From Bacteroidia bacterium (lineage in GTDB: Bacteria; Bacteroidota; Ignavibacteria; UBA10030): a stretch of DNA of 64,000 bases. Each line of letters begins with the position of its first letter. Position 1 is the first letter of the stretch. Below the pieces are notes generated by a model. The model was not told where the DNA came from, did not search any database, and was given only the letters and a program-made list of their open reading frames with translations. Of this stretch, positions 1 through 64,000 are shown one piece after another. The stretch is from the NCBI GenBank assembly GCA_022180565.1, contig BQML01000002.1, positions 1-64,000 of the forward strand, in the 5' to 3' direction. A program made the position numbers and the translations under genes.

Positions 1-2
1 GT

Positions 3-410
3 GAGCGTTTGGCCGACAAGATTGCGGAATTCGGCGGGAGTTGGATCTTCATCCTATCGTTTATGGCCTTCCTGGGGGTTTGGATGGTGCTGAACACCAT
101 GCAGCTCTGGTTTCGTCCTTTCGACGAGTTTCCTTTCATCTTTCTGAACCTCATGCTCTCCTGTCTGGCGGCCCTGCAGGCTCCCATCATCATGATGAGC
201 CAGAATCGGGCCCAGAAAAAAGACCGGCTGAAAGCCGAGCTCGATTACCAGGTGAACCTCAAGTCGGAGCTCATGCTTCAACAGCTTCATGTCAAATTCG
301 ACGAGCTTCGGGCGAATGAGATTCACGATATGCATGCGGCGATAGAGGCGCGCCTGAAGGATCTGCTGGGCTCTTCAGGAGAAATGCGAAGTCGGGAGGA
401 AGGTCGGTGA
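3..410 (+). CDS. DUF1003 family membrane protein (5' end cut by window)
   Basis: The reading frame is open from the first bases of the window and matches the conserved core of DUF1003 proteins: an ERLADKIAEFGGSW-type lead-in, a first membrane segment (IFILSFMAFLGVWMVL), a second membrane segment (FIFLNLMLSCLAALQAP) followed by the typical IIMMSQNR loop and a KDRLKAELDY helix. The C-terminal part is a charged helix. The codons before the TTG at position 9 still read as family sequence (E-R before L-A-D), so the true start lies outside the window and the TTG is not the start. It overlaps the next gene by four bases (GTGA), so the two are probably co-transcribed. The function of the family is not established. 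Confidence 0.8.
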   Translation, partial: ERLADKIAEFGGSWIFILSFMAFLGVWMVLNTMQLWFRPFDEFPFIFLNLMLSCLAALQAPIIMMSQNRAQKKDRLKAELDYQVNLKSELMLQQLHVKFDELRANEIHDMHAAIEARLKDLLGSSGEMRSREEGR

Positions 411-940
411 AGATTTACACCAGGACAGGTGATGGCGGGGAAACGTCGCTGTTCGGCGGGGGACGAGTGCCGAAGAATGCGCCGCGCATCGAAGCCTACG
501 GCACGATCGATGAATTGAATTCCCATCTGGGCGCGGCGCGGGCTCAAGGGCCTTCCCCTGACCTGGATGCACTGCTTATGACGATTCAGGATCGGCTCTT
601 CGTGTTGGGAGCACAGCTGGCAACCGTAAAAGGGGAAACCGTGAAGATCACGGGTAGTGATATTGCGGAGCTGGAATCCGCTATTGACCGGCTTGAGGCC
701 GGCCTTCCCCCCTTGAAGACGTTCATCGTGCCCGGCGGGGGTCGCGTTGGTTCCGCCCTCCATGTTGCAAGAACCGTTTGCCGCCGCGCCGAACGGTTGG
801 TCGTCGCTCTTCACCGGACCGACCGGATAGATCCTTCGATCATCGTCTTCCTGAACCGCCTCTCCGACCTGTTGTTCGTCATGGCACGCCATGCAAACCG
901 CACGGACAATGCGCCCGAGACTCCCTGGTCGCCCCGGTGA
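407..940 (+). CDS. PduO-type ATP:cob(I)alamin adenosyltransferase
   Basis: The 177-residue product transfers the adenosyl group of ATP to cob(I)alamin, making coenzyme B12 for enzymes such as methylmalonyl-CoA mutase. The N-terminal TRTGDGGETSLFGG ATP-binding signature, the GTIDELNSHLG helix and the RTVCRRAERLVVAL helix with its conserved Arg/Glu pair are all present, and the length is normal for the family. It starts at a GTG that overlaps the stop of the DUF1003 gene. No other cobalamin gene is adjacent, but the window also carries the mutase chaperone meaB at 51169, which supports a role in methylmalonyl-CoA metabolism. The family assignment is firm; the client enzyme is inferred. Confidence 0.93.
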   Translation: MKIYTRTGDGGETSLFGGGRVPKNAPRIEAYGTIDELNSHLGAARAQGPSPDLDALLMTIQDRLFVLGAQLATVKGETVKITGSDIAELESAIDRLEAGLPPLKTFIVPGGGRVGSALHVARTVCRRAERLVVALHRTDRIDPSIIVFLNRLSDLLFVMARHANRTDNAPETPWSPR

Positions 941-966
941 CGCTCACACAGATTTCCGATGGATTC

Positions 967-1680
967 TTAAGAAAACACGCGGCCCAACAACTTCCGTTTT
1001 GCAACAGGCAAAATCGTTGCGTGAAACGGGAATTCGAGCGTGGTTTCGCAGAGAAACGTTGCAGGGTTCGGAAGGTCGCGATTGCGCTCGATCAGTTCGA
1101 GTTTGATCGATTCCGGGGAGGGTGAAACGGCGCCCCTGGGCACCGAATCGACGATGCTGGTCTTGAGCGTACGGAACCGCTCGTGGCCGGACGTGAAGAG
1201 CGAAGTTTCGTAGCGTAGCAAGTGGAGGATCTCCTCGCGGTTTTCCGGCACAAAATAGTAGCCCTCCTCCTTGTACATGGGGAGAATTCCGACTTCCTCG
1301 ATGTGAAGATTCTCGTCGACAAAATCGTAGATCTTCATTCCTTCCTCCACAGCCTCTTCGACCCGCGGTATGGCCCAGCGAATGAGGTCCATGACTCTCG
1401 AGAAATCAGAGTCGCTCAAAGGATGGGGTTCATAGGTCAGTTTTTGCTTCCGGAGATCAATGCCTGAGAGCTGTCGGGGAAGACGCTGATCGAACGAAGC
1501 GGACTCGTGGACAAGGGCCTTGAGGGCGTGAAGAAGATCGACGAGCTCCGACAAGGCTGGATAGAGCCGGTTGTGGACGAATTCGGCCGTCAGCACCTTG
1601 AGACCCTGAAGAACTCTGTACTCATTGGTTTCCTGATCCCGGCCGGCAGCCAGGAACGTTTCCAGGGAGAGCGGGTTCAT
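967..1680 (-). CDS. Conserved-looking helical protein of unknown function
   Basis: I do not recognise this 237-residue protein. The start is taken at the ATG at 1680 because a GAGGAG ribosome site lies seven bases upstream; a longer frame to 1719 would run into the predicted promoter. The product appears soluble and mostly alpha-helical: no signal peptide or membrane segment is visible, and it is rich in Glu and Leu with several long amphipathic stretches (roughly residues 15-60 and 95-140). A HIEEVGILPMYKEEGYYFVPENREEILHLLRYE stretch near the middle looks like a defined motif (written here only as a landmark: Y-Y-F-V-P-E-N). It is convergent with the adenosyltransferase gene and divergent from the CBS gene, so context gives no functional clue. 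Confidence 0.65.
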   Translation of the reverse strand: MNPLSLETFLAAGRDQETNEYRVLQGLKVLTAEFVHNRLYPALSELVDLLHALKALVHESASFDQRLPRQLSGIDLRKQKLTYEPHPLSDSDFSRVMDLIRWAIPRVEEAVEEGMKIYDFVDENLHIEEVGILPMYKEEGYYFVPENREEILHLLRYETSLFTSGHERFRTLKTSIVDSVPRGAVSPSPESIKLELIERNRDLPNPATFLCETTLEFPFHATILPVAKRKLLGRVFS

Positions 1681-1718
1681 GAAATCGCTCCTCAATGTGT
1701 TGATTCGAATTCTCACCA

Positions 1719-1747
1719 AAAGTACCTGAGGGCAAAAAAAAAGTCAA
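1719..1747 (-). promoter_or_regulatory. Predicted promoter of the minus-strand unknown gene
   Basis: On the minus strand TTGACT (1747-1742) and TACTTT (1724-1719) are separated by exactly 17 bases, and the -10 box continues as TACTTTTG, which also fits the TAnnTTTG element known from Bacteroidetes. It stands about 40 bases ahead of the chosen ATG at 1680 and back-to-back with the promoter of the CBS gene. Confidence 0.5.
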
Positions 1748-1780
1748 GACCGAGAGATCACACCTGTCGGGAAAAAATGC

Positions 1781-1809
1781 TTGATATTCACCCGAAGGTT
1801 CTCTATACT
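1781..1809 (+). promoter_or_regulatory. Predicted promoter of the CBS-domain/ferredoxin pair
   Basis: TTGATA (1781-1786) and TATACT (1804-1809) are spaced by 17 bases. The expected transcript would start near 1816 and reach the GGAGGAG ribosome site ahead of the ATG at 1857 after about 40 bases. Confidence 0.6.
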
Positions 1810-1856
1810 TTCTTTATGTACTGACTTCGCAGTCGTCCCGGCAGGAGGAGGCTTTC

Positions 1857-2381
1857 ATGAGCGGCGAGTATGAGGATGAGCTGAGCCAAATGTATGAGGA
1901 GCCGGAACACCGGAAAGTGCTCGATTCTTCCACTTTCCAGCTTCCCCTCAAGCACCTCAAAGTTCTGAAGCCTGTTGCCGTTTCTCCCGGCACCACGGTG
2001 GAAGAGGCTGTGGAGATCATGCGCCGGAAGAGGATCGGTTGTGTCATGGTCACCGACAAGACGAAGCTCATCGGGATCCTGACCGAGCGGGATATTCTCA
2101 TGAAAGTTGCCGGGGTAAAGGGAATGGGATCGAAGCCGGTAAGAGATGTTATGACGCCCGATCCTGAGGTCTTTCAGCCCGATGATAGCATCGCTTTTGT
2201 GCTGAATGCCATGCATGTAGGAGGATATCGTCACGTTCCGGTGGTGGATGAGGCCGGGAAGCCGGTGGCCGTGGTTTCCGTCAAGGACATCGTCGGTTTC
2301 ATCCTTGATCATTTTGCAGAAGATGTGCTGAACCTTCCCCCCAAACCGATTCGAACAACCGATCAGCGCGAAGGCGCGTAA
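1857..2381 (+). CDS. CBS-domain pair protein
   Basis: The 174-residue protein has a charged N-terminal arm of about 45 residues followed by two CBS repeats (about 46-110 and 111-165). Typical CBS landmarks are visible: VSPGTTVEEAVEIMRRKRIGCVMV, the GILTERDIL strand-helix, then VMTPDPEVFQPDDSIAFVLNAM, YRHVPVVDEAGKP and VVSVKDIVGFI. CBS pairs bind adenosine nucleotides and usually act as energy-state sensors; the partner here is unknown. A strong ribosome site (GGAGGAG) sits seven to eight bases before the ATG. A ferredoxin gene follows after 22 bases and the nuo operon comes next, so a regulatory link to respiration is possible but only inferred from order. Confidence 0.85.
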   Translation: MSGEYEDELSQMYEEPEHRKVLDSSTFQLPLKHLKVLKPVAVSPGTTVEEAVEIMRRKRIGCVMVTDKTKLIGILTERDILMKVAGVKGMGSKPVRDVMTPDPEVFQPDDSIAFVLNAMHVGGYRHVPVVDEAGKPVAVVSVKDIVGFILDHFAEDVLNLPPKPIRTTDQREGA

Positions 2382-2403
2382 TCACTGCCAAGGAGATGAT
2401 ACT

Positions 2404-2760
2404 ATGCCATGGGTAATTACCAGACTGTGTGCAGATTGCGTGGATACAGCATGTGTGAAGGTGTGTCCCGTCGATTGCATCTATGGTCTGACAGTCGATG
2501 ATCCCAACTATCGTAAACAACTTTTCATCCATCCTGAAGAGTGCATCAACTGTGCGGCGTGCGAGCCGGAGTGTCCCTGGGGAGCGATTTTTGAAGATGC
2601 CGCAACCCCGGATGTCTTCAAAGAAGACATCGAGATCAACGTGAAGGTTTTCGAGGCGCATCCGAAGGAGGAATTCACGACGACGCCTGATCCCATCAAG
2701 TCTCACCCGACTCCTGAAGAGATTGAGGAGAATTACAAGAAGTGGGGATACCAGAAGTAA
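2404..2760 (+). CDS. Dicluster ferredoxin (FdxA-like)
   Basis: The 118-residue product is a small electron carrier. Cysteines at 9, 12, 17, 21 and 25 form the first-cluster region (CADC, then CVKVCPVDC), and Cys 47, 50, 53 and 57 form a standard CxxCxxCxxxCP four-iron site. This spacing fits the 7Fe/8Fe ferredoxins of the FdxA type. The C-terminal 45 residues are acidic and family-specific. It follows the CBS gene closely and is separated from nuoA by a terminator and a new promoter. Because the complex I operon downstream lacks the NADH-oxidising subunits, this ferredoxin is a plausible electron donor, which is an inference from proximity. Confidence 0.88.
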   Translation: MPWVITRLCADCVDTACVKVCPVDCIYGLTVDDPNYRKQLFIHPEECINCAACEPECPWGAIFEDAATPDVFKEDIEINVKVFEAHPKEEFTTTPDPIKSHPTPEEIEENYKKWGYQK

Positions 2761-2793
2761 AAGGAATGGTTTTTCTCAACCCATTACGGACAG

Positions 2794-2824
2794 ACGCTGC
2801 GTGAACATCGCAGCGTTTGTTGTT
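2794..2824 (+). terminator. Rho-independent terminator after the ferredoxin gene
   Basis: A perfect 8-bp stem, ACGCTGCG (2794-2801) and CGCAGCGT (2809-2816), encloses a 7-base loop and is followed by TTGTTGTTT. It sits 34 bases after the ferredoxin stop. Confidence 0.75.
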
Positions 2825-2851
2825 TGGTGGCCTCAATGGCCTCCATAGAGT

Positions 2852-2947
2852 CGTTGTTTCGTTAAACCGTTGTTTCAATGAATCGTTGTTTCGTTAAGCC
2901 GTTGTTTCGTTAAATCGTTGTCTCATCGAATCGTTGTTTCGTCCTTT
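2852..2947. repeat. Six tandem 16-bp repeats upstream of the nuo promoter
   Basis: Six consecutive 16-base units begin at 2852, 2868, 2884, 2900, 2916 and 2932, each starting CGTTGT(T/C)TC; the commonest unit is CGTTGTTTCGTTAAAT or a one-base variant. Units 2, 5 and 6 diverge in their last seven bases. The block ends about 50 bases before the -35 box of the predicted nuo promoter. There are no unique spacers, so it is not a CRISPR array. It may be a slippage-generated low-complexity tract or a set of tandem binding sites. Confidence 0.8.
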
Positions 2948-2998
2948 TTCGTTCTTTCGTGGTTCGCTCATTCGTTATCCGGATGTTTCTCATTCGCC

Positions 2999-3027
2999 TT
3001 GACAATCGGGCAATTTCCGTTTATATT
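2999..3027 (+). promoter_or_regulatory. Predicted nuo operon promoter
   Basis: TTGACA (2999-3004) and TATATT (3022-3027) are spaced by 17 bases, the best sigma-70-like match noted in the window. It lies after the ferredoxin terminator and about 60 bases ahead of the ATG of nuoA. Transcription would begin near 3034, which excludes the TTG at 3030 as the nuoA start. Confidence 0.7.
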
Positions 3028-3086
3028 TTTTGGTCATTTCAGCGCAGTGGTCGGTCGCTCTCTTCACGACGATTATTCCGCTCTTG

Positions 3087-3518
3087 ATGCTCACTGAATT
3101 CGGCAAAATCCTCATCTTCTTCATTCTCGGCGGTGTTTTTGTAGCGGGCGGATTGATTGCCTCCTGGCTCCTGCGTCCCCACCGTCCGTATCCCGGGAAG
3201 CTCTCTACGTATGAATGCGGCGAGGAACCCATCGGCACGGCATGGGTCCGTTTCAACGTCCGCTTCTATGTCATCGCCCTCGTGTTTCTCATTTTCGACG
3301 TTGAAATCGTTTTCCTCTTCCCCTGGGCGCTTGTCTATCGCGAGCTGGGTCTCTTCGCCTTCATCGAGATGGCGGTGTTCCTGCTGATTCTCTGGGTGGG
3401 GTACGCTTACGTATGGGTGAAGGGCGACCTGAACTGGGACAAACCCGCTCCGCAAGTACCGACGTTGAACTTCGTCGCGGCGAAACCTCCGGCCCGACCT
3501 GAGCCCGTGGAAGCGTAA
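3087..3518 (+). CDS. nuoA: NADH-quinone oxidoreductase subunit A
   Basis: NuoA is a small membrane subunit of respiratory complex I at the junction of the peripheral and membrane arms. The 143-residue protein has three membrane helices (about 7-30, 62-84 and 92-114) and the family signature YECGEEPIG with [26 protein letters not shown], including the conserved Cys of the quinone-site loop and the acidic residues of the second helix. The ATG at 3087 is chosen because an upstream in-frame TTG at 3030 lies on the promoter; no strong ribosome site is visible, so the exact start is uncertain. It opens the operon nuoABCDHIJKLMN. Confidence 0.92.
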
Positions 3519-3532
3519 CGAAAGAGCAGGTG

Positions 3533-4033
3533 ATGGGAATCCTCAACTACAAATTTGAGAGCGGCAACATTCTGATCACGTCGCTGGACGGCCTCCTGAA
3601 CTGGGCGCGTCTTTCGTCGCTCTGGCAGATGCAGTTCGGTCTGGCATGCTGTGCGATCGAGATGATGGCGGCCTCCGCTTCGAACTTCGACATCATGAGG
3701 TTCGGCGTGATTCCCCGCGCAACGCCCCGGCAGTGCGACGTGATGATCGTCTCGGGAACCGTGACCCTGAAAATGGCTACGCGCATTAAGCGATTGTTTG
3801 ACCAGATGCCCGAGCCGCGGTACGTGATCTCCATGGGAAGCTGTTCGAATTGCGGCGGCCCGTACTGGGAACATGGGTATCACGTCCTCAAAGGTGTGGA
3901 TCGCGTGATCCCGGTCGATGTGTACGTTCCTGGATGTCCGCCGCGGCCTGAAGCCCTCCTCGAAGGAATTATTAAGCTTCAGGAAAAAGTCCGCAAGGAA
4001 AGTCTGGCCAAAAAAACCGTCCCCACAGCATGA
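3533..4033 (+). CDS. nuoB: NADH-quinone oxidoreductase subunit B
   Basis: NuoB carries the terminal N2 iron-sulfur cluster that passes electrons to quinone. The tandem cysteines in [10 protein letters not shown], the Cys in [12 protein letters not shown] and the Cys in [12 protein letters not shown] supply the N2 ligands, and the length is normal. The start may be the ATG at 3533 or the GTG just before it at 3530. The gene overlaps nuoC by four bases, so the two are translationally coupled. Confidence 0.95.
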
Positions 4034-4506
4034 CCGCACAGGAAATCTACGACAACCTGAAGGCCAAGTTCGGCGATGCTGTCGGCGAGGCAAAGCTGGA
4101 TGCCCTCCAACCCTGGATTGCGATTTCGGAAACGCGGACCAGGGAAATCTGCCAGTTCCTTCGCGACGAGCCGACTTTTGCCTTCGACTATCTGAGCTGT
4201 CTGAGCGGTATGGATTATCCGGACGGAAAGCTCGGAGTCGTGTATCATCTGTTTTCGATGACCCACCGGCACAAGATCGTCCTGCGAACCATGTGTACGC
4301 GAGAGCATCCGCATATCCAGTCTGTGTCCGCCGTTTGGGGGACCGCCAACTGGCACGAACGTGAAGCCTATGACATGTTCGGCATTGTCTTCGATGAACA
4401 TCCGGATTTGCGACGGATCCTGTGCGGCGATGATTACCCCGGTTATCCTCTAAGGAAGGATTTCAAGGTGCCAGAGTTCTATAATGGAATGAAAGTCCCG
4501 TATTGA
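4030..4506 (+). CDS. nuoC: NADH-quinone oxidoreductase subunit C
   Basis: The 158-residue protein is the 30-kDa connecting subunit of complex I. Its C-terminal half holds the signature [24 protein letters not shown] followed by [11 protein letters not shown], which packs on NuoD. The N-terminal half, with [12 protein letters not shown], is the usual alpha/beta domain. The ATG overlaps the nuoB stop (ATGA). It is a stand-alone NuoC and is not fused to NuoD. Confidence 0.95.
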
Positions 4507-4513
4507 TCCGCGC

Positions 4514-5695
4514 ATGAAGGAATCCCGAACGCTTCCCACCGATTACGTCAGCTCGCCTGAACGAACCTCCAGCGGACGGACCCTCCGAACGGATGAAATG
4601 ATCCTCAATATGGGGCCACAGCACCCGTCCACCCACGGCGTACTGCGTCTGGAGTTGGTTGTTGACGGGGAGATTGTTGTGGATGTCATCCCGCACATCG
4701 GCTATCTGCACCGTTGTTTTGAAAAACATGCGGAGCACATGACCAACTATCAACAGGTCATTCCGTACGCCGACCGCATGGACTATCTCTCCTCGATGTG
4801 CAATGACTGGGCATATGCGCTCGCCGTAGAGAAGCTCCTGAAGATCGAAATCCCGGAGCGCGTGCAGTACATCAGGCTCATCATGGCAGAACTGCAGAGA
4901 ATTGCCAGTCATCTCATTGCCGTGGGGACATACGCCATCGACATGGGTGCATTTACCCCCTTCCTGTGGTGTTTCCGGGACCGGGAACGGATTCTCGATC
5001 TCTTTGAAATGACCTGTGGGGCCCGCCTCCTGTACAATTATATCTGGGTCGGCGGCGTTTCGCACGATCTTCCGCCGCGGTTCGTCGAGAAAACAAAGGA
5101 TTTCTGCAGGGATTTTCGTAAGACACTCAAGGAAGTGCATGACGTTCTGTCGTACAACGAGATCTTTATTAAACGCACCGCAAACGTCGGTGTCCTTCCG
5201 AAGGACGTAGCCATCAATTATGCCTGCAGCGGTCCGATGCTTCGGGGCTCGGGTGTGGATTGGGATCTCCGCAGGGATGATCCGTATGGCATCTATGACA
5301 GGTTTGAGTGGGCCGTACAGATCGGTAAAGGGGAAGCGGGAACCGTGGGTGATTGCTGGGACCGATATATGGTTCGGATGAGGGAAATGGAGGAAAGCAC
5401 GAAGCTCATCGAACAGGCGGTCGCCTCCATTCCTGAGGGCAATGTGCAGTCTGCAATTCCGAAGAGGATTCGTCCCGAGGCAGGCGAGGTGTATGTGCGG
5501 TCGGAATCCCCCCGAGGAGAGTTGGGATTCTACATCGTGAGTGACGGTACAGCCAGCCCTTATCGCGTGAAGGCTCGTGCGCCGGCATTTGTGAACCTGA
5601 GCGTGCTTTCTGAAATCTCCCGCGGTGCCATGGTCGCGGATCTCGTGGCCATCGTGGGCAGTGTGGATATTGTTCTGGGCGAGGTCGACCGGTAA
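4514..5695 (+). CDS. nuoD: NADH-quinone oxidoreductase subunit D
   Basis: The 393-residue 49-kDa subunit forms the quinone pocket together with NuoB. It has the N-terminal [14 protein letters not shown] motif, whose His and Thr line the quinone site, the [15 protein letters not shown] region, and a C-terminal [18 protein letters not shown] end typical of complete NuoD. It begins seven bases after nuoC with a short spacer, and nuoH follows eight bases later. The direct step to nuoH is where nuoE, nuoF and nuoG would lie in a 14-subunit operon. Confidence 0.96.
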
Positions 5696-5703
5696 GACAA
5701 GTC

Positions 5704-6750
5704 ATGGAAGAACTTCTTCAATCCATCATCGGAGAAAGCTGGATCCTCTATGTACTCCTGGCGGCGCCACCGCTGGTGTTTATCCTGGTCTATGCCCTCG
5801 TGACCGTCTGGACGGAAATGAAAGTATCCGCCCACATGCAGGATCGTCTCGCCTACATGTACACCGGACCGCATGGAATCCTCCAGCCGGTGGCCGATAT
5901 TCTGAAGTTGCTCCAGAAGGAAGACACGGTGCCTGCCGCGGCAGACAAGCCCCTGTTCATCATGGCTCCCTATCTGGTATTCATCGGAACCTACGCAGGG
6001 TTTGCCGCATTGCCGTTCAGCAGTGCGTACATCGGCAGTGACATCAATCTCGGCGCCTTTTACATCATCGCGGTTTCATCGATCGTCGTGGTGGGACTTC
6101 TCATGGCCGGATGGGCCTCGAACAACAAATGGTCGATATTCGGCGCCATGAGATCTGCCGCACAGATCGTCAGCTACGAGATTCCGACAGCGCTGGCCCT
6201 GCTGGTGGCGGTGATGATCACAGGGTCGCTTAATTTGCAAGATGTCATCCGGTTTCAGGAGGGAGGGATCCTGAACTGGGTTGTGTTTGGCGGACCCCTG
6301 CCTGTTGTCCAGAAACTGCTCCTCCTGCCTTTCACGGTCACTGCCTTCCTCATCATGTTCATTGCCGGTGTGGCCGAAGTGAACAGGACCCCGTTTGATC
6401 TCCCGGAGGCAGAATCTGAGCTGGTGCAGGGATACAACACCGAATACTCGGGCATGAAGTTCGCCATTTTCTATCTCGCCGAGTATGCAAACATGTACCT
6501 GGTGTCCGGTGTTGCGGCCTGCCTTTTCCTGGGCGGATGGTCCAGCCCGTTCGGGGACTTCATGTCCGGCCCGCTCTGGGGCGTGTTCTGGATCGTGGCC
6601 AAGGGGTACTTCTTCGTGTTCCTGCAGATCTGGATCCGCTGGACTCTTCCGCGCCTGCGTGTGGACCAGCTGATGTACACGTCATGGAAGGTGCTCATCC
6701 CTTTCCTGTTTGTCTGCTTGTTTGGCGTCGGTTTGATTCTCGTGCTTTAG
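5704..6750 (+). CDS. nuoH: NADH-quinone oxidoreductase subunit H
   Basis: NuoH is the membrane subunit that forms the floor of the quinone chamber. The 348-residue protein has eight or nine hydrophobic helices and the family motifs ERKVSAHMQ-like [40 protein letters not shown], and [31 protein letters not shown] with its conserved acidic residues (landmarks only). The third motif is nearly identical to the family consensus. No truncation is seen. Confidence 0.95.
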
Positions 6751-6760
6751 AGAGGAGGAG

Positions 6761-7336
6761 ATGGAAGCTGTTCGGACATATTTTCGCGATATCTGGAAGG
6801 CGCTCTCGTCGATTGCCGTCGGTCTGAACGTGACGATCAGGCACCTGGTGCGCCCGGCAGTGACGATCCAGTATCCTGATGTTAAGCTGAAGATGCCCGA
6901 AAGAGCCCGCAACCGGCTCTATGTCAACATCGACGACTGCATCGGCTGTGATCAATGTGCCCTGGCTTGTCCGGTGGATTGCATCACGATTGAAACGATC
7001 AAAGCCACGCCCGACCAGGATCTTGGGGTTACCTCGACGGGGCACAAGAAGCGTCTGCATGTGCCGCGATTCGACATCGACATTGCCAAGTGCTGTTACT
7101 GCGGGCTTTGCGTGTACCCCTGTCCGACCGAGTGCATTGTCATGACGGATGTCTATGAATTCTCCGAGTTCGACCGACACAACCTGATCTATCAATTCAG
7201 CGCGATGAAACCGGATCAGATTGATGACGCGAAGGCGAAATTGAAGAAGGCGGAGGAGGAAGCGGCCGCCAAGAAGGCTGCGGCGGCAGCGGCTGCGGAA
7301 GAAAAGAAAAAGTCCGAACAGTCAAAGCAAGGGTAA
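6761..7336 (+). CDS. nuoI: NADH-quinone oxidoreductase subunit I with Ala/Lys tail
   Basis: NuoI carries two four-iron clusters of the electron chain. Cys 60/63/66/70 with Cys 74 and Cys 111/114/117/121 with Cys 125 form the two CxxCxxCxxxCP motifs. The N-terminus is the amphipathic lead typical of the family. After residue about 150 there is an unusual C-terminal extension rich in Ala, Lys and Glu (a run of KKAEEEAAAKK type), probably a charged helix at the protein surface. A good ribosome site (GAGGAG) precedes the ATG. Confidence 0.94.
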   Translation: MEAVRTYFRDIWKALSSIAVGLNVTIRHLVRPAVTIQYPDVKLKMPERARNRLYVNIDDCIGCDQCALACPVDCITIETIKATPDQDLGVTSTGHKKRLHVPRFDIDIAKCCYCGLCVYPCPTECIVMTDVYEFSEFDRHNLIYQFSAMKPDQIDDAKAKLKKAEEEAAAKKAAAAAAAEEKKKSEQSKQG

Positions 7337-7337
7337 G

Positions 7338-7841
7338 ATGGAACTCACCACGATCGTCTTTTATGTTTTTGCGGCGATCACTCTGATTGCCGGCGCGATC
7401 GTCGTTTTTTCACGGAGCATCGTGTACTCGGCATTTGCACTCTTGTTCGCCTTCTTCGGCGTTGCCGGATTGTACGTTCTCCTCATGGCCGACTTCCTGG
7501 CGGTCACGCAGTTGATGATCTATGTCGGGGCAATCCTTGTTCTCCTGATCTTTGGCGTCATGCTCACCACACGGGTGATCGATGTGCAAATGCGTACCGG
7601 GACGATTCACGTCCTGCCGGCCTTGCTCATTGTCGCCGCTCTCGCGGGTGTCCTCGTGCATGTCCTGGTCTCAACGGACTGGAAAGTCCTTCCGGAGCTC
7701 TTTACCCCCGAGGAGACGGCCCCCCAGATCGGTACGGCGTTGCTGACGACGTATGTCCTCCCGTTCGAAGTGGCATCGGTCATCCTCCTCGTTGCCTTAA
7801 TCGGTGCCGCGATGATTGCTCGCCGGGAGAGAAAGGTCTGA
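7338..7841 (+). CDS. nuoJ: NADH-quinone oxidoreductase subunit J
   Basis: The 167-residue protein has five predicted membrane helices. The conserved YSAFALLFAFFGVAGLYVLLMADFLAVTQLMIYVGAILVLLIFGVMLT region of NuoJ is clear (the third helix contains the Y-V-G-A-I-L-V-L-L-I-F motif near the pi-bulge). It starts one base after the nuoI stop and abuts nuoK, consistent with coupled translation of the proton-pumping module. Confidence 0.94.
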   Translation: MELTTIVFYVFAAITLIAGAIVVFSRSIVYSAFALLFAFFGVAGLYVLLMADFLAVTQLMIYVGAILVLLIFGVMLTTRVIDVQMRTGTIHVLPALLIVAALAGVLVHVLVSTDWKVLPELFTPEETAPQIGTALLTTYVLPFEVASVILLVALIGAAMIARRERKV

Positions 7842-8174
7842 ATGCCCCCTATGAACGACTGGCTGACACAACCCGGTCTGACTCATTTTCTCGTCGTCAG
7901 CGGCATCCTCTTTTCGCTGGGAGTCTTTGCGATCATCACCCGTCGCAACGCCGTCATGGTTCTCATGGGCATCGAACTCATTCTGAACGCGGCCAACATC
8001 AATTTTGTGGCGTTCTCCAGGTTCACGACGGGAACCTTCGACGGGCAGGTGATCGCCGTTTTTGTGATCATCCTGGCGGCCGCCGAGGCGGCGATCGCCC
8101 TTGCTATTGTGCTCAACATCTACCAGATGTTCAACACGGTGAACGTGGACGAGATCAATCAATTGCGCGATTGA
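7842..8174 (+). CDS. nuoK: NADH-quinone oxidoreductase subunit K
   Basis: The 110-residue, three-helix subunit keeps the family core: FLVVSGILFSLGVFAIITRRNAVMVLMGIELILNAANINFVAFSR with the essential Glu in GIELILNAANINFV, and a second Glu in AAAEAAIALAIVL in helix 3. It starts directly after the nuoJ stop; an alternative ATG nine bases later would remove only three residues. Confidence 0.94.
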   Translation: MPPMNDWLTQPGLTHFLVVSGILFSLGVFAIITRRNAVMVLMGIELILNAANINFVAFSRFTTGTFDGQVIAVFVIILAAAEAAIALAIVLNIYQMFNTVNVDEINQLRD

Positions 8175-8189
8175 CGGATATCCGACCGT

Positions 8190-10451
8190 ATGGCACCTGA
8201 AACGATCATTCTGCTTTCGACCGCCGTTCTGTTTATCCCTCTGCTGAGCTTTGTCGTCCTCATTTTCTTCGGCAATCGGATGCCCAAACAGGGGGATTGG
8301 TTCGGGACGGCCATGGTGTTCGGTGGTCTCGTGCTCGCGGGCCTCATCCTCTCCGCAAAGCTCTCTCGATACCATGATGACGTTCTGCAGACCCTGTTCA
8401 CCTGGGTGGACTTCGGCACGGTCGCCGGCATAGGCCCGCTCAAAATCGAGCTGGGCATCATGGTGGATAACCTCTCTGCAATCATGATGGTTGCCGTGAT
8501 GATCGTGAGCTCGTTCGTCCACTTGTTCTCGATCGGCTACATGCATGGAGATGTCCGATACGGCCGCTATTTCGCCTATCTCGGGCTCTTCACGTTCTCG
8601 ATGTTGGGAATTGTGCTGACGAACAATTTCTGGATGATGTACGTGTTCTGGGAACTCGTCGGACTCAGCTCCTATCTGTTGATCGGCCACTGGTTCGAAA
8701 AGAAATCCGCGTCGGACGCCGCCAAGAAGGCATTCATTGTGAACAGGATCGGCGACATCGGCATGTTCACCGGAATCATGATCCTGTTTGCCACGTTTCA
8801 TTCGTTCAACTTCGACGTCATTTTCAGCTCCATGCAAAGCGGCACGATTCCGTTGGGCAGTGAAGCGTGGTTGACGGCGGCGGGGATTCTGATCTTCGCC
8901 GGTGCAGTCGGCAAATCGGCGCAGTTTCCCCTGCATGTCTGGCTCCCCGACGCGATGGAGGGCCCCACACCCGTCAGCGCCTTAATTCACGCGGCCACGA
9001 TGGTCGCCGCCGGCGTGTACCTTGTCGCGCGGACATTCGCCATGATGACGGCGGACGCCCTCGCGGTGATCGCGACGATCGGCGCCATCACGTCGTTCAT
9101 TGCGGCAACGATCGCGATTGCTCAGAACGACATCAAGAAAGTCCTTGCCTACTCCACGGTGAGTCAGCTTGGCTATATGGTCATGGCGTTGGGCGTGGGA
9201 GCCTACACGGCCGGATTCTTTCATCTGATCACCCACGCCATGTTCAAGGCCGGCCTGTTCCTTGGTTCCGGCTCGGTGATTCACGCAATGCATCATGCAC
9301 TGCATGCGAAGCATGACCATGAGACCGATCCCCAGGACATCCGGAACATGGGCGGTCTCGGCAAAAAGATGCCCGTGACGTTCTGGACCTTCATTGTCTA
9401 CACGCTCGCGATATCGGGAGTGCCGCTTACATCCGGATTCCTGAGTAAGGACGAAATACTTGCGGGCACACTTGTATTCGGCGAGCTCACGGGGAATGTC
9501 CTGATCCCGATCGTGGGATTTTTCGTTGCCGGCCTTACCGCGTTGTACATGTTCCGTCTGGTGATTCTGGTGTTCCTCGGCGAGCACAAGGACCCGGCGC
9601 GGCTTGCGGACATTCATGAATCTCCGGCCACCATGACCGTTCCTCTCGTCGTTTTTGCCGTTCTGTCGTTCTTTGCATTCTACAGCCTGAATCCGTTTGG
9701 GGCCGCGGACGGATGGTTCTACGATGCGATCGTCCGCCCCGTCTCAGTCGTCCCCGCGTCGATGGCGGCAGCCGGGTCCGCAGAGTTTGAAGCAACCTTG
9801 CACCATGTCCACTCCAACGCAATGATTCTCTCGCTGACGGTAGCAGGTCTGGGCATTCTGCTGGCGTTTATGACGTACAAGTGGCGCAAGATCAGCGCTG
9901 ATGCCGTCGCAGGAGCGCTCCGCCCCATCCACTCGTTTTTGCTGAACAAGTGGTATTTTGACGAGGCCTACGATGCAACCGTGGTCAAAGGAACCCTCCT
10001 CTTGACGCGCGCTTTTCGCTGGGTCGACACCATAATCATTGATGGGTTGGTAAACGGGACCGCGAGTTGGACCCGTGCGGTCACATTGGGTACGAAGCGG
10101 AACTGGGAGGAGGGGAACCTCGCCGCTGTCTTCTATCTCATGGTAAGCGGAGCTGTGTCCGTGTACGCGGCATGGCTGACCGGCACGGCAATCTGGCCGG
10201 AGCAGGCGACGGCTCTGCAGGCAGTGTGGTACGGGATTCTCAGCCTTGGTGTAGGAGGACTGACGTTCTTCCTGTTTTATGTCGGCGTAGGGGGTTTCGA
10301 CAACAGGATCGTCGATGGCGTTGTCAATCTGGTCGCGTACCTGGCCGGATTTTTCGGCCTCCTGACGCGCAGGATTCAGACGGGGAAAGTGCAGACCTAT
10401 CTGGCGTTTGTCTTGCTGGGCGTCATGGTTTTCTTCTTGTGGTTCACCTGA
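8190..10451 (+). CDS. nuoL: NADH-quinone oxidoreductase subunit L
   Basis: The 753-residue antiporter-like subunit pumps protons and carries the long lateral helix at its C-terminus. The N-terminal oxidoreductase domain and central proton_antipo domain are seen in NNFWMMYVFWELVGLSSYLLIG, SAQFPLHVWLPDAMEGPTPVSALIHAATMVAAGVYLVAR and KKVLAYSTVSQLGYM. A histidine-rich loop (HAMHHALHAKHDHETD) is normal for the family. The residues after about 590 form the lateral helix, and two or three final membrane helices anchor it. The length is toward the long end of the family. Confidence 0.95.
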   Translation: MAPETIILLSTAVLFIPLLSFVVLIFFGNRMPKQGDWFGTAMVFGGLVLAGLILSAKLSRYHDDVLQTLFTWVDFGTVAGIGPLKIELGIMVDNLSAIMMVAVMIVSSFVHLFSIGYMHGDVRYGRYFAYLGLFTFSMLGIVLTNNFWMMYVFWELVGLSSYLLIGHWFEKKSASDAAKKAFIVNRIGDIGMFTGIMILFATFHSFNFDVIFSSMQSGTIPLGSEAWLTAAGILIFAGAVGKSAQFPLHVWLPDAMEGPTPVSALIHAATMVAAGVYLVARTFAMMTADALAVIATIGAITSFIAATIAIAQNDIKKVLAYSTVSQLGYMVMALGVGAYTAGFFHLITHAMFKAGLFLGSGSVIHAMHHALHAKHDHETDPQDIRNMGGLGKKMPVTFWTFIVYTLAISGVPLTSGFLSKDEILAGTLVFGELTGNVLIPIVGFFVAGLTALYMFRLVILVFLGEHKDPARLADIHESPATMTVPLVVFAVLSFFAFYSLNPFGAADGWFYDAIVRPVSVVPASMAAAGSAEFEATLHHVHSNAMILSLTVAGLGILLAFMTYKWRKISADAVAGALRPIHSFLLNKWYFDEAYDATVVKGTLLLTRAFRWVDTIIIDGLVNGTASWTRAVTLGTKRNWEEGNLAAVFYLMVSGAVSVYAAWLTGTAIWPEQATALQAVWYGILSLGVGGLTFFLFYVGVGGFDNRIVDGVVNLVAYLAGFFGLLTRRIQTGKVQTYLAFVLLGVMVFFLWFT

Positions 10452-10476
10452 TGTGAGTTAGCGGAGGAACGACCTC

Positions 10477-12072
10477 ATGGAATTCATTGGTATTGGTATT
10501 CTCACTTGGATAACCTTTCTGCCGATTATCGGCATGGTGGCCGTTCTGACGGTTCCGAAAGGAAAGGAGGGTCCCTTAAAATGGGTCCCTGCGGGCGTGA
10601 CGTTCCTCCAAGTCGTCCTCGCGATCGTCATATATTTTTCTTTTAACCAGGGAATGGCGGGCATCAACTCTCTCGAAGGGATGCAGTTCGTCGAAAAGGC
10701 CACGTGGATCGATGTGCCCGCGACTTCCTGGTTCGGACGAATCCAGATTGAGTATTTTCTGGGCGTAGACGGCCTGAGCGTGTCCATGGTTCTCCTGACG
10801 GCTCTGATCAGTTTCATTGCGGTTTTTGCTTCCTGGAACATCGAGAAGTCGCTGAAGGGCTACATGGCCATGCTTCTGCTTCTGGACACCGGGATGATGG
10901 GTGTCTTTGTGGCGTTGGACTTTTTCCTGTTCTACGTGTTTTGGGAGCTTATGCTTCTGCCGATGTATTTCCTCATCGGCATCTGGGGCGGTCCGCGGCG
11001 CGAATATGCGGCCATTAAGTTCTTCCTCTACACCCTCCTGGGTAGTGTGCTGATTCTGCTGGCCATGATCGCCCTGTATTTCAGTGTGACCGTCATGGAT
11101 CCGTTAACCGGAGAAAAGATCCATACCTTCAACATGCTGGCCATGATGAACCCGGCCAACTATGAACCGGGGAGCCTCCTGGCGGGGATCGGAACGTATT
11201 GGCGCTCCCTTGCCTATATTGCCTTGTTTATCGGATTTGCAATCAAGGTTCCGATCTTCCCGTTCCACACCTGGTTGCCGGATGCCCACGTTGAGGCCCC
11301 GACGGCGATCAGCGTGATCCTGGCGGGCGTGCTTTTAAAAATGGGAACCTATGGCCTCCTGAGAATCAGCTATCCGATGTTTCCTGATATCGCTCAGGCG
11401 TACGCCGTCCCGCTTGCGGTTGTGGCCTTCATCAATATTGTCTATGGCGCACTCTGTGCCATGGCACAGCAGGATTTCAAGAAGCTCATCGCCTACTCCA
11501 GCATCAGCCACATGGGAGTCGTTCTGCTGGGCATGGCCGCGTTGAACACTCAGGGAATGGTCGGTGCGGTGTTTCAGATGTTCAACCACGGCACCATCAC
11601 CGCAATGCTCTTCTTGATTGTCGGCGTCATTTACGACCGGGCGCACACGCGTGATCTGGACGCCTTCGGCGGACTCGCGATCACCATGCCGAAGTACACG
11701 GGGATCATGATGGTGGCGTTCTTTGCGGCGCTCGGCCTGCCCGGACTCAGCGGTTTTGTCTCTGAAGCCTTCTCGTTCCTGGGTGCTTTCCAGACCCACC
11801 GCATCATTACGATCGCATCGACGTTGGGAATTGTGCTGACCGCCGCTTATATGTTGTGGACGATTCAACGGGTGTTTCTCGGAAAACCGAACGAGAGGTG
11901 GGCGGGACTCCCCGATATTAACGGCCGCGAGATGTTTACCCTCGTGCCGTTAGGTGTCATCGTGCTGGCCCTGGGAGTGTACCCGTCGCTCCTCCTGGAT
12001 CTTTTGACAACTTCCCTGAACCACCTGGTGAATGTCGTTGCGACAGGCGCATCCATGGCTATGGTGCCCTAA
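10477..12072 (+). CDS. nuoM: NADH-quinone oxidoreductase subunit M
   Basis: The 531-residue antiporter-like subunit has a strong GGAGG ribosome site ten bases ahead of its ATG. Typical motifs include LDFFLFYVFWELMLLPMYFLIGIWGG with the essential Glu, KVPIFPFHTWLPDAHVEAPTAISVILAGVLLKMGTYGLLR with the conserved Lys, and DFKKLIAYSSISHMG. It is complete and lies between nuoL and nuoN as expected. Confidence 0.95.
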   Translation: MEFIGIGILTWITFLPIIGMVAVLTVPKGKEGPLKWVPAGVTFLQVVLAIVIYFSFNQGMAGINSLEGMQFVEKATWIDVPATSWFGRIQIEYFLGVDGLSVSMVLLTALISFIAVFASWNIEKSLKGYMAMLLLLDTGMMGVFVALDFFLFYVFWELMLLPMYFLIGIWGGPRREYAAIKFFLYTLLGSVLILLAMIALYFSVTVMDPLTGEKIHTFNMLAMMNPANYEPGSLLAGIGTYWRSLAYIALFIGFAIKVPIFPFHTWLPDAHVEAPTAISVILAGVLLKMGTYGLLRISYPMFPDIAQAYAVPLAVVAFINIVYGALCAMAQQDFKKLIAYSSISHMGVVLLGMAALNTQGMVGAVFQMFNHGTITAMLFLIVGVIYDRAHTRDLDAFGGLAITMPKYTGIMMVAFFAALGLPGLSGFVSEAFSFLGAFQTHRIITIASTLGIVLTAAYMLWTIQRVFLGKPNERWAGLPDINGREMFTLVPLGVIVLALGVYPSLLLDLLTTSLNHLVNVVATGASMAMVP

Positions 12073-12081
12073 ACGGCCGTT

Positions 12082-13593
12082 ATGATCGAGCAAATTCTGA
12101 ACAGTCTTTCCCAGTTTCTTCCCGAGGTGACCCTCGTCGCCGCGTTCTGTCTGACGCTTCTGATCAGTCTGATCCTTTCGAGCAAAGGGCGGAACAGGGG
12201 GCGGGTGGCGGTTCCGAGTGCGGCGCTCCTCGGGGTTGCGGTCTCGCTCTTTTTCGTGCTCGACCAGGCCGGGACGTCGCAATCGATCTTTTCCGGAATG
12301 GTTGTGGTCGATCCGTTCTCGGTCTTCTTCAAGACCGTGATCGCCGGCTCTTCTATCCTGATCATTTTCTTCTCCCTGTTCTCCTCCGAGGTGCAAAACG
12401 CGGAACGCTACCGCGGAGAGTACTTTTCGCTTCTGCTGGCTCTCACACTCGGCATGTACCTCATGTCCGCTTCGGCCAATCTGCTGATGATGATCTTGGC
12501 GCTGGAACTGACGAGTCTGACCTCCTATGTTCTTGCCGGATACACGAAGGATGCCGGAGATTCCAGTGAGGCGTCGCTGAAGTACATCATTTACGGAGCG
12601 TTGTCGAGCGGACTGATGCTCTATGGAGTGTCTCTTCTCTACGGGTTGACGGGCGCCACGGACATCTATGGAGTGAATAAAGCCCTCAGCGGAGGTGAGG
12701 TGGATGAGGTTGCCCTCCTGATTGCGAGCATTCTGATGATCGCAGGATTCGGCTACAAAATTTCGGCAGTTCCGTTTCATTTTTGGACACCCGACGTATA
12801 CGAGGGCGCGCCGGTGACCATCACGGCTTTTCTCTCGGTGGCGTCCAAAGCGGCAGGGTTTGCCATGCTGATTCGGTTCTTCAAAGTCTCCTTCATCGAT
12901 TCCAGCGTCATCGGTCTGCCCGAGGGCATGTGGGCTTCGCTTCAGGGATTCGAATGGAACAAGCTGCTTGCAATCTTGTCGGTCCTCACGATGACCCTCG
13001 GCAACCTTGTGGCAATTTGGCAGAACAATCTGAAGCGCCTTCTTGCGTACTCCAGCATTGCTCATGCCGGCTACATGCTGATGGGTGTCGTTGTGCTCAG
13101 TGACAAGGGCCTGGCCGCAGTGCTGATCTATTTTGTGGTGTATCTTTTTATGAATCTCGGCGCTTTCCTCGTGGTCATGATGGTGGCGAACAAGACCGGC
13201 AGTGAAGACATCGACTCGTACAAGGGATTGGGATACCGGTCCCCGCTCGTCGGCGTTGCGATGGTGATCTTCTTCATCTCCCTCACGGGCCTGCCGCCGA
13301 CGGCCGGGTTCATCGGCAAGCTCTACCTGTTTGTGGCGTTGCTTGACGCGCAATGGGTCTGGCTCGCCGTTGTCGGCGCGCTGAACAGCGTCGTCTCGTT
13401 GTATTACTATGTCCGCGTTCTGAGGAACATGTTCCTCCGCGATCCCGAAAAGGATGCCGGGCCCCTGGCGTTCAGCATGCCCCAGGTCGTCCTACTCCTC
13501 GTGCTTCTCCTTCCCACGGTGATCCTGGGACTCTATTTTGCCCCCCTCGTTGACTGGGCGAATGCCTCCGTTCTGATGTTTGGTGTGCGATAA
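12082..13593 (+). CDS. nuoN: NADH-quinone oxidoreductase subunit N
   Basis: The 503-residue protein is the third antiporter-like pump. MMILALELTSLTSYVLAGY carries the essential Glu, KISAVPFHFWTPDVYEGAPVTITAFLSVASKAAGFA is the classic NuoN Lys/Pro region, and LKRLLAYSSIAHAGYMLMG follows. It ends the operon. No obvious hairpin terminator was seen after it, so transcription may run into the response regulator gene 47 bases downstream. Confidence 0.95.
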   Translation: MIEQILNSLSQFLPEVTLVAAFCLTLLISLILSSKGRNRGRVAVPSAALLGVAVSLFFVLDQAGTSQSIFSGMVVVDPFSVFFKTVIAGSSILIIFFSLFSSEVQNAERYRGEYFSLLLALTLGMYLMSASANLLMMILALELTSLTSYVLAGYTKDAGDSSEASLKYIIYGALSSGLMLYGVSLLYGLTGATDIYGVNKALSGGEVDEVALLIASILMIAGFGYKISAVPFHFWTPDVYEGAPVTITAFLSVASKAAGFAMLIRFFKVSFIDSSVIGLPEGMWASLQGFEWNKLLAILSVLTMTLGNLVAIWQNNLKRLLAYSSIAHAGYMLMGVVVLSDKGLAAVLIYFVVYLFMNLGAFLVVMMVANKTGSEDIDSYKGLGYRSPLVGVAMVIFFISLTGLPPTAGFIGKLYLFVALLDAQWVWLAVVGALNSVVSLYYYVRVLRNMFLRDPEKDAGPLAFSMPQVVLLLVLLLPTVILGLYFAPLVDWANASVLMFGVR

Positions 13594-13640
13594 CGCACAG
13601 CAGAGAGGTCGTTTTCGCCGTACGTTGTCTTGAAGAACAC

Positions 13641-14441
13641 GTGAACCGATTGTCCCAAATGTATCCGGCCTCTTCACAGGCGAACATCCTCCTCGTCGAC
13701 GATAACGACGAGTTCAGACGGTTTTTTTCAAACGTGATGGCGGATGAATTCAGTCATCGTGTGGTGACGGCTTCCTCCGGCGAGGAAGCGCTGGAGATTC
13801 TCCAGAGCGGAAAGGGATTCTTCGACTTGATGTTTTTGGACTATTTCATGCCCGGGATGTCCGGACTGGACGTCCTGCGCCGTTTGAATGAAGAGCAGAT
13901 CAGGATTCCGGTGGTCGTGCTCACGGGAGCCGGCAATGAAACTGTGGCCGTGGAGGCCATGAAACTGGGGGCATATGATTACCTGCGGAAAGAGGAGATC
14001 GATATTCCCCACCTCGGAGCGGTGATCGAGGCGACACGTGAGAGGCACATGTTTCGCGTGGCAAAGGAGGCGGAAGAAGATCAGGCCCGCGAGATCCTCC
14101 TCAACAAGGAAGCGACGGAGCGGGTGCGAAGCGTCCTGAATGCCATGACGCCTGCCCTGAACTCGGCCCTGGCCGAGATCGCGGTCCAACTGGAAATTCA
14201 GGCTCCCCAAGCGTTGCGCCAGATGGAAGCGGGAACGGCGCGCGCACGTCTCGATGCCATCTTCAAAGAGCTTCAGCGGCAGGTTGCGGTGCTGGAGTCG
14301 GGCATCAAGGGTTTGTTGAATCTCTACCAGCTCGTGTATGCACGGCACGAAATGTCATCGGCGATCGAAGAGATCGAAAAGGAGCTCGAGCAGAAGATCA
14401 AGGCCTTGAAAGACAGGGAAGATCCCCCGATGCAGGCATGA
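13641..14441 (+). CDS. Response regulator with a degenerate DHp-like helical domain
   Basis: Residues about 14-135 form a receiver domain: the acidic pair is Asp20/Asp21 in ILLVDDND, the phosphoacceptor is Asp67 in LMFLDYFMPGMSG, and the signalling Lys is Lys117 in YLRKEEI. The rest (about 136-260) is all helix with coiled-coil character and no DNA-binding or enzymatic domain. Around residues 160-185 it aligns with the H-box of histidine kinases, but the phosphorylatable His is replaced (MTPALNSALAEI where CHEFNNPLAAI would be expected, with Pro171 at the His position). The same REC-KE(D/E)I-helix layout occurs in the protein at 40487-41152, which retains the His. The GTG at 13641 is the furthest plausible start; the ATG at 13659 is the alternative. 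Its partner is unknown. Confidence 0.75.
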   Translation: MNRLSQMYPASSQANILLVDDNDEFRRFFSNVMADEFSHRVVTASSGEEALEILQSGKGFFDLMFLDYFMPGMSGLDVLRRLNEEQIRIPVVVLTGAGNETVAVEAMKLGAYDYLRKEEIDIPHLGAVIEATRERHMFRVAKEAEEDQAREILLNKEATERVRSVLNAMTPALNSALAEIAVQLEIQAPQALRQMEAGTARARLDAIFKELQRQVAVLESGIKGLLNLYQLVYARHEMSSAIEEIEKELEQKIKALKDREDPPMQA

Positions 14442-14442
14442 G

Positions 14443-15225
14443 TCACCCGCGCCGCACTCGCTGAACGATGATTCGCACCCCGTCGAGGACCAGAGTAGGT
14501 TCGCACGCTTCAATGACCGGGCTCTGCCTTCGAATGAATTCAGAGAATCCACCCGTGGCGATGACCCTGGCCTTTTTGCCTTCCCGTTTCCTGATCTCCT
14601 CCTGAAGCCGCCTGATCATTCCCTCTAAACTGTCAATGGCGCCCCAGAGAATGCCTGCCTGCATGCTCGATACCGTGTCCACGCCGATGACGGTGGGAGG
14701 GAGGTGCAATTCGATCTTCGGAAGTTTGGCCGCTCTACGGTGGAGGTCTGCGGCCGACGTCTCGATGCCGGGAGCAATCACCCCGCCGAGGTAATCTCCA
14801 TTCGATGCAATGACGTCGTAGGTCGTGGCCGTCCCGAAGTCCACAACAATCAGCGGGCCCCCATACTTTGCAAAACCCGCAAGGGCATTGCACAGCCTGT
14901 CGGCGCCGACTGCCGTAGGATCCGTGTATCGGATGGCAATGCCAAGATCGAGCCGTGAGTCGATGATAATGGGGGTAATCCCGAAATACTTCCCTGCCGT
15001 ATCAACATAGACGTCTGTCAGATTCGGCACGACCGACGAAATGCCGATGTCGGTGATGGCAGAAGCGTCGATTGCGCGCGCGGCGAGAAGCTGTTGAAGC
15101 TGGGTGCCCGCTTCGTCGCCGGTTCGCTGGGGATTGCTGGACACGCGCCAGTCGGCTTTCAATTTCTCGTTGCTGAAGACCCCGAAAACCGTGTGGGTGT
15201 TCCCGATGTCGATAGCGAGAAGCAT
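14443..15225 (-). CDS. coaX: Type III pantothenate kinase
   Basis: CoaX phosphorylates pantothenate, the first step of coenzyme A synthesis. The 260-residue product starts with MLLAIDIGNTHTVFGVF, the phosphate-binding motif of the ASKHA fold, followed by GADRLCNALAG, VVDFGTATTYDVI and YLGGVIAPGIETSAADL. The ATG at 15225 is preferred over a much longer upstream frame because the family begins precisely at this motif and the extra upstream residues are the birA gene in another frame. It overlaps the end of birA region closely (birA stop at 15228) and is probably translated from the same message. Confidence 0.95.
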   Translation of the reverse strand: MLLAIDIGNTHTVFGVFSNEKLKADWRVSSNPQRTGDEAGTQLQQLLAARAIDASAITDIGISSVVPNLTDVYVDTAGKYFGITPIIIDSRLDLGIAIRYTDPTAVGADRLCNALAGFAKYGGPLIVVDFGTATTYDVIASNGDYLGGVIAPGIETSAADLHRRAAKLPKIELHLPPTVIGVDTVSSMQAGILWGAIDSLEGMIRRLQEEIRKREGKKARVIATGGFSEFIRRQSPVIEACEPTLVLDGVRIIVQRVRRG

Positions 15226-15227
15226 GG

Positions 15228-16010
15228 TTAGGGTGATGGAAGAAGAGAGATGTCGCCGGCGTAGATCGTACGTGGACCGGAAGGGGTCTGCAGCACCAGC
15301 CCGCCGTCTTTCTTCAGGCCCACAGCTTTGCCGGTCACCAGGTCGTTGTTCTGAGTGACGGTGATTTCGCGTCCGAACATTGAGCATCGGGACGTCCAGT
15401 CGGCGAGGATCGCTTCGAAATCGCCGCCGCGGACATCCTCGTAGGCTCGCTCCAACGAGAGCAGAACACGGGCGAGGCAATCGATACGATCAATGGGCCG
15501 CCCGAGCGCAATTCTCAACGACGTTGCCCGGTGCCGCAGGGGATCCGGAAATCGTTCCTGGTTGACGTTGAGGCCGATACCAACGATTGAATATTCGATT
15601 GTTTCACCTCTCAGCGAATTCTCCAGAAGGATTCCGCAGACTTTCTTGCCGTCGAGCAAAACATCATTCGGCCATTTGCATACGGCCGGCGCGGTACCGG
15701 TCTCGTCGATGGCCCGCGCCACGGCCACGGAGGCAAAGAAGGTCAGCAATCCGGCAAGCGGTCGGGGGATGGAAGGACGCAGAATGACAGAGAAGAGCAA
15801 GTTCTCGTTTGCTTCGGCCTCCCATGGACGGCCAAGCCGTCCCCTGCCCTGGGTTTGAAATTCTGCCACCACAACGGCGCCTTCCTCGGTATCAGCCTCA
15901 GCCAGCGTTTTCGCGCAGGCATTCGTGGAATCGATCGTCTCGAAAACGAAGAGCTTCCTTCCCACAAACCGGGTCTGGAGCCGTTCCTGAATCAGAGCTT
16001 TGGACAGCAT
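15228..16010 (-). CDS. birA: Biotin--[acetyl-CoA-carboxylase] ligase (monofunctional)
   Basis: The 260-residue ligase attaches biotin to carboxylase carrier proteins. The family landmarks are IDSTNACAKTLAE, TQGRGRLGRPWEA (biotinyl-AMP loop), CKWPNDVLLDGKKVCGILLE and IVGIGLNVNQ, followed by the small C-terminal SH3-like domain. There is no N-terminal helix-turn-helix, so it is the enzyme-only class and not a repressor. It shares a message with coaX. Its client could include the carboxylase whose carboxyltransferase subunit is at 53305. Confidence 0.93.
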   Translation of the reverse strand: MLSKALIQERLQTRFVGRKLFVFETIDSTNACAKTLAEADTEEGAVVVAEFQTQGRGRLGRPWEAEANENLLFSVILRPSIPRPLAGLLTFFASVAVARAIDETGTAPAVCKWPNDVLLDGKKVCGILLENSLRGETIEYSIVGIGLNVNQERFPDPLRHRATSLRIALGRPIDRIDCLARVLLSLERAYEDVRGGDFEAILADWTSRCSMFGREITVTQNNDLVTGKAVGLKKDGGLVLQTPSGPRTIYAGDISLLPSP

Positions 16011-16019
16011 GGTCTGTTG

Positions 16020-17591
16020 TTATTGGCCTCCGGAATAGACCGAAGGTTTTCCATCCTTCCGGAGCATGCGCGGAAACTCCGCAGCCTTCCACGTTGTAGC
16101 ATACATCAATTTGCCGATCATCGCCATGCGGTCGAATTCGATTTTGTCCACTGTGTCCGTCGGACGGTGATAGTCTTCGTGTACGCCGGTGAAGAAAAAC
16201 GCAATGGGGACACCATTACGGGCAAAATTGTAGTGGTCGCTGCGGCGGTAGAACTGGTTCGGGTCGTTGTCGTCGTTGTACTGGTAGTCCAGAGCGAGGT
16301 TGACCGTCTGCCGATTGGCCGCTTGCAGGAGGCTGTCGAGCTCGGTGCTGATTTTATCGGACCCGATGATGTACACATACGGCTCATTCTGGGATCGATG
16401 TTTCGGATCGATCCGTCCGATCATGTCCATGTTGATGTTGGCCAGGGTGTTCTCGAGGGGAACGATCGGATGAGAAGTGTAGTACGATGAGCCCAGGAGG
16501 CCTTTTTCCTCGCCTGCCACGGTCATGAACACGATAGTGCGTTTCGGTTTCCGCGGGTTCATCGCGAAGGCCTCGGCGAGCTCGAGGATCATCGATGTGC
16601 CGGATCCGTCGTCATCGGCTCCGTTGTACACATCACCGGAGGCGGGATTGACGCCGACGTGGTCGTAGTGGGCTGTCAGCACAACATATTCGTTCTTCAG
16701 AACCGGGTCGGAACCTTCGAGAATGCCGATCACGTTCTCGGAGGTCTTGACTTCGTGGTGGACGTTAAAGTCGAGGGTGACGGTGACATTCTTTAATGGT
16801 ATGGGATGAAATGTGGAGTCCGACATGAGATTCTCCCGCAACCGGGAGAGGGTCGAGTTGAGGCCGGCCAGCAGCTCTTCGGCGACGGTGGGGCTGATGA
16901 AGACTGTGGGAGTGCTGCCGCCGCGCCGCGCGCTCTCCCTCAAGGAAAAAGACCCCTTCTGCAGGAAGCCCGCGAACGATTTTGCGAGGTCATCGATGGT
17001 GCCTTCCTTTTCGTTGATCACAACGAGGACCGCGGCTGCGTTACGAAACGCTCTGAACATGGACCTCCTGCCGCGTTGACGGCCGGCCTCGGAGGTGTCT
17101 CTCTGCCCGGCCAGGAGCACCACGATCTTGTCGGCAAGGGCCGTTTCTTCCTCTGGCGTGCGCGGGGAATCAAAAAAGCCGACAAAAACGGGAACGGAGG
17201 AAAAAGTCGTGTCCAGGGTGGCGTTCGACAGAAAATCCTTCCCAAACACAAAAGAGCGTGTGCCGCGATTGTTTTTGATGCTGATGCTTGTCGATGGATC
17301 CACGCGGTCATTGTCGAGCTCAAACGGTTGGAAGTACGTTCCGTTCGTCCCCCCCGGCTTCAGTCTCAAACGCGAAAACCAGGCCGCGATGTACTGGGCG
17401 GCGACCTTCTGCCCTCGAAAGGTCGTTTCCCGTCCCTCCAACTCGTCCGAAGCAAGAAAAGTCAGGTGCGCCCTCAGATCATTCGGATCGATTGATGAAT
17501 ACCCTGGCCACGCCTGTTTGTCAAAGAAATTCTTCGGCTGAGCCGAGAGTCCGGCAAAAAGGAAAAAGAAAAGAAGCATCGCTTTCCGCAT
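16020..17591 (-). CDS. Exported M28-family metallopeptidase with PA domain
   Basis: The 523-residue protein begins with a signal peptide (MRKAMLLFFFLFAGLSAQ) and carries an N-terminal DLRAHLTFLASDELEGRETTFRG stretch typical of bacterial M28 aminopeptidases, a protease-associated insert around residues 115-245, and the zinc-binding catalytic core. In the core, LTAHYDHVG supplies the first His, YNGADDDGSG the bridging Asp, and TVAGEEKGLLGS the catalytic and metal Glu residues; an Asp in NMDMIGR and a His near GVHEDYHRPTDTVDKI complete the site. A ribosome site (GGAAGGA) and a promoter precede the ATG. It probably releases N-terminal amino acids in the periplasm or outside the cell. Confidence 0.9.
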   Translation of the reverse strand: MRKAMLLFFFLFAGLSAQPKNFFDKQAWPGYSSIDPNDLRAHLTFLASDELEGRETTFRGQKVAAQYIAAWFSRLRLKPGGTNGTYFQPFELDNDRVDPSTSISIKNNRGTRSFVFGKDFLSNATLDTTFSSVPVFVGFFDSPRTPEEETALADKIVVLLAGQRDTSEAGRQRGRRSMFRAFRNAAAVLVVINEKEGTIDDLAKSFAGFLQKGSFSLRESARRGGSTPTVFISPTVAEELLAGLNSTLSRLRENLMSDSTFHPIPLKNVTVTLDFNVHHEVKTSENVIGILEGSDPVLKNEYVVLTAHYDHVGVNPASGDVYNGADDDGSGTSMILELAEAFAMNPRKPKRTIVFMTVAGEEKGLLGSSYYTSHPIVPLENTLANINMDMIGRIDPKHRSQNEPYVYIIGSDKISTELDSLLQAANRQTVNLALDYQYNDDNDPNQFYRRSDHYNFARNGVPIAFFFTGVHEDYHRPTDTVDKIEFDRMAMIGKLMYATTWKAAEFPRMLRKDGKPSVYSGGQ

Positions 17592-17624
17592 CGAGGTTTT
17601 CCTTCCAATTGTTAAAAGCGAGCC

Positions 17625-17653
17625 AGAATACCGAATTATTGGATTCTATGCAA
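17625..17653 (-). promoter_or_regulatory. Predicted promoter of the M28 peptidase (birA-coaX) unit
   Basis: On the minus strand TTGCAT (17653-17648) and TATTCT (17630-17625) are separated by 17 bases, about 35 bases ahead of the peptidase ATG. Confidence 0.5.
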
Positions 17654-17813
17654 GACTGAAAATTTGGCAGAAGAGTATGCTAATAAGTCTATTTTTTTTG
17701 TCAGTATTATGACAAAATGACACCTTGACTTGTTGGTGGCATGTAGGCTCTTGTTTCGATAAGTGACTGTAAGACAATAAGTTAGGGGGAATTGTATGGA
17801 AGGGGCGACTCTC

Positions 17814-17828
17814 TGGCACGATAATTGG
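17814..17828 (+). promoter_or_regulatory. Candidate sigma-54 promoter ahead of the hsp20 genes
   Basis: TGGCACG (17814-17820), four bases, then TTGG (17825-17828) resemble the -24/-12 pattern TGGCACG-N4-TTGC. The last base is G where C is usual. The predicted start would be near 17840, thirty bases ahead of the ATG at 17870 and with a GGAGG ribosome site in the leader, so the geometry fits. Two NtrC-type activators are encoded elsewhere in the window. No sigma-70 hexamer pair with 17-base spacing was seen here. Confidence 0.4.
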
Positions 17829-17869
17829 GTGTTATAGGGGGCAAGAGAACCAATGTGGAGGACACAACG

Positions 17870-18283
17870 ATGTTTGTTCGAATTGCTGGTTTTGATCCTT
17901 TGTTTGACATTGACCGGACTGTTGACGAGATGCTTTCGCGCTTTCGGACAGTCCGGACTGCAACATACCCGGCGATGGATGTTGCCGAGTATGACGGCGA
18001 GTATGTGATTACGGCTGAGCTTCCCGGGATGAAGAAGGAGGACGTGAAGATCTCCATTGAAGAGGGAAATCTGGTTCTTCGCGGGGAGCGCAAGCACTAC
18101 GGACTCCCTGAGGGAACGAGGGTTCTTCGGCACGAGACGCACACGCATCCTTTCGTCCGTAGTTTCGAGCTTCCGGACGAGGTCAACGTGAACGAGATCT
18201 CTGCCGAGATGAAAGACGGAATTCTGAGGATCCGTCTGCCAAAGACGGAGCAGGCCCGGCCCCGGGAGATCAGTATCCGCTAA
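17870..18283 (+). CDS. Small heat shock protein, Hsp20/alpha-crystallin family (copy 1)
   Basis: The 137-residue chaperone holds unfolded proteins in a refoldable state. The alpha-crystallin domain spans about residues 38-135: AMDVAEYDGEYVITAELPGMKKEDVKI, then NLVLRGERK, the FVRSFELPDEV strand, and DGILRIRLPK, ending in a short C-terminal tail (REISIR) with an I-x-I anchor. The ATG at 17870 is preceded by GTGGAGG. A longer frame to 17825 would cover the predicted -12 element and is rejected. It is the first of three Hsp20 genes in a row, spaced by 12 and 24 bases. Confidence 0.93.
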   Translation: MFVRIAGFDPLFDIDRTVDEMLSRFRTVRTATYPAMDVAEYDGEYVITAELPGMKKEDVKISIEEGNLVLRGERKHYGLPEGTRVLRHETHTHPFVRSFELPDEVNVNEISAEMKDGILRIRLPKTEQARPREISIR

Positions 18284-18295
18284 AGGAGACCGGCC

Positions 18296-18697
18296 ATGAC
18301 GACGAAGAAGAACGATACGGCGCTCGTCCGGCGCGGCAACAATGCATTGGTGCACCAGCCGGAGCTTCGCGAAGAGATTGTGACGCCGGCGGCCGATGTG
18401 TTTGAGACCGGTGATTCGTTCATCGTCCGAATAGACATGCCTGGCGCCCGGCGGGAGAGTCTCCGGGTCAGCATCGATGCGCGGACCCTGAGCATCAAGG
18501 GCAGTGTCGGTTCTTTGCACGAGGGCGAGGCGAGGTTTGTGCTCAACGAGATTGCCCGTAGGAGCTATTTCAGACAGTTTACGTTGACGGACGGAATTGA
18601 ATCCGGACGTATTCAAGCGGAATTCGAGGACGGCGTTTTGACCGTCGTGCTTCCGAAATCCGATGAATTCAAAGCACGGGAAATTCCGATCATGTAA
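18296..18697 (+). CDS. Small heat shock protein, Hsp20 family (copy 2, divergent)
   Basis: The 133-residue protein is the most divergent of the three Hsp20 copies. The alpha-crystallin core is recognisable in PAADVFETGDSFIVRIDMPGARRESLRVSI, LSIKGSVG, YFRQFTLTDGIES and EDGVLTVVLPK, with a terminal REIPIM I-x-I anchor. The usual G-V-K-K loop is replaced by G-A-R-R-E-S, and the loop after the beta-6 strand is shorter. It starts 12 bases after copy 1 with an AAAGGAG ribosome site. The divergence suggests a distinct partner or substrate range in mixed oligomers, which is inference. Confidence 0.9.
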   Translation: MTTKKNDTALVRRGNNALVHQPELREEIVTPAADVFETGDSFIVRIDMPGARRESLRVSIDARTLSIKGSVGSLHEGEARFVLNEIARRSYFRQFTLTDGIESGRIQAEFEDGVLTVVLPKSDEFKAREIPIM

Positions 18698-18721
18698 TAC
18701 CGAAAGAAAGGAGGAATCACT

Positions 18722-19192
18722 ATGGCACTGATTCGATGGAATCCAACGCGTGAAACTTCCTTCCCCAGCGAGCTGTGGAACATCCACCGGGAATTCGACC
18801 GGCTGTTCGATAGTCTCATGAGGGGAGGGATTCAGGATGATGGCACGTTCGGCCTGAGTATGTGGACTCCCCCCGTGGACATTCACGAGAAGGAGGACGA
18901 GTATGTGGTGAAGGTTGAACTGCCCGGCGTGAAGAAAGATGATGTCAAAATCACGCTCGAGTCCAACATCCTGACCATCCGGGGCGAGAAGAAACAGGAG
19001 ACAGAGGAAAAGAGCGAGAATTTCCACCGGATGGAGAGGACCTATGGCTCGTTCCAACGGTCCTTCACGCTTCCCACCTCGGTGAAGAGTGACAAGATCG
19101 ATGCCGGCTACAAGGATGGCATCCTCACGATCACGCTTCCCAAGGCGGAGGAGGCGAAACCGAAACAGATTGAAGTCAAGGTCAGAAATTGA
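18722..19192 (+). CDS. Small heat shock protein, Hsp20 family (copy 3)
   Basis: The 156-residue protein is the most canonical copy, with an N-terminal arm containing the MALIRWNPTRE and REFDRLFDSLMRGG signatures seen in class-A bacterial sHsps. The crystallin domain reads PPVDIHEKEDEYVVKVELPGVKKDDVKI, LTIRGEKKQETEE, YGSFQRSFTLPTSV and DGILTITLPKAEEAKPKQIEVKV. An AAAGGAGG ribosome site precedes the ATG. A strong terminator hairpin follows 42 bases after the stop, before dnaK. Confidence 0.95.
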   Translation: MALIRWNPTRETSFPSELWNIHREFDRLFDSLMRGGIQDDGTFGLSMWTPPVDIHEKEDEYVVKVELPGVKKDDVKITLESNILTIRGEKKQETEEKSENFHRMERTYGSFQRSFTLPTSVKSDKIDAGYKDGILTITLPKAEEAKPKQIEVKVRN

Positions 19193-19233
19193 CCGACGCA
19201 TGACACACGCGAGGCTTCATGGCATAACCGGCC

Positions 19234-19268
19234 GGGTCCGCCCAAGTGAGGTGGACCCGCCCGTTTTT
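19234..19268 (+). terminator. Terminator or attenuator between hsp20 copy 3 and dnaK
   Basis: GGGTCCGCC (19234-19242) pairs with GGTGGACCC (19250-19258, one G-T pair) around a 7-base loop, and a GCCCGTTTTT tail follows. No sigma-70-like promoter is apparent between this hairpin and dnaK, so partial read-through is likely. Confidence 0.7.
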
Positions 19269-19319
19269 CCCCGCCCGAAGCACAGCGGCTTGCACGATCC
19301 GAACAAAGGAGAATGATCT

Positions 19320-21263
<1,944 letters not shown>

Positions 21264-21290
21264 CCATCCGACGACATGTTCAGAGGTGGA

Positions 21291-21320
21291 AAGGCGAGGC
21301 TTCCCCCTCGCCTTTTCGTT
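21291..21320 (+). terminator. Terminator or attenuator between dnaK and clpB
   Basis: AAGGCGAGG (21291-21299) and CCTCGCCTT (21306-21314) form a perfect 9-bp stem with a 6-base loop followed by TTCGTTTT. It lies 27 bases after the dnaK stop and inside the clpB leader. Confidence 0.7.
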
Positions 21321-21338
21321 TTGCGAAAGGGATCAGGA

Positions 21339-23987
21339 ATGAACTTCAATAAATTTACCATTAAGTCTCAGGAAGCCGTCCAGAACGCCCAGGCGATCGC
21401 GGCGAACTATAATAATCCGTCCATCGAACCCGAACACCTGTTGGCGGCGCTGGTGCAGGAGGACGAAGGAATCGTTGTTCCCACCCTTCAAAGGGTCGGC
21501 GCAAACGTCCGGCATCTAAGGATCAAGATCAACGAGGAGCTCGAGAAACTTCCGAAGATCGAGGGAGGAGGTGCGGCGGGCCAGCATCTTTCCCCCGCAC
21601 TTGCCGAGGTGTTTGAGGCCGCCCACAAGGAAGCGGCGTCGCTGAAGGACGAATTCGTCAGCACCGAGCACTTGCTGATGGCGCTTCTGGCGGAACCGAA
21701 GCGGGGAGGCAAGGCGTCCGTTGCCTCAAGGATCCTCAAGGAACAGGGAGTCACGAAAGACGCCATCCTGAAGGCTCTCAAAAGCCTGAGAGGCAGCCAG
21801 CGAGTGACAGATCAATCACCAGAGGAGAAATACCAGGCGTTGCAGAGGTTCGGGCGGGACCTGAATGAGCTTGCGCGAAAAGGAAAACTCGATCCTGTGA
21901 TCGGACGGCAGGATGAGATTCGCCGCGTACTCCAGGTCCTCTCCAGACGCACAAAGAACAATCCGGTGCTGATTGGGGATCCCGGCGTCGGAAAAACGGC
22001 CATTGCCGAGGGCATTGCGCACCGGATCGTGCAAGGAGACGTACCGGAAACCCTGAAAACGAAACGCATCGTAGCTCTCGACATGGGTTCGCTTGTCGCG
22101 GGAACGAGCTTCCGAGGCCAGTTCGAGGAGCGTCTCAAAGCCGTCCTTCGGGAAGTCACCGAATCCAACGGCGAGATCATCTTGTTTATCGATGAACTGC
22201 ACACGCTGGTCGGCGCGGGTGCCGCTCAAGGCGCTGTCGACGCGGCCAATATGCTCAAACCCGCGCTGGCGCGGGGCGACTTACGTGCCATCGGCGCAAC
22301 CACGATTGACGAATACCGGAAACACATCGAGAAGGACCCCGCCCTGGAACGCAGGTTCCAGCCGGTCCTGATTGACGAACCGACCGTCGAAGATACCATC
22401 TCAATCCTCCGTGGTCTGAAGGAACGTTACGAAGTCCACCATGGTGTCCGCATCACCGACGGTGCGATTGTCGCTGCAGCACAATTGAGCCATCGCTATA
22501 TCACCGATCGGTTCCTGCCCGACAAGGCCATCGACCTCGTGGACGAAGCGGCCTCGAAGCTCAGAATCGAGATCGATTCAATGCCGGAGGAGCTCGATGA
22601 GGTGGAGCGCAAGGTGAAACAGCTTGAAATCGAGCGGGAAGCCGTCCGAAGGGAAAAGGATGAGGAATCGAAGGATCGTCTCGCCGCCATTGAGCGGGAC
22701 CTGGCCGAACTCAAACAAACGAGAGCGGAACTCAAAGCCCATTGGGAATTGGAAAAAGGACTCATCCAGGAAATTCGGAGCATGAAAGAGGAAATCGAGC
22801 GGGCGAGGCAGGAAGCCGAGGTGAAAGAACGCGCGGGCGACTTGGGCCGCGTAGCGGAACTGCGATATGGAGTCATTGCAGGCCTCGAAAAGAAGCTGAA
22901 GGCCGAATCCGCCAAGCTCGCTGAGGTTCAGAAGACCCGCAGAATGCTCAAAGAAGAGGTGGATGCGGAGGACATCGCCGAGATCGTGGCGAAATGGACG
23001 GGGATCCCCGTCAGCCGCATGCTGGAGAGTGAGCGCAGCCGGCTCCTCCATTTGGAGGACCGTATCCATGAGCGCCTCGTGGATCAGGAAGAGGCAGTGA
23101 AAGCGGTAGCCAACGCCATTCGGCGCAGTCGGGCGGGAATGCAGGACGAACGCAGGCCCATCGGTTCATTCATTTTTCTGGGCAGTACCGGCGTCGGAAA
23201 AACCGAGCTTGCGCGGGCTCTGGCAGAGTTCCTGTTCAATGACGAGCAGGCGCTGGTGCGAATTGACATGAGCGAGTATATGGAAAAGTTTTCCGTTTCG
23301 CGGTTGATCGGTGCCCCGCCGGGATATGTCGGATACGAAGAGGGTGGACAACTGACCGAGGCAGTGCGTAGAAAACCGTATTCAGTGGTTCTTCTTGACG
23401 AAATTGAAAAGGCTCATCCCGAGGTTTTCAATGTTCTGCTTCAGGTGCTCGATGAGGGCCGGTTAACCGACAGCAAAGGAAGAACCGTTAACTTCAAAAA
23501 TACGATTATCATTATGACTTCCAACCTTGGATCCCATCTCATCCAGGGACAGCTGGAGTTCCTCAATGAGGATAATCGCGAAGAACTGATGGGGGAGCTT
23601 AGAACAAAGTTGTTCGAACTCTTACGACAAACCATCCGACCGGAGTTTCTGAACAGGATTGATGAGATCATCCTCTTTAAGCCGCTTACAAAATCCGAGA
23701 TTCGGTCGATTGTGGATCTTCAACTCAGGGGTGTGCACCGCATGGCCTCGGCAAAAAATATTACCTTGTCCTTCAGTGAGGAATTGATCGACTGGCTGGC
23801 GGAACTGGGATTCGACCCGACCTTTGGCGCTCGTCCGCTCAAGCGCGTGATCCAGAAGTACATTGTGAACGGCTTGGCGGAGAAGATTCTCTCGGGAAAT
23901 ATCACCGAAGGGGATTCGGTGGACATCGGTCTGGATGGCAGGGGGATGGTGGAGTTTGTGGTAAGGCTGAGAGCAGAAGCGATTTAA
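21339..23987 (+). CDS. clpB: ATP-dependent disaggregase ClpB
   Basis: The 882-residue AAA+ protein extracts polypeptides from aggregates together with DnaK. The Clp_N repeats occupy about residues 1-145, the first AAA module carries Walker [14 protein letters not shown] and Walker [14 protein letters not shown], the coiled-coil middle domain spans about 405-520 (rich in Glu, Lys, Arg), and the second module has [14 protein letters not shown] and [14 protein letters not shown]. The ATG at 21339 is chosen because the Clp_N motif [18 protein letters not shown] begins there; a longer frame to 21276 would run through the terminator stem. The middle domain distinguishes it from ClpA and ClpC. Confidence 0.95.
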
Positions 23988-24129
23988 AGAACAGCCGAAG
24001 TTCGAATCACGAAACACGAAGAGCAGGAAATCGAAAACAGAAAGCCCTTGGTTTTCCCGGGTCGGTGTTTGTATCTTTCAAAGATTTCTCCATTGCTTTC
24101 CGCGGCATTTGTGAGTACCTTGCCGCGAT

Positions 24130-25452
24130 ATGCAACTTTCGTCCCTCCTCGGACATACACGCGAACTCCTGCTTCAGATCCGCTCCACGGGCCGGCCGGC
24201 CGACATCCTCATTGATTCGTTCTTCCGGTCTCGGAGATATCTGGGCTCGCATGACCGGAGGTTTGTCGCCGAAACAACGTACGGTACGCTTCGGCATCTT
24301 CGATGGTCCGAAACCGTTGCGGAATCCGGTCTGGGTGCAGAGATCAACGGATTGTCCAACGAGGAGAGGCTCCTCTTCACCATAGTCGTCTATCACGTTC
24401 ACAAAGCCGGCAATTCGATTCCCACAGTCGCCGACCTGAAACCATTGCTCAAATCGGAACCGTCGGCCGAGGCCCTCAATGGCTTTCTGGCCAGCCTGAA
24501 GGCCCGCTCTGTACCTCCCGATCTCACGACACAATTTTCCGTCCGGCATTCATTGCCGGATTGGCTCGCGGACAGGCTTCTGGAAACGTACGGCCGGGAG
24601 GAAGCCGCGAACCTCTGTGAGTCGCTCAACACCCAAGCCCCCTTGAATCTGCGCGTCAACACGTTGAAAACCACGGTTTCTGACTGCGTCGAAAGGCTGC
24701 GAAAGGAAGGAGTGGAGGCCCGTCCGGGCGGGTTTTCGCCCGTCGGACTGACTGTTTCAAAACGCTTGAACATCTTTCGCTTGCAGGCATTTCGGGACGG
24801 GCTTTTCGAGGTGCAGGATGAAGGGAGCCAGCTTGTGGGAATTCTGCTGGACCCGAAACCCACCTGGAAGGTTCTGGATGCCTGTGCCGGTGCGGGCGGA
24901 AAGTCCCTGCATCTGGCGGCAATCATGAAGAATCGGGGTGAGATCATTGCGGCAGATGTGCATGACCGGAGGATCGGCGAATTGCGAAGGCGGGCCGCAC
25001 GTGCAGGAGCCTCGAACATCCGAATGATGTTGACGGACGATCTCGTCAGTCGTGAACAGTATGACGGTTTTTTTGACACGGTGTTTCTCGATGTCCCTTG
25101 CAGTGGCACGGGAACCCTCCGCAGAAATCCGGGCTTGAAATGGAGTCTGAAAGAGTCGGACCTTTCGGAATTGAAGACAAAACAGATTCACATCTTGGAG
25201 GCGCACAAAAGATTTGTCAAGCCCGAGGGCATGATGTTCTATGCAACCTGCTCTCTTTTGCGGGATGAAAATGAGGACGTCGTGGACGCGTTCCTGGCCG
25301 CAAATTCCGATTTCGAGCGCGCAGACCTTGAAGAGTACGCGCAACGAACGGGAATGGAGAAATTCGTGACGGGAAATGCACTCCGACTGCTCCCCCATCT
25401 CCACGGCACGGACGGCTTCTTTTGCGCCGCACTGAGGAAACGCCATGGATGA
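24130..25452 (+). CDS. rsmB: 16S rRNA m5C967 methyltransferase RsmB
   Basis: The 440-residue enzyme methylates a cytosine of 16S rRNA. Residues about 1-130 form a NusB-like RNA-binding domain (DRRFVAETTYGTLRHLRW) and about 165-440 a Rossmann methyltransferase. SAM motif I is LDACAGAGGKSLHLA; the catalytic and releasing cysteines are in LDVPCSGTGTLRRNP and FYATCSLLRDEN; the C-terminus reads GTDGFFCAALRKR. The last eight bases overlap the DUF58 gene. About 140 bases before the start have no gene and no clear promoter. Confidence 0.93.
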   Translation: MQLSSLLGHTRELLLQIRSTGRPADILIDSFFRSRRYLGSHDRRFVAETTYGTLRHLRWSETVAESGLGAEINGLSNEERLLFTIVVYHVHKAGNSIPTVADLKPLLKSEPSAEALNGFLASLKARSVPPDLTTQFSVRHSLPDWLADRLLETYGREEAANLCESLNTQAPLNLRVNTLKTTVSDCVERLRKEGVEARPGGFSPVGLTVSKRLNIFRLQAFRDGLFEVQDEGSQLVGILLDPKPTWKVLDACAGAGGKSLHLAAIMKNRGEIIAADVHDRRIGELRRRAARAGASNIRMMLTDDLVSREQYDGFFDTVFLDVPCSGTGTLRRNPGLKWSLKESDLSELKTKQIHILEAHKRFVKPEGMMFYATCSLLRDENEDVVDAFLAANSDFERADLEEYAQRTGMEKFVTGNALRLLPHLHGTDGFFCAALRKRHG

Positions 25453-26341
25453 TGCGGTCAGATACTTAAAGCCCGATGTTGTTGCCCAGCTCGCCAACAT
25501 GGAACTGCGCGCGCGGCTGGTCGTTGAGGGTTTTCTCACCGGCCTGCACAAGAGCCCGTACCACGGCTTCAGCGTCGAGTTCACCGAGCATCGTCCCTAC
25601 ATGCCGGGAGACGAGATCAAACACATCGACTGGAAGGCGTTTGCCAAGACGGACCGTTACTACATCAAGCAGTTTGAGGAGGAAACGAACCTCAAGACCT
25701 ACCTGATCGTCGATGCCAGTGGATCCATGGGGTTTGGTTCCGAAGGGAGATTAACCAAGAGCCGGTACGCATCGTATGTCGCGGCGGCGCTGGCGTACCT
25801 GATGATCCAGCAGAGAGATGCGGTGGGGTTGACGATCTACGACGAGACCGTCCGCGTTTCGCTGTGGCCCCGTGCGACGCCATCCTACCTTCGTTCGATC
25901 CTTGCGGAGCTCGAGGGACTTCAGACAGGGAACAAGACCGGAACCGCCGCGTCGCTGAATGCTGTGGCCGAGCGCATCAAACGCCGCGGCCTCGTCGTGG
26001 TCATCAGCGATCTCTTTGACGATCCGGAAAAAGTCATGACCGCTCTCAAACATTTCCGCTCCCGCGGCAACGAGGTTATCGTCATGCAGGTGCTCGATCC
26101 GCTCGAACGATCGTTCGCTTTCGAAGGCGAAGCGGTGTTCAGAGATATGGAAACAAACGAGGAACTGATGACCCAGCCGTACCACATTCGTAAGGCCTAT
26201 CAGCAAACCATGAGGGAATTTCTCGAGGGGTACCGGCACAAATGCAGGGACAACAACATCGACCATGTGCTCCTGGATACCGCGACGCCGTTCGACAAGG
26301 CGTTGTTCGAGTATTTGAAGAAGAGAAGAAGAGTCCTGTAG
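25445..26341 (+). CDS. DUF58 / von Willebrand A-like protein
   Basis: The 298-residue protein shows the conserved DUF58 N-terminal strip (SPYHGFSVEFTEHRPYMPGDEIKHIDWKAFAKTDRYYIKQFEEE, landmarks only) followed by a von Willebrand A fold with the MIDAS motif DASGSMGFG and a later VVISDLFDD strand. There is no membrane segment. DUF58 proteins usually sit beside a MoxR ATPase and membrane vWA proteins; no such neighbour occurs here, where it overlaps rsmB and precedes uvrA. The biochemical function is not known. Confidence 0.9.
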   Translation: MDDAVRYLKPDVVAQLANMELRARLVVEGFLTGLHKSPYHGFSVEFTEHRPYMPGDEIKHIDWKAFAKTDRYYIKQFEEETNLKTYLIVDASGSMGFGSEGRLTKSRYASYVAAALAYLMIQQRDAVGLTIYDETVRVSLWPRATPSYLRSILAELEGLQTGNKTGTAASLNAVAERIKRRGLVVVISDLFDDPEKVMTALKHFRSRGNEVIVMQVLDPLERSFAFEGEAVFRDMETNEELMTQPYHIRKAYQQTMREFLEGYRHKCRDNNIDHVLLDTATPFDKALFEYLKKRRRVL

Positions 26342-26446
26342 GAATGAAAAAAGAAGTGAACAAAGGCAAAGTACAAAAATGACTGTGGCAAAAGATTTCA
26401 CAAGAAGAACATTCGGAAGCGCTGTGTGGCCCCGAGAGTCGATAGG

Positions 26447-29377
26447 ATGAGCCGGAAGGAACAGGAAAGCCTTGTTGTCAAAGGGGCGAGAGTTCATAAT
26501 CTCAAGAACATCGATGTCGAACTGCCGCGGGAACGGCTGATCGTCATCACCGGTCTCTCGGGATCCGGAAAATCGAGCCTGGCGTTCGACACGATCTATG
26601 CCGAGGGCCAGCGGCGGTACGTGGAAAGCCTCTCTGCCTACGCGCGCCAGTTCATCGGGCTCATGGAACGGCCCGATGTGGACTACATCGAAGGCCTTAG
26701 CCCCTCGATTTCCATCGAACAGAAAACCGTCAGCCATAATCCACGCTCCACGGTCGGTACGGTCACCGAGATCTACGATTACCTCCGCCTGCTGTTTGCG
26801 CGTGCGGGTATTCAGTTCTGCTATCAATGCGGAAGAAAGGTGCAAAAACAAAGCACGGATCAGATTATCGAGGCGATCCGCAAATATCCGCAGGGAGCGA
26901 AACTCCAGATTCTTGCTCCGGTTGTGCGCGGGAGAAAGGGACATTACAGGGAGCTGTTTGAGCAGATTGCCAAAGACGGGTTTGTGAGGGTCCGGATCGA
27001 CGGCGAGGTCAGGGAGATCGTTCAGGGACTCAAGGCCGATCGGTACAAGGTCCACAACATCGAGATCGTCGTCGACCGCATCGTCCTCAAGAACGAAATG
27101 CGGTCCCGGATAGCAGATTCTGTGGAAACGGCCCTTCGTTTCGGCGGCGGCGTCGTGATCGTCAATAACGGGAAACAGGACCAGCTCTTCAGTCAGCAAT
27201 ATGCCTGCCATGTGTGCGGGATCAGTTACGAGGAACCGGCGCCAAACTCGTTCTCCTTCAATTCCCCCGCCGGCTTCTGTCCGGAATGTGAAGGACTCGG
27301 TGAACGGAAAGCGTTCAGCCTGGACCTGATCATGCCGGACGAGAGCAAGTCAATTCAGCAAGAAGGAATTGCTCCGCTCGGTAAACCCCGGCCGACGTGG
27401 ATGTTCGCCCAGGTCGGGGCGTTGGCGAAGAAGTTCGGCTTCACGTTTGAAACGCCCCTCAAGAAACTCTCACCCGAAGCGCGCAAGGCCCTGTTGTACG
27501 GACTCGGGGATGAAAAACTGGAAGTGGAGTACGACACGGGACGGGGAAGAACGGTGACCTACCGCCACCGGTATGCAGGGATCATGGATATGTTGAAGCG
27601 TTACTACGAAGAGACGACGTCCCACCAGATCCGGGAGTGGGTGGAGTCCTTTATGGTGACGACAACATGTGGATCGTGCGGAGGGGGACGACTGAGAAAG
27701 GAAAGTCTCGCAATCAAGCTGGAGGACGCAAAGACCGAACAGGTGTGGAATATTCAAGATGTGGTTTCCTTGTCCATTCGCGCCTGCAAGGAATTCTTCA
27801 TGAACCTGACGCTCTCAGAGCGTCATCAGACCATTGCGCGACAGGTACTGAAGGAGATCAATGACCGCTTGGGCTTCCTGATAAACGTCGGTTTGGACTA
27901 CCTGACGCTCGACCGGTCCGCCCGCACGTTATCCGGCGGAGAAGGGCAGAGGATTCGTCTGGCCACTCAGATCGGCACTCAGCTCGTCGGCGTGCTGTAC
28001 ATTCTGGACGAGCCAAGTATTGGCTTGCACCAGCGCGACAACATCAAGCTCATCGAATCTCTCAAATCGCTTCGGGATCTTGGCAATACCGTCGTTGTGG
28101 TGGAACATGACAAGGAGATGATCGAGCACGCGGACTACGTGGTGGATCTGGGGCCGGGCGCGGGAGAGCACGGCGGGTATGTGGTACGGACAGGCTCTCC
28201 GTCGGAGATTGTGAGGGAAAAGAGCGACGGCAGGAGCACAAAGCAAGAAGCGAGAAGCAAGAGGCCGGCGGAGTTGAGGACCGGGGGCGGGGGAAACGGT
28301 GCAATGCAATCGCAGACGGCCATGTATCTTGGAGGAGTCCGCGAGATTCCGGTGCCGGAAAAGCGGAGAGAAGGAAACGGAAAGAAATTGATGGTGCGCG
28401 GTGCGCGGGGGAACAATCTGAAAAACATTGATCTGTCCGTGCCCCTGGGCACGTTTGTGTGCGTCACCGGAGTGAGCGGATCGGGAAAATCTTCGCTGAT
28501 AAACGAAACCTTGTTTCCCATCCTCTCGCGGGCCTTCTACAAGACCAGGCTTGTTCCCCTGCCGTACAGTTCGATCGAGGGCGTAGAGCATATCGATAAG
28601 GTCATCGACATTGACCAGTCTCCCATCGGACGTACACCGCGGTCGAATCCGGCCACCTACACCGGTTTGTTCACGCATATTCGCGACCTCTTTACGCAGT
28701 TGCCGGAGGCGAAGATCCGCGGATACAAGGCGGGGCGGTTCAGCTTCAACGTGAAGGGTGGGCGATGCGAGGAGTGCGAAGGAGACGGTGTGAGGCGCAT
28801 CGAAATGAATTTTCTCCCCGATGTGTACGTTCTCTGCGATGTTTGCAAGGGAAAGCGTTACAATCGGGAAACACTGGAAGTGCGGTATAAAGGGAACTCC
28901 ATCGCGGATGTACTGGATATGACGGTGGAAGAAGCGCTGTCGTTGTTTGCCGATCTGCCGAGGGTGAAGCGTCATCTGGAGACGTTGTTCGATGTCGGGT
29001 TGGGCTACATACGTCTTGGCCAGCAGGCCACAACGCTTTCAGGAGGCGAGGCCCAGCGCGTGAAACTCTCTACGGAGTTGTCGAAAATCGGCACGGGCAA
29101 GACGCTCTATATTCTCGACGAACCGACGACCGGCCTGCATTTCGAAGACATCCGCATGCTGTTGTCGGTTCTGAACAAGCTCGTGGACAAGGGAAACACG
29201 GTGATCGTCATTGAGCACAATCTTGATGTGATCAAGACTGCCGATTGGGTGATTGATTTGGGTCCTGAAGGAGGAGAGGAAGGGGGGCGGATTGTGGCGG
29301 AAGGAAGGCCGGAGGATATCCTGGCTGTTCAGGGCTCCCACACGGGATATTTTCTCAAGGGCGTTCTTCGTACGTAA
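26447..29377 (+). CDS. uvrA: Excinuclease ABC subunit A
   Basis: UvrA recognises bulky DNA damage and loads UvrB. The 976-residue protein has two ABC ATPase halves: Walker [17 protein letters not shown] near residue 36, signature [14 protein letters not shown] near 490, then a second Walker [16 protein letters not shown] near 675 and [15 protein letters not shown] near 865. Zinc-finger cysteine pairs are visible in CYQCGRK, CHVCG-CPECEG, CGSCGGG and [17 protein letters not shown]. Residues about 595-640 form an unusual linker of low complexity (Ser/Arg/Lys then Gly-rich) between the halves. The start is the ATG at 26447; a GTG at 26426 would add seven residues. It is convergent with mpg. Confidence 0.96.
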
Positions 29378-29382
29378 GGTCG

Positions 29383-29982
29383 TCAGCGCCGCGATACCCA
29401 GGGATTGTTCTTCAGGTGGAATCTCCAGCGATGCTCTGTGCCGAGCCGGATGCCGATGCGGGTCGTTGCAACAACCACCTCCCTCTCCCCGCCGCGGTTT
29501 TGTGCGATCATGACTGAATCCGACAAAAGATCCGATCCGTTCTCGGTTCTTCCGATGTCAAAAGCCTCACACAGCTTCGCCGGACCGTTTGTCAGATCAT
29601 AGACATTCGCGTTTGGGCGCAAGCCCCTGTTTCGTTTCATGATTTCCAACCCGGCCAACGGTTCAACCGCCCTGAGCAAAACCGCCTCCCCAATTCCCTC
29701 CCTCCCTGTCACCACGTTCGCACAGAAATGCATTCCGTAGGTGAAGTACACGTACAAGTGTCCTCCCTCCCAAAACATCACCTCATTGCGTTTTGTCTTC
29801 CCGCGGTAGGCGTGGCTCGCAGGATCTCTCCGTCCGAGATATGCCTCAACCTCCACGATCTTCCCGACCAGAAGCTTCGGACCAATTTTCCGAACAAGAA
29901 GTTTTCCCAGCAGGTCTTTGGCGACGGTCAGAGTTGAACGGAGGTAAAAGGAGCGAGGGAGTGGGTGAAGGTGGGGAAGCAA
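29383..29982 (-). CDS. DNA-3-methyladenine glycosylase (AAG/MPG family)
   Basis: The 199-residue enzyme removes alkylated and deaminated purines from DNA. Family landmarks are TLTVAKDLLGKLLVR, GKIVEVEAYLGRRDPASHAYRGKT (containing the catalytic Glu and the intercalating-loop region), GHLYVYFTYGMHFCANVV (with the substrate Tyr and His) and LTNGPAKLCEAFDI. The ORF could start further upstream only in a different frame, so the ATG at 29982 is kept. It sits 62 bases downstream of the aldehyde dehydrogenase stop and five bases from the end of the convergent uvrA, making a small DNA-repair pair with it by position. Confidence 0.92.
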   Translation of the reverse strand: MLPHLHPLPRSFYLRSTLTVAKDLLGKLLVRKIGPKLLVGKIVEVEAYLGRRDPASHAYRGKTKRNEVMFWEGGHLYVYFTYGMHFCANVVTGREGIGEAVLLRAVEPLAGLEIMKRNRGLRPNANVYDLTNGPAKLCEAFDIGRTENGSDLLSDSVMIAQNRGGEREVVVATTRIGIRLGTEHRWRFHLKNNPWVSRR

Positions 29983-30044
29983 GGAAGTCTGCTGCCGGGT
30001 GAATGGACGATTTTTCGGGAGAAACAGAAGAGGGAGGCCGCGGC

Positions 30045-31649
30045 CTACTTGGGTTTGAATTCGCTGATGATTCTTTCAATCTCTGATTCCGAAATTCCCG
30101 TGCCGAATTGTTTCGAGTCCTTTCCTTCCGCTTTCGGCCTGACCGGTTCGGATGTTGCTTTCTGCCACGCATTGCCGGCACGGGCCCGGATGCGTTCATC
30201 GATGACGTCCATCCAGGAACGCTGAGGAGGTGTTGGTGTTCGGCGGACATTGGTTTGTTGGGTTTCTTCGGCCGCAGCGGTATGGAGGGGCGGATTGATC
30301 GGGCGGGTTTCAAATGCCAGGCGCTTCACATTGATCAAATGTCGCGCCGAAACATTGTCCGAGATGATGGACCCGCCAAACGTGCCGGGTCCGAGCGTCA
30401 TGGACGGCGTGAGCTCGTTCGTGTAGCCCACAGCGCCAAGGGCGGCCTGAGTGTTCACCAGGACTCGGAACGCCGGCTTCTCAAGGCCGAATTTCAAAAT
30501 GACCTCGGAATCCGACGAGTGAATCACCATCGAGTGGCCGATGCCTCCGAAATTCAGCATTTCGATGCACCGTTCACAGCCCTTCTGCCATCCGTTGGCC
30601 GTCAAGAACGAGAGCACGGGGGAGAGCTTTTCGCGGGAGAGCGGGTACTCCCGGCCGATTCCGGAGATTTCGGCGATCAGGCAAGTCGTCTCACCCGAGA
30701 CGTCGAATCCCGCCTTCCGCGCGATGAACTGTGGCGGTTTGCCGACGATATCCGGATTGATCGCGCCGCGCTGATCGAACATCGTGCGGCTGAGTCGTTC
30801 ACGCTCCTCGGGTGACACAAAATAGGCCCCTTGTTTCCTGAATTCCTTGATAACTGCATCACGGATCGGCTCATCGACAATGACGCCGGATTCCGTCGAG
30901 CAGAGCACGCCCCAATCGAACATCTTGCCTGAAATGATATCCGCCACAGCCTTGCGGATGTTTGCCGTGCGCTCGATGAAGGCGGGAACATTGCCCGAGC
31001 CCACTCCGTAGGCGGGCTTTCCGGAGCTGTAGGCCGCCTTGACCATCGGATTGGAGCCCGTGGCGAGGATGATCGAGGTAAGCCTATTGCGCATCAGCTC
31101 GTTTGTGCCCTCGATGTGGCTTGCCGACATGCAGTTGATCAATCCCGCCGGCGCCCCGGCGGCTTCGGCCGCCTCGGCAACAACGCGTGCAGCCTCCAGA
31201 GTGCATTTGACCGCCCGCGGGTGGGGACTTGCCACAAAGCCGTTTCTGCCTTTGACAGAAATGAGAGCCTTGAACATGACCGTGGAGGTGGGATTGGTCG
31301 AAGGGATCAACGCGGCGACAACGCCCATCGGTTCTGCAATCTCAATGATGCGCTTTTCCTTGTCCTCAAAGATCACGCCAACGGTCTTAAGGTCTTTGAT
31401 GGATTCCCAGACTCTACGCGTGGCGAACTCGTTCTTCTTCTTCTTGTCCGCAGGCTTACCGAACCCGGTTTCCTCGTGAGCCAGCTTCCCCAGCCGTTCC
31501 GCCGCCGCAAACCCCGCATCGGCCATGGCCTTCACGATTCTGTCGACCTGTTCCTGACTGAATGCGCGGAACGCGCGCTGGGCCTCCTTTGCTTTCGCGA
31601 GGAGCGATCGGGCTTCCTGGACAGAGAGAAGATCGGTGTCGAGGGACAT
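30045..31649 (-). CDS. Acylating aldehyde dehydrogenase with probable encapsulation peptide
   Basis: The 534-residue enzyme belongs to the CoA-acylating aldehyde dehydrogenases (EutE/PduP/AdhE N-domain type), which convert an aldehyde and CoA to acyl-CoA with NAD. The catalytic Cys is Cys250 in GVLCSTESGVIV; IPSTNPTSTVMFKALI and TLGPGTFGGSIISDN are typical of the class. The catalytic domain ends near residue 455. A Pro/Thr/Gln-rich linker follows, then a helix near 478-500 and a final short amphipathic helix, SESEIERIISEFKPK (520-534), resembling encapsulation peptides that direct enzymes into bacterial microcompartments. No shell-protein gene is present in the window. It is expressed from its own predicted promoter. 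Confidence 0.88.
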   Translation of the reverse strand: MSLDTDLLSVQEARSLLAKAKEAQRAFRAFSQEQVDRIVKAMADAGFAAAERLGKLAHEETGFGKPADKKKKNEFATRRVWESIKDLKTVGVIFEDKEKRIIEIAEPMGVVAALIPSTNPTSTVMFKALISVKGRNGFVASPHPRAVKCTLEAARVVAEAAEAAGAPAGLINCMSASHIEGTNELMRNRLTSIILATGSNPMVKAAYSSGKPAYGVGSGNVPAFIERTANIRKAVADIISGKMFDWGVLCSTESGVIVDEPIRDAVIKEFRKQGAYFVSPEERERLSRTMFDQRGAINPDIVGKPPQFIARKAGFDVSGETTCLIAEISGIGREYPLSREKLSPVLSFLTANGWQKGCERCIEMLNFGGIGHSMVIHSSDSEVILKFGLEKPAFRVLVNTQAALGAVGYTNELTPSMTLGPGTFGGSIISDNVSARHLINVKRLAFETRPINPPLHTAAAEETQQTNVRRTPTPPQRSWMDVIDERIRARAGNAWQKATSEPVRPKAEGKDSKQFGTGISESEIERIISEFKPK

Positions 31650-31676
31650 GAAGCAAGAGAGTGTGAAAGTGTAGAG

Positions 31677-31705
31677 AAGGTAAATGAAAATCGAAGATTA
31701 CGCAA
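31677..31705 (-). promoter_or_regulatory. Predicted promoter of the aldehyde dehydrogenase
   Basis: On the minus strand TTGCGT (31705-31700) and TACCTT (31682-31677) have a 17-base spacer. The expected start is about 20 bases ahead of the ATG at 31649. The region 31650-31777 otherwise holds only low-complexity sequence. Confidence 0.4.
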
Positions 31706-31777
31706 GTGGATTTCCAATTGTCTATTTGCGATTTTCCATTGAAAGGGGAAGCCATCATTCGAACAAGGCCGTAAACA

Positions 31778-32554
31778 ATGAAACGCCGCCTCGATTGGCT
31801 GCTTCGCTCGAGAGGGATTCGGATTGCCCATGAAGACAGTTTCTTGATCGTCCTGGACAAGCCGGCGCCGTTTTTGGTGATTCCGGACCGGTACGACGAA
31901 TCCATCCCAAACATCTACCGAATTCTCAAAGACGAGTTGGGGGAGATCTTTGTTGTTCATCGAATCGATAAGGAAACAAGTGGTCTTGTCGTCTTCGCAA
32001 AGTCGGCCGAAGCGCATACACGATTGAGCGAGCAGTTTGAGGGAAGGGAAATCGGAAAAGTGTACGAGGCGATTGTGAGGGGCCGGCCGGAACGAGATCA
32101 GGGAATGATCGATCTTCCGATCCGCGAGAAGATTCGTGGCCTCATGTCGGTGGACAGGAAAAAGGGAAAACCTTCCATTACCCGGTACAGAGTCTTAAGG
32201 AGCTTCAGGGGATTCGCGCATCTTGAACTGCGGCCGGAGACAGGAAGGATGCATCAGATCAGGATTCACCTGAAAGCCATTGGCCTTCCGATTCTTTGCG
32301 ACTCTGCGTACGGGGGCGGAGAAGGGTTCCATCTGTCGGAAATCAAGGTAGGGTACCGGACGAAGGTGGAGGATGACGGGGAAGTGGAGGAGAAACCGTT
32401 GTTGTCCCGCACCGCCCTCCATGCATCCGGTTTGTCATTCCGCCACCCCTCCAATGGTGAAATGGTTGCATTCGCCAGCGACCTGCCGAAAGACATGCGA
32501 TCAGTGGTGAGAATGCTTTCGAAGTACGCGGGAAATCACCGGCGTGAATTGTGA
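31778..32554 (+). CDS. RluA-family pseudouridine synthase
   Basis: The 258-residue protein isomerises uridine to pseudouridine in rRNA or tRNA. The catalytic Asp is Asp64 in HRIDKETSGLVVFAKS; the later RPETGRMHQIRIHLKAIGLPILCDSAYGGG region is the second family signature. It lacks an N-terminal S4 RNA-binding domain, and has an insertion around residues 185-210 (KVGYRTKVEDDGEVEEKPLL) near the C-terminus. Which RNA site it modifies cannot be told from sequence. It is convergent with the methyltransferase gene. Confidence 0.9.
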   Translation: MKRRLDWLLRSRGIRIAHEDSFLIVLDKPAPFLVIPDRYDESIPNIYRILKDELGEIFVVHRIDKETSGLVVFAKSAEAHTRLSEQFEGREIGKVYEAIVRGRPERDQGMIDLPIREKIRGLMSVDRKKGKPSITRYRVLRSFRGFAHLELRPETGRMHQIRIHLKAIGLPILCDSAYGGGEGFHLSEIKVGYRTKVEDDGEVEEKPLLSRTALHASGLSFRHPSNGEMVAFASDLPKDMRSVVRMLSKYAGNHRREL

Positions 32555-32586
32555 AGACCGAAGCGAAGGGTGTTCTGCCGCAGGCA

Positions 32587-33222
32587 TCACATCCGGGTCC
32601 CCTCGACGATCACTGCATGTTCGGTTCTTTCTGCAAGCTCGATGTTTCGGATGTCCGGTATGGCGCTTTCGAAGGGTTGTTTTGGGGACGCTGAGAATCC
32701 AAGATCCGAGAGGATCTGAAGGAGAGAGGGAGCATCGTACATGCAGCGGTGTGGGAATTGCGTAAGGGGGGCGAGGATGTTCTTAAGCGGATGGGGTTTC
32801 CGTTCATAGAGCACTCCGAGACGCTCGACGAGCCTATCTGCTCTGATCGCCCCTTTGAGGTACTCTTCAATAATATGCCGGACATCGGGGACGATGATCC
32901 GCAGGATCCCGCCTGGTCCCAGCACCCGACGGCACTCGCTCAGAAAGTGCAGGCCTTCTTCGCGGGAAAAGTGTTCGAGCGTGTGTGAGGTGTAAATGCA
33001 TTCGGCGCTGTGGTCAGGCCAGGGGAATCGCTTCGTGAGGTCCGCTATCACGACACCCGGATTCCACTGCCGCACCAGGCCGTCCGAATCTACGTCGAAC
33101 ACCTTGAACCGGTTATTCAGAGGCCGGTACAGCGGGATCTTTGAAAGGCGCGCGCCGAGCGAGTAATCGACGTTTGTCCATCCTTCAGGTTGAACTCCAC
33201 CACATCCGAGATTGAGTTTCAC
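32587..33222 (-). CDS. Class I SAM-dependent methyltransferase
   Basis: The 211-residue protein starts directly at a glycine-rich SAM motif, MKLNLGCGGVQPEGWTNVDY, and continues with the LTKRFPWPDHSAECIYTSHTLEHFSREEGLHFLSECRRVLGPGGILRIIVPD pattern of Methyltransf_11-type enzymes that are common in surface-polysaccharide clusters. The substrate is not known. It lies upstream of nothing related: ruvB is 55 bases away on the same strand and a pseudouridine synthase is convergent. Confidence 0.85.
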   Translation of the reverse strand: MKLNLGCGGVQPEGWTNVDYSLGARLSKIPLYRPLNNRFKVFDVDSDGLVRQWNPGVVIADLTKRFPWPDHSAECIYTSHTLEHFSREEGLHFLSECRRVLGPGGILRIIVPDVRHIIEEYLKGAIRADRLVERLGVLYERKPHPLKNILAPLTQFPHRCMYDAPSLLQILSDLGFSASPKQPFESAIPDIRNIELAERTEHAVIVEGTRM

Positions 33223-33277
33223 AGAATTGTTCCAAAGGGTTCCGGCAGTGTCTCCTCACGGACCGCTGTCCGGGGGA

Positions 33278-34315
33278 TCAAAACAACGTTTCCTGCCCCG
33301 GAGGTCCCTTGCGGGTGATGCCGAAATGTTTGTAGACGAGCGGTGAGGCCTCCCGGCCGCGCGGGGTTCGCAGGAGGAATCCCTCCTGGATCAGATACGG
33401 TTCGTACACCTCCTCGATCGTACCAGGTTCTTCTCCGACTGCGACGGCCAGGGTGTTCAATCCCACGGGACCACCGCCGTACTTTTCAATGATTGTCCGG
33501 AGGATTCTCTTGTCCATTTCGTCGAGTCCGTGCTCATCGACTTCGAGCGCCTTGAGGCTATATTCCGCCACTTCCCTCGTAATAATCCCCTTGTACTGCT
33601 TCAACTTCTCGTCCGCCTCCGCAAAATCTCTGCACCGCTTCAGGAGCCTGTTGGCTATGCGCGGTGTTCCGCGTGCGCGCCGCGCGATTTCCATTGCCCC
33701 ATCGGCATCGAGGCGCACGTTGAGAATTCCCGCCGAACGTTGGATGATCTGGTACAGGTTCCCAGGCGGGTAGTAATCAAGACGGTTCGTCACTCCGAAA
33801 CGGGCCCTCAACGGCGAGGTCAGCAATCCTGCACGGGTTGTTGCCCCGACGAGCGTGAATCGCGGGAGGGAAATCTGAATGCTTCGCGCGTTCGGGCCCG
33901 AATCGATGATAATGTCGAGGCGGTATTCCTCCATGGCAGAATAGAGGTACTCTTCCACAACCGGATTCAGACGGTGGATTTCGTCTATGAAGAGAACCTC
34001 GCCTTCCTCGAGGTTCGTCAGAATTCCCGCCAGGTCACCCGGTTTGTCGAGGACCGGTCCGGAGGTGATCCTGATGCCTGTTCCCATTTCATGCGCAATC
34101 ACATAGGCAAGTGTGGTCTTGCCCAGGCCGGGGGGACCAGTCAACAAAACATGGTCGAGAGCTTCATTCCGCTGACGCGCCGCGGCAATGAAGATCTTCA
34201 GGTTCTCGACGATCTTTTCCTGTCCGATGAATTCATCGAAGGCCGAGGGGCGAAGGGTCTGGTCGAGCTCGAGTTCGTTCTCGAGGCGTTCGGGGGTTGT
34301 GTGGTCAGATCTCAT
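33278..34315 (-). CDS. ruvB: Holliday junction helicase RuvB
   Basis: The 345-residue AAA+ motor drives branch migration with Ruv[20 protein letters not shown], Walker [23 protein letters not shown], Walker [20 protein letters not shown], sensor 1 [20 protein letters not shown] and the C-terminal winged-helix [16 protein letters not shown] and [10 protein letters not shown] are all present. It follows ruvA by 57 bases and completes a ruvC-ruvA-ruvB order. Confidence 0.97.
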
Positions 34316-34372
34316 CGGTTTTGAGATGAAGTTCCGGGATTCTCCCCGATTCCATCATATCGTCAAGGACTC

Positions 34373-34972
34373 TCACTTGTTGCTTGTATGCTTCAGTGCC
34401 GTTTTGATCAATTCCTCGACAGACGTGCTGTTGGTTTCCGCTGATGCGGCTCTGACGGCACGTTCTGCCACCTGCCGCGAATACCCGAGGGAGGTGAGTG
34501 CGAGCAGTGCTTGTGTGCGCGGGTCTTCTTGTCCGGCTGATTGGATGGACACCGTGCCGGCTGTTTCGGCGCGGCCGATCCTGTCGCGCAGCTCGACAAC
34601 AAGGCGCTCAGCGGTTTTTCGTCCGACTCCCGGGATGGCAATCAACGCGGCGACATTGCCTTGCAGAATATAATTCCGCAACTCCGCGGCGGGGATGCCC
34701 GATAAGATCCCCTGGGCAATGCGGGGACCGATGCCTGTCACGGAGATCAAAAGCCTGAACAGGATCAGCTCGTCTTCCGTCGCAAAGCCGTAGAGTTGAA
34801 GCGCATCCTCGCGAACCTGCAGATGAGTGAGCAGCGTGACCGTGGATCCCGCGGTGCCCAGACCTTCGAAGGTCGACAACGGAATATTCACGGCATAACC
34901 GACTCCCTGAACGTCGATCAGGACTTCGGTTGGCGTCTTGGCTTTGAGGACTCCGGTGAGGGAGGCGATCAT
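34373..34972 (-). CDS. ruvA: Holliday junction helicase RuvA
   Basis: The 199-residue protein binds four-way junctions as a tetramer. The N-terminal OB fold (MIASLTGVLKAKTPTEVLIDVQGVGYAVNIPLST), the two helix-hairpin-helix motifs (VTGIGPRIAQGILSG and IPGVGRKTAERLVVELRDR) and the C-terminal domain III that contacts RuvB (ALLALTSLGYSRQVAERAVR) are clear. The ATG overlaps the ruvC stop by four bases. Confidence 0.96.
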   Translation of the reverse strand: MIASLTGVLKAKTPTEVLIDVQGVGYAVNIPLSTFEGLGTAGSTVTLLTHLQVREDALQLYGFATEDELILFRLLISVTGIGPRIAQGILSGIPAAELRNYILQGNVAALIAIPGVGRKTAERLVVELRDRIGRAETAGTVSIQSAGQEDPRTQALLALTSLGYSRQVAERAVRAASAETNSTSVEELIKTALKHTSNK

Positions 34973-35547
34973 GGTTGCTTAATGACCCGCTCGGGATGTT
35001 TGGCCACGAACGCCTTCCAGGCGTTGTTTCCGATGCGCCGCGCGCGTTTTCGAGATGAAGCCGCGACCGAACCCCGGCGTTGGAGATGACAAAGCGCGAC
35101 GGCCAGGGCGTCGGTGGCATCGAACAGCCTGGACTTGTTGCGCGAAGGAGCGATATCCAGCAACAAGCGGACCATGGCCTGAACCTGTTCTTTGGATGCC
35201 GCCCCGTTGCCGACAACCGCCTTCTTGACTTCGCGGGGGGAGTACTCGGCCGTCGGAATCTCCGAGTTTACCGCGGCAAGGATCGACACACCGCGGGCAT
35301 GGCCAATCTTGAGGGCCGACTGGGCATTACGGCCGTAGAAGGCCGTTTCGATGGCAAACTCGTCGGGATGGTACCGCTCAATCACGGTGCAGAGCGTGCT
35401 GTAGATCGTCTTCAGCCTGAGCGGCATTGACCTGGTACTGCGGTTTTTCACCACGTCATAGGCAAGCACGCGGGATTTTCCGTTCCGTTGTTCGATGACG
35501 CCGTAGCCTGTGACAAGTGTTCCGGGATCGACGCCGAGAATGATCAT
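34969..35547 (-). CDS. ruvC: Holliday junction resolvase RuvC
   Basis: The 192-residue nuclease cuts four-way junctions. Asp7 lies in ILGVDPGTLVTGYG; an acidic motif follows in AIETAFYGRNAQSALKIGHARG; the C-terminal acidic pair is in LFDATDALAVALCHLQR. The C-terminal tail after this is longer than in the E. coli enzyme and rich in Arg and Lys. No ribosome site precedes the ATG, and a TACTTTTG box lies only ten bases upstream, so the message may be nearly leaderless. Confidence 0.95.
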   Translation of the reverse strand: MIILGVDPGTLVTGYGVIEQRNGKSRVLAYDVVKNRSTRSMPLRLKTIYSTLCTVIERYHPDEFAIETAFYGRNAQSALKIGHARGVSILAAVNSEIPTAEYSPREVKKAVVGNGAASKEQVQAMVRLLLDIAPSRNKSRLFDATDALAVALCHLQRRGSVAASSRKRARRIGNNAWKAFVAKHPERVIKQP

Positions 35548-35554
35548 GACAAGT

Positions 35555-35562
35555 CAAAAGTA
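35555..35562 (-). promoter_or_regulatory. Candidate -10 element of ruvCAB close to the start codon
   Basis: Minus-strand TACTTTTG (35562-35555) lies nine bases ahead of the ruvC ATG, and is the same -10-like string seen at 1719-1724 and 63914-63919. No good -35 hexamer was found. The surrounding 35548-35611 spacer is A/T-rich. Confidence 0.35.
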
Positions 35563-35611
35563 AAAAATTAACCTCAAAATGAAAAAATTAAAAAAGGTCG
35601 TTCATCCCTCA

Positions 35612-37375
35612 TCATTCCACACCGGTAGTCTTGATGTCGCGCAATTTCAGCTGGGGGACGAGTTCGCCTGCAAAATCACTCTCGTCGATGGAAAAGGCCA
35701 GATCCACGCGTCGTCCGGCCAGGCGGTCAATGAGTCCGCCCAGATTGAAGCCAATGGCATCGAAAACACGGGTGTTCTGCCTAACCTTGAACCTGAGATG
35801 ATTGTTGCCCACGATTCGGGGCGATCCGACGATTTCGCCGTTGCGGACCGCAAACACGGGCCTCATGTTTCTCGGTCCGAACGGAGCAAACTGGTTCAGG
35901 ATTCTGATGAACTTGGGGGTCAGGTCCGACAACTCGATCGCTGCATCGATCCTGATCTCGGGAGTGAGCACATCATCCGTCAGCAGTTCCTTTGCCACAG
36001 CCGAAAAAGCTTCCTTGAATTCCTCGATGCGATCAACGGCAATGGTCAGACCCGCCGCGTGTTTGTGACCGCCGAACTGAAGCAGGGTGCTCTCACAGCG
36101 CTTCAGCGCCTGGTAAATGTCAAAACCCGCAACGCTCCGCGCCGAGCCCTTGGCCACGCCGTCGACGGTCGTGAGCATGATGGCTGGACGGTAGTAGCGC
36201 TCCACGAGCCGTGAAGCGACGATGCCGATGACGCCCGGATGCCAGGACTCCCGGTGAAGGACAATGGCCCCTTCCTTCTCCATATCCAGAAATCCCTCCA
36301 CCAGATCCTGGGCCTGCATAAAGGTCTCTTCGTCGATTCTTCGCCGATTCTTGTTCTCTTCCTCAAACACGCGCGCAAGCGTCAGAGCTTTCTCATAGGA
36401 ATCACAGGTCAACAGTTCCACCGCCCTGTTGGCGTCGCCCAATCGACCCACCGCGTTGATGCGGGGTGCAAGGATGAACACGATCTGTCCGGCTGTGATG
36501 CGGCCGGGTTTCAGTCCGGAGGTCTCGATCAGCGCCCTGATACCGGGACGAGGCTCCGTGTTGATCAGCTCCAGGCCCAGCTTGACCAATGTTCTGTTCT
36601 CGCCCGAGAGAGCCACAATATCTGCTGTTGAGGCGAGCGCTACGAAATCGAGATATCGCGCCAGGTGGTAGTCAGCGTCCTCTCCAAGGGCATGCACGAC
36701 CTGGTCCTGGGTTGAGAGGGCCTGGATGAACTTGAAACCCACGCCGCACCCGCACAGGTGTTTAAACGGATAGGTACAACCGGGCTTCAGGGGATTCAGG
36801 ATTGCGACGGCAGGAGGAAGCACCGGCCCGGGTTCATGATGGTCACAAACGATCACGTCGATTCCGAGCGACGCCGCGTACGCGACTTGATCCACCGCGG
36901 TGATGCCGCAATCGATCGCTATGAGCAGACGGACCCCTTGGTCTTTCGCCCGCCTGATTCCTCCGGGCGTCAGACCGTAACCATCCTTGATGCGGTCGGG
37001 GATGAACGATGTCACGCGGGCGCCTACGGCGCGGAGGAACATGAACAGCAGGGAAGCGCCGTTTGTCCCGTCGACATCGTAGTCCCCATAGACCAGAATC
37101 GGTTCCCCGTTTTTCACGGCCTTGAGGACTCGTTCCACTGCCACATCCATCCCGCTCATCAAAAACGGGTTGTGGAGGTCGTCGACGGTGGGACGGAAAT
37201 ACACCCGCGCCATTTCTTTTGTGGTGATACCGCGATGGACAAGGATCTCGGCGAGGATGGGGGAGATGGAAAGTTCGTCGGTGATGCGCTTAACATTGGC
37301 TTGGAAATCCACATCGGCTTCGGACGCAGAACCATTGGACCCGAAGTTCCACCGGTATTCTCGAACGGGCGACAC
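35612..37375 (-). CDS. recJ: Single-stranded-DNA exonuclease RecJ
   Basis: The 587-residue 5'-3' exonuclease has the DHH phosphoesterase motifs: ILVYGDYDVDGTNGASLLF (motif I), LLIAIDCGITAVDQV (II) and VIVCDHHEPGP (III, the DHH itself), followed by the DHHA1 domain with QFGGHKHAAGLTI and a C-terminal OB-like domain. The start is a GTG at 37375: it has an AAAGGAG ribosome site nine bases upstream, and the first residues VREYRWNF match RecJ N-termini. A longer frame to 37522 would run into the RNase P RNA gene and is rejected. Confidence 0.94.
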   Translation of the reverse strand: MSPVREYRWNFGSNGSASEADVDFQANVKRITDELSISPILAEILVHRGITTKEMARVYFRPTVDDLHNPFLMSGMDVAVERVLKAVKNGEPILVYGDYDVDGTNGASLLFMFLRAVGARVTSFIPDRIKDGYGLTPGGIRRAKDQGVRLLIAIDCGITAVDQVAYAASLGIDVIVCDHHEPGPVLPPAVAILNPLKPGCTYPFKHLCGCGVGFKFIQALSTQDQVVHALGEDADYHLARYLDFVALASTADIVALSGENRTLVKLGLELINTEPRPGIRALIETSGLKPGRITAGQIVFILAPRINAVGRLGDANRAVELLTCDSYEKALTLARVFEEENKNRRRIDEETFMQAQDLVEGFLDMEKEGAIVLHRESWHPGVIGIVASRLVERYYRPAIMLTTVDGVAKGSARSVAGFDIYQALKRCESTLLQFGGHKHAAGLTIAVDRIEEFKEAFSAVAKELLTDDVLTPEIRIDAAIELSDLTPKFIRILNQFAPFGPRNMRPVFAVRNGEIVGSPRIVGNNHLRFKVRQNTRVFDAIGFNLGGLIDRLAGRRVDLAFSIDESDFAGELVPQLKLRDIKTTGVE

Positions 37376-37474
37376 GACAGAAAGCTCCTTTCCCAAAACG
37401 ACTTTTCTGCGGAACGCAGCAAACCGCTTTGGTACCAGGGGGGTGTTGGTTGTGGTGAGTCGGATGTTACCGAA

Positions 37475-37886
37475 GGCAGGCAGTGGCGCCGATAAGCCGA
37501 ATTCTGTCTTTTCTCCGCGCAAACGGAGAAGAGGCAGTCATTTCTCTGAGCGACCTACCCGTCACGCTCTCTCCGCGAGCGGAGAGATCAGCCGGGCCGG
37601 CTGAAACCACCGAGGTGGAAACGCGACCTACATGGTCTTGCACCGGATGGGGTTTGCCTGGACCGCCGGCATTACTGCCGGTCGCGGTGGTCTCTTACAC
37701 CACCATTTCACCTGTTTCCTCCGCCCTGAGGCGGCGGATGTATGTTTCTGTGGCACTTTCCGTTCCCATGGGGTCTGGCCCATGGGACCCGGGCTTTCGC
37801 CCGGCATCCTGCCCTGTGGTGTTCGGACTTTCCTCTCCGGTTCGATTCGAGTCGAGCCGGAGCGACTGCCTGGCACCACTGCTGCC
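37475..37886 (-). ncRNA. rnpB: RNase P RNA (bacterial type A)
   Basis: Reading the minus strand, the GAGGAAAGTCCGAACACC core (37834-37818) is the universal 5' conserved region and ACAGAATTCGGCTTATC (37507-37491) is the universal 3' element. A GGTGTAAGAGACCACCG segment matches the second conserved region. The outer P1 helix can form between GGCAGCAGTGGTGCC (37886-37872) and GGCGCCACTGCC (about 37490-37479), and P3 is the CTCCGGCTCGA / TCGAACCGGAG stem. The ends are approximate. It is the catalytic RNA that trims tRNA 5' ends. Confidence 0.93.
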
Positions 37887-38020
37887 TTTGGTAACGTTAA
37901 TTAAACCCGTGACCTGCTTGGACATTTCTGCGGGCCTTCAAGCGATCTCGGCGGGCACTTACGTGCGCCTCTCCGACCGAGGTTTGTCATTGTTTCGGCC
38001 GTTCCCGGCCGCAAGCGCCA

Positions 38021-38437
38021 TCAATTTCTTACAGTACGCTTCAGGTTAATGCCCCTGTTAGCCAGATTGTCGGCCTCTGCATTTTCTTCGCGGGAAACAT
38101 GCCTGAATTCCACTTCAAACGGAACCGTGGCCAGCAGTTGTTGCACCTGGGCAAAGAGCGGTTTCAGGCCTGCATCTTTCACTTTGTAGGTCCCCTGAAC
38201 CTGGCGCACCATCAGCTCGCTGTCTGAATGAACAATGAGTCGTGTGCATTTGGTTTCCTGTGCGAGCCTCAAACAGGTTATCAATGCCGTGTACTCTGCC
38301 ACATTGTTGGTCGCAGTTCCAATATAATCCGAAAGCGCAACGATGACGTTTCCGTTTTCGTCCTTCAGCAAAACTCCAACGCCGCTTTCCCCCGGGTTTC
38401 CCCGCGACGCGCCGTCGGTGTGGGCGATGACCGTCAT
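38021..38437 (-). CDS. Ribonuclease HI family protein (short, RNase HI-like)
   Basis: The 138-residue nuclease cleaves the RNA strand of RNA-DNA hybrids. The four active-site acids are Asp8 (TDGASRGNPG), Glu48 (NNVAEYTAL), Asp72 (VHSDSELMV) and Asp123 (NAEADNLANRG). The Trp-rich basic protrusion of E. coli RNase HI is absent, placing it with the short Bacillus/archaeal-type enzymes. It overlaps the upstream zinc-ribbon gene by four bases, and the rnpB gene follows downstream. Confidence 0.9.
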   Translation of the reverse strand: MTVIAHTDGASRGNPGESGVGVLLKDENGNVIVALSDYIGTATNNVAEYTALITCLRLAQETKCTRLIVHSDSELMVRQVQGTYKVKDAGLKPLFAQVQQLLATVPFEVEFRHVSREENAEADNLANRGINLKRTVRN

Positions 38438-39162
38438 ACAGCGGCAACACTGTTGACAATCTCGTCGGAGACCAGGATTCGTCCGCAGTGTTCACACTGG
38501 ATCAGTTTGATGTTCTTTCTGAGCTCGAGGACCGTTTGCGGAGGAATACGCTTGAAGCATCCGCCGCAGGCATTCCGTCGGACGGGAACGACGGCCTTGC
38601 CATCCTTGGCCTGACGGATTCGATCGTACCTTCGCAGGTCACCCTTGTCAATGCGCACAACCAGTTTTTCCCGCTCGTGGCGGAGTTTCAGTTCTTCTTC
38701 TTCATGCTCTTTGTTCACAAGCGCAAGCTCGGCCCTCCGCTCCTCCAGCTCTTTCTTCAGGCTCTCGAGGTCAGGTCCAATCTTTTCAAGGTCCTGTTTT
38801 GCCACGGTGACCTTTCCCTCAACCGCCTCCATTTCTTTTTGCAATTTGTTGATTTTGTCCTGAGCGGCATCAATCTCCCGCGTCAGCGCGTCGTACTGCT
38901 TGTTGGTTTTGACCTGGAACTGCTGACTCTTATATTTTTCGATGGTTTCGCGGAGGGTGACGATCTCCACGTCTACAGCATCGCGTTGAACGATGGATTG
39001 GCGGATGAAATCCTCAAGTTCCTTCCGGGCGCGTTCTTTGCCCTCGATGCGCGATTCGAGGTCCGCAACCTTGTGCGGAAGATCCCCCTTCATCTCCTGC
39101 AGGTCATCTAAACCTGAATCAACCTGCTGGAGACTGAACAGCAATCGCAAACGATTTTCCAA
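38434..39162 (-). CDS. Coiled-coil protein with C-terminal C4 zinc ribbon (DUF164-like)
   Basis: The 242-residue protein is a long antiparallel coiled coil (about residues 1-180, heptads rich in Leu, Glu and Lys) followed by a zinc ribbon with CGGC and CEHC pairs (NACGGCFKRIPPQ, IQCEHCGRIL). This matches the zf-RING_7/DUF164 family, some of whose members bind nucleic acid. The start is a TTG at 39162 because AAGGAAG lies six bases upstream; no ATG fits. A Nif3-family gene precedes it and the pair is a common association, but the exact function is unknown. Confidence 0.85.
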   Translation of the reverse strand: MENRLRLLFSLQQVDSGLDDLQEMKGDLPHKVADLESRIEGKERARKELEDFIRQSIVQRDAVDVEIVTLRETIEKYKSQQFQVKTNKQYDALTREIDAAQDKINKLQKEMEAVEGKVTVAKQDLEKIGPDLESLKKELEERRAELALVNKEHEEEELKLRHEREKLVVRIDKGDLRRYDRIRQAKDGKAVVPVRRNACGGCFKRIPPQTVLELRKNIKLIQCEHCGRILVSDEIVNSVAAV

Positions 39163-39185
39163 TGCATGCTTCCTTTCTTGCCTTT

Positions 39186-40310
39186 TTAATGCACCTGAAT
39201 GGGACTGGTTTTCCGTTGAGTGACGGTAATTGCAACACGCTCCTTGCGCTGAGAACACGCCTGCTCCAGCTTTGCCGCTATGACCGGGAGAATCGGATGT
39301 TCGGTTTCCCAGTGTCCGGCATCGATGAGCGCAATGCGCCTGCCTGTCATCGAGCCGAAAGCGGCATCGTGGAACGTATGGTACCGGACGTCGGCCGTGA
39401 CAAAAGCATCGGCACCTGCGCGCACGGCGGCCTGCAAGAGATCCGAACCGCTTCCTCCGCACACTGCAACACGGCGCACGCGGGAGGGTCCCGACCCGTT
39501 GACACGCACAACGTCAGCCCGAAGCTTCGACCGCACCGACCCGATCCATTTGCCGAGGGACTGGGGATGCTCCAGATCTCCCACAGCACCCATGCCGTAT
39601 TCGGTGCTCACGTTGTCCAGTGGATACAGGTCGTACGCCACTTCTTCGTACGGATGCGCCTTTTTCATGGCTTCAATAACGACAGGAGCGCTTGCGCGCG
39701 CACAGATCATTTCCAGTCGCACCTCCTCTGCCGTCTCCAGGACTCCCGCCTTTCCGACGACGGGATTGGAGTGTTCCGATCCGAGAAAGGTTCCGTGTCC
39801 ATTGATCTGAAACGAACAATGAGAGTAGTTCCCGATGATGCCTGCCCCGGCGGCTGACATTGCCTCCATAACCTTTCCAACGGATCCTTGGGGAACAAAA
39901 ACGGCGATCTTTGCCATGAGACCTTTCAGGGGCGCCAGGAATCCAATGTTCTTCAATCCGAGCACCCTGGCAAGCGTCATGCTCACGCCGTCGCGCGTAA
40001 AATCGAGATTTGTGTGGGCCGAGTAGAGCGCAATGCCATGCCGGGCGAGCCGGAGAATCATGCTCCCAACGGGATCCGACGTGCTGAGGGAGGTGAGGGG
40101 TCTGAACAGAAGGGGATGGTGGGAGATGAGCAGATCGGCTTTGACCCTGACGGCCTCATCGATGATTTCGTGTGTGACGTCGAGGCAGACGTGGATCCTT
40201 CTGACCTGTGCCGATGGGTCTCCCACCTGCAGGCCCACATTGTCCTTTTCCCACGAGATCCACGTTGGGGCCCATTGCTCCATGATATGTTCGACGTCGG
40301 CTACGGTCAT
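39186..40310 (-). CDS. Nif3-like dinuclear metal-centre protein
   Basis: The 374-residue protein has the Nif3/YqfO layout: N-terminal NGG1-interacting domain with ISHHPLLFRPL and AHTNLDFTRDG, a middle PII-like insert of about 100 residues (FVPQGSVGKVMEAMSAAGAGIIGNYSHCSF), and a C-terminal metal-binding portion with CGGSGSDLL, DVRYHTFHDA and LIDAGHWETE. The ATG at 40310 is preferred over 40358 since it starts the family motif MTVADVEHIMEQWAP. The hexameric proteins are implicated in metal handling; the reaction is not settled. Confidence 0.9.
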   Translation of the reverse strand: MTVADVEHIMEQWAPTWISWEKDNVGLQVGDPSAQVRRIHVCLDVTHEIIDEAVRVKADLLISHHPLLFRPLTSLSTSDPVGSMILRLARHGIALYSAHTNLDFTRDGVSMTLARVLGLKNIGFLAPLKGLMAKIAVFVPQGSVGKVMEAMSAAGAGIIGNYSHCSFQINGHGTFLGSEHSNPVVGKAGVLETAEEVRLEMICARASAPVVIEAMKKAHPYEEVAYDLYPLDNVSTEYGMGAVGDLEHPQSLGKWIGSVRSKLRADVVRVNGSGPSRVRRVAVCGGSGSDLLQAAVRAGADAFVTADVRYHTFHDAAFGSMTGRRIALIDAGHWETEHPILPVIAAKLEQACSQRKERVAITVTQRKTSPIQVH

Positions 40311-40323
40311 GCAGCACCCCGCC

Positions 40324-40360
40324 CAGAAAGAAAGTGTCCCGCTTGTTGGGCGGGACACTT
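40324..40360 (-). terminator. Predicted terminator between the REC-DHp and nif3 genes
   Basis: AAGTGTCCCGC (40332-40342) and GCGGGACACTT (40350-40360) form a perfect 11-bp inverted repeat with a 7-base loop. On the minus strand the stem is followed by a T-rich CTTTCTTTCT stretch, so it fits termination of the gene ending at 40487. Confidence 0.65.
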
Positions 40361-40486
40361 GGCTACACTCGTAGGGGGATTGTCGAAGGGGCGGACGCGT
40401 TTCCTTGTCCTCTCAGACACCGTCATCGTTTTCTTGTTCTTCCTCCTGTTGCGGGACCTCTAAAGTAGCAAAAACAATCCAGACAA

Positions 40487-41152
40487 TCAAGATGGGCCTG
40501 CTGCGTCAAGACGCTCAAAATTGATATCGCGTAAGCGTTTGATTTCACCCTCGATTTTTTGAAAGTGCCTCTCGAACTCACGCAGGAGGTTCTTTTCATC
40601 GTCCGAAAACTGGCGGGCGAGGAGATCCGCGCTGATCTTGATGGCGGCCAGAGGATTATTGAACTCGTGGCAAACGGTAACAACCAGCTCCCGGATGGCC
40701 TCCGCGCGCTTGGCGGCAATGAGCATCCGCTTCTCCACGGCCTCCATCTGCCGCCGCGTCCGGTACTTCTCCAGCACATTGATGATGGTCTTTGGGAGGA
40801 GGAGTTCGGAAATGTCTTCCTTGACGAGGAAATCCTCAACACCGAGTTTCATGGCGTCAATGGCAAGCTTGAAGTCCCTTGTGGCGGTGACGAAGATGAT
40901 CGGGATTTCCGAATTCATGGCGTTGAGCTGGAGGCAGAACTCAAGGCCGTTTGAGTCGGGGAGGCCGTAATCGGTCACAATCACATCGATGGATTTGTTG
41001 CCCCGAACCTCCGCAAGGGCGTCCTCGACCCTCTCTTTCCAGACAAGCTTGAACTCCCGCGCCTGGAACTTCTGAAGATGGTGCTGGACGATCTTGACGA
41101 ACGTGATGTCGCCGTCCACAAGCAGAACCGTAATGGTTTTTTGCGATTCCAT
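40487..41152 (-). CDS. REC-DHp protein lacking a histidine-kinase ATPase domain
   Basis: The 221-residue protein has an N-terminal receiver domain (about 7-128; phosphoacceptor Asp61 in VIVTDYGLPDSNG, Lys111 in FLVKEDI, Asp13, but Gly14 where the second pocket acid usually is) joined by a helix to a histidine-kinase dimerisation domain (about 145-212) with a complete H-box, VCHEFNNPLAAI, whose His is His162. The protein ends there with no N, G1 or G2 box, so it cannot autophosphorylate. The ATG at 41152 is chosen because the ORF above it is not REC-like. It is divergent from a stand-alone receiver and an NtrC-type regulator, which suggests a local phosphorelay; this is inference. Confidence 0.82.
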   Translation of the reverse strand: MESQKTITVLLVDGDITFVKIVQHHLQKFQAREFKLVWKERVEDALAEVRGNKSIDVIVTDYGLPDSNGLEFCLQLNAMNSEIPIIFVTATRDFKLAIDAMKLGVEDFLVKEDISELLLPKTIINVLEKYRTRRQMEAVEKRMLIAAKRAEAIRELVVTVCHEFNNPLAAIKISADLLARQFSDDEKNLLREFERHFQKIEGEIKRLRDINFERLDAAGPS

Positions 41153-41215
41153 GTGATGGAAGATACTCCTTCCGCACCTCAGGTGCAACGGGTGGGTGAG
41201 TTTCCGAGGTTTTAT

Positions 41216-41244
41216 TTGCATTTCAGGCTGAATTTGTCTATAAT
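41216..41244 (+). promoter_or_regulatory. Predicted promoter of the receiver/NtrC pair
   Basis: TTGCAT (41216-41221) and TATAAT (41239-41244) have a 17-base spacer; the transcript would have a leader of about 65 bases before the ATG at 41317. Confidence 0.65.
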
Positions 41245-41316
41245 CGCACCTACACAATCCTCCCCCTGCAGGTCGTTGTTCGGCTCAGGTTCATTGAATT
41301 CACGCGAGACCCCGAC

Positions 41317-41688
41317 ATGGCGGTAAAGAACAAGATTCTGGTTGTGGACGATGAAGAGGCGTTGCGCACGGTACTGAGCGCAGAACTGGAGGGAGAGGGA
41401 TATCAAGTCAGCACCGCGGCGGACGGCGATGAAGCAATCAAGATCATCGGTTCAGAACAGTTCCATCTGATACTTCTGGACATCAAGATGCCGAATGTAG
41501 ACGGCTTTGAAGTACTGAAGTACGTGAAACAGCACCAGCCGTCGACCAAGGTCATCATGCTCACGGGGTTTGCGGACCTCAAGAACGCCATCGAATCGAA
41601 AAAGCTTGGCGCCGAGGATTTCGTCAGCAAACCGTACGATCTGGTCGATCTCCTCACGACCGTTGAGCGCGTGCTGGGGACCAGCTAA
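41317..41688 (+). CDS. Stand-alone receiver domain (CheY-like)
   Basis: The 123-residue protein is a single receiver domain: acidic pair in ILVVDDEEALR, phosphoacceptor in LILLDIKMPNVDG, Thr in IMLTGFAD and Lys in FVSKPYDL. There is no output domain. It lies 19 bases before an NtrC-type regulator and is divergent from the REC-DHp gene. A phosphoryl shuttle between these proteins is plausible but not shown. Confidence 0.88.
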   Translation: MAVKNKILVVDDEEALRTVLSAELEGEGYQVSTAADGDEAIKIIGSEQFHLILLDIKMPNVDGFEVLKYVKQHQPSTKVIMLTGFADLKNAIESKKLGAEDFVSKPYDLVDLLTTVERVLGTS

Positions 41689-41707
41689 AGCCTCCCGGTG
41701 GAGTTTC

Positions 41708-43090
41708 ATGCCCAAGAAGTACCGCATTCTCCTTGTTGACGACGACAAGGACATCACCTTCCTCCTGCAGACCGAATTCGAAGACCTTGCCGAATTTGAT
41801 GTCTCTGTGGCTCAAAACGGTACAGAGGCCATCAATCTCATTCAATCCAATCTCTATGACGTTGTTTTACTCGATATCAAGATGCCCCGCGTGGGCGGCA
41901 TCGAGGTGTTAAAATTCATTCGCGAGCACTCGCCGACGACGCAAGTGATCATGCTGACGAATGTCGTGGACATGAAAACGGCGTTTGAAACCGTGAAGCT
42001 GGGGGCGTACGACTTCATTCCCAAGCCGTACGAGTCGGATCAGCTTCGGGCCACGGTGCAGAGGGCGATTGAGCGGCGGAAGTTCATGATCGAAAAAGAG
42101 ATCATGAAGAATGAGCTTCTGCGCGTGGGCGGATCCCCGGTGTTTGTCGGAAAAAGCCGGATGACTCAGCAGGTGATTCAGCATGTCCGGAAGATTGCCG
42201 CGAGTGACACGTTTGTTCTGATTCAGGGCGCGAGCGGCACCGGCAAGGAACTTGTGGCGCATATGATTCACAACGAGAGTGCACGGCGTGACGGTCCGTT
42301 CGTCGCGGTGAACTGCGCATCGATTCCGGACCAGCTTCTGGAGAGCGAGTTATTCGGGCATGAAAAGGGATCGTTCACCAACGCATTTACGGCGAAGCAG
42401 GGTTTGGTCGAAGTGGCCAACGGGGGAACGCTGTTCCTGGATGAGGTGGGGGATATCAGCCCTATGACCCAACCCAAGCTGTTGCGGTTTCTGGAGACCG
42501 GCGAGTTCCGGCGCGTGGGAGGAACATCGGCCATGCGCGTGGATGTCCGGATAGTCTCGGCGACGAATAAGAACCTGGCCGCGGAGGTTGCAGCGGGCAG
42601 GTTTCGCGAGGATTTGCTGTATCGCTTGAACATCTTCACGATTCAGGTTCCGCCTCTCAAGGACCGAAAGGAGGATATTCCGCTCCTGGTCGAGCATTTC
42701 CTCAACCGCAAATCCAAGCAAAAGCGCGTGAGCGAGGCGGCTTTGAGGGTGCTGATGGAGTACGACTGGCCGGGCAACGTGCGCGAATTGGAGCATGTCA
42801 TCGAGGGTGCGGCCGTGTTGGGTCAGGGGGACACTATCGAGGCGGGAGATCTGTGGGGGAACACGGCGTTTGCTGCTGCGACCGGCGCGAAGCCCGCGCC
42901 AGTCGCCGAGACGGCAGACGCACACGAAGCCAACGGTCTGCTTTCGCTCGAAGAGGTCGAGCGCATGCACATTGAGAAGGTCCTGGAGTTCCATAAGTTC
43001 AACCGCGTCAAGACCGCCAAAACCCTCGGAATCACTCCGAAGACGCTGTATCTGAAGATCAAGAAGTATAAGATCAAGACAGGGGAGTAA
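41708..43090 (+). CDS. NtrC-type sigma-54-dependent response regulator
   Basis: The 460-residue regulator has a receiver domain (acidic pocket in LLVDDDKD, Asp56 in VVLLDIKMPRVGG, Lys in FIPKPYE), an AAA+ sigma-54 activation domain (Walker A QGASGTGKELVA, Walker B GGTLFLDEVGDIS, arginine region near FREDLLYRLN) and a C-terminal Fis-type HTH (FNRVKTAKTLGITPKTLYLKIKKY). The sigma-54 contact loop reads GSFTNA where GAFTGA is usual, with the key Thr preserved. The ATG at 41708 has a GGTGGAG ribosome site. It is a partner of the receiver gene just upstream. Confidence 0.93.
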   Translation: MPKKYRILLVDDDKDITFLLQTEFEDLAEFDVSVAQNGTEAINLIQSNLYDVVLLDIKMPRVGGIEVLKFIREHSPTTQVIMLTNVVDMKTAFETVKLGAYDFIPKPYESDQLRATVQRAIERRKFMIEKEIMKNELLRVGGSPVFVGKSRMTQQVIQHVRKIAASDTFVLIQGASGTGKELVAHMIHNESARRDGPFVAVNCASIPDQLLESELFGHEKGSFTNAFTAKQGLVEVANGGTLFLDEVGDISPMTQPKLLRFLETGEFRRVGGTSAMRVDVRIVSATNKNLAAEVAAGRFREDLLYRLNIFTIQVPPLKDRKEDIPLLVEHFLNRKSKQKRVSEAALRVLMEYDWPGNVRELEHVIEGAAVLGQGDTIEAGDLWGNTAFAAATGAKPAPVAETADAHEANGLLSLEEVERMHIEKVLEFHKFNRVKTAKTLGITPKTLYLKIKKYKIKTGE

Positions 43091-43204
43091 AAGGGGACAG
43101 ATCGGGCTTCAGGACCGTGGGGCCTATCCTTTCATCCCGATCCCAAAAACACAGCCAACCGTCCGGCGCCCGCTCATCTCGCACCCCCGTATTTGAAAGG
43201 GTCA

Positions 43205-43227
43205 GGGGGAGTTGCCCGCTTTTTTTT
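43205..43227 (+). terminator. Weak terminator-like sequence after the NtrC gene
   Basis: A short G-rich/C-rich foldback (GGGGG and CCC around a small loop) is followed by eight T residues (43220-43227) about 115 bases after the ntrC-type stop. The stem is weak, so the call is tentative. Confidence 0.3.
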
Positions 43228-43267
43228 GCTTTCCCGCAACTTAATGCAACTTTCTGTCGTCTAATCT

Positions 43268-43362
43268 GTATATAGGTAGGGTAATCAATCTACCTCCTTC
43301 ATGATGAGCCAGTTATCGGGACCCTATGGTGGGAGTTCCTGAGAAGCTGGCTCATTGTTTTT
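43268..43362 (+). ncRNA. Candidate structured RNA ending in a terminator hairpin
   Basis: GGTAG and CTACC around 43275-43294 form a first small hairpin. ATGAGCCAG (43304-43312) then pairs perfectly with CTGGCTCAT (43347-43355), enclosing an inner CCC/GGG hairpin, and TGTTTTTT follows. This is a terminator with an unusually long, structured loop, in a stretch with no ORF on that strand that resembles a gene. No clear promoter was found, so a small RNA, a 3' leader end or a riboswitch-like element are all possible. Confidence 0.35.
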
Positions 43363-43368
43363 TCGGGG

Positions 43369-43671
43369 TTTTTGGGAGGATATGATTCGGCAATAACGAG
43401 AGCCCTCTTCAGCTCTTTCTTCAATGTGACAGGGGTGACACCGTACCTGCTTGAGTTCACCGGATGCCGGGGCATTCCATTGCTTTCTTACAGAATTCAC
43501 CAAATCCTTTGCTCAACGCCATCGCCCTCATGGAGAAGTTTCGGCAGGAAAGGTAACCTTCTTAAACGCTCCGCTTCGAAATTCGATATTTGACATTCGC
43601 TATCTGACCTTGCTTCGTCCTCCCTTTCTCACCCCATCTCTATCCTCTTTATTCGATTCCTCCCTTCCCGG
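43369..43671. other. Non-coding stretch with low-complexity pyrimidine-rich sequence
   Basis: I see no supportable gene here. The only open frame of note (43372-43593, 73 residues) has no family resemblance, poor codon use and no ribosome site. The part after about 43560 is a run of TTCG/ATTTG-like and C/T-rich phrases similar to spacers elsewhere in the window. Confidence 0.6.
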
Positions 43672-43700
43672 TTGACTTTCCCTCCATTTCTCCCTAATTT
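43672..43700 (+). promoter_or_regulatory. Predicted promoter of the glutaryl-CoA-dehydrogenase-like gene
   Basis: TTGACT (43672-43677) and TAATTT (43695-43700) are spaced by 17 bases, about 75 bases ahead of the ATG at 43776. Confidence 0.45.
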
Positions 43701-43775
43701 TCCTAAACTTTGGGTTAATTCTCCCCTCTGTTTTCTAAAATAGACACACCGTTCCCACCGAAGGATTTCTTTCTC

Positions 43776-44945
43776 ATGCCGAAGTTCCAGGGCGTTGATT
43801 ATTATAACACGGATGACCTTTTGTCGGAGGACGAGATTCTCGTTCGCAACACGATTCGGGAGTTTGTGGATGAGAACGTCGTTCCGATTATCGAAAAACA
43901 CTACCGCGCTGGTACCTTTCCTCTCGATCTTGTCCCCAAAATGGCCGAGCTTGGTCTCTTCGGTTCCACCTTGCCCTCAAAATACGGGGGGGCGGAACTG
44001 AACAATGTTGCCTACGGCCTGATGATGCAGGAACTCGAGCGCGGCGACAGCGGCGTGAGAAGCTTTGCTTCTGTGCAGAGCGGACTTGTGATGTATCCGA
44101 TCTTCACGTTCGGTTCCGACGAGCAGAAGGATCGGTGGCTCCCGAAACTTGCCTCCGGCAAGGCAATCGGATGCTTCGGTCTCACGGAGCCGGACTACGG
44201 GTCGAATCCGGGTGGAATGAAGACCACGGCAAAGAAAGTAAAGGACGGCTACGTGCTGAACGGCGCGAAGATGTGGATCACCAATGGAACGCTTGCCGAT
44301 GTGGCGGTGGTGTGGGCCAAGCTCGATGGCGAGATCAAAGGTTTCCTCGTTGAGAAAGGCATGAAGGGCTTTGAAGCTCCGGAAATGACCGGCAAGCACT
44401 CTCTGCGCGCGTCGGTAACTTCCGAACTCGTGTTTCAGGATTGCCTGATTCCGGAAGAGAACATTTTGCCGAAATCCGGAGGGTTGAAATCGCCGCTGAT
44501 GTGTCTGAGCCAGGCGAGGTACGGCATCGCTTGGGGCGCCATCGGCTCGGCCATGGCATGCTACGACACGGCACTGAACTACGCAAAGTCGCGCATCCAG
44601 TTTGATAAACCCATTGCGGCGTTTCAACTGACACAGGACAAGCTGGTACATATGCTGACGGAAATCACCAAGGCCCAACTGCTCTGCCTGCAACTGGGGC
44701 GGCTCAAAGACAAGGGCAAGGCGCGGTTTACGCAGATCTCCTTGGCAAAGCGGAACAATGTGTATCACGCTCTCGAGATTGCCCGATCCGCCCGGGAGAT
44801 TCTCGGTGCCAACGGGATCCTCGACGAGTACCCTGTGATGCGGCACTCGGCCAATTTGGAATCCGTCAAGACCTATGAAGGCACCCATGAGATGCATACG
44901 CTGATTCTGGGTGAGGATATCACGGGGATAGGGGCGTTTTCCTAA
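43776..44945 (+). CDS. Acyl-CoA dehydrogenase, glutaryl-CoA dehydrogenase-like
   Basis: The 389-residue flavoenzyme oxidises an acyl-CoA thioester. FGLTEPDYGSNPGGM (FAD/substrate loop), KMWITNGTLADVAVVWAK and the C-terminal YEGTHEMHTLILGEDITGIGAF segment with its catalytic Glu match the glutaryl-CoA dehydrogenase branch, which oxidises and decarboxylates glutaryl-CoA to crotonyl-CoA in lysine and aromatic catabolism. An Arg near RSFASVQSGLVMYPI fits the glutaryl carboxylate contact. The gene stands apart from the acyl-CoA dehydrogenase at 52140. The substrate is inferred from sequence similarity alone. Confidence 0.87.
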   Translation: MPKFQGVDYYNTDDLLSEDEILVRNTIREFVDENVVPIIEKHYRAGTFPLDLVPKMAELGLFGSTLPSKYGGAELNNVAYGLMMQELERGDSGVRSFASVQSGLVMYPIFTFGSDEQKDRWLPKLASGKAIGCFGLTEPDYGSNPGGMKTTAKKVKDGYVLNGAKMWITNGTLADVAVVWAKLDGEIKGFLVEKGMKGFEAPEMTGKHSLRASVTSELVFQDCLIPEENILPKSGGLKSPLMCLSQARYGIAWGAIGSAMACYDTALNYAKSRIQFDKPIAAFQLTQDKLVHMLTEITKAQLLCLQLGRLKDKGKARFTQISLAKRNNVYHALEIARSAREILGANGILDEYPVMRHSANLESVKTYEGTHEMHTLILGEDITGIGAFS

Positions 44946-45074
44946 CAAGGAAGGAAAGCGAGAAGCGAGACGTGAGAAGTTTGCTTTTGAACAGAATGGA
45001 TGGTTGCCATCTTCTGACGTCTCACTCCTTGCCTCTTGCGACCGAATCATTTCACACACTCCATTTTCCAACGA

Positions 45075-46535
45075 ATGAAACATTCTAAAATTATCGGCGA
45101 AGCGATAACCTATGACGACGTTCTGCTCGTGCCGGCGCGGTCAACGGTTCTGCCGAGACAAACCGATGTGCGAACACGGTTGACACGCAACATCACGCTG
45201 AACGTTCCCCTGCTGAGCGCAGCAATGGATACGGTGACGGAGTCGGAGATGGCCATTGCCTTGGCGCGGGAGGGCGGAATGGGGATTTTGCACAAGAACA
45301 TGACCATCGAACGCCAGTCGAGCGAAGTGGACCGCGTGAAGCGATCGGAGAGCGGAATGATCCAGAATCCGATCACGCTTGAGCCGGACAGAACCGTCCG
45401 GGAAGCCGTCGAGATGATGAAGAAGTACAGCATCTCCGGAATCCCGATCGTCCGGGAAGACAAGCTGGTAGGCATTCTGACAAACCGGGACCTCCGCTTT
45501 GAACCCAATCTGGATTTGACGGTCAGCAGTGTGATGACGAACGGTTCGTTGATCACCGCGCCAGTCGGAACGACCCTCGACGAGGCAGAGGTGATCCTCC
45601 AGAAGAATCGGATTGAGAAGCTGCCGATCGTTGACAGGAACGGCCGGTTGAAGGGACTGATCACGTTTAAGGACATTCAAAAGAAGAAGCGCTTCCCCAA
45701 TGCGTGCAAGGATACGATGGGACGGTTGCGGGTCGGAGCGGCAGTCGGAGTGACGGAGGATACGTTGGAGCGCGTGAAAGCGCTGGTCGCGGCGGGGGTG
45801 GATGTTATTGTCGTCGATACCGCGCACGGCCATTCCGAGGGCGTTCTCGGTATGGTAAAGAGAATCAAGGCAAAGTTCAGCATTGATGTGATTGCCGGGA
45901 ATGTTGGGACGGCCGAAGGAACAAGAGACCTGATTCGTGCAGGAGCGGACGCCGTGAAGGTCGGCATCGGCCCGGGATCGATCTGTACGACACGCGTCAT
46001 TGCCGGGGTTGGGATTCCTCAGGTGACGGCGATTATGGAATGTGCGGCGGCCGCCGCGCGGAGCAACGTGCCGATCATCGCCGACGGAGGAGTGAAGCAG
46101 ACAGGCGATATCCCCAAGGCCATCGGAGCGGGGGCGGATTCCGTGATGATTGGAGGCCTCTTTGCCGGCGTGGATGAAAGTCCGGGAGAGAAAGTGCTCT
46201 ACGAGGGGCGGAGTTACAAGATGTATCGCGGCATGGGGTCGATCGAAGCCATGCGGGCAGGGAGCAGTGACCGGTACTTCCAGGATGCGGAGGACGGCCT
46301 TCAGAAGCTCGTTCCCGAGGGCATCGAAGGACGCGTGCCCTATAAGGGTAGTCTTGCCGAAACCGTGTTCCAGATGGTCGGAGGGCTTCGATCCGCCATG
46401 GGATATTGCGGGTGCCGGACGATTAGCGAAATGAAAAAGAACGCGCGGTTTGTTCGCATCTCCGACGCAGGACTGCGGGAAAGCCACCCCCACGACATCA
46501 GCATTACCAAAGAAGCCCCCAACTATCACCTCTAA
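45075..46535 (+). CDS. guaB: Inosine-5'-monophosphate dehydrogenase
   Basis: The 486-residue enzyme converts IMP to XMP, the committed step to GTP. The barrel begins at [18 protein letters not shown], the CBS pair is inserted around residues 95-205 ([27 protein letters not shown]-like GILTNRDL), and the catalytic Cys lies in [19 protein letters not shown] with the flap [16 protein letters not shown]. The start is the ATG at 45075; the longer frame from 45036 has no family sequence. The ribosome site is weak. It heads a run of tightly spaced plus-strand genes. Confidence 0.96.
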
Positions 46536-46540
46536 TCCTC

Positions 46541-47629
46541 GTGGCACGGTCTCCCTCCCGGGCTCCTCAACGACTCACCGCAGTGCGCAGGTATCTGGAG
46601 GCACTTCAGGTGAACGCCATCCTGGTGACGTTTCTTCCGCATGTACGCTGGCTGACAGGATTTTCAGGCTCCAACGCGTGTTGCATCATCAGGAAGTCCT
46701 CGGCGGCCCTCATCACAGACGGGCGGTACAGAACTCAGGCAAAGGAAGAAGTACACGGGTTCAAGATCTTCATTGCCGCAACGAGCATCTTCGAGGAGCT
46801 CAAAGTCAGGCGGCTCATCTCCCGCTCTGCGCGAGTCGGATACAACCCCTCGGTCCTTCGCGTGGGGGAGCTCGAAAATCTGAAGCTTCTGTTTCCCACC
46901 GTCCGCTTTGTGAAAGTACGTAACTTCATCGACGACCTGGTTTCCATCAAAGACGAGACAGAGATTCGAAAGATCCGAAAGGCCGTCTCGATTTCTGATG
47001 CGGTGTTCCGATCCGTTCTTCCCCTCATCAAGCCCGGGGCGTCGGAGCTGGATATTGCCGCAGAGATCGTCTATCAGCACAGACGACGAGGGGCGGAAGC
47101 GGATGCTTTCGAACCGATTGTGGCGAGCGGATTGAGAGGAGCGCTACCGCACGCTCGTGCAACCGTCAAGCGAATCGCCCGCGGCGAACTGGTGACGCTG
47201 GATTTTGGATGCCGTTACGAAGGCTATCACAGCGACATGACCAGAACAGTGGCCGTGGGAAAGCCCGCAAGCAGGCTCAGACGAATCTACGATGCAGTGC
47301 ACAAGGCTCAACAGAGGGCGGTGGATGCGGCTCGACCCGGTATGAAAGGCTCCGATCTTGATTCCGTCGCTCGAAAAAGCATTGCCTCAGCTGGATTTGC
47401 GCGTTTCTTTCCGCATTCGCTCGGCCACGGGCTTGGTCTTCAAGTGCATGAGTCTCCGCGCCTCTCGGCTCTGAGCACCGATGTCCTCCAGGAAGGACAA
47501 GTGGTCACTCTTGAGCCCGGAATCTATGTTCCCGGCGTCGGGGGCGTCAGAATCGAGGATGATGTGGTGATAAGACACTGGGGGGCGGAAGTTCTTACCA
47601 CGGCACCGAAGGACCTCATGATTCTGTAA
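46541..47629 (+). CDS. Xaa-Pro aminopeptidase-like M24B metallopeptidase
   Basis: The 362-residue cytosolic enzyme has a creatinase-like N-terminal domain (about 1-125) and a pita-bread catalytic domain. Metal ligands are seen in LVTLDFGCRYEGYHSDMTRTVAVG (two Asp), FFPHSLGHGLGLQVHE (His), VVTLEPGIYVPG (Glu) and GVRIEDDVV (Glu). It starts at a GTG five bases after guaB. It presumably cleaves Xaa-Pro dipeptides; other M24 specificities are possible. Confidence 0.9.
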   Translation: MARSPSRAPQRLTAVRRYLEALQVNAILVTFLPHVRWLTGFSGSNACCIIRKSSAALITDGRYRTQAKEEVHGFKIFIAATSIFEELKVRRLISRSARVGYNPSVLRVGELENLKLLFPTVRFVKVRNFIDDLVSIKDETEIRKIRKAVSISDAVFRSVLPLIKPGASELDIAAEIVYQHRRRGAEADAFEPIVASGLRGALPHARATVKRIARGELVTLDFGCRYEGYHSDMTRTVAVGKPASRLRRIYDAVHKAQQRAVDAARPGMKGSDLDSVARKSIASAGFARFFPHSLGHGLGLQVHESPRLSALSTDVLQEGQVVTLEPGIYVPGVGGVRIEDDVVIRHWGAEVLTTAPKDLMIL

Positions 47630-47637
47630 GAGTCCCC

Positions 47638-48948
47638 ATGACTGACACGAAACGACATGTCTTGATCATTGCTTATTATTTCCCTCCGATGGGAATGGGG
47701 GGAGTACAGCGAACACTGAAGTTTGCCAAATACCTGCCGGCGTTCGGATGGCATCCGATAATCCTCACCGTGGGGGAGACCGGTTACTTTGCCTTCGACG
47801 AATCTCTTATGAAGGAAGTGGAGGATCTCGGCATTGAAGTCGTGCGGACAGATTCGTTCGACATGAACCGTATGTTCAAGAGCCGGAAACCCGTCAAGAT
47901 GCCGGGCGAGCCCGTGAGAAAGATCTTCCAGTACCTAGGGGACCTATTCTTCATCCCCGACACGAAGATCGGATGGAAGCGCAAGGCGGTCAAAGCCGCG
48001 TTGGAGATTGTGAGGACCAGATCCATTGATGCAATTCTTGCCACGGCTCCTCCCTATACGGATTTTCTAATCGGCCTGGAACTGAAAAAGAGGACGAACA
48101 TTCCTTTGGTGATTGATTACCGCGATTCCTGGCTGGAGTATCCTTTTAAGTACTTTCCAACACCCTATCATCGCTGGCTTCATCGCCGGCTGGAGCGGAA
48201 AGTGGTTCGGGGATGTGACCGGATCATCGTGACGCATCGTCGCGTCAAGGAAAACATCGTCAAGCGGTATCCATTCCTGACATACAACGATGTGACGATT
48301 GTTTCGCAGGGATTTGATCGGGACGATCTCAATCATGTGCCCGTTCAGAGGCCGCCTTCGCACAAGATGCGGATTGCACACGCCGGAACGTTCTATGGGG
48401 GACGGAATCCCCGGGTGCTCCTGCAGGCACTGCATCGTGTTCTGAGGGACTCTCCCGCGTTACGCGGGAGGTTTGAGCTGAATTTCGCCGGTGCACCCCG
48501 CAAGGAAGACCAAGCGTTGACGGCCAAATTGGGCCTGCAGAACGAAGTGCACTTCCTTGGGTACCTTGAGCACCGCGTATGCGTCAAGCATCTTCAGGAA
48601 GCAGACGTGCTCTGGTTCGTTCTCGACAACGATCTTCAATCCCCCGGAAAGCTCTACGAGTACTTCGGTACCGGTAAGCCGATTCTTGCCTCGGTGGCGG
48701 AGGGATACACCAAACAGCTTCTTCAGGAAAGCGGCATCGGCATCTGTGTTCCCCCTGATGATGTTGATGCCCATGCGGAGATGCTCAAACGACTGCTGGT
48801 AATGTTTGAACGCAAAGAATTACCCGTTTCGTCGAGCACATTCATCGAACGTTTCGACCGAAGAGGGTTGTCAGGCGAGTTGGCCAAGGTGCTGGAGACT
48901 CTGATGGATATTGACCGCGGAGCCTTTGTCAAGGTGAACGGATCATGA
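47638..48948 (+). CDS. Glycosyltransferase, GT4-like
   Basis: The 436-residue protein resembles GT-B retaining glycosyltransferases. It opens with a PPMGMGGVQRTLKFAKYLPAFGWHPIIL donor-domain signature of the GT4/GT1 type and later shows HAGTFYGGRNPRVLLQALHRVL and a C-terminal LYEYFGTGKPILASV nucleotide-sugar site with its conserved Glu. There is no membrane anchor. The donor and acceptor are unknown. It overlaps purD by four bases and precedes an epimerase, which suggests cell-surface sugar assembly. Confidence 0.87.
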   Translation: MTDTKRHVLIIAYYFPPMGMGGVQRTLKFAKYLPAFGWHPIILTVGETGYFAFDESLMKEVEDLGIEVVRTDSFDMNRMFKSRKPVKMPGEPVRKIFQYLGDLFFIPDTKIGWKRKAVKAALEIVRTRSIDAILATAPPYTDFLIGLELKKRTNIPLVIDYRDSWLEYPFKYFPTPYHRWLHRRLERKVVRGCDRIIVTHRRVKENIVKRYPFLTYNDVTIVSQGFDRDDLNHVPVQRPPSHKMRIAHAGTFYGGRNPRVLLQALHRVLRDSPALRGRFELNFAGAPRKEDQALTAKLGLQNEVHFLGYLEHRVCVKHLQEADVLWFVLDNDLQSPGKLYEYFGTGKPILASVAEGYTKQLLQESGIGICVPPDDVDAHAEMLKRLLVMFERKELPVSSSTFIERFDRRGLSGELAKVLETLMDIDRGAFVKVNGS

Positions 48949-50246
48949 ACATTCTGATCGTCGGTTCCGGCGGGAGAGAGCACGCATTAGCCTGGAAACT
49001 GCGCCAGAGCACGTCGGTGGGCAAGATCTATTGCGCGCCCGGAAATGCGGGGATGGAGTCTGTGGGAACAACGGTGCCCCTCAAGGCAACCGATCTCGAG
49101 GGCCTTGTCAGATTTGCACAGGACCATGCAGTCGATCTGACGGTTGTCGGTCCTGAACAGCCGCTTGTGATGGGCATTGCCGATATGTTTCACGACCACA
49201 AGCTTGCGGTGTTCGGGCCCACGGCTGCCGCGGCGCGCCTTGAGGGCAGTAAGGTCTTTGCGAAGGATTTTCTGTACCGCCACGGCATCCCAACGGCGAG
49301 ATTCGGGAGCTTCGATGCCGCCTCGGCACGCGAAGCTGAGGCATTTATCGACGGATTGTCGGTTCCCCTGGTTGTCAAAGCCGACGGTCTGGCTGCAGGT
49401 AAAGGTGTGGTCATTTGCCAGACAAAAGCGGAGGCGCGCATCGCTTTCAGAGAAATGATCGAAGCCCGGGTTTTGGGGGCGGCGGGAGACAAGGTTGTCA
49501 TCGAGGAATTCCTCGCGGGCGAAGAGGCCTCGGTGTTTGCGATCTGCGATGGTGAACGTTTCGTCACGTTGCCGTGTGCGCAGGACCATAAGAGGATTCT
49601 CGACGGGGACAGGGGAAAGAACACGGGCGGCATGGGCGCGTATGCACCGGCGCCGGTCATGACGCCGGACCTTCTGCACCGGGTGGAGAGGGAGATCATC
49701 CATCCTACGCTGGAGGGAATGAAGAACGAAGGGGCGCCGTATCGAGGCTGTCTGTATGCCGGGCTGATGGTGACGGAAGACGGACCAAAGGTTCTCGAAT
49801 ACAACTGCCGTTTCGGAGATCCCGAAACGCAGGTCGTAATTCCTCTGATCGACGGCGACCTGGCGGTGCTTCTCTCCGCATCTGCCTCAGGATCCTTGGA
49901 GGGGTTGACGCCGGCCTTCCACGAAGCGTCGGCGGTGTGCGTTGTCATGGCATCGAGGGGATATCCCGATGCCTACGAATCTGGCAAAATTATCCGGGGG
50001 CTGGATTCGGCCGAGGTGGAAAAAGGAGAGATCGTTTTTCATGCAGGGACACGGCGAGAAGGAGACACAATTATCACCGCCGGGGGGCGTGTGCTTGGAG
50101 TAACAGTCGTCGGATACGAGCACGAATTGGAAGCGACCATCGACGCCGCGTACCGCCTTGTTCACCGGATAGCGTTTGATGGAGCTTACTATCGGAGCGA
50201 CATCGGCAAAAAGGCGCTGAAACACCTTCGGAACAGGAACTCATGA
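48945..50246 (+). CDS. purD: Phosphoribosylamine--glycine ligase
   Basis: The 433-residue ATP-grasp enzyme performs the second step of purine synthesis. It starts with the MNILIVGSGGREHALAWKL motif, has FAKDFLYRHGIPTA and VVKADGLAAGKGVVI in the ATP-grasp domain, the GGMGAYAPAP site and YNCRFGDPETQVV with the C-terminal cap. It overlaps the glycosyltransferase stop and the epimerase start by four bases each. With guaB it makes two purine genes in one gene run. Confidence 0.96.
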   Translation: MNILIVGSGGREHALAWKLRQSTSVGKIYCAPGNAGMESVGTTVPLKATDLEGLVRFAQDHAVDLTVVGPEQPLVMGIADMFHDHKLAVFGPTAAAARLEGSKVFAKDFLYRHGIPTARFGSFDAASAREAEAFIDGLSVPLVVKADGLAAGKGVVICQTKAEARIAFREMIEARVLGAAGDKVVIEEFLAGEEASVFAICDGERFVTLPCAQDHKRILDGDRGKNTGGMGAYAPAPVMTPDLLHRVEREIIHPTLEGMKNEGAPYRGCLYAGLMVTEDGPKVLEYNCRFGDPETQVVIPLIDGDLAVLLSASASGSLEGLTPAFHEASAVCVVMASRGYPDAYESGKIIRGLDSAEVEKGEIVFHAGTRREGDTIITAGGRVLGVTVVGYEHELEATIDAAYRLVHRIAFDGAYYRSDIGKKALKHLRNRNS

Positions 50247-51172
50247 ATATTCTGGTCACCGGCGGGGCCGGATTTATTGGTTCGCACGTTGTCGATGCCT
50301 ATATTGAGCAAGGTCATTCCGTAACCGTGGTTGACGACCTTTCGTCTGGTTCAGACTCGAACCTCAACCGGAAGGCGACATTCTTCAAGATGGACATTCG
50401 TGACGGAAGGATTGCCGATGTGTTCGCCAAAGGGCGGTTTGACCTGGTCAATCATCACGCGGCCCAAATGGATGTGCGTCGGTCTGTAGCCGATCCGCTC
50501 TTTGATGCATCAGTGAATGTCCTGGGGAGCCTGAATATTTTCGAACAGGCGCGCAAGCATGGTGTTCGGAAGATCGTGTTCGCTTCAACCGGGGGGGCAG
50601 TGTACGGAGAACAGGATGAATTTCCGGCAACGGAGAACCATCCCACGCGGCCTCTTTCACCCTACGGCATCACCAAACTTTCCTGCGAGAAGTACTTGTA
50701 CTTCTACCGACAAGTTCATGGGATGGACCATGTCATTCTTCGATATGCCAATGTGTACGGACCGCGTCAAAATCCGCACGGCGAGGCCGGGGTCGTGGCG
50801 ATCTTTTGCACCCGGATGCTGACGGGGACCGATCCGGTGATCAATGGCGATGGGACACAGACACGGGATTACACGTTTGTGGAGGATGTCGTTCGCGCGA
50901 ATGTCCGTGCATTGGACTTTCAGGGCTCCGACATTTTCAATGTCGGAACCGGAAGGGAAACGGATGTGAACACCTTGTTTCGTCATTTGCGGAATGCCCT
51001 CCAATCGTCGTGTGCAGAGCGGCATGGTCCGGCAAAAGAGGGAGAGCAAAAGAGAAGCGTGATCAGTTATGCGAAGATCCGGGAAGCGCTCGGGTGGAAG
51101 CCCGAGGTGACTCTGGAAGATGGTTTGGCGCGGACGGCGAAGTATTTTCGTGAACGGTGGGGCGGACAATGA
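50243..51172 (+). CDS. NAD-dependent sugar-nucleotide epimerase/dehydratase
   Basis: The 309-residue short-chain dehydrogenase has the Rossmann motif LVTGGAGFIGSHVVDAY, the active-site YxxxK as YGITK in RPLSPYGITKLSCEKYLYFY, and the RYANVYGPRQNPHGEAGVVAIF and GDGTQTRDYTFVEDVVRAN segments typical of UDP-glucose 4-epimerase-like enzymes. Substrate could be UDP-glucose, UDP-N-acetylhexosamine or a related sugar. It follows purD and precedes meaB with four-base overlaps. Confidence 0.9.
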   Translation: MNILVTGGAGFIGSHVVDAYIEQGHSVTVVDDLSSGSDSNLNRKATFFKMDIRDGRIADVFAKGRFDLVNHHAAQMDVRRSVADPLFDASVNVLGSLNIFEQARKHGVRKIVFASTGGAVYGEQDEFPATENHPTRPLSPYGITKLSCEKYLYFYRQVHGMDHVILRYANVYGPRQNPHGEAGVVAIFCTRMLTGTDPVINGDGTQTRDYTFVEDVVRANVRALDFQGSDIFNVGTGRETDVNTLFRHLRNALQSSCAERHGPAKEGEQKRSVISYAKIREALGWKPEVTLEDGLARTAKYFRERWGGQ

Positions 51173-52143
51173 TGGGACGGGAATTGCTGGTGAAGGAGGT
51201 TACAGCCGGCAATCGACGTGCTGTTGCAAGGGCAATCTCGCTTGTGGAGAATGAAGGAGAGGACTCCAACGCGCTTCTGAGCGCGTTGTTCATGCATACA
51301 GGCCGCGGGTATCGCATCGGCATCACGGGTCCCCCGGGAGCCGGCAAGAGCACGATCACCAATAAGCTCGCAAAGCACTACCGGAAGGAGGGCTTGAAAG
51401 TCGGGATCATCGCCGTTGATCCCACCAGCCCTTTCACCGGCGGGGCATTGCTGGGCGACCGTGTACGCATGACTGATGTGGAACTCGACGGCGAGGTGTT
51501 CATTCGCAGTATGGCTTCCCGTGGAAGCCTTGGCGGATTAAGCAGGAAGGCGAAAGAAGCCGCTGATGTCCTCGATGCGGCCGGGCACCAGATCATTCTT
51601 CTGGAGACAGTCGGCGTGGGCCAGTCGGAGTTGGATATCGCAAGTGCGGCCGACACGACAGTCGTCATTCTGGTGCCGGAATCCGGAGACGGCATCCAGG
51701 CCATGAAGGCCGGGCTCATGGAAATTGCGGATTTCTTTGTTCTGAATAAAGCCGACAGGCCCGGCGCCGACCAGGCCGTCCAGTCGATCAAAACGATTCT
51801 CGGGTTTCGCCAACACACCGAGGCCACCGTATGGATGCCGGACGTGCTCAAGGCTGTCGGCAGTGAGGGAAAGGGAATCGATGAGATTGCCCAAGCGATT
51901 GCCGCACACAGGAAGTCCCTTGAAACATCGGGGGGGCTGGAACAAAAGCGCCGAAGGAGGCTCGAGCAGAGGATCCGGGCGCTGGTCGAGGAACAGTTGC
52001 AGGTCGATTTCTGGACCTCTGACCGGTCTGAAGCCCTCCAGCGGGAGTTGAGCCGCGTGATAGAACGCAACCAGACGCCGTACGAGCTTGCGGGGCGGCT
52101 CATTGCGGATTTCAAGAATCAGAACGAGAAACGAGGGTCATGA
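51169..52143 (+). CDS. Methylmalonyl-CoA mutase-associated GTPase MeaB/ArgK
   Basis: The 324-residue G3E GTPase guards and loads adenosylcobalamin on methylmalonyl-CoA mutase. Walker A GITGPPGAGKSTITNKL, switch VDPTSPFTGGALLGDRVRMTD, LLETVGVGQSELDIA and the base-specificity motif LNKADRPGADQ are complete. The chosen ATG overlaps the epimerase stop (ATGA); a GTG at 51157 is less likely. No mutase gene is in the window. With the adenosyltransferase at 407 it indicates a B12-dependent mutase elsewhere in the genome. Confidence 0.94.
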   Translation: MMGRELLVKEVTAGNRRAVARAISLVENEGEDSNALLSALFMHTGRGYRIGITGPPGAGKSTITNKLAKHYRKEGLKVGIIAVDPTSPFTGGALLGDRVRMTDVELDGEVFIRSMASRGSLGGLSRKAKEAADVLDAAGHQIILLETVGVGQSELDIASAADTTVVILVPESGDGIQAMKAGLMEIADFFVLNKADRPGADQAVQSIKTILGFRQHTEATVWMPDVLKAVGSEGKGIDEIAQAIAAHRKSLETSGGLEQKRRRRLEQRIRALVEEQLQVDFWTSDRSEALQRELSRVIERNQTPYELAGRLIADFKNQNEKRGS

Positions 52144-53303
52144 TGAACAACGATGCGGATCAACAATTGAGCTTCGATTTGAGTGAGGAAATGAAGATGC
52201 TTCGCCGGACGGCGCGCGAATTTGCAGACGCGGAGGTCCGGCCCAAGGTCCTTGAATACGACGAGGCTCAGAAGTTTCCTGAAGAGCTTGTCGCGCGTAT
52301 GGGGGAGCTGGGATTCCTGGGGGCCGTTGTGTCTGAAGAGCTCGGCGGCGCGGGGATGACGGCGAGGGAATTCGTTGTGATCATGGAAGAGCTCGGCCGC
52401 GTGGATCCTTCGGTGGCCCTGACGCTTGCGGCACACAGCGGCTTGTGCCTGGAACACATCCTGCAGTTTGCGACGGATGCTCAGAAGAAGAAATATGTTC
52501 CTGATCTTGCTTCGGGAGCCAAGATCGGATCCTGGTGTTTGACCGAGCCCGGTTCGGGAAGCGATGCCGGAGGAATGCTGACGACCGCAGAAAAGAAGGG
52601 ATCGGACTATGTCTTGAGTGGCACGAAGAATTTCATCACCAACGGTTCCTATGCGTCGACATTTGTCGTCATGGCGAAGACAGATCCTTCCAGGGGCAAA
52701 GCCGGCATTTCGGCGTTCATTGTGGAAAAGGAAATGGGGATCCGCGTTGGAAAGAAGGAGAACAAGCTTGGCTTCCGGGCAAGCGACACGGTTCAGCTGG
52801 TGTTTGAGAATGTCAAGGTTCCTGCCGCCAATCTTCTGGGCCAGGAAGGCGACGGACTGAAGCAGGCGTTGGCGGTGCTGGATAGCGGCCGTGTGGGCGT
52901 CGCAGCGCTCGCTGTCGGTCTGGCTCAAGGAGCGTTGGATGCCTCGTTGAAGTACGCAAAGGAGCGCAAGGCGTTCGGGAAAACTCTGGGAGAATTCCAG
53001 GGAATCCAGTTCAAGCTGGCTGACATGGCGACGGAGATTGAGGCCGCGCGTCTTCTCACCTTCCGCGCAGCGGATGACAAAGCGCTCGGCAGGCCATTGA
53101 CGCTCTCCGCCGCGTATGCCAAGTACTTCGCCAGCGAAGTGGCGCAACGTGCGGCTACGGAAGCGGTCCAAATCCATGGCGGGTACGGATACATCAAGGA
53201 ATTTCCTGTCGAAAAGTACTACCGTGATGCCAAACTCCTGACCATCGGCGAAGGGACATCGGAGGTTCAGCGCATGGTCATAGCAAAGAACATTCTGGGA
53301 TGA
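52140..53303 (+). CDS. Acyl-CoA dehydrogenase
   Basis: The 387-residue flavoenzyme introduces a double bond into an acyl-CoA. Typical sites are GLEHILQFATD-like LCLEHIL, WCLTEPGSGSDAGGM, KNFITNGSYASTFVVMAKT, GRVGVAALAVGLAQGALDASLKYAKER and AVQIHGGYGYIKEFPVEKYYRDAKLLTIGEGTSEVQRMVIAKNILG, with the catalytic Glu in GEGT. It resembles short/branched-chain enzymes. Its position between meaB and a methylcrotonyl-CoA-carboxylase-like gene fits isovaleryl- or isobutyryl-CoA oxidation, which is inference. Confidence 0.9.
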   Translation: MMNNDADQQLSFDLSEEMKMLRRTAREFADAEVRPKVLEYDEAQKFPEELVARMGELGFLGAVVSEELGGAGMTAREFVVIMEELGRVDPSVALTLAAHSGLCLEHILQFATDAQKKKYVPDLASGAKIGSWCLTEPGSGSDAGGMLTTAEKKGSDYVLSGTKNFITNGSYASTFVVMAKTDPSRGKAGISAFIVEKEMGIRVGKKENKLGFRASDTVQLVFENVKVPAANLLGQEGDGLKQALAVLDSGRVGVAALAVGLAQGALDASLKYAKERKAFGKTLGEFQGIQFKLADMATEIEAARLLTFRAADDKALGRPLTLSAAYAKYFASEVAQRAATEAVQIHGGYGYIKEFPVEKYYRDAKLLTIGEGTSEVQRMVIAKNILG

Positions 53304-53304
53304 G

Positions 53305-54966
53305 ATGATCATGGCGGTTTTAGGCAAACCACTTGGAGAGACGGAAACGGTCAAACGCAACCGCGAGGGAATGACCGGGCTCCTGAAACGCTTTCAGGCG
53401 GAGGCGGAAGTTGTGCGAGAAGGAGGGGGGAAGGAAGCGATGGAAAAGCATCGCAAGAAGGGAAAGCTCCCGGCCCGCGAGCGCATTCAGAAATTGATCG
53501 ATCACGGTTCGCCCTTCCTCGAGATCGGTCTCTTCACGGCGTACGGGATGTACAAAGAGTATGGTGGTGCTCCATCGTCAGGGACGATCGTCGGTATCGG
53601 ACGAATCCATGGACGCGAAAGCGTCATCGTAGCAAATGATGCCAGCGTGAAAGCCGGTGCATGGTTTCCCATAACGTGCAAGAAGAATCTGCGTGCGCAG
53701 GAAATCTCCATGGAGAACCGTCTGCCAATCGTGTACCTGGTTGACTCGGCAGGCGTCTTCCTTCCTCTGCAATCGGAGATCTTTCCGGACAAAGAACATT
53801 TCGGACGAATCTTTCGCAACAATGCCGTGATGTCGTCTCTGGGGATAACGCAAATAGCCGCCATCATGGGTCCTTGTGTGGCCGGGGGGGCTTATCTGCC
53901 GATCATGAGCGATGAAGCGATGATCGTGGACAAGACGGGAAGCGTGTTCCTGGCAGGATCGCACTTGGTGAAGGCCGCGATCGGAGAGGAGATCGACAAC
54001 GAACAACTGGGGGGAGCCGAAGTTCATTGCGAAATCAGCGGCGTTACCGATCACCGCATGAAAGACGATGACGAGTGTCTCGCCAAAATCCGGTCGATCA
54101 TGAGCAAGCTGGGGCGAAAGCCCCTCGCCGGATTTGACCGCGTGGAGCCGAAGCCGCCGAAGTATCCTGCCGCGGATCTCCACGGGCTGATTCCCGCCGA
54201 CAGGTCGAAACCGTACGATACCTACGATGTTCTCGCCAGAATCCTTGACGGAAGTGATCTCGATGAGTACAAGGAGGGGTACGGAAAAACGATAATCACC
54301 GGCTACGCACGGATCGACGGGTGGGCGGTGGGGATTGTCGCCAACCAGCGGTCGGTCGTCAGAACGAAGAGCGGCGAAATGCAGGTTGGCGGAGTCATTT
54401 ATAGCGACAGTGCGGACAAGGCGGCCCGGTTCATCATGAACTGCAATCAAAAAAGAATCCCCCTCGTGTTTTTTCAGGATGTCACGGGGTTCATGGTGGG
54501 CAGCAGGGCAGAACATGGAGGGATCATCAAAGACGGAGCCAAGATGGTGAACGCCGTGGCAAATTCGGTGGTCCCAAAATTCACGGTCATTACAGGCAAC
54601 AGTTACGGAGCCGGGAATTATGCGATGTGCGGAAAGGCCTACGATCCGCGACTGATTGTTGCCTGGCCCACGGCTCAGATTGCGGTTATGGGTGGCAAAC
54701 AGGCCAGTGAAACCTTGCTTTCGATCAAGCTTCAGCAAATGGAGCGGGGAGGGGAGGTGATCTCGAAGGACAAGCAAAAAGCCCTCCTCAAGGAGATTCA
54801 GGACCGCTATGAGAGCGAGTTGGATCCCCTCTTTGCCGCCGCCCGGTTATGGGTGGATGCCATCATTGACCCGGTTGAAACTCGCGACGTGATTTCCCGT
54901 GGAATAGAGATGGCAAACCACAATCCGGACATACCGCCATTCAATCCGGGCGTGATTCAAACGTAG
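53305..54966 (+). CDS. Acyl-CoA carboxylase carboxyltransferase, methylcrotonyl-CoA carboxylase beta-like
   Basis: The 553-residue protein is a carboxyltransferase of the biotin-dependent acyl-CoA carboxylases. The segment MENRLPIVYLVDSAGVFLPLQSEIFPDKEHFGRIFRNN and the GGAYLPIMSDEAMIVDKTGSVFLAGSHLVKAA oxyanion loops resemble the methylcrotonyl-CoA carboxylase beta subunit; GGKQASETLLSIK and GNSYGAGNYAMCGKAYDPRL are the C-terminal landmarks. Tandem Gly residues of the two oxyanion holes appear present. The biotin carboxylase/biotin carrier subunit is not in the window. It follows the acyl-CoA dehydrogenase after one base. Propionyl-CoA or geranyl-CoA carboxylase are alternative substrates. Confidence 0.9.
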   Translation: MIMAVLGKPLGETETVKRNREGMTGLLKRFQAEAEVVREGGGKEAMEKHRKKGKLPARERIQKLIDHGSPFLEIGLFTAYGMYKEYGGAPSSGTIVGIGRIHGRESVIVANDASVKAGAWFPITCKKNLRAQEISMENRLPIVYLVDSAGVFLPLQSEIFPDKEHFGRIFRNNAVMSSLGITQIAAIMGPCVAGGAYLPIMSDEAMIVDKTGSVFLAGSHLVKAAIGEEIDNEQLGGAEVHCEISGVTDHRMKDDDECLAKIRSIMSKLGRKPLAGFDRVEPKPPKYPAADLHGLIPADRSKPYDTYDVLARILDGSDLDEYKEGYGKTIITGYARIDGWAVGIVANQRSVVRTKSGEMQVGGVIYSDSADKAARFIMNCNQKRIPLVFFQDVTGFMVGSRAEHGGIIKDGAKMVNAVANSVVPKFTVITGNSYGAGNYAMCGKAYDPRLIVAWPTAQIAVMGGKQASETLLSIKLQQMERGGEVISKDKQKALLKEIQDRYESELDPLFAAARLWVDAIIDPVETRDVISRGIEMANHNPDIPPFNPGVIQT

Positions 54967-54982
54967 GCATTCTGAGGTATCA

Positions 54983-55732
54983 ATGAGTTTTCCGACCGGG
55001 GGGGCCTTCGGGCGGAGGGCCGCTGTGGCGGCCTTGCTGGCGCTCTTGTCCTGGAGTGCTGCAGCACAATGCGATGGGAGGCCTGGGCCCGACGGGCTGA
55101 CGTGGGAATTCGACGAGAGTGAATCGGAATCCCGCTCGATTTTGGGGTTTCTTGGTGACGCATTCACTCCCCAACTGGTCAAAGACACACGCACAATGCG
55201 GGCATATGTCAGGGATGTCCGTTTTGCCGAACTGCGTCGCCGGTGCGGTGATCTTCGAGCGGTGGATGGGATCTTCCAGAAAGCGCTTCGCGTTGCGGAG
55301 TTCAGTATCGGCCGGGCCCTTTTCCTGGCGATGATGGCTTCACTCGAACATCAGGTTGTGCATGTGGACGTACCATTGGCGGGCGTGGTCGGATTGCCGC
55401 TCACCTTCGAGGAAGACAGCCTGTTTCAGAAACGGGTCCGGAACCTTCCGGCCAAGTTGTACAGCGATTCACCTGACGATGATCACGGCGATCGGGACAA
55501 GCTTCAGCATTTCTTCGGATCAGCGTACTTGGCCTATGCCTCGGGATCCCCGGAGTTTGCACGGGCGACCGGGAATTTTGTCGAGTGGGGAGAAGCACAG
55601 ATGATCGTCGGGGGGGTGGATGATGCACGCGACAAACGGGCGAACAAACAGGGCGAAACGTTCGGCCACGACCTGCTGTACGTCAAAACCCTTCTGCCGT
55701 CGGATTATCTCACACTGCCGGTGAGGGAGTAG
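54983..55732 (+). CDS. Exported protein of unknown function
   Basis: The 249-residue protein begins with a signal peptide (RRAAVAALLALLSWSAAAQ) and a probable cleavage site before C-D-G. A Cys immediately after cleavage is compatible with a lipoprotein, but the preceding residues do not form a clean lipobox. Around residue 170 lies DDDHGDRDKLQHFFGSAYLAY, whose D-K-x-x-H-F pattern recalls the small exported DUF2279/YfiM-type proteins; ETFGHDLLYVK follows. I do not recognise the family with confidence. It lies 16 bases after the carboxyltransferase and 35 bases before an NtrC-type regulator. Confidence 0.75.
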   Translation: MSFPTGGAFGRRAAVAALLALLSWSAAAQCDGRPGPDGLTWEFDESESESRSILGFLGDAFTPQLVKDTRTMRAYVRDVRFAELRRRCGDLRAVDGIFQKALRVAEFSIGRALFLAMMASLEHQVVHVDVPLAGVVGLPLTFEEDSLFQKRVRNLPAKLYSDSPDDDHGDRDKLQHFFGSAYLAYASGSPEFARATGNFVEWGEAQMIVGGVDDARDKRANKQGETFGHDLLYVKTLLPSDYLTLPVRE

Positions 55733-55767
55733 GGGAGGGGGGTGTGGAATTATTGAGGATGATGAAA

Positions 55768-57129
55768 ATGGGCACGGTTCTCATCGTTGACGACGAAAAG
55801 AGCGTTCGGGATTCCATCAGAATGATCCTCGAGTACGAGGGCTATGGCGTTCAGTTTGCGGAGAACGGACCGCAGGCCCTTGCCAGAATCCAGGGAGGCG
55901 AGATCCATCTCGTTCTTCTCGACGTTAAGATGGCGGGTATGGACGGGCTGGAGGTCCTGCAGAAGATCAGGGAGAAAAACAACGACCTGCCTGTCGTCAT
56001 GATTTCGGGACATGGGACAATCGAAACCGCGGTGGAAGCGACAAAACTCGGTGCGTTTGATTTTCTTCCGAAGCCTCTTGATCGGGACAAGTTGATCATT
56101 ACGGTTCGCAACGCGCTCGAACGCGCCAGGCTGACGGAGGAATACCGGTCACTGCAGGAACGCGTGGAAGGAAAATTTCAGCTTCTCGGGGAAAGTCCCC
56201 GGATGAAGGAGATCCTTGCCCTCATCGGCCGCGTGGCGCCGACCGATGCGCGTGTTTTGATCACAGGCGAAAATGGAACCGGCAAGGAGCTGGTGGCACG
56301 GGCAATCCATCGGCAGAGCAAGCGTCGTGACAAGCAATTCGTCGAAGTAAATTGCGCGGCCATTCCGGCGGAACTGATCGAGTCCGAACTGTTCGGTCAC
56401 GAAAAAGGCTCGTTCACGGGCGCGACGGCGCAGAGAATCGGCAAGTTTGAACAGGCGAACGGTGGGACGCTGTTCCTCGACGAGATCGGCGATATGAGCC
56501 TGAACGCCCAGGCCAAGGTGCTCAGGGCACTGGAAGAGGGGAAGATCGAGCGAGTGGGAGGCAACAAGTTGATTCCCGTTGATGTCCGCGTCATTGCGGC
56601 AACCAACAAGAACATTCCGGAAGCGATAAAGAATGGAACGTTTCGGGAAGATCTGTACCATCGCCTGAGGGTCATTCCGATTCACGTTCCGCCTTTGCGC
56701 GAACGACGGGAAGATATCCCCGTTCTGGTCAAAGCCTTCGTTGAAGACGTTTGTGCGAGGAACGGCATAGCCCTCAAGAGGGTCTCGCCGGAGGGGATGA
56801 GGCGGCTGGAGGCCCGCGACTGGCCGGGCAACGTCAGGGAACTGCGTAATGCGATTGAACGGTTGGTGATCCTGTCACCGGGACAGGAGGTGGACATGAA
56901 TCTCCTGGACCCGCCGGCGGCGGGGACGAGCGCGGAATTCGAGGATATCCTGGGGAAAGGCGGCACTTTTCAGGAATTCAAGGACAGGGCGGAAGCGGCA
57001 TTTATCAGGCGACAGCTCGAACGCCATCGCTGGAACGTTTCAAAAACCGCAGAGGCACTGAATATCCAGCGGAGCCACCTTTATACCAAAATGAAGAAGT
57101 ATGGGCTGATGAAGGAAGGGGAGGGATAG
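55768..57129 (+). CDS. NtrC-type sigma-54-dependent response regulator (second copy)
   Basis: The 453-residue regulator has a receiver domain (LIVDDEKSVRDS, phosphoacceptor in LVLLDVKMAGMDG, Lys in FLPKPLDR), an AAA+ domain with Walker A ITGENGTGKELVA, the sigma-54 loop GSFTGA, Walker B GGTLFLDEIGDMS and a Fis-like HTH at the end (WNVSKTAEALNIQRSHLYTKMKKYGL). The start is put at the ATG at 55768 because GAGGA lies eight bases upstream; GTG 55744 and ATGs at 55759 and 55762 are alternatives. No histidine kinase is adjacent, so its input is unknown. Confidence 0.92.
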   Translation: MGTVLIVDDEKSVRDSIRMILEYEGYGVQFAENGPQALARIQGGEIHLVLLDVKMAGMDGLEVLQKIREKNNDLPVVMISGHGTIETAVEATKLGAFDFLPKPLDRDKLIITVRNALERARLTEEYRSLQERVEGKFQLLGESPRMKEILALIGRVAPTDARVLITGENGTGKELVARAIHRQSKRRDKQFVEVNCAAIPAELIESELFGHEKGSFTGATAQRIGKFEQANGGTLFLDEIGDMSLNAQAKVLRALEEGKIERVGGNKLIPVDVRVIAATNKNIPEAIKNGTFREDLYHRLRVIPIHVPPLRERREDIPVLVKAFVEDVCARNGIALKRVSPEGMRRLEARDWPGNVRELRNAIERLVILSPGQEVDMNLLDPPAAGTSAEFEDILGKGGTFQEFKDRAEAAFIRRQLERHRWNVSKTAEALNIQRSHLYTKMKKYGLMKEGEG

Positions 57130-57144
57130 AAAAAAACTGATGGA

Positions 57145-57888
57145 TTAAGAATCATCCTGCCGCCTTTTCCTCACCGCCTCGTACATCACCAACGCTCCGG
57201 CAACGGAAGCATTCAGGGATTTCACGGTACCAAAGACCGGGATTCTTACCAGATAATCGCATTTCTCTTTCACCAATCTTCTCATCCCGCGGCCCTCATT
57301 TCCCACGACCACGGCGATTCCCCCGTCATAATCGATCTCATCGTACGTCTTTTCCCCCTCCTCGTCGGTTCCAACGATCCACAGGCCGTGCTCCTTCAAC
57401 AGATCAAGAGTATGCGCGATGTTGGCGACCCGCGCGGCGGGCAAATGAAGCGATGCGCCGGCGGAGGATCTTGCCACTACTTCGGTGATGCCCGCCCCCC
57501 GGTGTTTTGTGAGAATCACACCGTGGAAACCGGCACACTCGGCCGTTCTGATCAAAGCCCCCAGATTGTGCGGGTCCTCAATTTCGTCAAGAATCAAAAA
57601 ACGCGGTGATGCACCGGATTGCTTCACCTGATCAAGGAGATCTTCGATCTCCACATACTCTTTGGATTCCACAACTGCGGCCACGCCCTGTGCCGTTGCC
57701 ATATCCGCGATCTGCGCGAATCTCTGCTTGTCCACTTCGGTCACCGGCACCCCCGCCCGACGGGCCTGGTGACGAATATCGTCAATGACTTTTCCGCGGG
57801 TACCATAGAGGATCAGGATCTTCTGGATCGATCGTGGCGACTTGAGCGCCTCGAGGACGGGTTTTCTGCCGCTGACCGTCAGGCTCAT
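57145..57888 (-). CDS. rlmB: 23S rRNA 2'-O-ribose methyltransferase RlmB-like (SPOUT)
   Basis: The 247-residue enzyme has an N-terminal substrate-binding domain (VSGRKPVLEALKS) and a knotted SpoU-type catalytic domain: LILDEIEDPHNLGALIRTAECAGFHGVIL, VVVGNEGRGMRRLV and IPVFGTVKSLNASVAGALVMYEAVR, which bind SAM in the trefoil knot. Residue spacing fits RlmB, which methylates G2251 in E. coli 23S rRNA; the close TrmH relatives are the alternative. The gene ends a minus-strand run and converges with the NtrC gene 15 bases away. Confidence 0.88.
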   Translation of the reverse strand: MSLTVSGRKPVLEALKSPRSIQKILILYGTRGKVIDDIRHQARRAGVPVTEVDKQRFAQIADMATAQGVAAVVESKEYVEIEDLLDQVKQSGASPRFLILDEIEDPHNLGALIRTAECAGFHGVILTKHRGAGITEVVARSSAGASLHLPAARVANIAHTLDLLKEHGLWIVGTDEEGEKTYDEIDYDGGIAVVVGNEGRGMRRLVKEKCDYLVRIPVFGTVKSLNASVAGALVMYEAVRKRRQDDS

Positions 57889-58337
57889 CGCTTTTTCTCC
57901 CCGGCGAACCGCTTTCGTCGCGACCGTGCCTCATGCTTTTCGATTGTCCATCCAACAACAAAAATTACGATCCCGGCAAGAAAAAAGTACAGGTCGGTCC
58001 ACATGTCTCCCAGAAGCCCATACATGAATCCGAAAAAGACCACGACGATGGCAAGGGCTTGGAGAAATTTCGCAACATAGTAAATCCGCGGCGGGGGCGT
58101 CAGGGACAGAAAAAGTTTCCAGAGCGTGTCGTCAGAGATGTTGCCCGACACGGTTCTGCCGTTTTCGGCAACGAGGACCGGAAAGTCGTTCCGGTATTGA
58201 TTGAACCGCGGATCCCCTTCGTGCAGATTGACGATTCTCAGGTCCACGCCAAGTTCAACGGCCATCGGTCCCGCTCTTTTCTTGAGTTCCTCGCACAAAC
58301 TGCAGTCGTCCTTTGTGAACATTTCGACCACACTCAT
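57885..58337 (-). CDS. Thioredoxin-fold protein with two membrane helices
   Basis: The 150-residue protein starts at an ATG with a GAGGAG ribosome site. It opens with VVEMFTKDDCSLCEELKKRAG, a glutaredoxin-like fold with a CxxC motif (Cys12, Cys15), continues with FPVLVAENGRTVSGNISDDTL, and after residue about 85 has two membrane helices (AKFLQALAIVVVFFGFMYGL and LYFFLAGIVIFVVGW) and an Arg/Lys-rich cytoplasmic end. This looks like the DUF836 family fused to a short membrane anchor. It overlaps lgt and rlmB by four bases each; a redox role near the membrane is possible. Confidence 0.82.
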   Translation of the reverse strand: MSVVEMFTKDDCSLCEELKKRAGPMAVELGVDLRIVNLHEGDPRFNQYRNDFPVLVAENGRTVSGNISDDTLWKLFLSLTPPPRIYYVAKFLQALAIVVVFFGFMYGLLGDMWTDLYFFLAGIVIFVVGWTIEKHEARSRRKRFAGEKKR

Positions 58338-59152
58338 GCGGAACTCCTCGCTGAGGTGCGGGAGAGTATCCACCATCCCGCGATTCCTGCAACCACGAGA
58401 GCCAGGGCGAAGAGTTGGTACTGGGTAAGACCGGCTATGATCCTCGCATTGATCCTGAGGAATTCGATCACAAACCGTTCCACTCCCGCAAGGACGAGAT
58501 AGGCCATGAAGAGTTTTCCTCTTATGCCAATCCGTGTCCGCAGGCGCCAGAGGATTGCGAAGAAAAGAGCGCTTAGGAGGAGCTCGTACACCGGGGTAGG
58601 ATGACATAACGTCGCGTCGGGCACGACACCGCCGGGGTACCGGGCGGTGATCTCAGGGAAATTCCTGAAAGCTTCGGACGGCGGCAACGTGCCTTTTGAG
58701 TAATCCGTTCCCCACGGCAGGTCGGTGGGGAACCCGTAATCGCCGTCGCCGGCAAAATGACAGCCAAGTCGGGCAATGCCGTACCCCAACATCAGGGCTG
58801 GGGAAGTCCCGTCAGCCACCGTCAAGAAACTCAGCGAGCGCCGTCTCACGTACCACCAGATCGCTGCGGTGGCCAGGAGGAATCCACCGAAGTACGAAAG
58901 CCCGCCGGGGGAAAAGAGAATTCCCGGATCGGCGACGAAGTGGCTCCAATGTTCGAGAACGTAGAGGATTTTTGCGCCTGCAACACCGCCGACAAGAGCC
59001 AGGAGCGTAATCGTGCCTGCAAGATCGGGGGGAAGGTTCTTGCGGCGGTACTCGAGGGTCATCAGCCAGCTTGCCGTGATGAATCCGAGCGCGAGCATCA
59101 GGCCGTAACTGTACAGGGTGAAGGGTCCTATTTCAACGATGACGGGGCACAT
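58334..59152 (-). CDS. lgt: Prolipoprotein diacylglyceryl transferase
   Basis: The 272-residue inner-membrane enzyme transfers diacylglycerol to the lipobox Cys of lipoproteins. Several membrane helices are visible; family landmarks are IGPFTLYSYGLMLALGF, GLSYFGGFLLATAA, GYGIARLGCHFAGDGDYG (the Arg/Gly-rich site where RIGNFINGE is usual) and CHPTPVYELLLSALFFAILW. A Cys-His pair at the active-site loop is as in many non-proteobacterial Lgt. Translational overlap with the thioredoxin-like gene suggests a joint operon. Confidence 0.92.
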   Translation of the reverse strand: MCPVIVEIGPFTLYSYGLMLALGFITASWLMTLEYRRKNLPPDLAGTITLLALVGGVAGAKILYVLEHWSHFVADPGILFSPGGLSYFGGFLLATAAIWWYVRRRSLSFLTVADGTSPALMLGYGIARLGCHFAGDGDYGFPTDLPWGTDYSKGTLPPSEAFRNFPEITARYPGGVVPDATLCHPTPVYELLLSALFFAILWRLRTRIGIRGKLFMAYLVLAGVERFVIEFLRINARIIAGLTQYQLFALALVVAGIAGWWILSRTSARSSA

Positions 59153-59157
59153 GCGGG

Positions 59158-59565
59158 TTATGCAGGAAGTTCAACGGGTTCCGGGGAAAACACGACAAAG
59201 GGATGCCGGGGTTCCGAAAGCACTTTCACGGCCGGGGGACGGAGCTTGAATTCGTAGACATTTTCTTCACCGTCCACGTTCCGGATCATCACTTCGATTG
59301 TCCCGGACAAGCCGGTGTAGAAGCGATACCCTCGGGCAGGTCCGACGCCCGGCATCACCGAACGCGGCGCATTCAATCCGAGGATGTGAAGCGTTATGGA
59401 ATTCTTCTCACGGTTGTCGGAGATCAACAGCTCGTAATGAAAACTGACGAATTCCTTCGTAGTTTCGATGACGAAGGCGATTCCGGCTTTCTGCGACTCC
59501 GGGTCCTTTGCCGGAAACACGCGCAGCCGGTACTCGGGTTCCCTCAGTTTCTTCGTCCGTGCCAC
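59158..59565 (-). CDS. Small conserved-looking protein of unknown function
   Basis: The 135-residue protein has no signal peptide and no membrane segment. It is a mostly beta-strand composition (alternating hydrophobic residues in YRLRVFPAKDPESQKAGIAFVIETTKEFVSFHYELLISDNREKNSITLHILGL and IEVMIRNVDGEENVYEFKLRPP). The N-terminus is basic. I do not recognise a family. It sits between lgt and hisS with three- and five-base gaps, so it is surely translated as part of the run if it is real. Confidence 0.6.
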   Translation of the reverse strand: MARTKKLREPEYRLRVFPAKDPESQKAGIAFVIETTKEFVSFHYELLISDNREKNSITLHILGLNAPRSVMPGVGPARGYRFYTGLSGTIEVMIRNVDGEENVYEFKLRPPAVKVLSEPRHPFVVFSPEPVELPA

Positions 59566-59568
59566 GGC

Positions 59569-60819
59569 TCATGAGAAGGTCTTTGCAAAAGTGCCGAGGG
59601 AAATGGCCTGTTCCTTCCCTGTCTTCATCTCTTTCAGCTTCCCGGTCCCTGTCGTAAGCTCTTCCTCGCCGATGACCAGTACGAACTCTGCGTGTTGGCG
59701 ATCAGCTTCACGCAACTGTGCCTTGACACTGCGTTCGAGGTAATCGGTTTCCGAAGGGATGCCGCGTGCCCTGAGCGCACAGACCGTTTCGAAGGCCCAT
59801 GTGCGCGACCGACGGTCGATGCCGATCAGAAAGACCTTCGGTCCTGCGGCCCCTGGAGCGGCAATGTTCTGTTTCTCCAGGACCATCATCAAACGTTCCA
59901 TGCCCGCAGCGAACCCGACTCCCGGAGTAGGCTTGCCGCCAAGTTCCTCAACCAGCAGATCGTAGCGGCCCCCGCCTGCCAGGGCGTTCTGCGATCCCAA
60001 ATCCCTGCTGGTAATTTCGAATGCCGTCTTCGTGTAGTAATCGAGCCCTCGGACGAGGTGCCCGTCGATCTCAAAGGAAATCTTCAGGTTTTTCAGCAAT
60101 TCCTGAACCCGCACAAAATGAGCAGAGCACTCCGCGCATAAGTGATCCTTCATCAGCGGCATGGACCTGGTTGCCTTCCGGTCACTTTCATCCTTCGAAT
60201 CCAGCACGCGAAACGGATTTTGTTCGATGCGAGACTGACTGTCTACAGAAAGTTGTGCCCGGATCTTCCGTAACTCGCTCCTGAGCAGCTCCCTGTAAGG
60301 GGGGCGACAGCGTGGACAACCCACGGAATTGATCAAAAGGCCTGTTTGAACAACCCCGAGGTTTCTGTAAATCATCAGCGGGATCAGCATCATTTCCACG
60401 TCAAGCTCAGGTGCCATGGCTCCCAGCGCTTCAGCGCCGAACTGATGGAATTGGCGTAGTCGGCCCGCCTGCGGACGTTCCTGGCGAAACATCGGCCCCA
60501 GGTAATAAAGTTTTGTCAGCAATCCCTGCTCAGCGAGGTTGTTCTGAATATAGGCCCGGAGCGCCGATGCCGTCCCTTCGGGCTTCAGCGTCACGCTGTC
60601 CCCGCTGCGGTCCACAAACGTGTACATCTCTTTGGAAACAATGTCGGTCAGCTCACCGATGCTACGGGCGAACAGCTCGGTCTGTTCCAGGACAGGTGTC
60701 CGGATCTCGCGATAATTGAAGATCTGCATGACCTGGTGAACGACGTTCTCCACCGCGCGCCATCGCGCGGCCTCGTCCGGCAGGATGTCGCGCATGCCTT
60801 TGATGGTTCGGAATTTCAC
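59569..60819 (-). CDS. hisS: Histidyl-tRNA synthetase
   Basis: The 416-residue class II synthetase has motif 1 near IRTPVLEQTELFARSIG, motif 2 in MYTFVDRSGDSVTLKPEGTASALRAYIQNNL, the histidine-A region LVRGLDYYTKTAFEI, GGGRYDLLVEELGGKP and motif 3 GVGFAAGMERLMMVL, followed by an anticodon-binding domain (VFLIGIDRRSRTWAFETV). All catalytic landmarks are present. It follows the EIIA-Ntr gene by 42 bases. Confidence 0.96.
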   Translation of the reverse strand: MKFRTIKGMRDILPDEAARWRAVENVVHQVMQIFNYREIRTPVLEQTELFARSIGELTDIVSKEMYTFVDRSGDSVTLKPEGTASALRAYIQNNLAEQGLLTKLYYLGPMFRQERPQAGRLRQFHQFGAEALGAMAPELDVEMMLIPLMIYRNLGVVQTGLLINSVGCPRCRPPYRELLRSELRKIRAQLSVDSQSRIEQNPFRVLDSKDESDRKATRSMPLMKDHLCAECSAHFVRVQELLKNLKISFEIDGHLVRGLDYYTKTAFEITSRDLGSQNALAGGGRYDLLVEELGGKPTPGVGFAAGMERLMMVLEKQNIAAPGAAGPKVFLIGIDRRSRTWAFETVCALRARGIPSETDYLERSVKAQLREADRQHAEFVLVIGEEELTTGTGKLKEMKTGKEQAISLGTFAKTFS

Positions 60820-60861
60820 GAGGGAGAGGATGAGAAAAAGTGGTATTCGGCCGCGACGGGC

Positions 60862-61332
60862 TTACGCTTCAAGGTACGTGGCCTCCTCCTGGCGGAGGAT
60901 GTCCAGGACTTCGGACGGCGAGCGAGCTCCCAGAAGTCTGGAACGGAACTCCTCCTTGTTCATAAGCCGGGAGATGCGGCTGAGGAGCTTGATATGCGGG
61001 CCGACCATGCTGTCGCGGCCGATAAGCAGGAACACGATTCGGACCGGCTGTTCGTCCAGCGACTTGTAGTCGATGGGTTGGGCCGTCACGGCCAGAGCTC
61101 CAACAATGTCGGTCACAGCGTCAGTTTTTCCATGAGGAATGGCGAACCCGGACCCGACGCCCGTGGACATGATCTTCTCGCGTTCGAAGATTGCTTCCCG
61201 GATCTTCTCCTTGTCCTGTACTTTGTCGGATGTCGCTGCGAGGTCGATGAGGGCGTTCAGGACGTCCTCTTTTGTCGCTCCCGGAAGGCCGGTCTTGATG
61301 AACTGCTCTGTGAGAATGTCGGTGATCTTCAT
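60862..61332 (-). CDS. PTS EIIA-Ntr-type protein
   Basis: The 156-residue protein has the EIIA fructose/nitrogen fold. The phosphorylatable His is His67 in STGVGSGFAIPHGKTDAVTDI, followed by PVRIVFLLIGRDSMVGPHIKLLSRISRLM. The ATG at 61332 is preferred over the longer frame because it begins MKITDILTEQFI. EIIA-Ntr proteins regulate metabolism and often lie near rpoN; here the neighbours are hisS and the sugar-nucleotide enzyme. No EI, HPr or EIIBC gene is in the window, so a regulatory role is likely. Confidence 0.9.
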   Translation of the reverse strand: MKITDILTEQFIKTGLPGATKEDVLNALIDLAATSDKVQDKEKIREAIFEREKIMSTGVGSGFAIPHGKTDAVTDIVGALAVTAQPIDYKSLDEQPVRIVFLLIGRDSMVGPHIKLLSRISRLMNKEEFRSRLLGARSPSEVLDILRQEEATYLEA

Positions 61333-61360
61333 GTCTGTGGCGCCTTCTTTCGGGAAGCGT

Positions 61361-63871
61361 TCATTCCTCGGCAATCCATCGCGAGATCTTCTCTTCGTAT
61401 TCTTTCGAAAGCTGTTGGGCGAGGGCCGGGTCTTCGGATTCCGCGTTGATATGGAACAACGGCCGCGAACGGTCCGGATTCAGAAAGACGGATGTGTGCT
61501 TCGATCTGTTCCGTGGAAAGACCTTGACCCCCTCGACCAATTGACGGGGGAGGGCCTCGGAATCCTTCATCAGCCTCCTCATGACGCGGCCTTTGACCTG
61601 CCACGAACAAGGAATGTTTTTTTTGACAAAATGCAAGCGTCTCGTCTCCCGATCGACATCACCGAGCCGTTTTCGCGTGACGGCCATAAACTCCAGGAGT
61701 TTCACAGCCGAGTACATGCCGTCCGAAGCAAAGAGGAATTCGTTGAAGATGAATCCCCCTTTTGTCCCGCCGACAAACCTGATGTTCTGTCCGATCGCGG
61801 CATCCATGAGGGCCAGGTGGTTATCCTTGGTTCGCACCACCGTGATACCCAGTTCCTCGGCCAGAAGGTCGATCTCGCACGAGGCCGAAATCGGTACGGC
61901 GATTGTATTCAGAGCAGGGTCGGCGAGTTTCGCCAGGCGCGCCATCAGAGTGAGCAAACGGTCGCTGTCGATGGAGGTTCCCCGTTCGTCTACACAAAAG
62001 ATCTTCTCCGCTCCCGCGTCGAGCATCACGCCGACGTCGTACTGGAGCGAGGTCACCACGAAGGCGAGATCTTTCAGCGATTGCTCGAATTGCTCCTTCG
62101 TGCGGGTGAGGCGACGACTGTCAAGATAGGCATTGAGAGATACGACCTGTACGTTCAGGGTACCGAGGATGTTCGGGAAGATTGTTGAGGCGACTCCATT
62201 GGAGTAATCGATGACCAGCTTCAAATCGGCGGCGCGGATGGCCTCGACGTTGATCGTGGCCAGAAAGCGTTCGATGTAGCTCTCGGTGGTACGCTCGGGA
62301 AAGGTCACTGTACCGACGGAGTCGTAGGAAGTGCGCGGGATATCCTCGCCAAAAAACAAACGTTCCAGCGTCTTGGTTTTGCTGGTCGGAAGATCCTTGC
62401 CGTCACGGTCGAAGAAAATGACATCGGTCATGTTCTTGTCGAACGGGGATTTCCGCACATGAAAGCCCCCCTTCTCCTTGCCGGACTTCAGTTCATGACG
62501 CACGATGGGGATCGATGTTGCCCGGAGGTCGCTGCAGTGGACTCCAGCGGACATCAGGCCGCACATCAGCGAGCGGTTAATCATGCGCGAGACATTGTCT
62601 GCATCCCGGCTTGCCACCACCGTTGAGCCGGGGCCGACAAACGCGCCGAACGCCGCGCCAAGCTTGGCGGCGAATTCCGGATTGATCTCGATGTTGGAGA
62701 TGCCGGTCACCGTTGAATTGCGGAAGAGTTCCCTGAGCCATTGATCCTCCCACACGAGGCTCCGCGTGACCGTCGCACCCTCCTCGACGACTTTCTCGGG
62801 CCAGAGTTTGATGTTCGAAAAAATGCTGCTGCGTTTTCCGATGATGCATTGATCGCCGAGGAACACGTTCTCGCCGATGCTTGCCTCGTCGCCGATGATG
62901 CACTTTGAGCCGACGACGTCTGAGGAAAGCTGGGCTTTGGCGCCCACCTGTGTTCCATGCCAGATAACCGAGTTGGCGATGAACGCTCCCGGGAAAACCT
63001 CGCAATCATCACCGATGACCGAGTTGGCAATGACCGCATCAGCATGGATGCGGGAGTTCCTGCCGATGATGACCGTTCCGGACAGATGCCTGGGATCGGT
63101 TTCTACGCGGCTTCCTTCACCGACCGTCACCCGACCCCTCGTTTTTCCATCCACCGTCAATTTCACGATGCCGCGCAGGGTGTCGAAGTGGGCGTCCTGG
63201 TACTCGTGTAGGTTTCCAATGTCCTTCCAATAGCCGGAGGCGACGTAGCCGTAGAGCGGAAGCTCCAGCTCGAGCATGAGCGGAAAGAGGTTCTTGCTGA
63301 AGTCGAATTCCTCGCCTTCGGGGATAAGGTCGAGGACGTCACGTTCCAGAATATAAATGCCGGTATTGATCGTATCGCTGAAGACCTCGCCCCATGACGG
63401 CTTCTCGAGGAATCGGCTGATGCGGCCGTCGTCTCTCGTGAGCACGACGCCGAATTGCAGAGGATTGGTCACGCGTGTCAGGACGATCGTGGCTTTCGAT
63501 TTCCTGGTTTGGTGGAAGCGGATTGCCGCCGTGAGGTCGAAATCCGTGAGGACATCGCCGCTGATGACCAGGAAGCGGTCATCCAGGAACTCCCCCGTGT
63601 TCCGCACGCTTCCCGCCGTGCCGAGGTCCGCTTCGGCCTTTTTGTACGTAATTCGGACCCCCCACTTGTTTCCGTCACCGAAATAGGAGGAGATGATCTC
63701 GGGCTGATAGAACAGGGTGGCGATGAGGTCGGTGATGTTGTGCGATTTCAGGAGCGTGACGATGTGCTCCATCATCGGACGGTTCACCATCGGGACCATG
63801 GGCTTCGGAATGTTGCAGGTGAGCGGACGCAACCGTGTGCCGAATCCGCCCGCCATGACGACGGCTTTCAT
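61361..63871 (-). CDS. Mannose-1-phosphate guanylyltransferase fused to a degenerate phosphomannomutase domain
   Basis: The 836-residue protein has an N-terminal nucleotidyltransferase (about 1-230: [42 protein letters not shown]), a left-handed beta-helix (about 245-370, repeated IGDxxxI hexapeptides such as [25 protein letters not shown]) and a C-terminal phosphohexomutase-like region (about 385-836). In that region the catalytic TASHNP is replaced by HVRKSP near 468, the DGDGDR metal loop by LDAGAEKIF near 617, and the GExSGH loop by GGTKGG near 703. Known homologues have this fused layout. The first domain probably makes an NDP-sugar; the second is likely inactive. The ATG at 63871 has no clear ribosome site. 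Confidence 0.88.
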
Positions 63872-63913
63872 GATGGAGGGGGGAGAAAATTGAACCAACA
63901 ACCGTTCATCGAA

Positions 63914-63942
63914 AAAGTAGGGAAAAAAACCAACTGTCGCAA
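63914..63942 (-). promoter_or_regulatory. Predicted promoter of the minus-strand run ending in rlmB
   Basis: On the minus strand TTGCGA (63942-63937) and TACTTT (63919-63914) are spaced by 17 bases, about 45 bases ahead of the ATG at 63871. The -10 box is the same TACTTT seen at 1719-1724. The last 58 bases of the window hold nothing else that I can support. Confidence 0.5.
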
Positions 63943-64000
63943 CAATGAACGCAGTTTTGGGGAAAGGATGGGGTTTTTCCTGTCTCGGACGCGAGGAGAG

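Follow-up and report, generated by a model that had tools for sequence, protein, structure and literature searches.

The window is the whole stretch of DNA that was analysed, 64,000 nucleotides in length, and corresponds to C2:1-64000 of its genome; genomes, contigs, loci, and genera are denoted by G, C, L, and g numbers, G000 being the genome of the window. As shown in Table 1, a gene for a CoA-acylating aldehyde dehydrogenase (AldDH) lies on the reverse strand. The sequence-only reading had already proposed an acylating aldehyde dehydrogenase at this place, and the ORF, a Pfam Aldedh match (E = 1.2e-25), the NCBIfam model TIGR02518, and the best solved relatives (3k9d and 5j78) all agree with it. 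TIGR02518 is the best NCBIfam model, with 610.4 bits against a curated equivalog cut-off of 620.1; AldDH is a near relative of the acetylating acetaldehyde dehydrogenases of TIGR02518 that falls below the membership cut-off. Cys250, which I take to be the catalytic cysteine of the ALDH family, is invariant in the 28 sequences aligned. The immediate neighbours encode an MPG-type DNA glycosylase, a pseudouridine synthase, and UvrA, none of which is compartment-related.

Table 1. Features of the AldDH gene (window positions), other genes of the same genome, and the clustered genes of the Chloroflexi contig L048
Feature	Position	Strand	Basis or remark
AldDH, CoA-acylating aldehyde dehydrogenase, 534 aa	30045..31649	-	ORF, Pfam, NCBIfam, solved relatives
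AldDH catalytic part, residues 1-449	30303..31649	-	alignment
AldDH variable linker 1, residues 450-477	30219..30302	-	predicted disordered
AldDH second conserved segment SWMDVIDERIRARA, residues 478-491	30177..30218	-	predicted helix
AldDH variable linker 2, residues 492-514	30108..30176	-	predicted disordered
AldDH C-terminal encapsulation-peptide-like tail, residues 515-534	30048..30107	-	helix 521-530
BMC-H pair	C7:13349-14248	-
BMC-P pair	C2:68049-68594	+
BMC-P3	C2:370211-370480	-
Extended RpiB	G000:C32:41373-42047 (L315:5373-6047)		TIGR01120, 147 bits
Class II aldolase with EP-like C-terminal tail	G000:C4:41773-42525
L048 RpiB	7620-8063		59% identical
L048 DeoC	8703-9524		57% identical; extension aligns from residue 1
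L048 BMC-P	9662-9925
L048 AldDH	10001-11365		54% identical
L048 BMC-H	11570-11845		85% identical

The C-terminal tail of AldDH

The C-terminal end of the ORF reads ...GTGISESEIERIISEFKPK. The earlier description of a linker followed by a terminal amphipathic helix holds: an AlphaFold model built on 28 sequences (mean pLDDT 80) predicts helices at residues 479-491 and 521-530 and is of low confidence over residues 452-477 and 492-515, and the pattern of the tail is conserved in 35 homologues. The hydrophobic positions are I519 (35 of 35), I524 (34 of 35), I527 (35 of 35), I528 (34 of 35), and F531 (35 of 35), and polar residues occupy the intervening helix positions, save at one position in three homologues. 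The consensus is G[TS]G[IL][ST]E[ED][ED][VI][DE][RK]I[IM][RK]EF. Alignment A1 took in 27 of the 38 homologous loci; eight incomplete loci (L029, L034, and L042-L047) were left out, as were L015, L027, and L040, which are complete but similar to loci that were kept. The mean conservation, measured as the mean sum of squared residue frequencies, was 0.78 for the core, 0.76 for the segment 478-491, 0.49 for the tail, and 0.23-0.30 for the linkers. Compared with shuffled sequences, the hydrophobic moment of the tail is unremarkable taken alone (P = 0.14); P values of 0.05 or below were obtained for just 2 of 23 homologous tails and, in the same shuffle test, for 7 of 75 control windows of the core. 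The hydrophobic moment was dropped as proof of the tail because the single-sequence value is non-significant. The tail is taken as real because its hydrophobic/polar pattern is conserved, not because of its amphipathicity.

The sequence-only reading overlooked the second conserved segment of the extension. Its motif, SWxxEIxERIR, is present in 34 of the 35 homologues (G036 is without it) and is missing from the distant homologues. This segment is perhaps a second binding site for the shell or for partner enzymes. The distant homologues, from Anaerolineales, Spirochaetes, Desulfosarcina, and Chloroflexi, are 52-55% identical to AldDH, and their C-terminal extension is shorter, with a similar helix-like stretch at its end.

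Encapsulation peptides (EPs) are described in passages of two papers as terminal amphipathic helices of about 15-20 residues (PMC8217296, PMC12339742), and the BMC catalogue gives the C-terminal kind to 'type I' AldDhs in the part of its text consulted (PMC8217296). The AldDH tail has a predicted terminal helix with a conserved hydrophobic pattern, a poorly conserved and predicted disordered linker before it, and shell genes in the same genome. It is very probably a genuine targeting signal for a compartment with a protein shell, to which it would deliver AldDH as cargo. The tail had been compared with the EPs of PduP/EutE-type enzymes; it is indeed EP-like, but not of the PduP kind, which is N-terminal.

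Dispersed shell genes and their co-occurrence with AldDH

It had been stated that the window contains no shell gene, and this is true for the shell families searched. In the genome as a whole, which spans 3.0 Mb in 111 contigs and has a completeness rating of 100%, two BMC-H and three BMC-P genes were found. Given the extent of the window on C2, the BMC-P pair, which comprises the nearest shell genes, lies 4 kb outside the window; BMC-P3 is 302 kb away from the pair. AldDH is located at 30 kb and DeoC at 121 kb of C2, and RpiB is on C32. Neither BMC-T nor PduL was found in this genome; many relatives carry a BMC-T. The earlier suggestion that the tail marks a distant compartment locus is supported, with one correction: the shell genes of the same genome, the tail kept in relatives, and the distant homologues beside BMC-H genes all point to a distant compartment, but there is no single locus, the shell genes being at three places and the enzyme genes elsewhere. 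A genome free of shell genes, with homologues free of the tail, had been named as counter-evidence; both shell genes and tails are present.

The dispersal was also seen in G033, a near-complete genome of about 10 contigs. Its AldDH (149 kb) and BMC-P pair (162 kb) are on C6, its BMC-H pair (16 kb), BMC-T (394 kb), and RpiB (1301 kb) on C7, its DeoC (208 kb) and BMC-P3 (225 kb) on C4, and its class II aldolase on C3 (129 kb), where the match is in two pieces with a stop. Since the genes are scattered in this genome too, the dispersal in the window's genome is not produced by its fragmented assembly.

The second BMC-H (G000:C7:13349-13900, or L006:9349-9900) is extended at its C-terminus by a region that matches Rho_N weakly (Pfam E = 0.0086, short of the cut-off). 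The extension was present in all 30 loci checked. From its sequence, it is possibly a nucleic-acid-binding domain on a shell hexamer.

Each family was searched in the same 61 genomes (the window's own and 60 relatives), of which 37 have scattered shell genes, 18 have no shell genes, and 6 have a clustered locus only. The shell set is incomplete in two of the 37, G012 having BMC-P without BMC-H and G051 a BMC-H fragment only. An AldDH of 62-100% identity was found in 36 of the 37 scattered-type genomes, in none of the 18 shell-less genomes, and in none of the 6 clustered-only genomes (Fisher P = 4e-16 for AldDH versus scattered shell genes, ignoring kinship). The single scattered-type genome without it is G014, which is 81% complete. 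Weaker paralogues (42-43%) in G033, G052, and G058 match residues 15-445 only. Within the genera g8 and g15, the shell and AldDH genes occur or are missing jointly; a genome has both or neither. For instance, G008 and G030 of g8 have the shell genes, AldDH, an extended DeoC, and an extended RpiB, and G020, G024, G026, and G028 of the same genus lack the shell genes and all three enzymes. PduL was found in 6 of the 61 genomes, namely five clustered-only genomes and G036. The latter has both arrangements and is the sole PduL genome among the 37; its PduL lies in its separate clustered locus.

Enzymes with targeting-like extensions and a clustered counterpart

A DeoC with about 60 extra N-terminal residues was found in 34 of the 37 scattered-type genomes and in none of the 24 others, some of which have no close DeoC. 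The copy of the window's genome matches TIGR00126 with 290 bits. The extension consists of a helix-like stretch (MDKQTILRLIEEVLRE in this copy) followed by a cysteine motif, C-x4-C-x4-C-x2-H, which lies between the targeting-like helix and the DeoC core in 32 of the 34 (DeoC N-terminus of L185:8946-9806). No trustworthy Pfam match was obtained for the motif region, which from its residues could possibly be a metal site. Three scattered-type genomes, G012, G014, and G018, yielded no extended DeoC. In the shell-less members of g8, the DeoC core is kept in G024, G026, and G028, and the helix and the cysteine motif are absent from these and from G020. Thirty loci of other PF01791 aldolases, which are not DeoC, were kept out of use.

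Recognised by the start point of the alignment, a second RpiB with an N-terminal module of about 70 residues was found in 33 of the 37 scattered-type genomes and in none of the 24 others; it was not found in G001, G017, G019, and G051, which are 69-91% complete. In all 33 extended copies, an Asp occupies the position of the catalytic-loop Cys, which is presumably the catalytic residue. In the plain copies, the same position is Cys in 46 and unreadable in 5. Because of this replacement, the activity or substrate of the extended RpiB may differ. A class II aldolase has an EP-like C-terminal tail, which, judged by eye and excluding the clustered copy of G036, is present in 25 of the 37 scattered-type genomes; among nine shell-less genomes from which a homologue was fetched, the tail was found in G057 only. 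Pta is present in the window's genome. It was considered as an encapsulated phosphotransacylase and rejected, as no Pta frame is extended.

Shell genes and AldDH are missing from G057, yet it has kept the N-terminal helix of DeoC, without the cysteine motif, and the aldolase tail (L143 and L203). These are perhaps remnants of a lost compartment.

A phosphopentomutase gene (DeoB, 516 bits) lies immediately upstream of the BMC-P pair in the window's genome. Excluding two clustered loci, DeoB flanks the BMC-P pair at 8 of 11 scattered-type places (the window's genome, G006, G007, G008, G018, G019, G030, and G054) and is not beside it in G010, G038, and G048.

Some contigs of Chloroflexi, Spirochaetes, and Desulfosarcina have an AldDH homologue adjoining shell genes, and in L036, L038, L039, L040, L041, and L047 the distant homologue is 0.1-1.6 kb from a BMC-H gene. 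The contig L048 (VGOW01000021) of a Chloroflexi MAG has RpiB, extended DeoC, BMC-P, AldDH, and BMC-H within 4.3 kb. They correspond to the genes that lie scattered in the window's genome. The N-terminus of its RpiB is a plain EP-like stretch, and the loop residue is likewise Asp. No class II aldolase was found on this contig by tblastn.

A proposed dispersed compartment for deoxyribose-5-phosphate

It is quite likely that AldDH acts as the central acetaldehyde dehydrogenase in a chromosome-dispersed FRAG-type BMC that performs SPU chemistry, is fed by DeoC, and works without PduL. The C-terminal helix would serve as the EP that draws AldDH into a shell built from the two BMC-H and the three BMC-P proteins, and the extended DeoC, the second RpiB with its extra N-terminal module, and the EP-tailed class II aldolase, each encoded singly, would be further cargo of one shared organelle. 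In the direction of breakdown, DeoB would supply (deoxy)ribose-5-phosphate, deoxyribose-5-phosphate would yield acetaldehyde, and AldDH would convert the confined acetaldehyde to acetyl-CoA. Since no PduL was found, CoA might be recycled by the ordinary cytosolic Pta outside the shell or exchanged across it. Degradation of DNA sugars as the task of the compartment is suggested by the remaining labelled enzymes. Against this explanation stand the lack of PduL together with Pta frames of ordinary length, the lack of BMC-T in the window's genome, the exceptional G057, the scattered-type genomes in which no extended DeoC or no extended RpiB was found, the Asp of RpiB, the non-significant amphipathicity, and counts that are blind to kinship.

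The aldehyde may instead come mainly from the class II aldolase, acting on a fuculose/rhamnulose-phosphate-like substrate or 5-deoxyribulose-1-phosphate, so that AldDH would belong to a PVM-like chemistry in a dispersed shell. The EP-like tail of this aldolase and its distribution speak for such a source, and PVM and ACI compartments employ the same aldolase family, according to a passage of PMC8217296. However, no homologue with E < 1e-40 was found in the shell-bearing G008, G014, G030, G034, G039, and G051, and the tail is absent in G003, G016, G018, and G023, whereas the extended DeoC is near-universal; the clustered L048 also has DeoC and RpiB without this aldolase. DeoC being replaced as the main source is thus clearly unlikely.

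It is less probable still that the tail has a role outside a compartment, such as enzyme-enzyme condensation, with the shell genes serving other enzymes. EPs alone can drive condensation, as described in part of PMC12339742, and no shell gene adjoins AldDH in the window's genome, but AldDH and the scattered shell genes track each other across the 61 genomes, and homologues sit beside shell genes in three other groups of contigs. A chance or degenerate C-terminus without function could appeal to the hydrophobic moment; it is barely credible, being already contradicted by the conservation of a pattern that is repeated in 35 homologues and separated from the core by variable linkers.

How does the proposed DeoC-fed compartment compare with known ones? 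According to the main text of Sutter et al. 2021 (PMC8217296), FRAG BMCs count among the metabolosomes, and no signature enzyme is obvious for FRAG1-7; as described in passages of this paper, FRAG BMCs have shell genes, BMC-P included, in up to six places, Ignavibacteriae are among the hosts, and AldDh is near some FRAG shell genes. Melioribacter roseus has seven BMC-P genes over five loci, as stated in a part of Axen 2014 (PMC4207490). The window's genome resembles them in having shell genes at separate places without a main locus (one on C7 and two on C2, and likewise in G033) and, by gene count, a BMC-P triplet; it differs in that copies of DeoC and RpiB that bear targeting-like extensions go along with the shell genes. 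SPU loci combine a DeoC-type aldolase, an RpiB-type isomerase, AldDH, and shell proteins, with a proposed role in deoxyribose or DNA breakdown (PMC4207490 and PMC8217296, in part). DeoC-type (pfam01791) and RpiB-type (pfam02502) enzymes are found with a BMC here as well, linked to the shell by co-occurrence and extensions only. In contrast, the SPU genes form one locus, with PduL in all but Marinimicrobia in the set of Axen (PMC4207490, in part), whereas AldDH, DeoC, RpiB, and the shell genes are apart here and PduL was not found in the window's genome. The HO BMC of Haliangium has, in some genomes, an unlinked DeoC with an EP-like N-terminal extension, but unlike the present case it has a main locus (a passage of PMC8217296).

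The PVM-like clustered loci of genus g9 and G049 (L264 = G021:C24:160001-178000) belong to the same family or order and share BMC-P, BMC-H, and class II aldolase, but they form one cluster, have PduL in 5 of 6 genomes, and encode an AldDH of about 22% identity whose EP-like helix is N-terminal. A PVM-like reading, which came from the count of two BMC-H and three BMC-P, was demoted in view of the absent PduL, the patchy aldolase tails, and the near-universal extended DeoC. The ethanolamine-type loci L036, L039, L040, and L041 have an AldDH of 53-55% identity with a C-terminal EP-like tail beside BMC-H, but their extension is short, without the SWxxEI segment, and they carry apparent ethanolamine genes. 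The eut names are presumed from sequence features.

As far as the cited passages go, FRAG in Ignavibacteriae, SPU chemistry, and HO with an unlinked EP-bearing DeoC are already published (PMC8217296, PMC4207490). An assignment of DeoC and RpiB to a FRAG compartment was not found in print within the open-licence main texts searched. A bolder generalisation is rather doubtful: Ignavibacteria FRAG might be dispersed deoxynucleoside-sugar compartments with no internal phosphotransacylase, whose single genes would have nothing but their matching targeting extensions to unite them. Two aldolases would serve as entrances, DeoC and the EP-tailed class II aldolase, the latter using a 5-deoxypentulose phosphate, and maybe both would release acetaldehyde. 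An Asp-RpiB variant would belong to the set, and so would BMC-H2, whose conserved Rho_N-like C-terminal domain could serve as a tether for nucleic acid.

Sutter et al. 2021 express the hope that environmental correlation will reveal the function of FRAG (PMC8217296, in part). The EP-like extensions traced to unlinked enzymes give a concrete substrate candidate, deoxyribose-5-phosphate, for Ignavibacterial FRAG. An organelle gene set can persist jointly across an order without gene clustering, and a genome-wide search for EPs, beyond the surroundings of shell genes, is suggested as a route to the cargo of other orphan compartments.

Follow-up and report, generated by a model that had tools for sequence, protein, structure and literature searches.

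To our knowledge, the known DHp phosphotransferases all keep a vestigial ATPase-like domain. In ChpT, a degenerate Bergerat-fold domain lies beside the bundle and there is no receiver (REC) domain; Spo0B has a degenerate Bergerat-fold domain as well and likewise lacks a REC domain, and PhyT, a member of a different DHp class, retains an ATPase domain in degenerate form and lacks a REC at its N-terminus. In ChpT and Spo0B, the DHp four-helix bundle serves as a phosphotransferase without autokinase activity (PMC3433190), and PhyT (PhyP) of Sphingomonas melonis transfers phosphate from the lone receiver SdrG to the output regulator PhyR via a conserved His, in addition to holding the regulator (PMC5898713).

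The protein considered here, REC-DHp, is encoded in a window of 64,000 nucleotides (positions 1 to 64,000 of contig BQML01000002.1, from a bacterium of the Ignavibacteria). Unlike ChpT and Spo0B, it carries a fused REC and has no degenerate domain beside the bundle, and unlike PhyT, which is membrane-bound, it consists of a REC and a HisKA domain with no ATPase domain at all. With LvrB of Leptospira, a REC-DHp-CA kinase, it shares the REC, the signalling helix and the DHp. LvrB is both its best full-length structural match (Foldseek, 217 columns) and its nearest solved sequence relative, the latter match stopping inside the DHp; however, LvrB possesses a catalytic domain, absent from REC-DHp, and can autophosphorylate. 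NtrB-type partners of NtrC offer a further comparison: the REC-DHp gene of a sister family likewise lies directly ahead of an NtrC-type gene, yet REC-DHp has neither a sensor nor an ATPase domain. By analogy, REC-DHp may work like ChpT, Spo0B and PhyT, but because the degenerate ATPase-like domain is absent from it, we do not place it in any existing family. Searches of the open-access literature turned up no account of REC-HisKA proteins that lack an ATPase domain, although one may exist elsewhere. A conserved family without an ATPase-like domain would show that a bundle and a receiver alone form a stable signalling module.

Gene, domains and predicted fold

The REC-DHp gene (40487..41152, minus strand) is a real, in-frame open reading frame of 221 codons plus stop. 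Pfam recognises Response_reg at residues 9-117 (40802..41128, minus strand; 65.2 bits, cut-off 30.2) and HisKA at residues 154-210 (40523..40693, minus strand; 31.8 bits, cut-off 26.9), and no match to HATPase_c in any of the 221 residues. The REC carries Asp13/Gly14, the phospho-acceptor Asp61, Thr89 and Lys111, and is joined by a signalling helix (residues 118-153; 40694..40801, minus strand) to the DHp hairpin, the H-box of which, LVVTVCHEFNNPLAAIKIS (40631..40687, minus strand), contains His162 (codon 40667-40669). These results bear out what the earlier note had read from the letters, namely, a REC and a DHp without an ATPase domain and an intact H-box with His162 in CHEFNNP. In an AlphaFold2 model computed from the window and related-locus sequences (mean pLDDT 88.7), the REC is followed by a single continuous helix (118-179) and a returning helix (184-208), which together make up a complete DHp hairpin; neither the model nor Pfam places a degenerate ATPase-like domain beside it.

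With respect to the features of a histidine kinase, the DHp with a phosphorylatable His in its H-box is present, and the catalytic ATP-binding domain, with its N, G1 and G2 boxes, is absent, likewise in the orthologues. The chain stops after the DHp, and the protein is not a kinase. It does have what characterises DHp phosphotransferases, a hairpin with a conserved His and no autokinase machinery, as seen in the alignment and the AlphaFold2 model, as well as the HisKA phosphatase motif H-E/D-x-x-T/N, with Asn166 as the +4 residue. The next gene on that strand (39186-40358) lies only about 130 bases beyond the stop codon, which leaves no room for an ATPase domain hidden downstream, and orthologue chains end 48-76 residues past the His, except for one cut sequence. 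A longer or frameshifted frame encoding such a domain, an eventuality considered in the earlier note, is thereby ruled out. The REC-DHp gene heads a row of genes on the same strand (window 35612-40358, minus strand) that is kept in many relatives and includes putative Nif3-like, zinc-ribbon, RNase HI-like and RecJ-like genes, named by sequence resemblance.

A histidine site frozen in orthologues and lost in paralogues

Matches at an E-value of 1e-15 or better were found in 88 of 100 related genomes, far beyond chance, and orthologues, which we call clade A and told from paralogues by score, in about 75 of them (phmmer E-values from about 1e-47 to 1e-124). In a 395-genome sample of the phylum, strong matches are confined to the order and to a single genus from a different family of the class. 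Where the same sequences appear in named records, these are metagenome-assembled genomes assigned to Ignavibacteria/Ignavibacteriales, Bacteroidota or 'Chlorobi', recovered from groundwater, fens, sediments and similar sources.

Residue conservation was assessed in 42 orthologues, picked by overall score rather than by motif and extending down to about 40% identity, and in a set of 73 that was selected by the H-box. All 42 of the former share His162-Glu-Phe-Asn-Asn-Pro-Leu-Ala-Ala and Ile173-Ser174 without any change, matching the conserved His anticipated from the window sequence, and the H, E, N and P of the H-box, Asn166 included, are unchanged in 71 of 71 sequences of an enlarged set. The receiver is less constrained: among the 42 orthologues, the acceptor Asp is kept in 39, the first acidic Asp in 38 and the second in 34, and by the rule used, all five REC residues (DD, D, T, K) are present in 53 of the 73, with the window protein lacking the second D. 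Over the same 57 genomes, mean pairwise identity reaches 0.93 in the H-box and 0.79 in DHp helix 1 and falls to 0.47 in the REC, 0.46 in the linker and 0.40 in DHp helix 2. The spacing from Lys111 to His162 is 51 residues in 71 of the 73 orthologues, which fits the rigid signalling helix described for REC-controlled kinases (PMC13269768).

The second acidic residue of the window REC, Gly14 (VDGD), had been taken in the earlier note as a hint of an unusual receiver. The glycine is there, but the family residues at this position are D (34), E (3), N (2), Q (1), A (1) and G (1), and D is also what the genus's other species carries, so that Gly14 is a private substitution of this genome, one base away from Asp (GAC to GGC), which says little about the family. 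The residue counts and the congener's D rule it out as a family trait, and the idea that it makes the receiver unusual gains no support.

In several of the 73 orthologues, the phospho-acceptor Asp is replaced by Asn, Ser or Glu or is deleted while the full H-box is retained, and the orthologue at L067 has lost all three of the REC residues Asp, Thr and Lys. The phospho-Asp can therefore be lost while the H-box stays perfect, suggesting that the DHp acts in trans; supply of phosphate from the protein's own Asp, suggested in the earlier note, does not hold as a conserved mechanism. Since the histidine site is unchanged among relatives of one order, REC-DHp probably serves the neighbouring regulator as a genuine relay or off-switch and is not a broken kinase. 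That it could be a functionless, decaying remnant of a REC-DHp-CA kinase is brought to mind by its architecture, which equals LvrB minus the ATPase domain, and by the loss of the gene in one lineage, but this is contradicted by order-wide conservation, the invariant H-box and the fixed linker length, and we consider it extremely improbable.

Most of these genomes encode a second REC-DHp, clade B (here on contig C10, 100800-101417; L160:4750-5502, minus strand), which presents the reverse pattern; the copy of this genome has an intact REC and a DHp that lacks the catalytic Asn. Its REC residues are retained, its linker is four residues shorter than that of clade A and it ends in a conserved YIKDIKMIDLS-like tail, whereas the His is lost in 23 of 25 sequences and the Asn at +4 in all 25. 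In a maximum-likelihood tree, clades A (71 rows) and B (25 rows) are split, each with 100/99 support. Because smaller lineages (three sister-family genomes and four 'C' sequences) retain the His, its loss in clade B is most simply a derived state. In several genomes, a large PAS/GAF histidine kinase, complete with HisKA and HATPase_c domains, is encoded immediately ahead of the clade B gene, and clade B looks like the response regulator of that kinase, with a dead DHp as its output domain. Clade B genes of relatives also lie near CN-hydrolase, TPM-domain and M48-peptidase genes.

Given that clade B keeps the fold and has lost the His and Asn, the clade A H-box is not conserved for folding alone, and we regard this contrast as the best evidence that it is kept for chemistry. 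The two clades, one with a relaxed REC and a frozen H-box and the other the reverse, amount to a natural experiment in the conversion of kinases into relay proteins or output domains. A DHp that merely holds the NtrC-type protein or the lone receiver without chemistry, with release controlled by phosphorylation of the REC, would suit clade B; for clade A, in which all catalytic H-box residues are kept, we deem such a titration module quite improbable. Elsewhere in the window (13554-14438, plus strand), a further REC protein, the C-terminal part of which is long and helical, matches the REC-DHp profile weakly and has no recognisable H-box.

Neighbouring genes and the proposed relay

Divergently from the REC-DHp gene lies a gene for a lone receiver of 123 aa (41317..41688, plus strand), followed by one for an NtrC-type activator composed of a REC, a sigma-54 AAA+ domain and a Fis HTH (41708..43090, plus strand). 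A tentative sigma-70-like promoter (TTGCAT, 17 bases, TATAAT; 41216..41244, plus strand) can be made out by eye ahead of the lone receiver gene, and no sigma-54 promoter was found between the divergent genes in 53 loci with the pattern used. The activator has GSFTNA at the sigma-54 contact loop, the canonical form of which is GAFTGA.

The association of REC-DHp with these two genes, proposed for checking in the earlier note, proved to be widespread. The divergent pair adjoins 53-57 of 73 distinct orthologues, the remainder being mostly at contig ends or in one family of the order, in which REC-DHp and the pair are unlinked yet both present. Across the 100 genomes, 73 have both, 2 (fragmented assemblies) only REC-DHp, 17 only the receiver and NtrC genes, and 8 neither (Fisher p about 2e-4, relatedness ignored). 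REC-DHp thus nearly always implies the pair, but not vice versa. About a dozen of the 17 genomes with the pair only are from a single other family. In those examined, the receiver is faced directly by a gene that corresponds in size and placement to the GHMP-kinase-type gene found after REC-DHp in relatives. These dozen genomes have lost REC-DHp and kept the pair, and in them REC-DHp is therefore not an obligatory link. Conservation of the lone receiver is high whether or not the genome encodes REC-DHp and, being equally extreme where REC-DHp is missing, does not prove this receiver to be the partner.

We propose that REC-DHp is a dimeric, ATP-independent histidine phosphotransferase, also equipped as a phosphatase, which serves the adjacent NtrC-type sigma-54 activator; judging from residue conservation and gene context, we hold this reading at about an even chance. 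Two chains, for which the single-chain fold is predicted, would pair to form a four-helix DHp bundle. His162 would take a phosphoryl group from a receiver, most plausibly the one at 41317, that kinases encoded at other loci have charged, and would hand it to the REC of the NtrC-type activator. Through Asn166, the same DHp surface may also dephosphorylate that REC. The protein's own REC may tune the bundle via the fixed-length helix, as in LvrB, with this tuning lost in some lineages. This would give a likely partner to the receiver-NtrC pair, so far an orphan in these mostly uncultured bacteria.

Known properties of HisKA domains bear on the chemistry. The Glu next to the His (+1) serves kinase activity and the Asn at +4 phosphatase activity, for which the Thr/Asn is needed and the acidic residue is not (PMC3510030); the His cannot be bypassed in phosphotransfer, yet is not essential for the phosphatase (PMC12632262). 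That His, Glu and Asn are all invariant speaks for a phosphotransferase that can also act as a phosphatase, as in PhyT. A dedicated phosphatase is possible but doubtful: the DHp would use Asn166 to strip the NtrC-type activator, the lone receiver or both of phosphate, with its own REC as the switch and no phosphate on His162 in vivo. The invariant H-E-x-x-N motif, the dependence of HisKA phosphatases on Thr/Asn rather than on the acidic residue (PMC3510030) and the persistence of the NtrC-type protein and the lone receiver without REC-DHp in one lineage, as expected for a modulator, all agree with it; however, the His and Glu are as invariant as the Asn, even though a phosphatase can dispense with the Glu (PMC3510030) and does not strictly need the His (PMC12632262).

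The source of phosphate would be very different if REC-DHp were one half of a split kinase, with a foreign ATPase domain phosphorylating His162 in trans, in a heterodimer or through transient contact, before donation to the NtrC-type activator. The genome has about 40 HATPase_c domains that could serve, and Glu163, which an ATPase domain requires in order to phosphorylate the His (PMC3510030), is invariant. Against this, gene-context comparison revealed no conserved kinase or ATPase-only neighbour of clade A, and none of 30 kinase H-box stretches retrieved from the genome, by a pattern that missed some H-boxes, closely matches that of REC-DHp, the best agreeing at 12 of 25 residues. We therefore regard a split kinase as unlikely. 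The same 30 stretches likewise yielded no candidate donor kinase for the proposed relay, which weighs against that reading too. The suggestion that REC-DHp is an inhibitory partner of kinases gained no specific support either, a kinase gene not being a conserved neighbour of clade A.

Sister-family and other ATPase-less proteins

A REC-DHp gene with an intact H-box, the product of which ends in a YIGNIKMIDLS tail, directly precedes an NtrC-type gene in three genomes from a genus that lies outside the order. This REC-DHp gene occupies the place expected for an NtrB kinase, a position that would also suit half of a split kinase. The NtrC-type neighbour matches that of the window at about 500 bits. 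These genes have no adjacent lone receiver, an absence that weighs against the relay as proposed and suggests that REC-DHp was partnered with the NtrC-type protein first. In the one sister-family genome checked with Pfam, the upstream genes include murC, ftsA and ftsZ, with murB and ftsQ lying between them, judged by position and sequence. At L151:433-8277 (plus strand), and also at L152, the REC-DHp and NtrC-type genes end this division and cell-wall cluster right after ftsZ, which suggests a link of the sister-family protein to cell division.

More broadly, and with less confidence than we attach to the relay itself, these proteins may represent a type of phosphorelay built from a receiver and a DHp bundle only, with no ATPase-like domain, that connects kinases with a single sigma-54 activator throughout a bacterial order. 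Its mirror-image paralogues would have kept the receiver and turned the DHp into a non-catalytic output domain, and the sister-family form would be tied to the cell-division cluster.

The genome under study encodes two more ATPase-less HisKA proteins (L158:4716-5405 and L159:642-1217, both plus strand), with apparently hydrophobic (membrane) segments ahead of the DHp; the H-box reads QHDINNPL in one, with the His kept, and LQDTINNPL in the other, with the His lost. At L157:5370-6167 (plus strand), a HisKA protein of 265 aa with a short, degenerate-looking ATPase part is encoded directly ahead of an NtrC-type gene (6172-7551).
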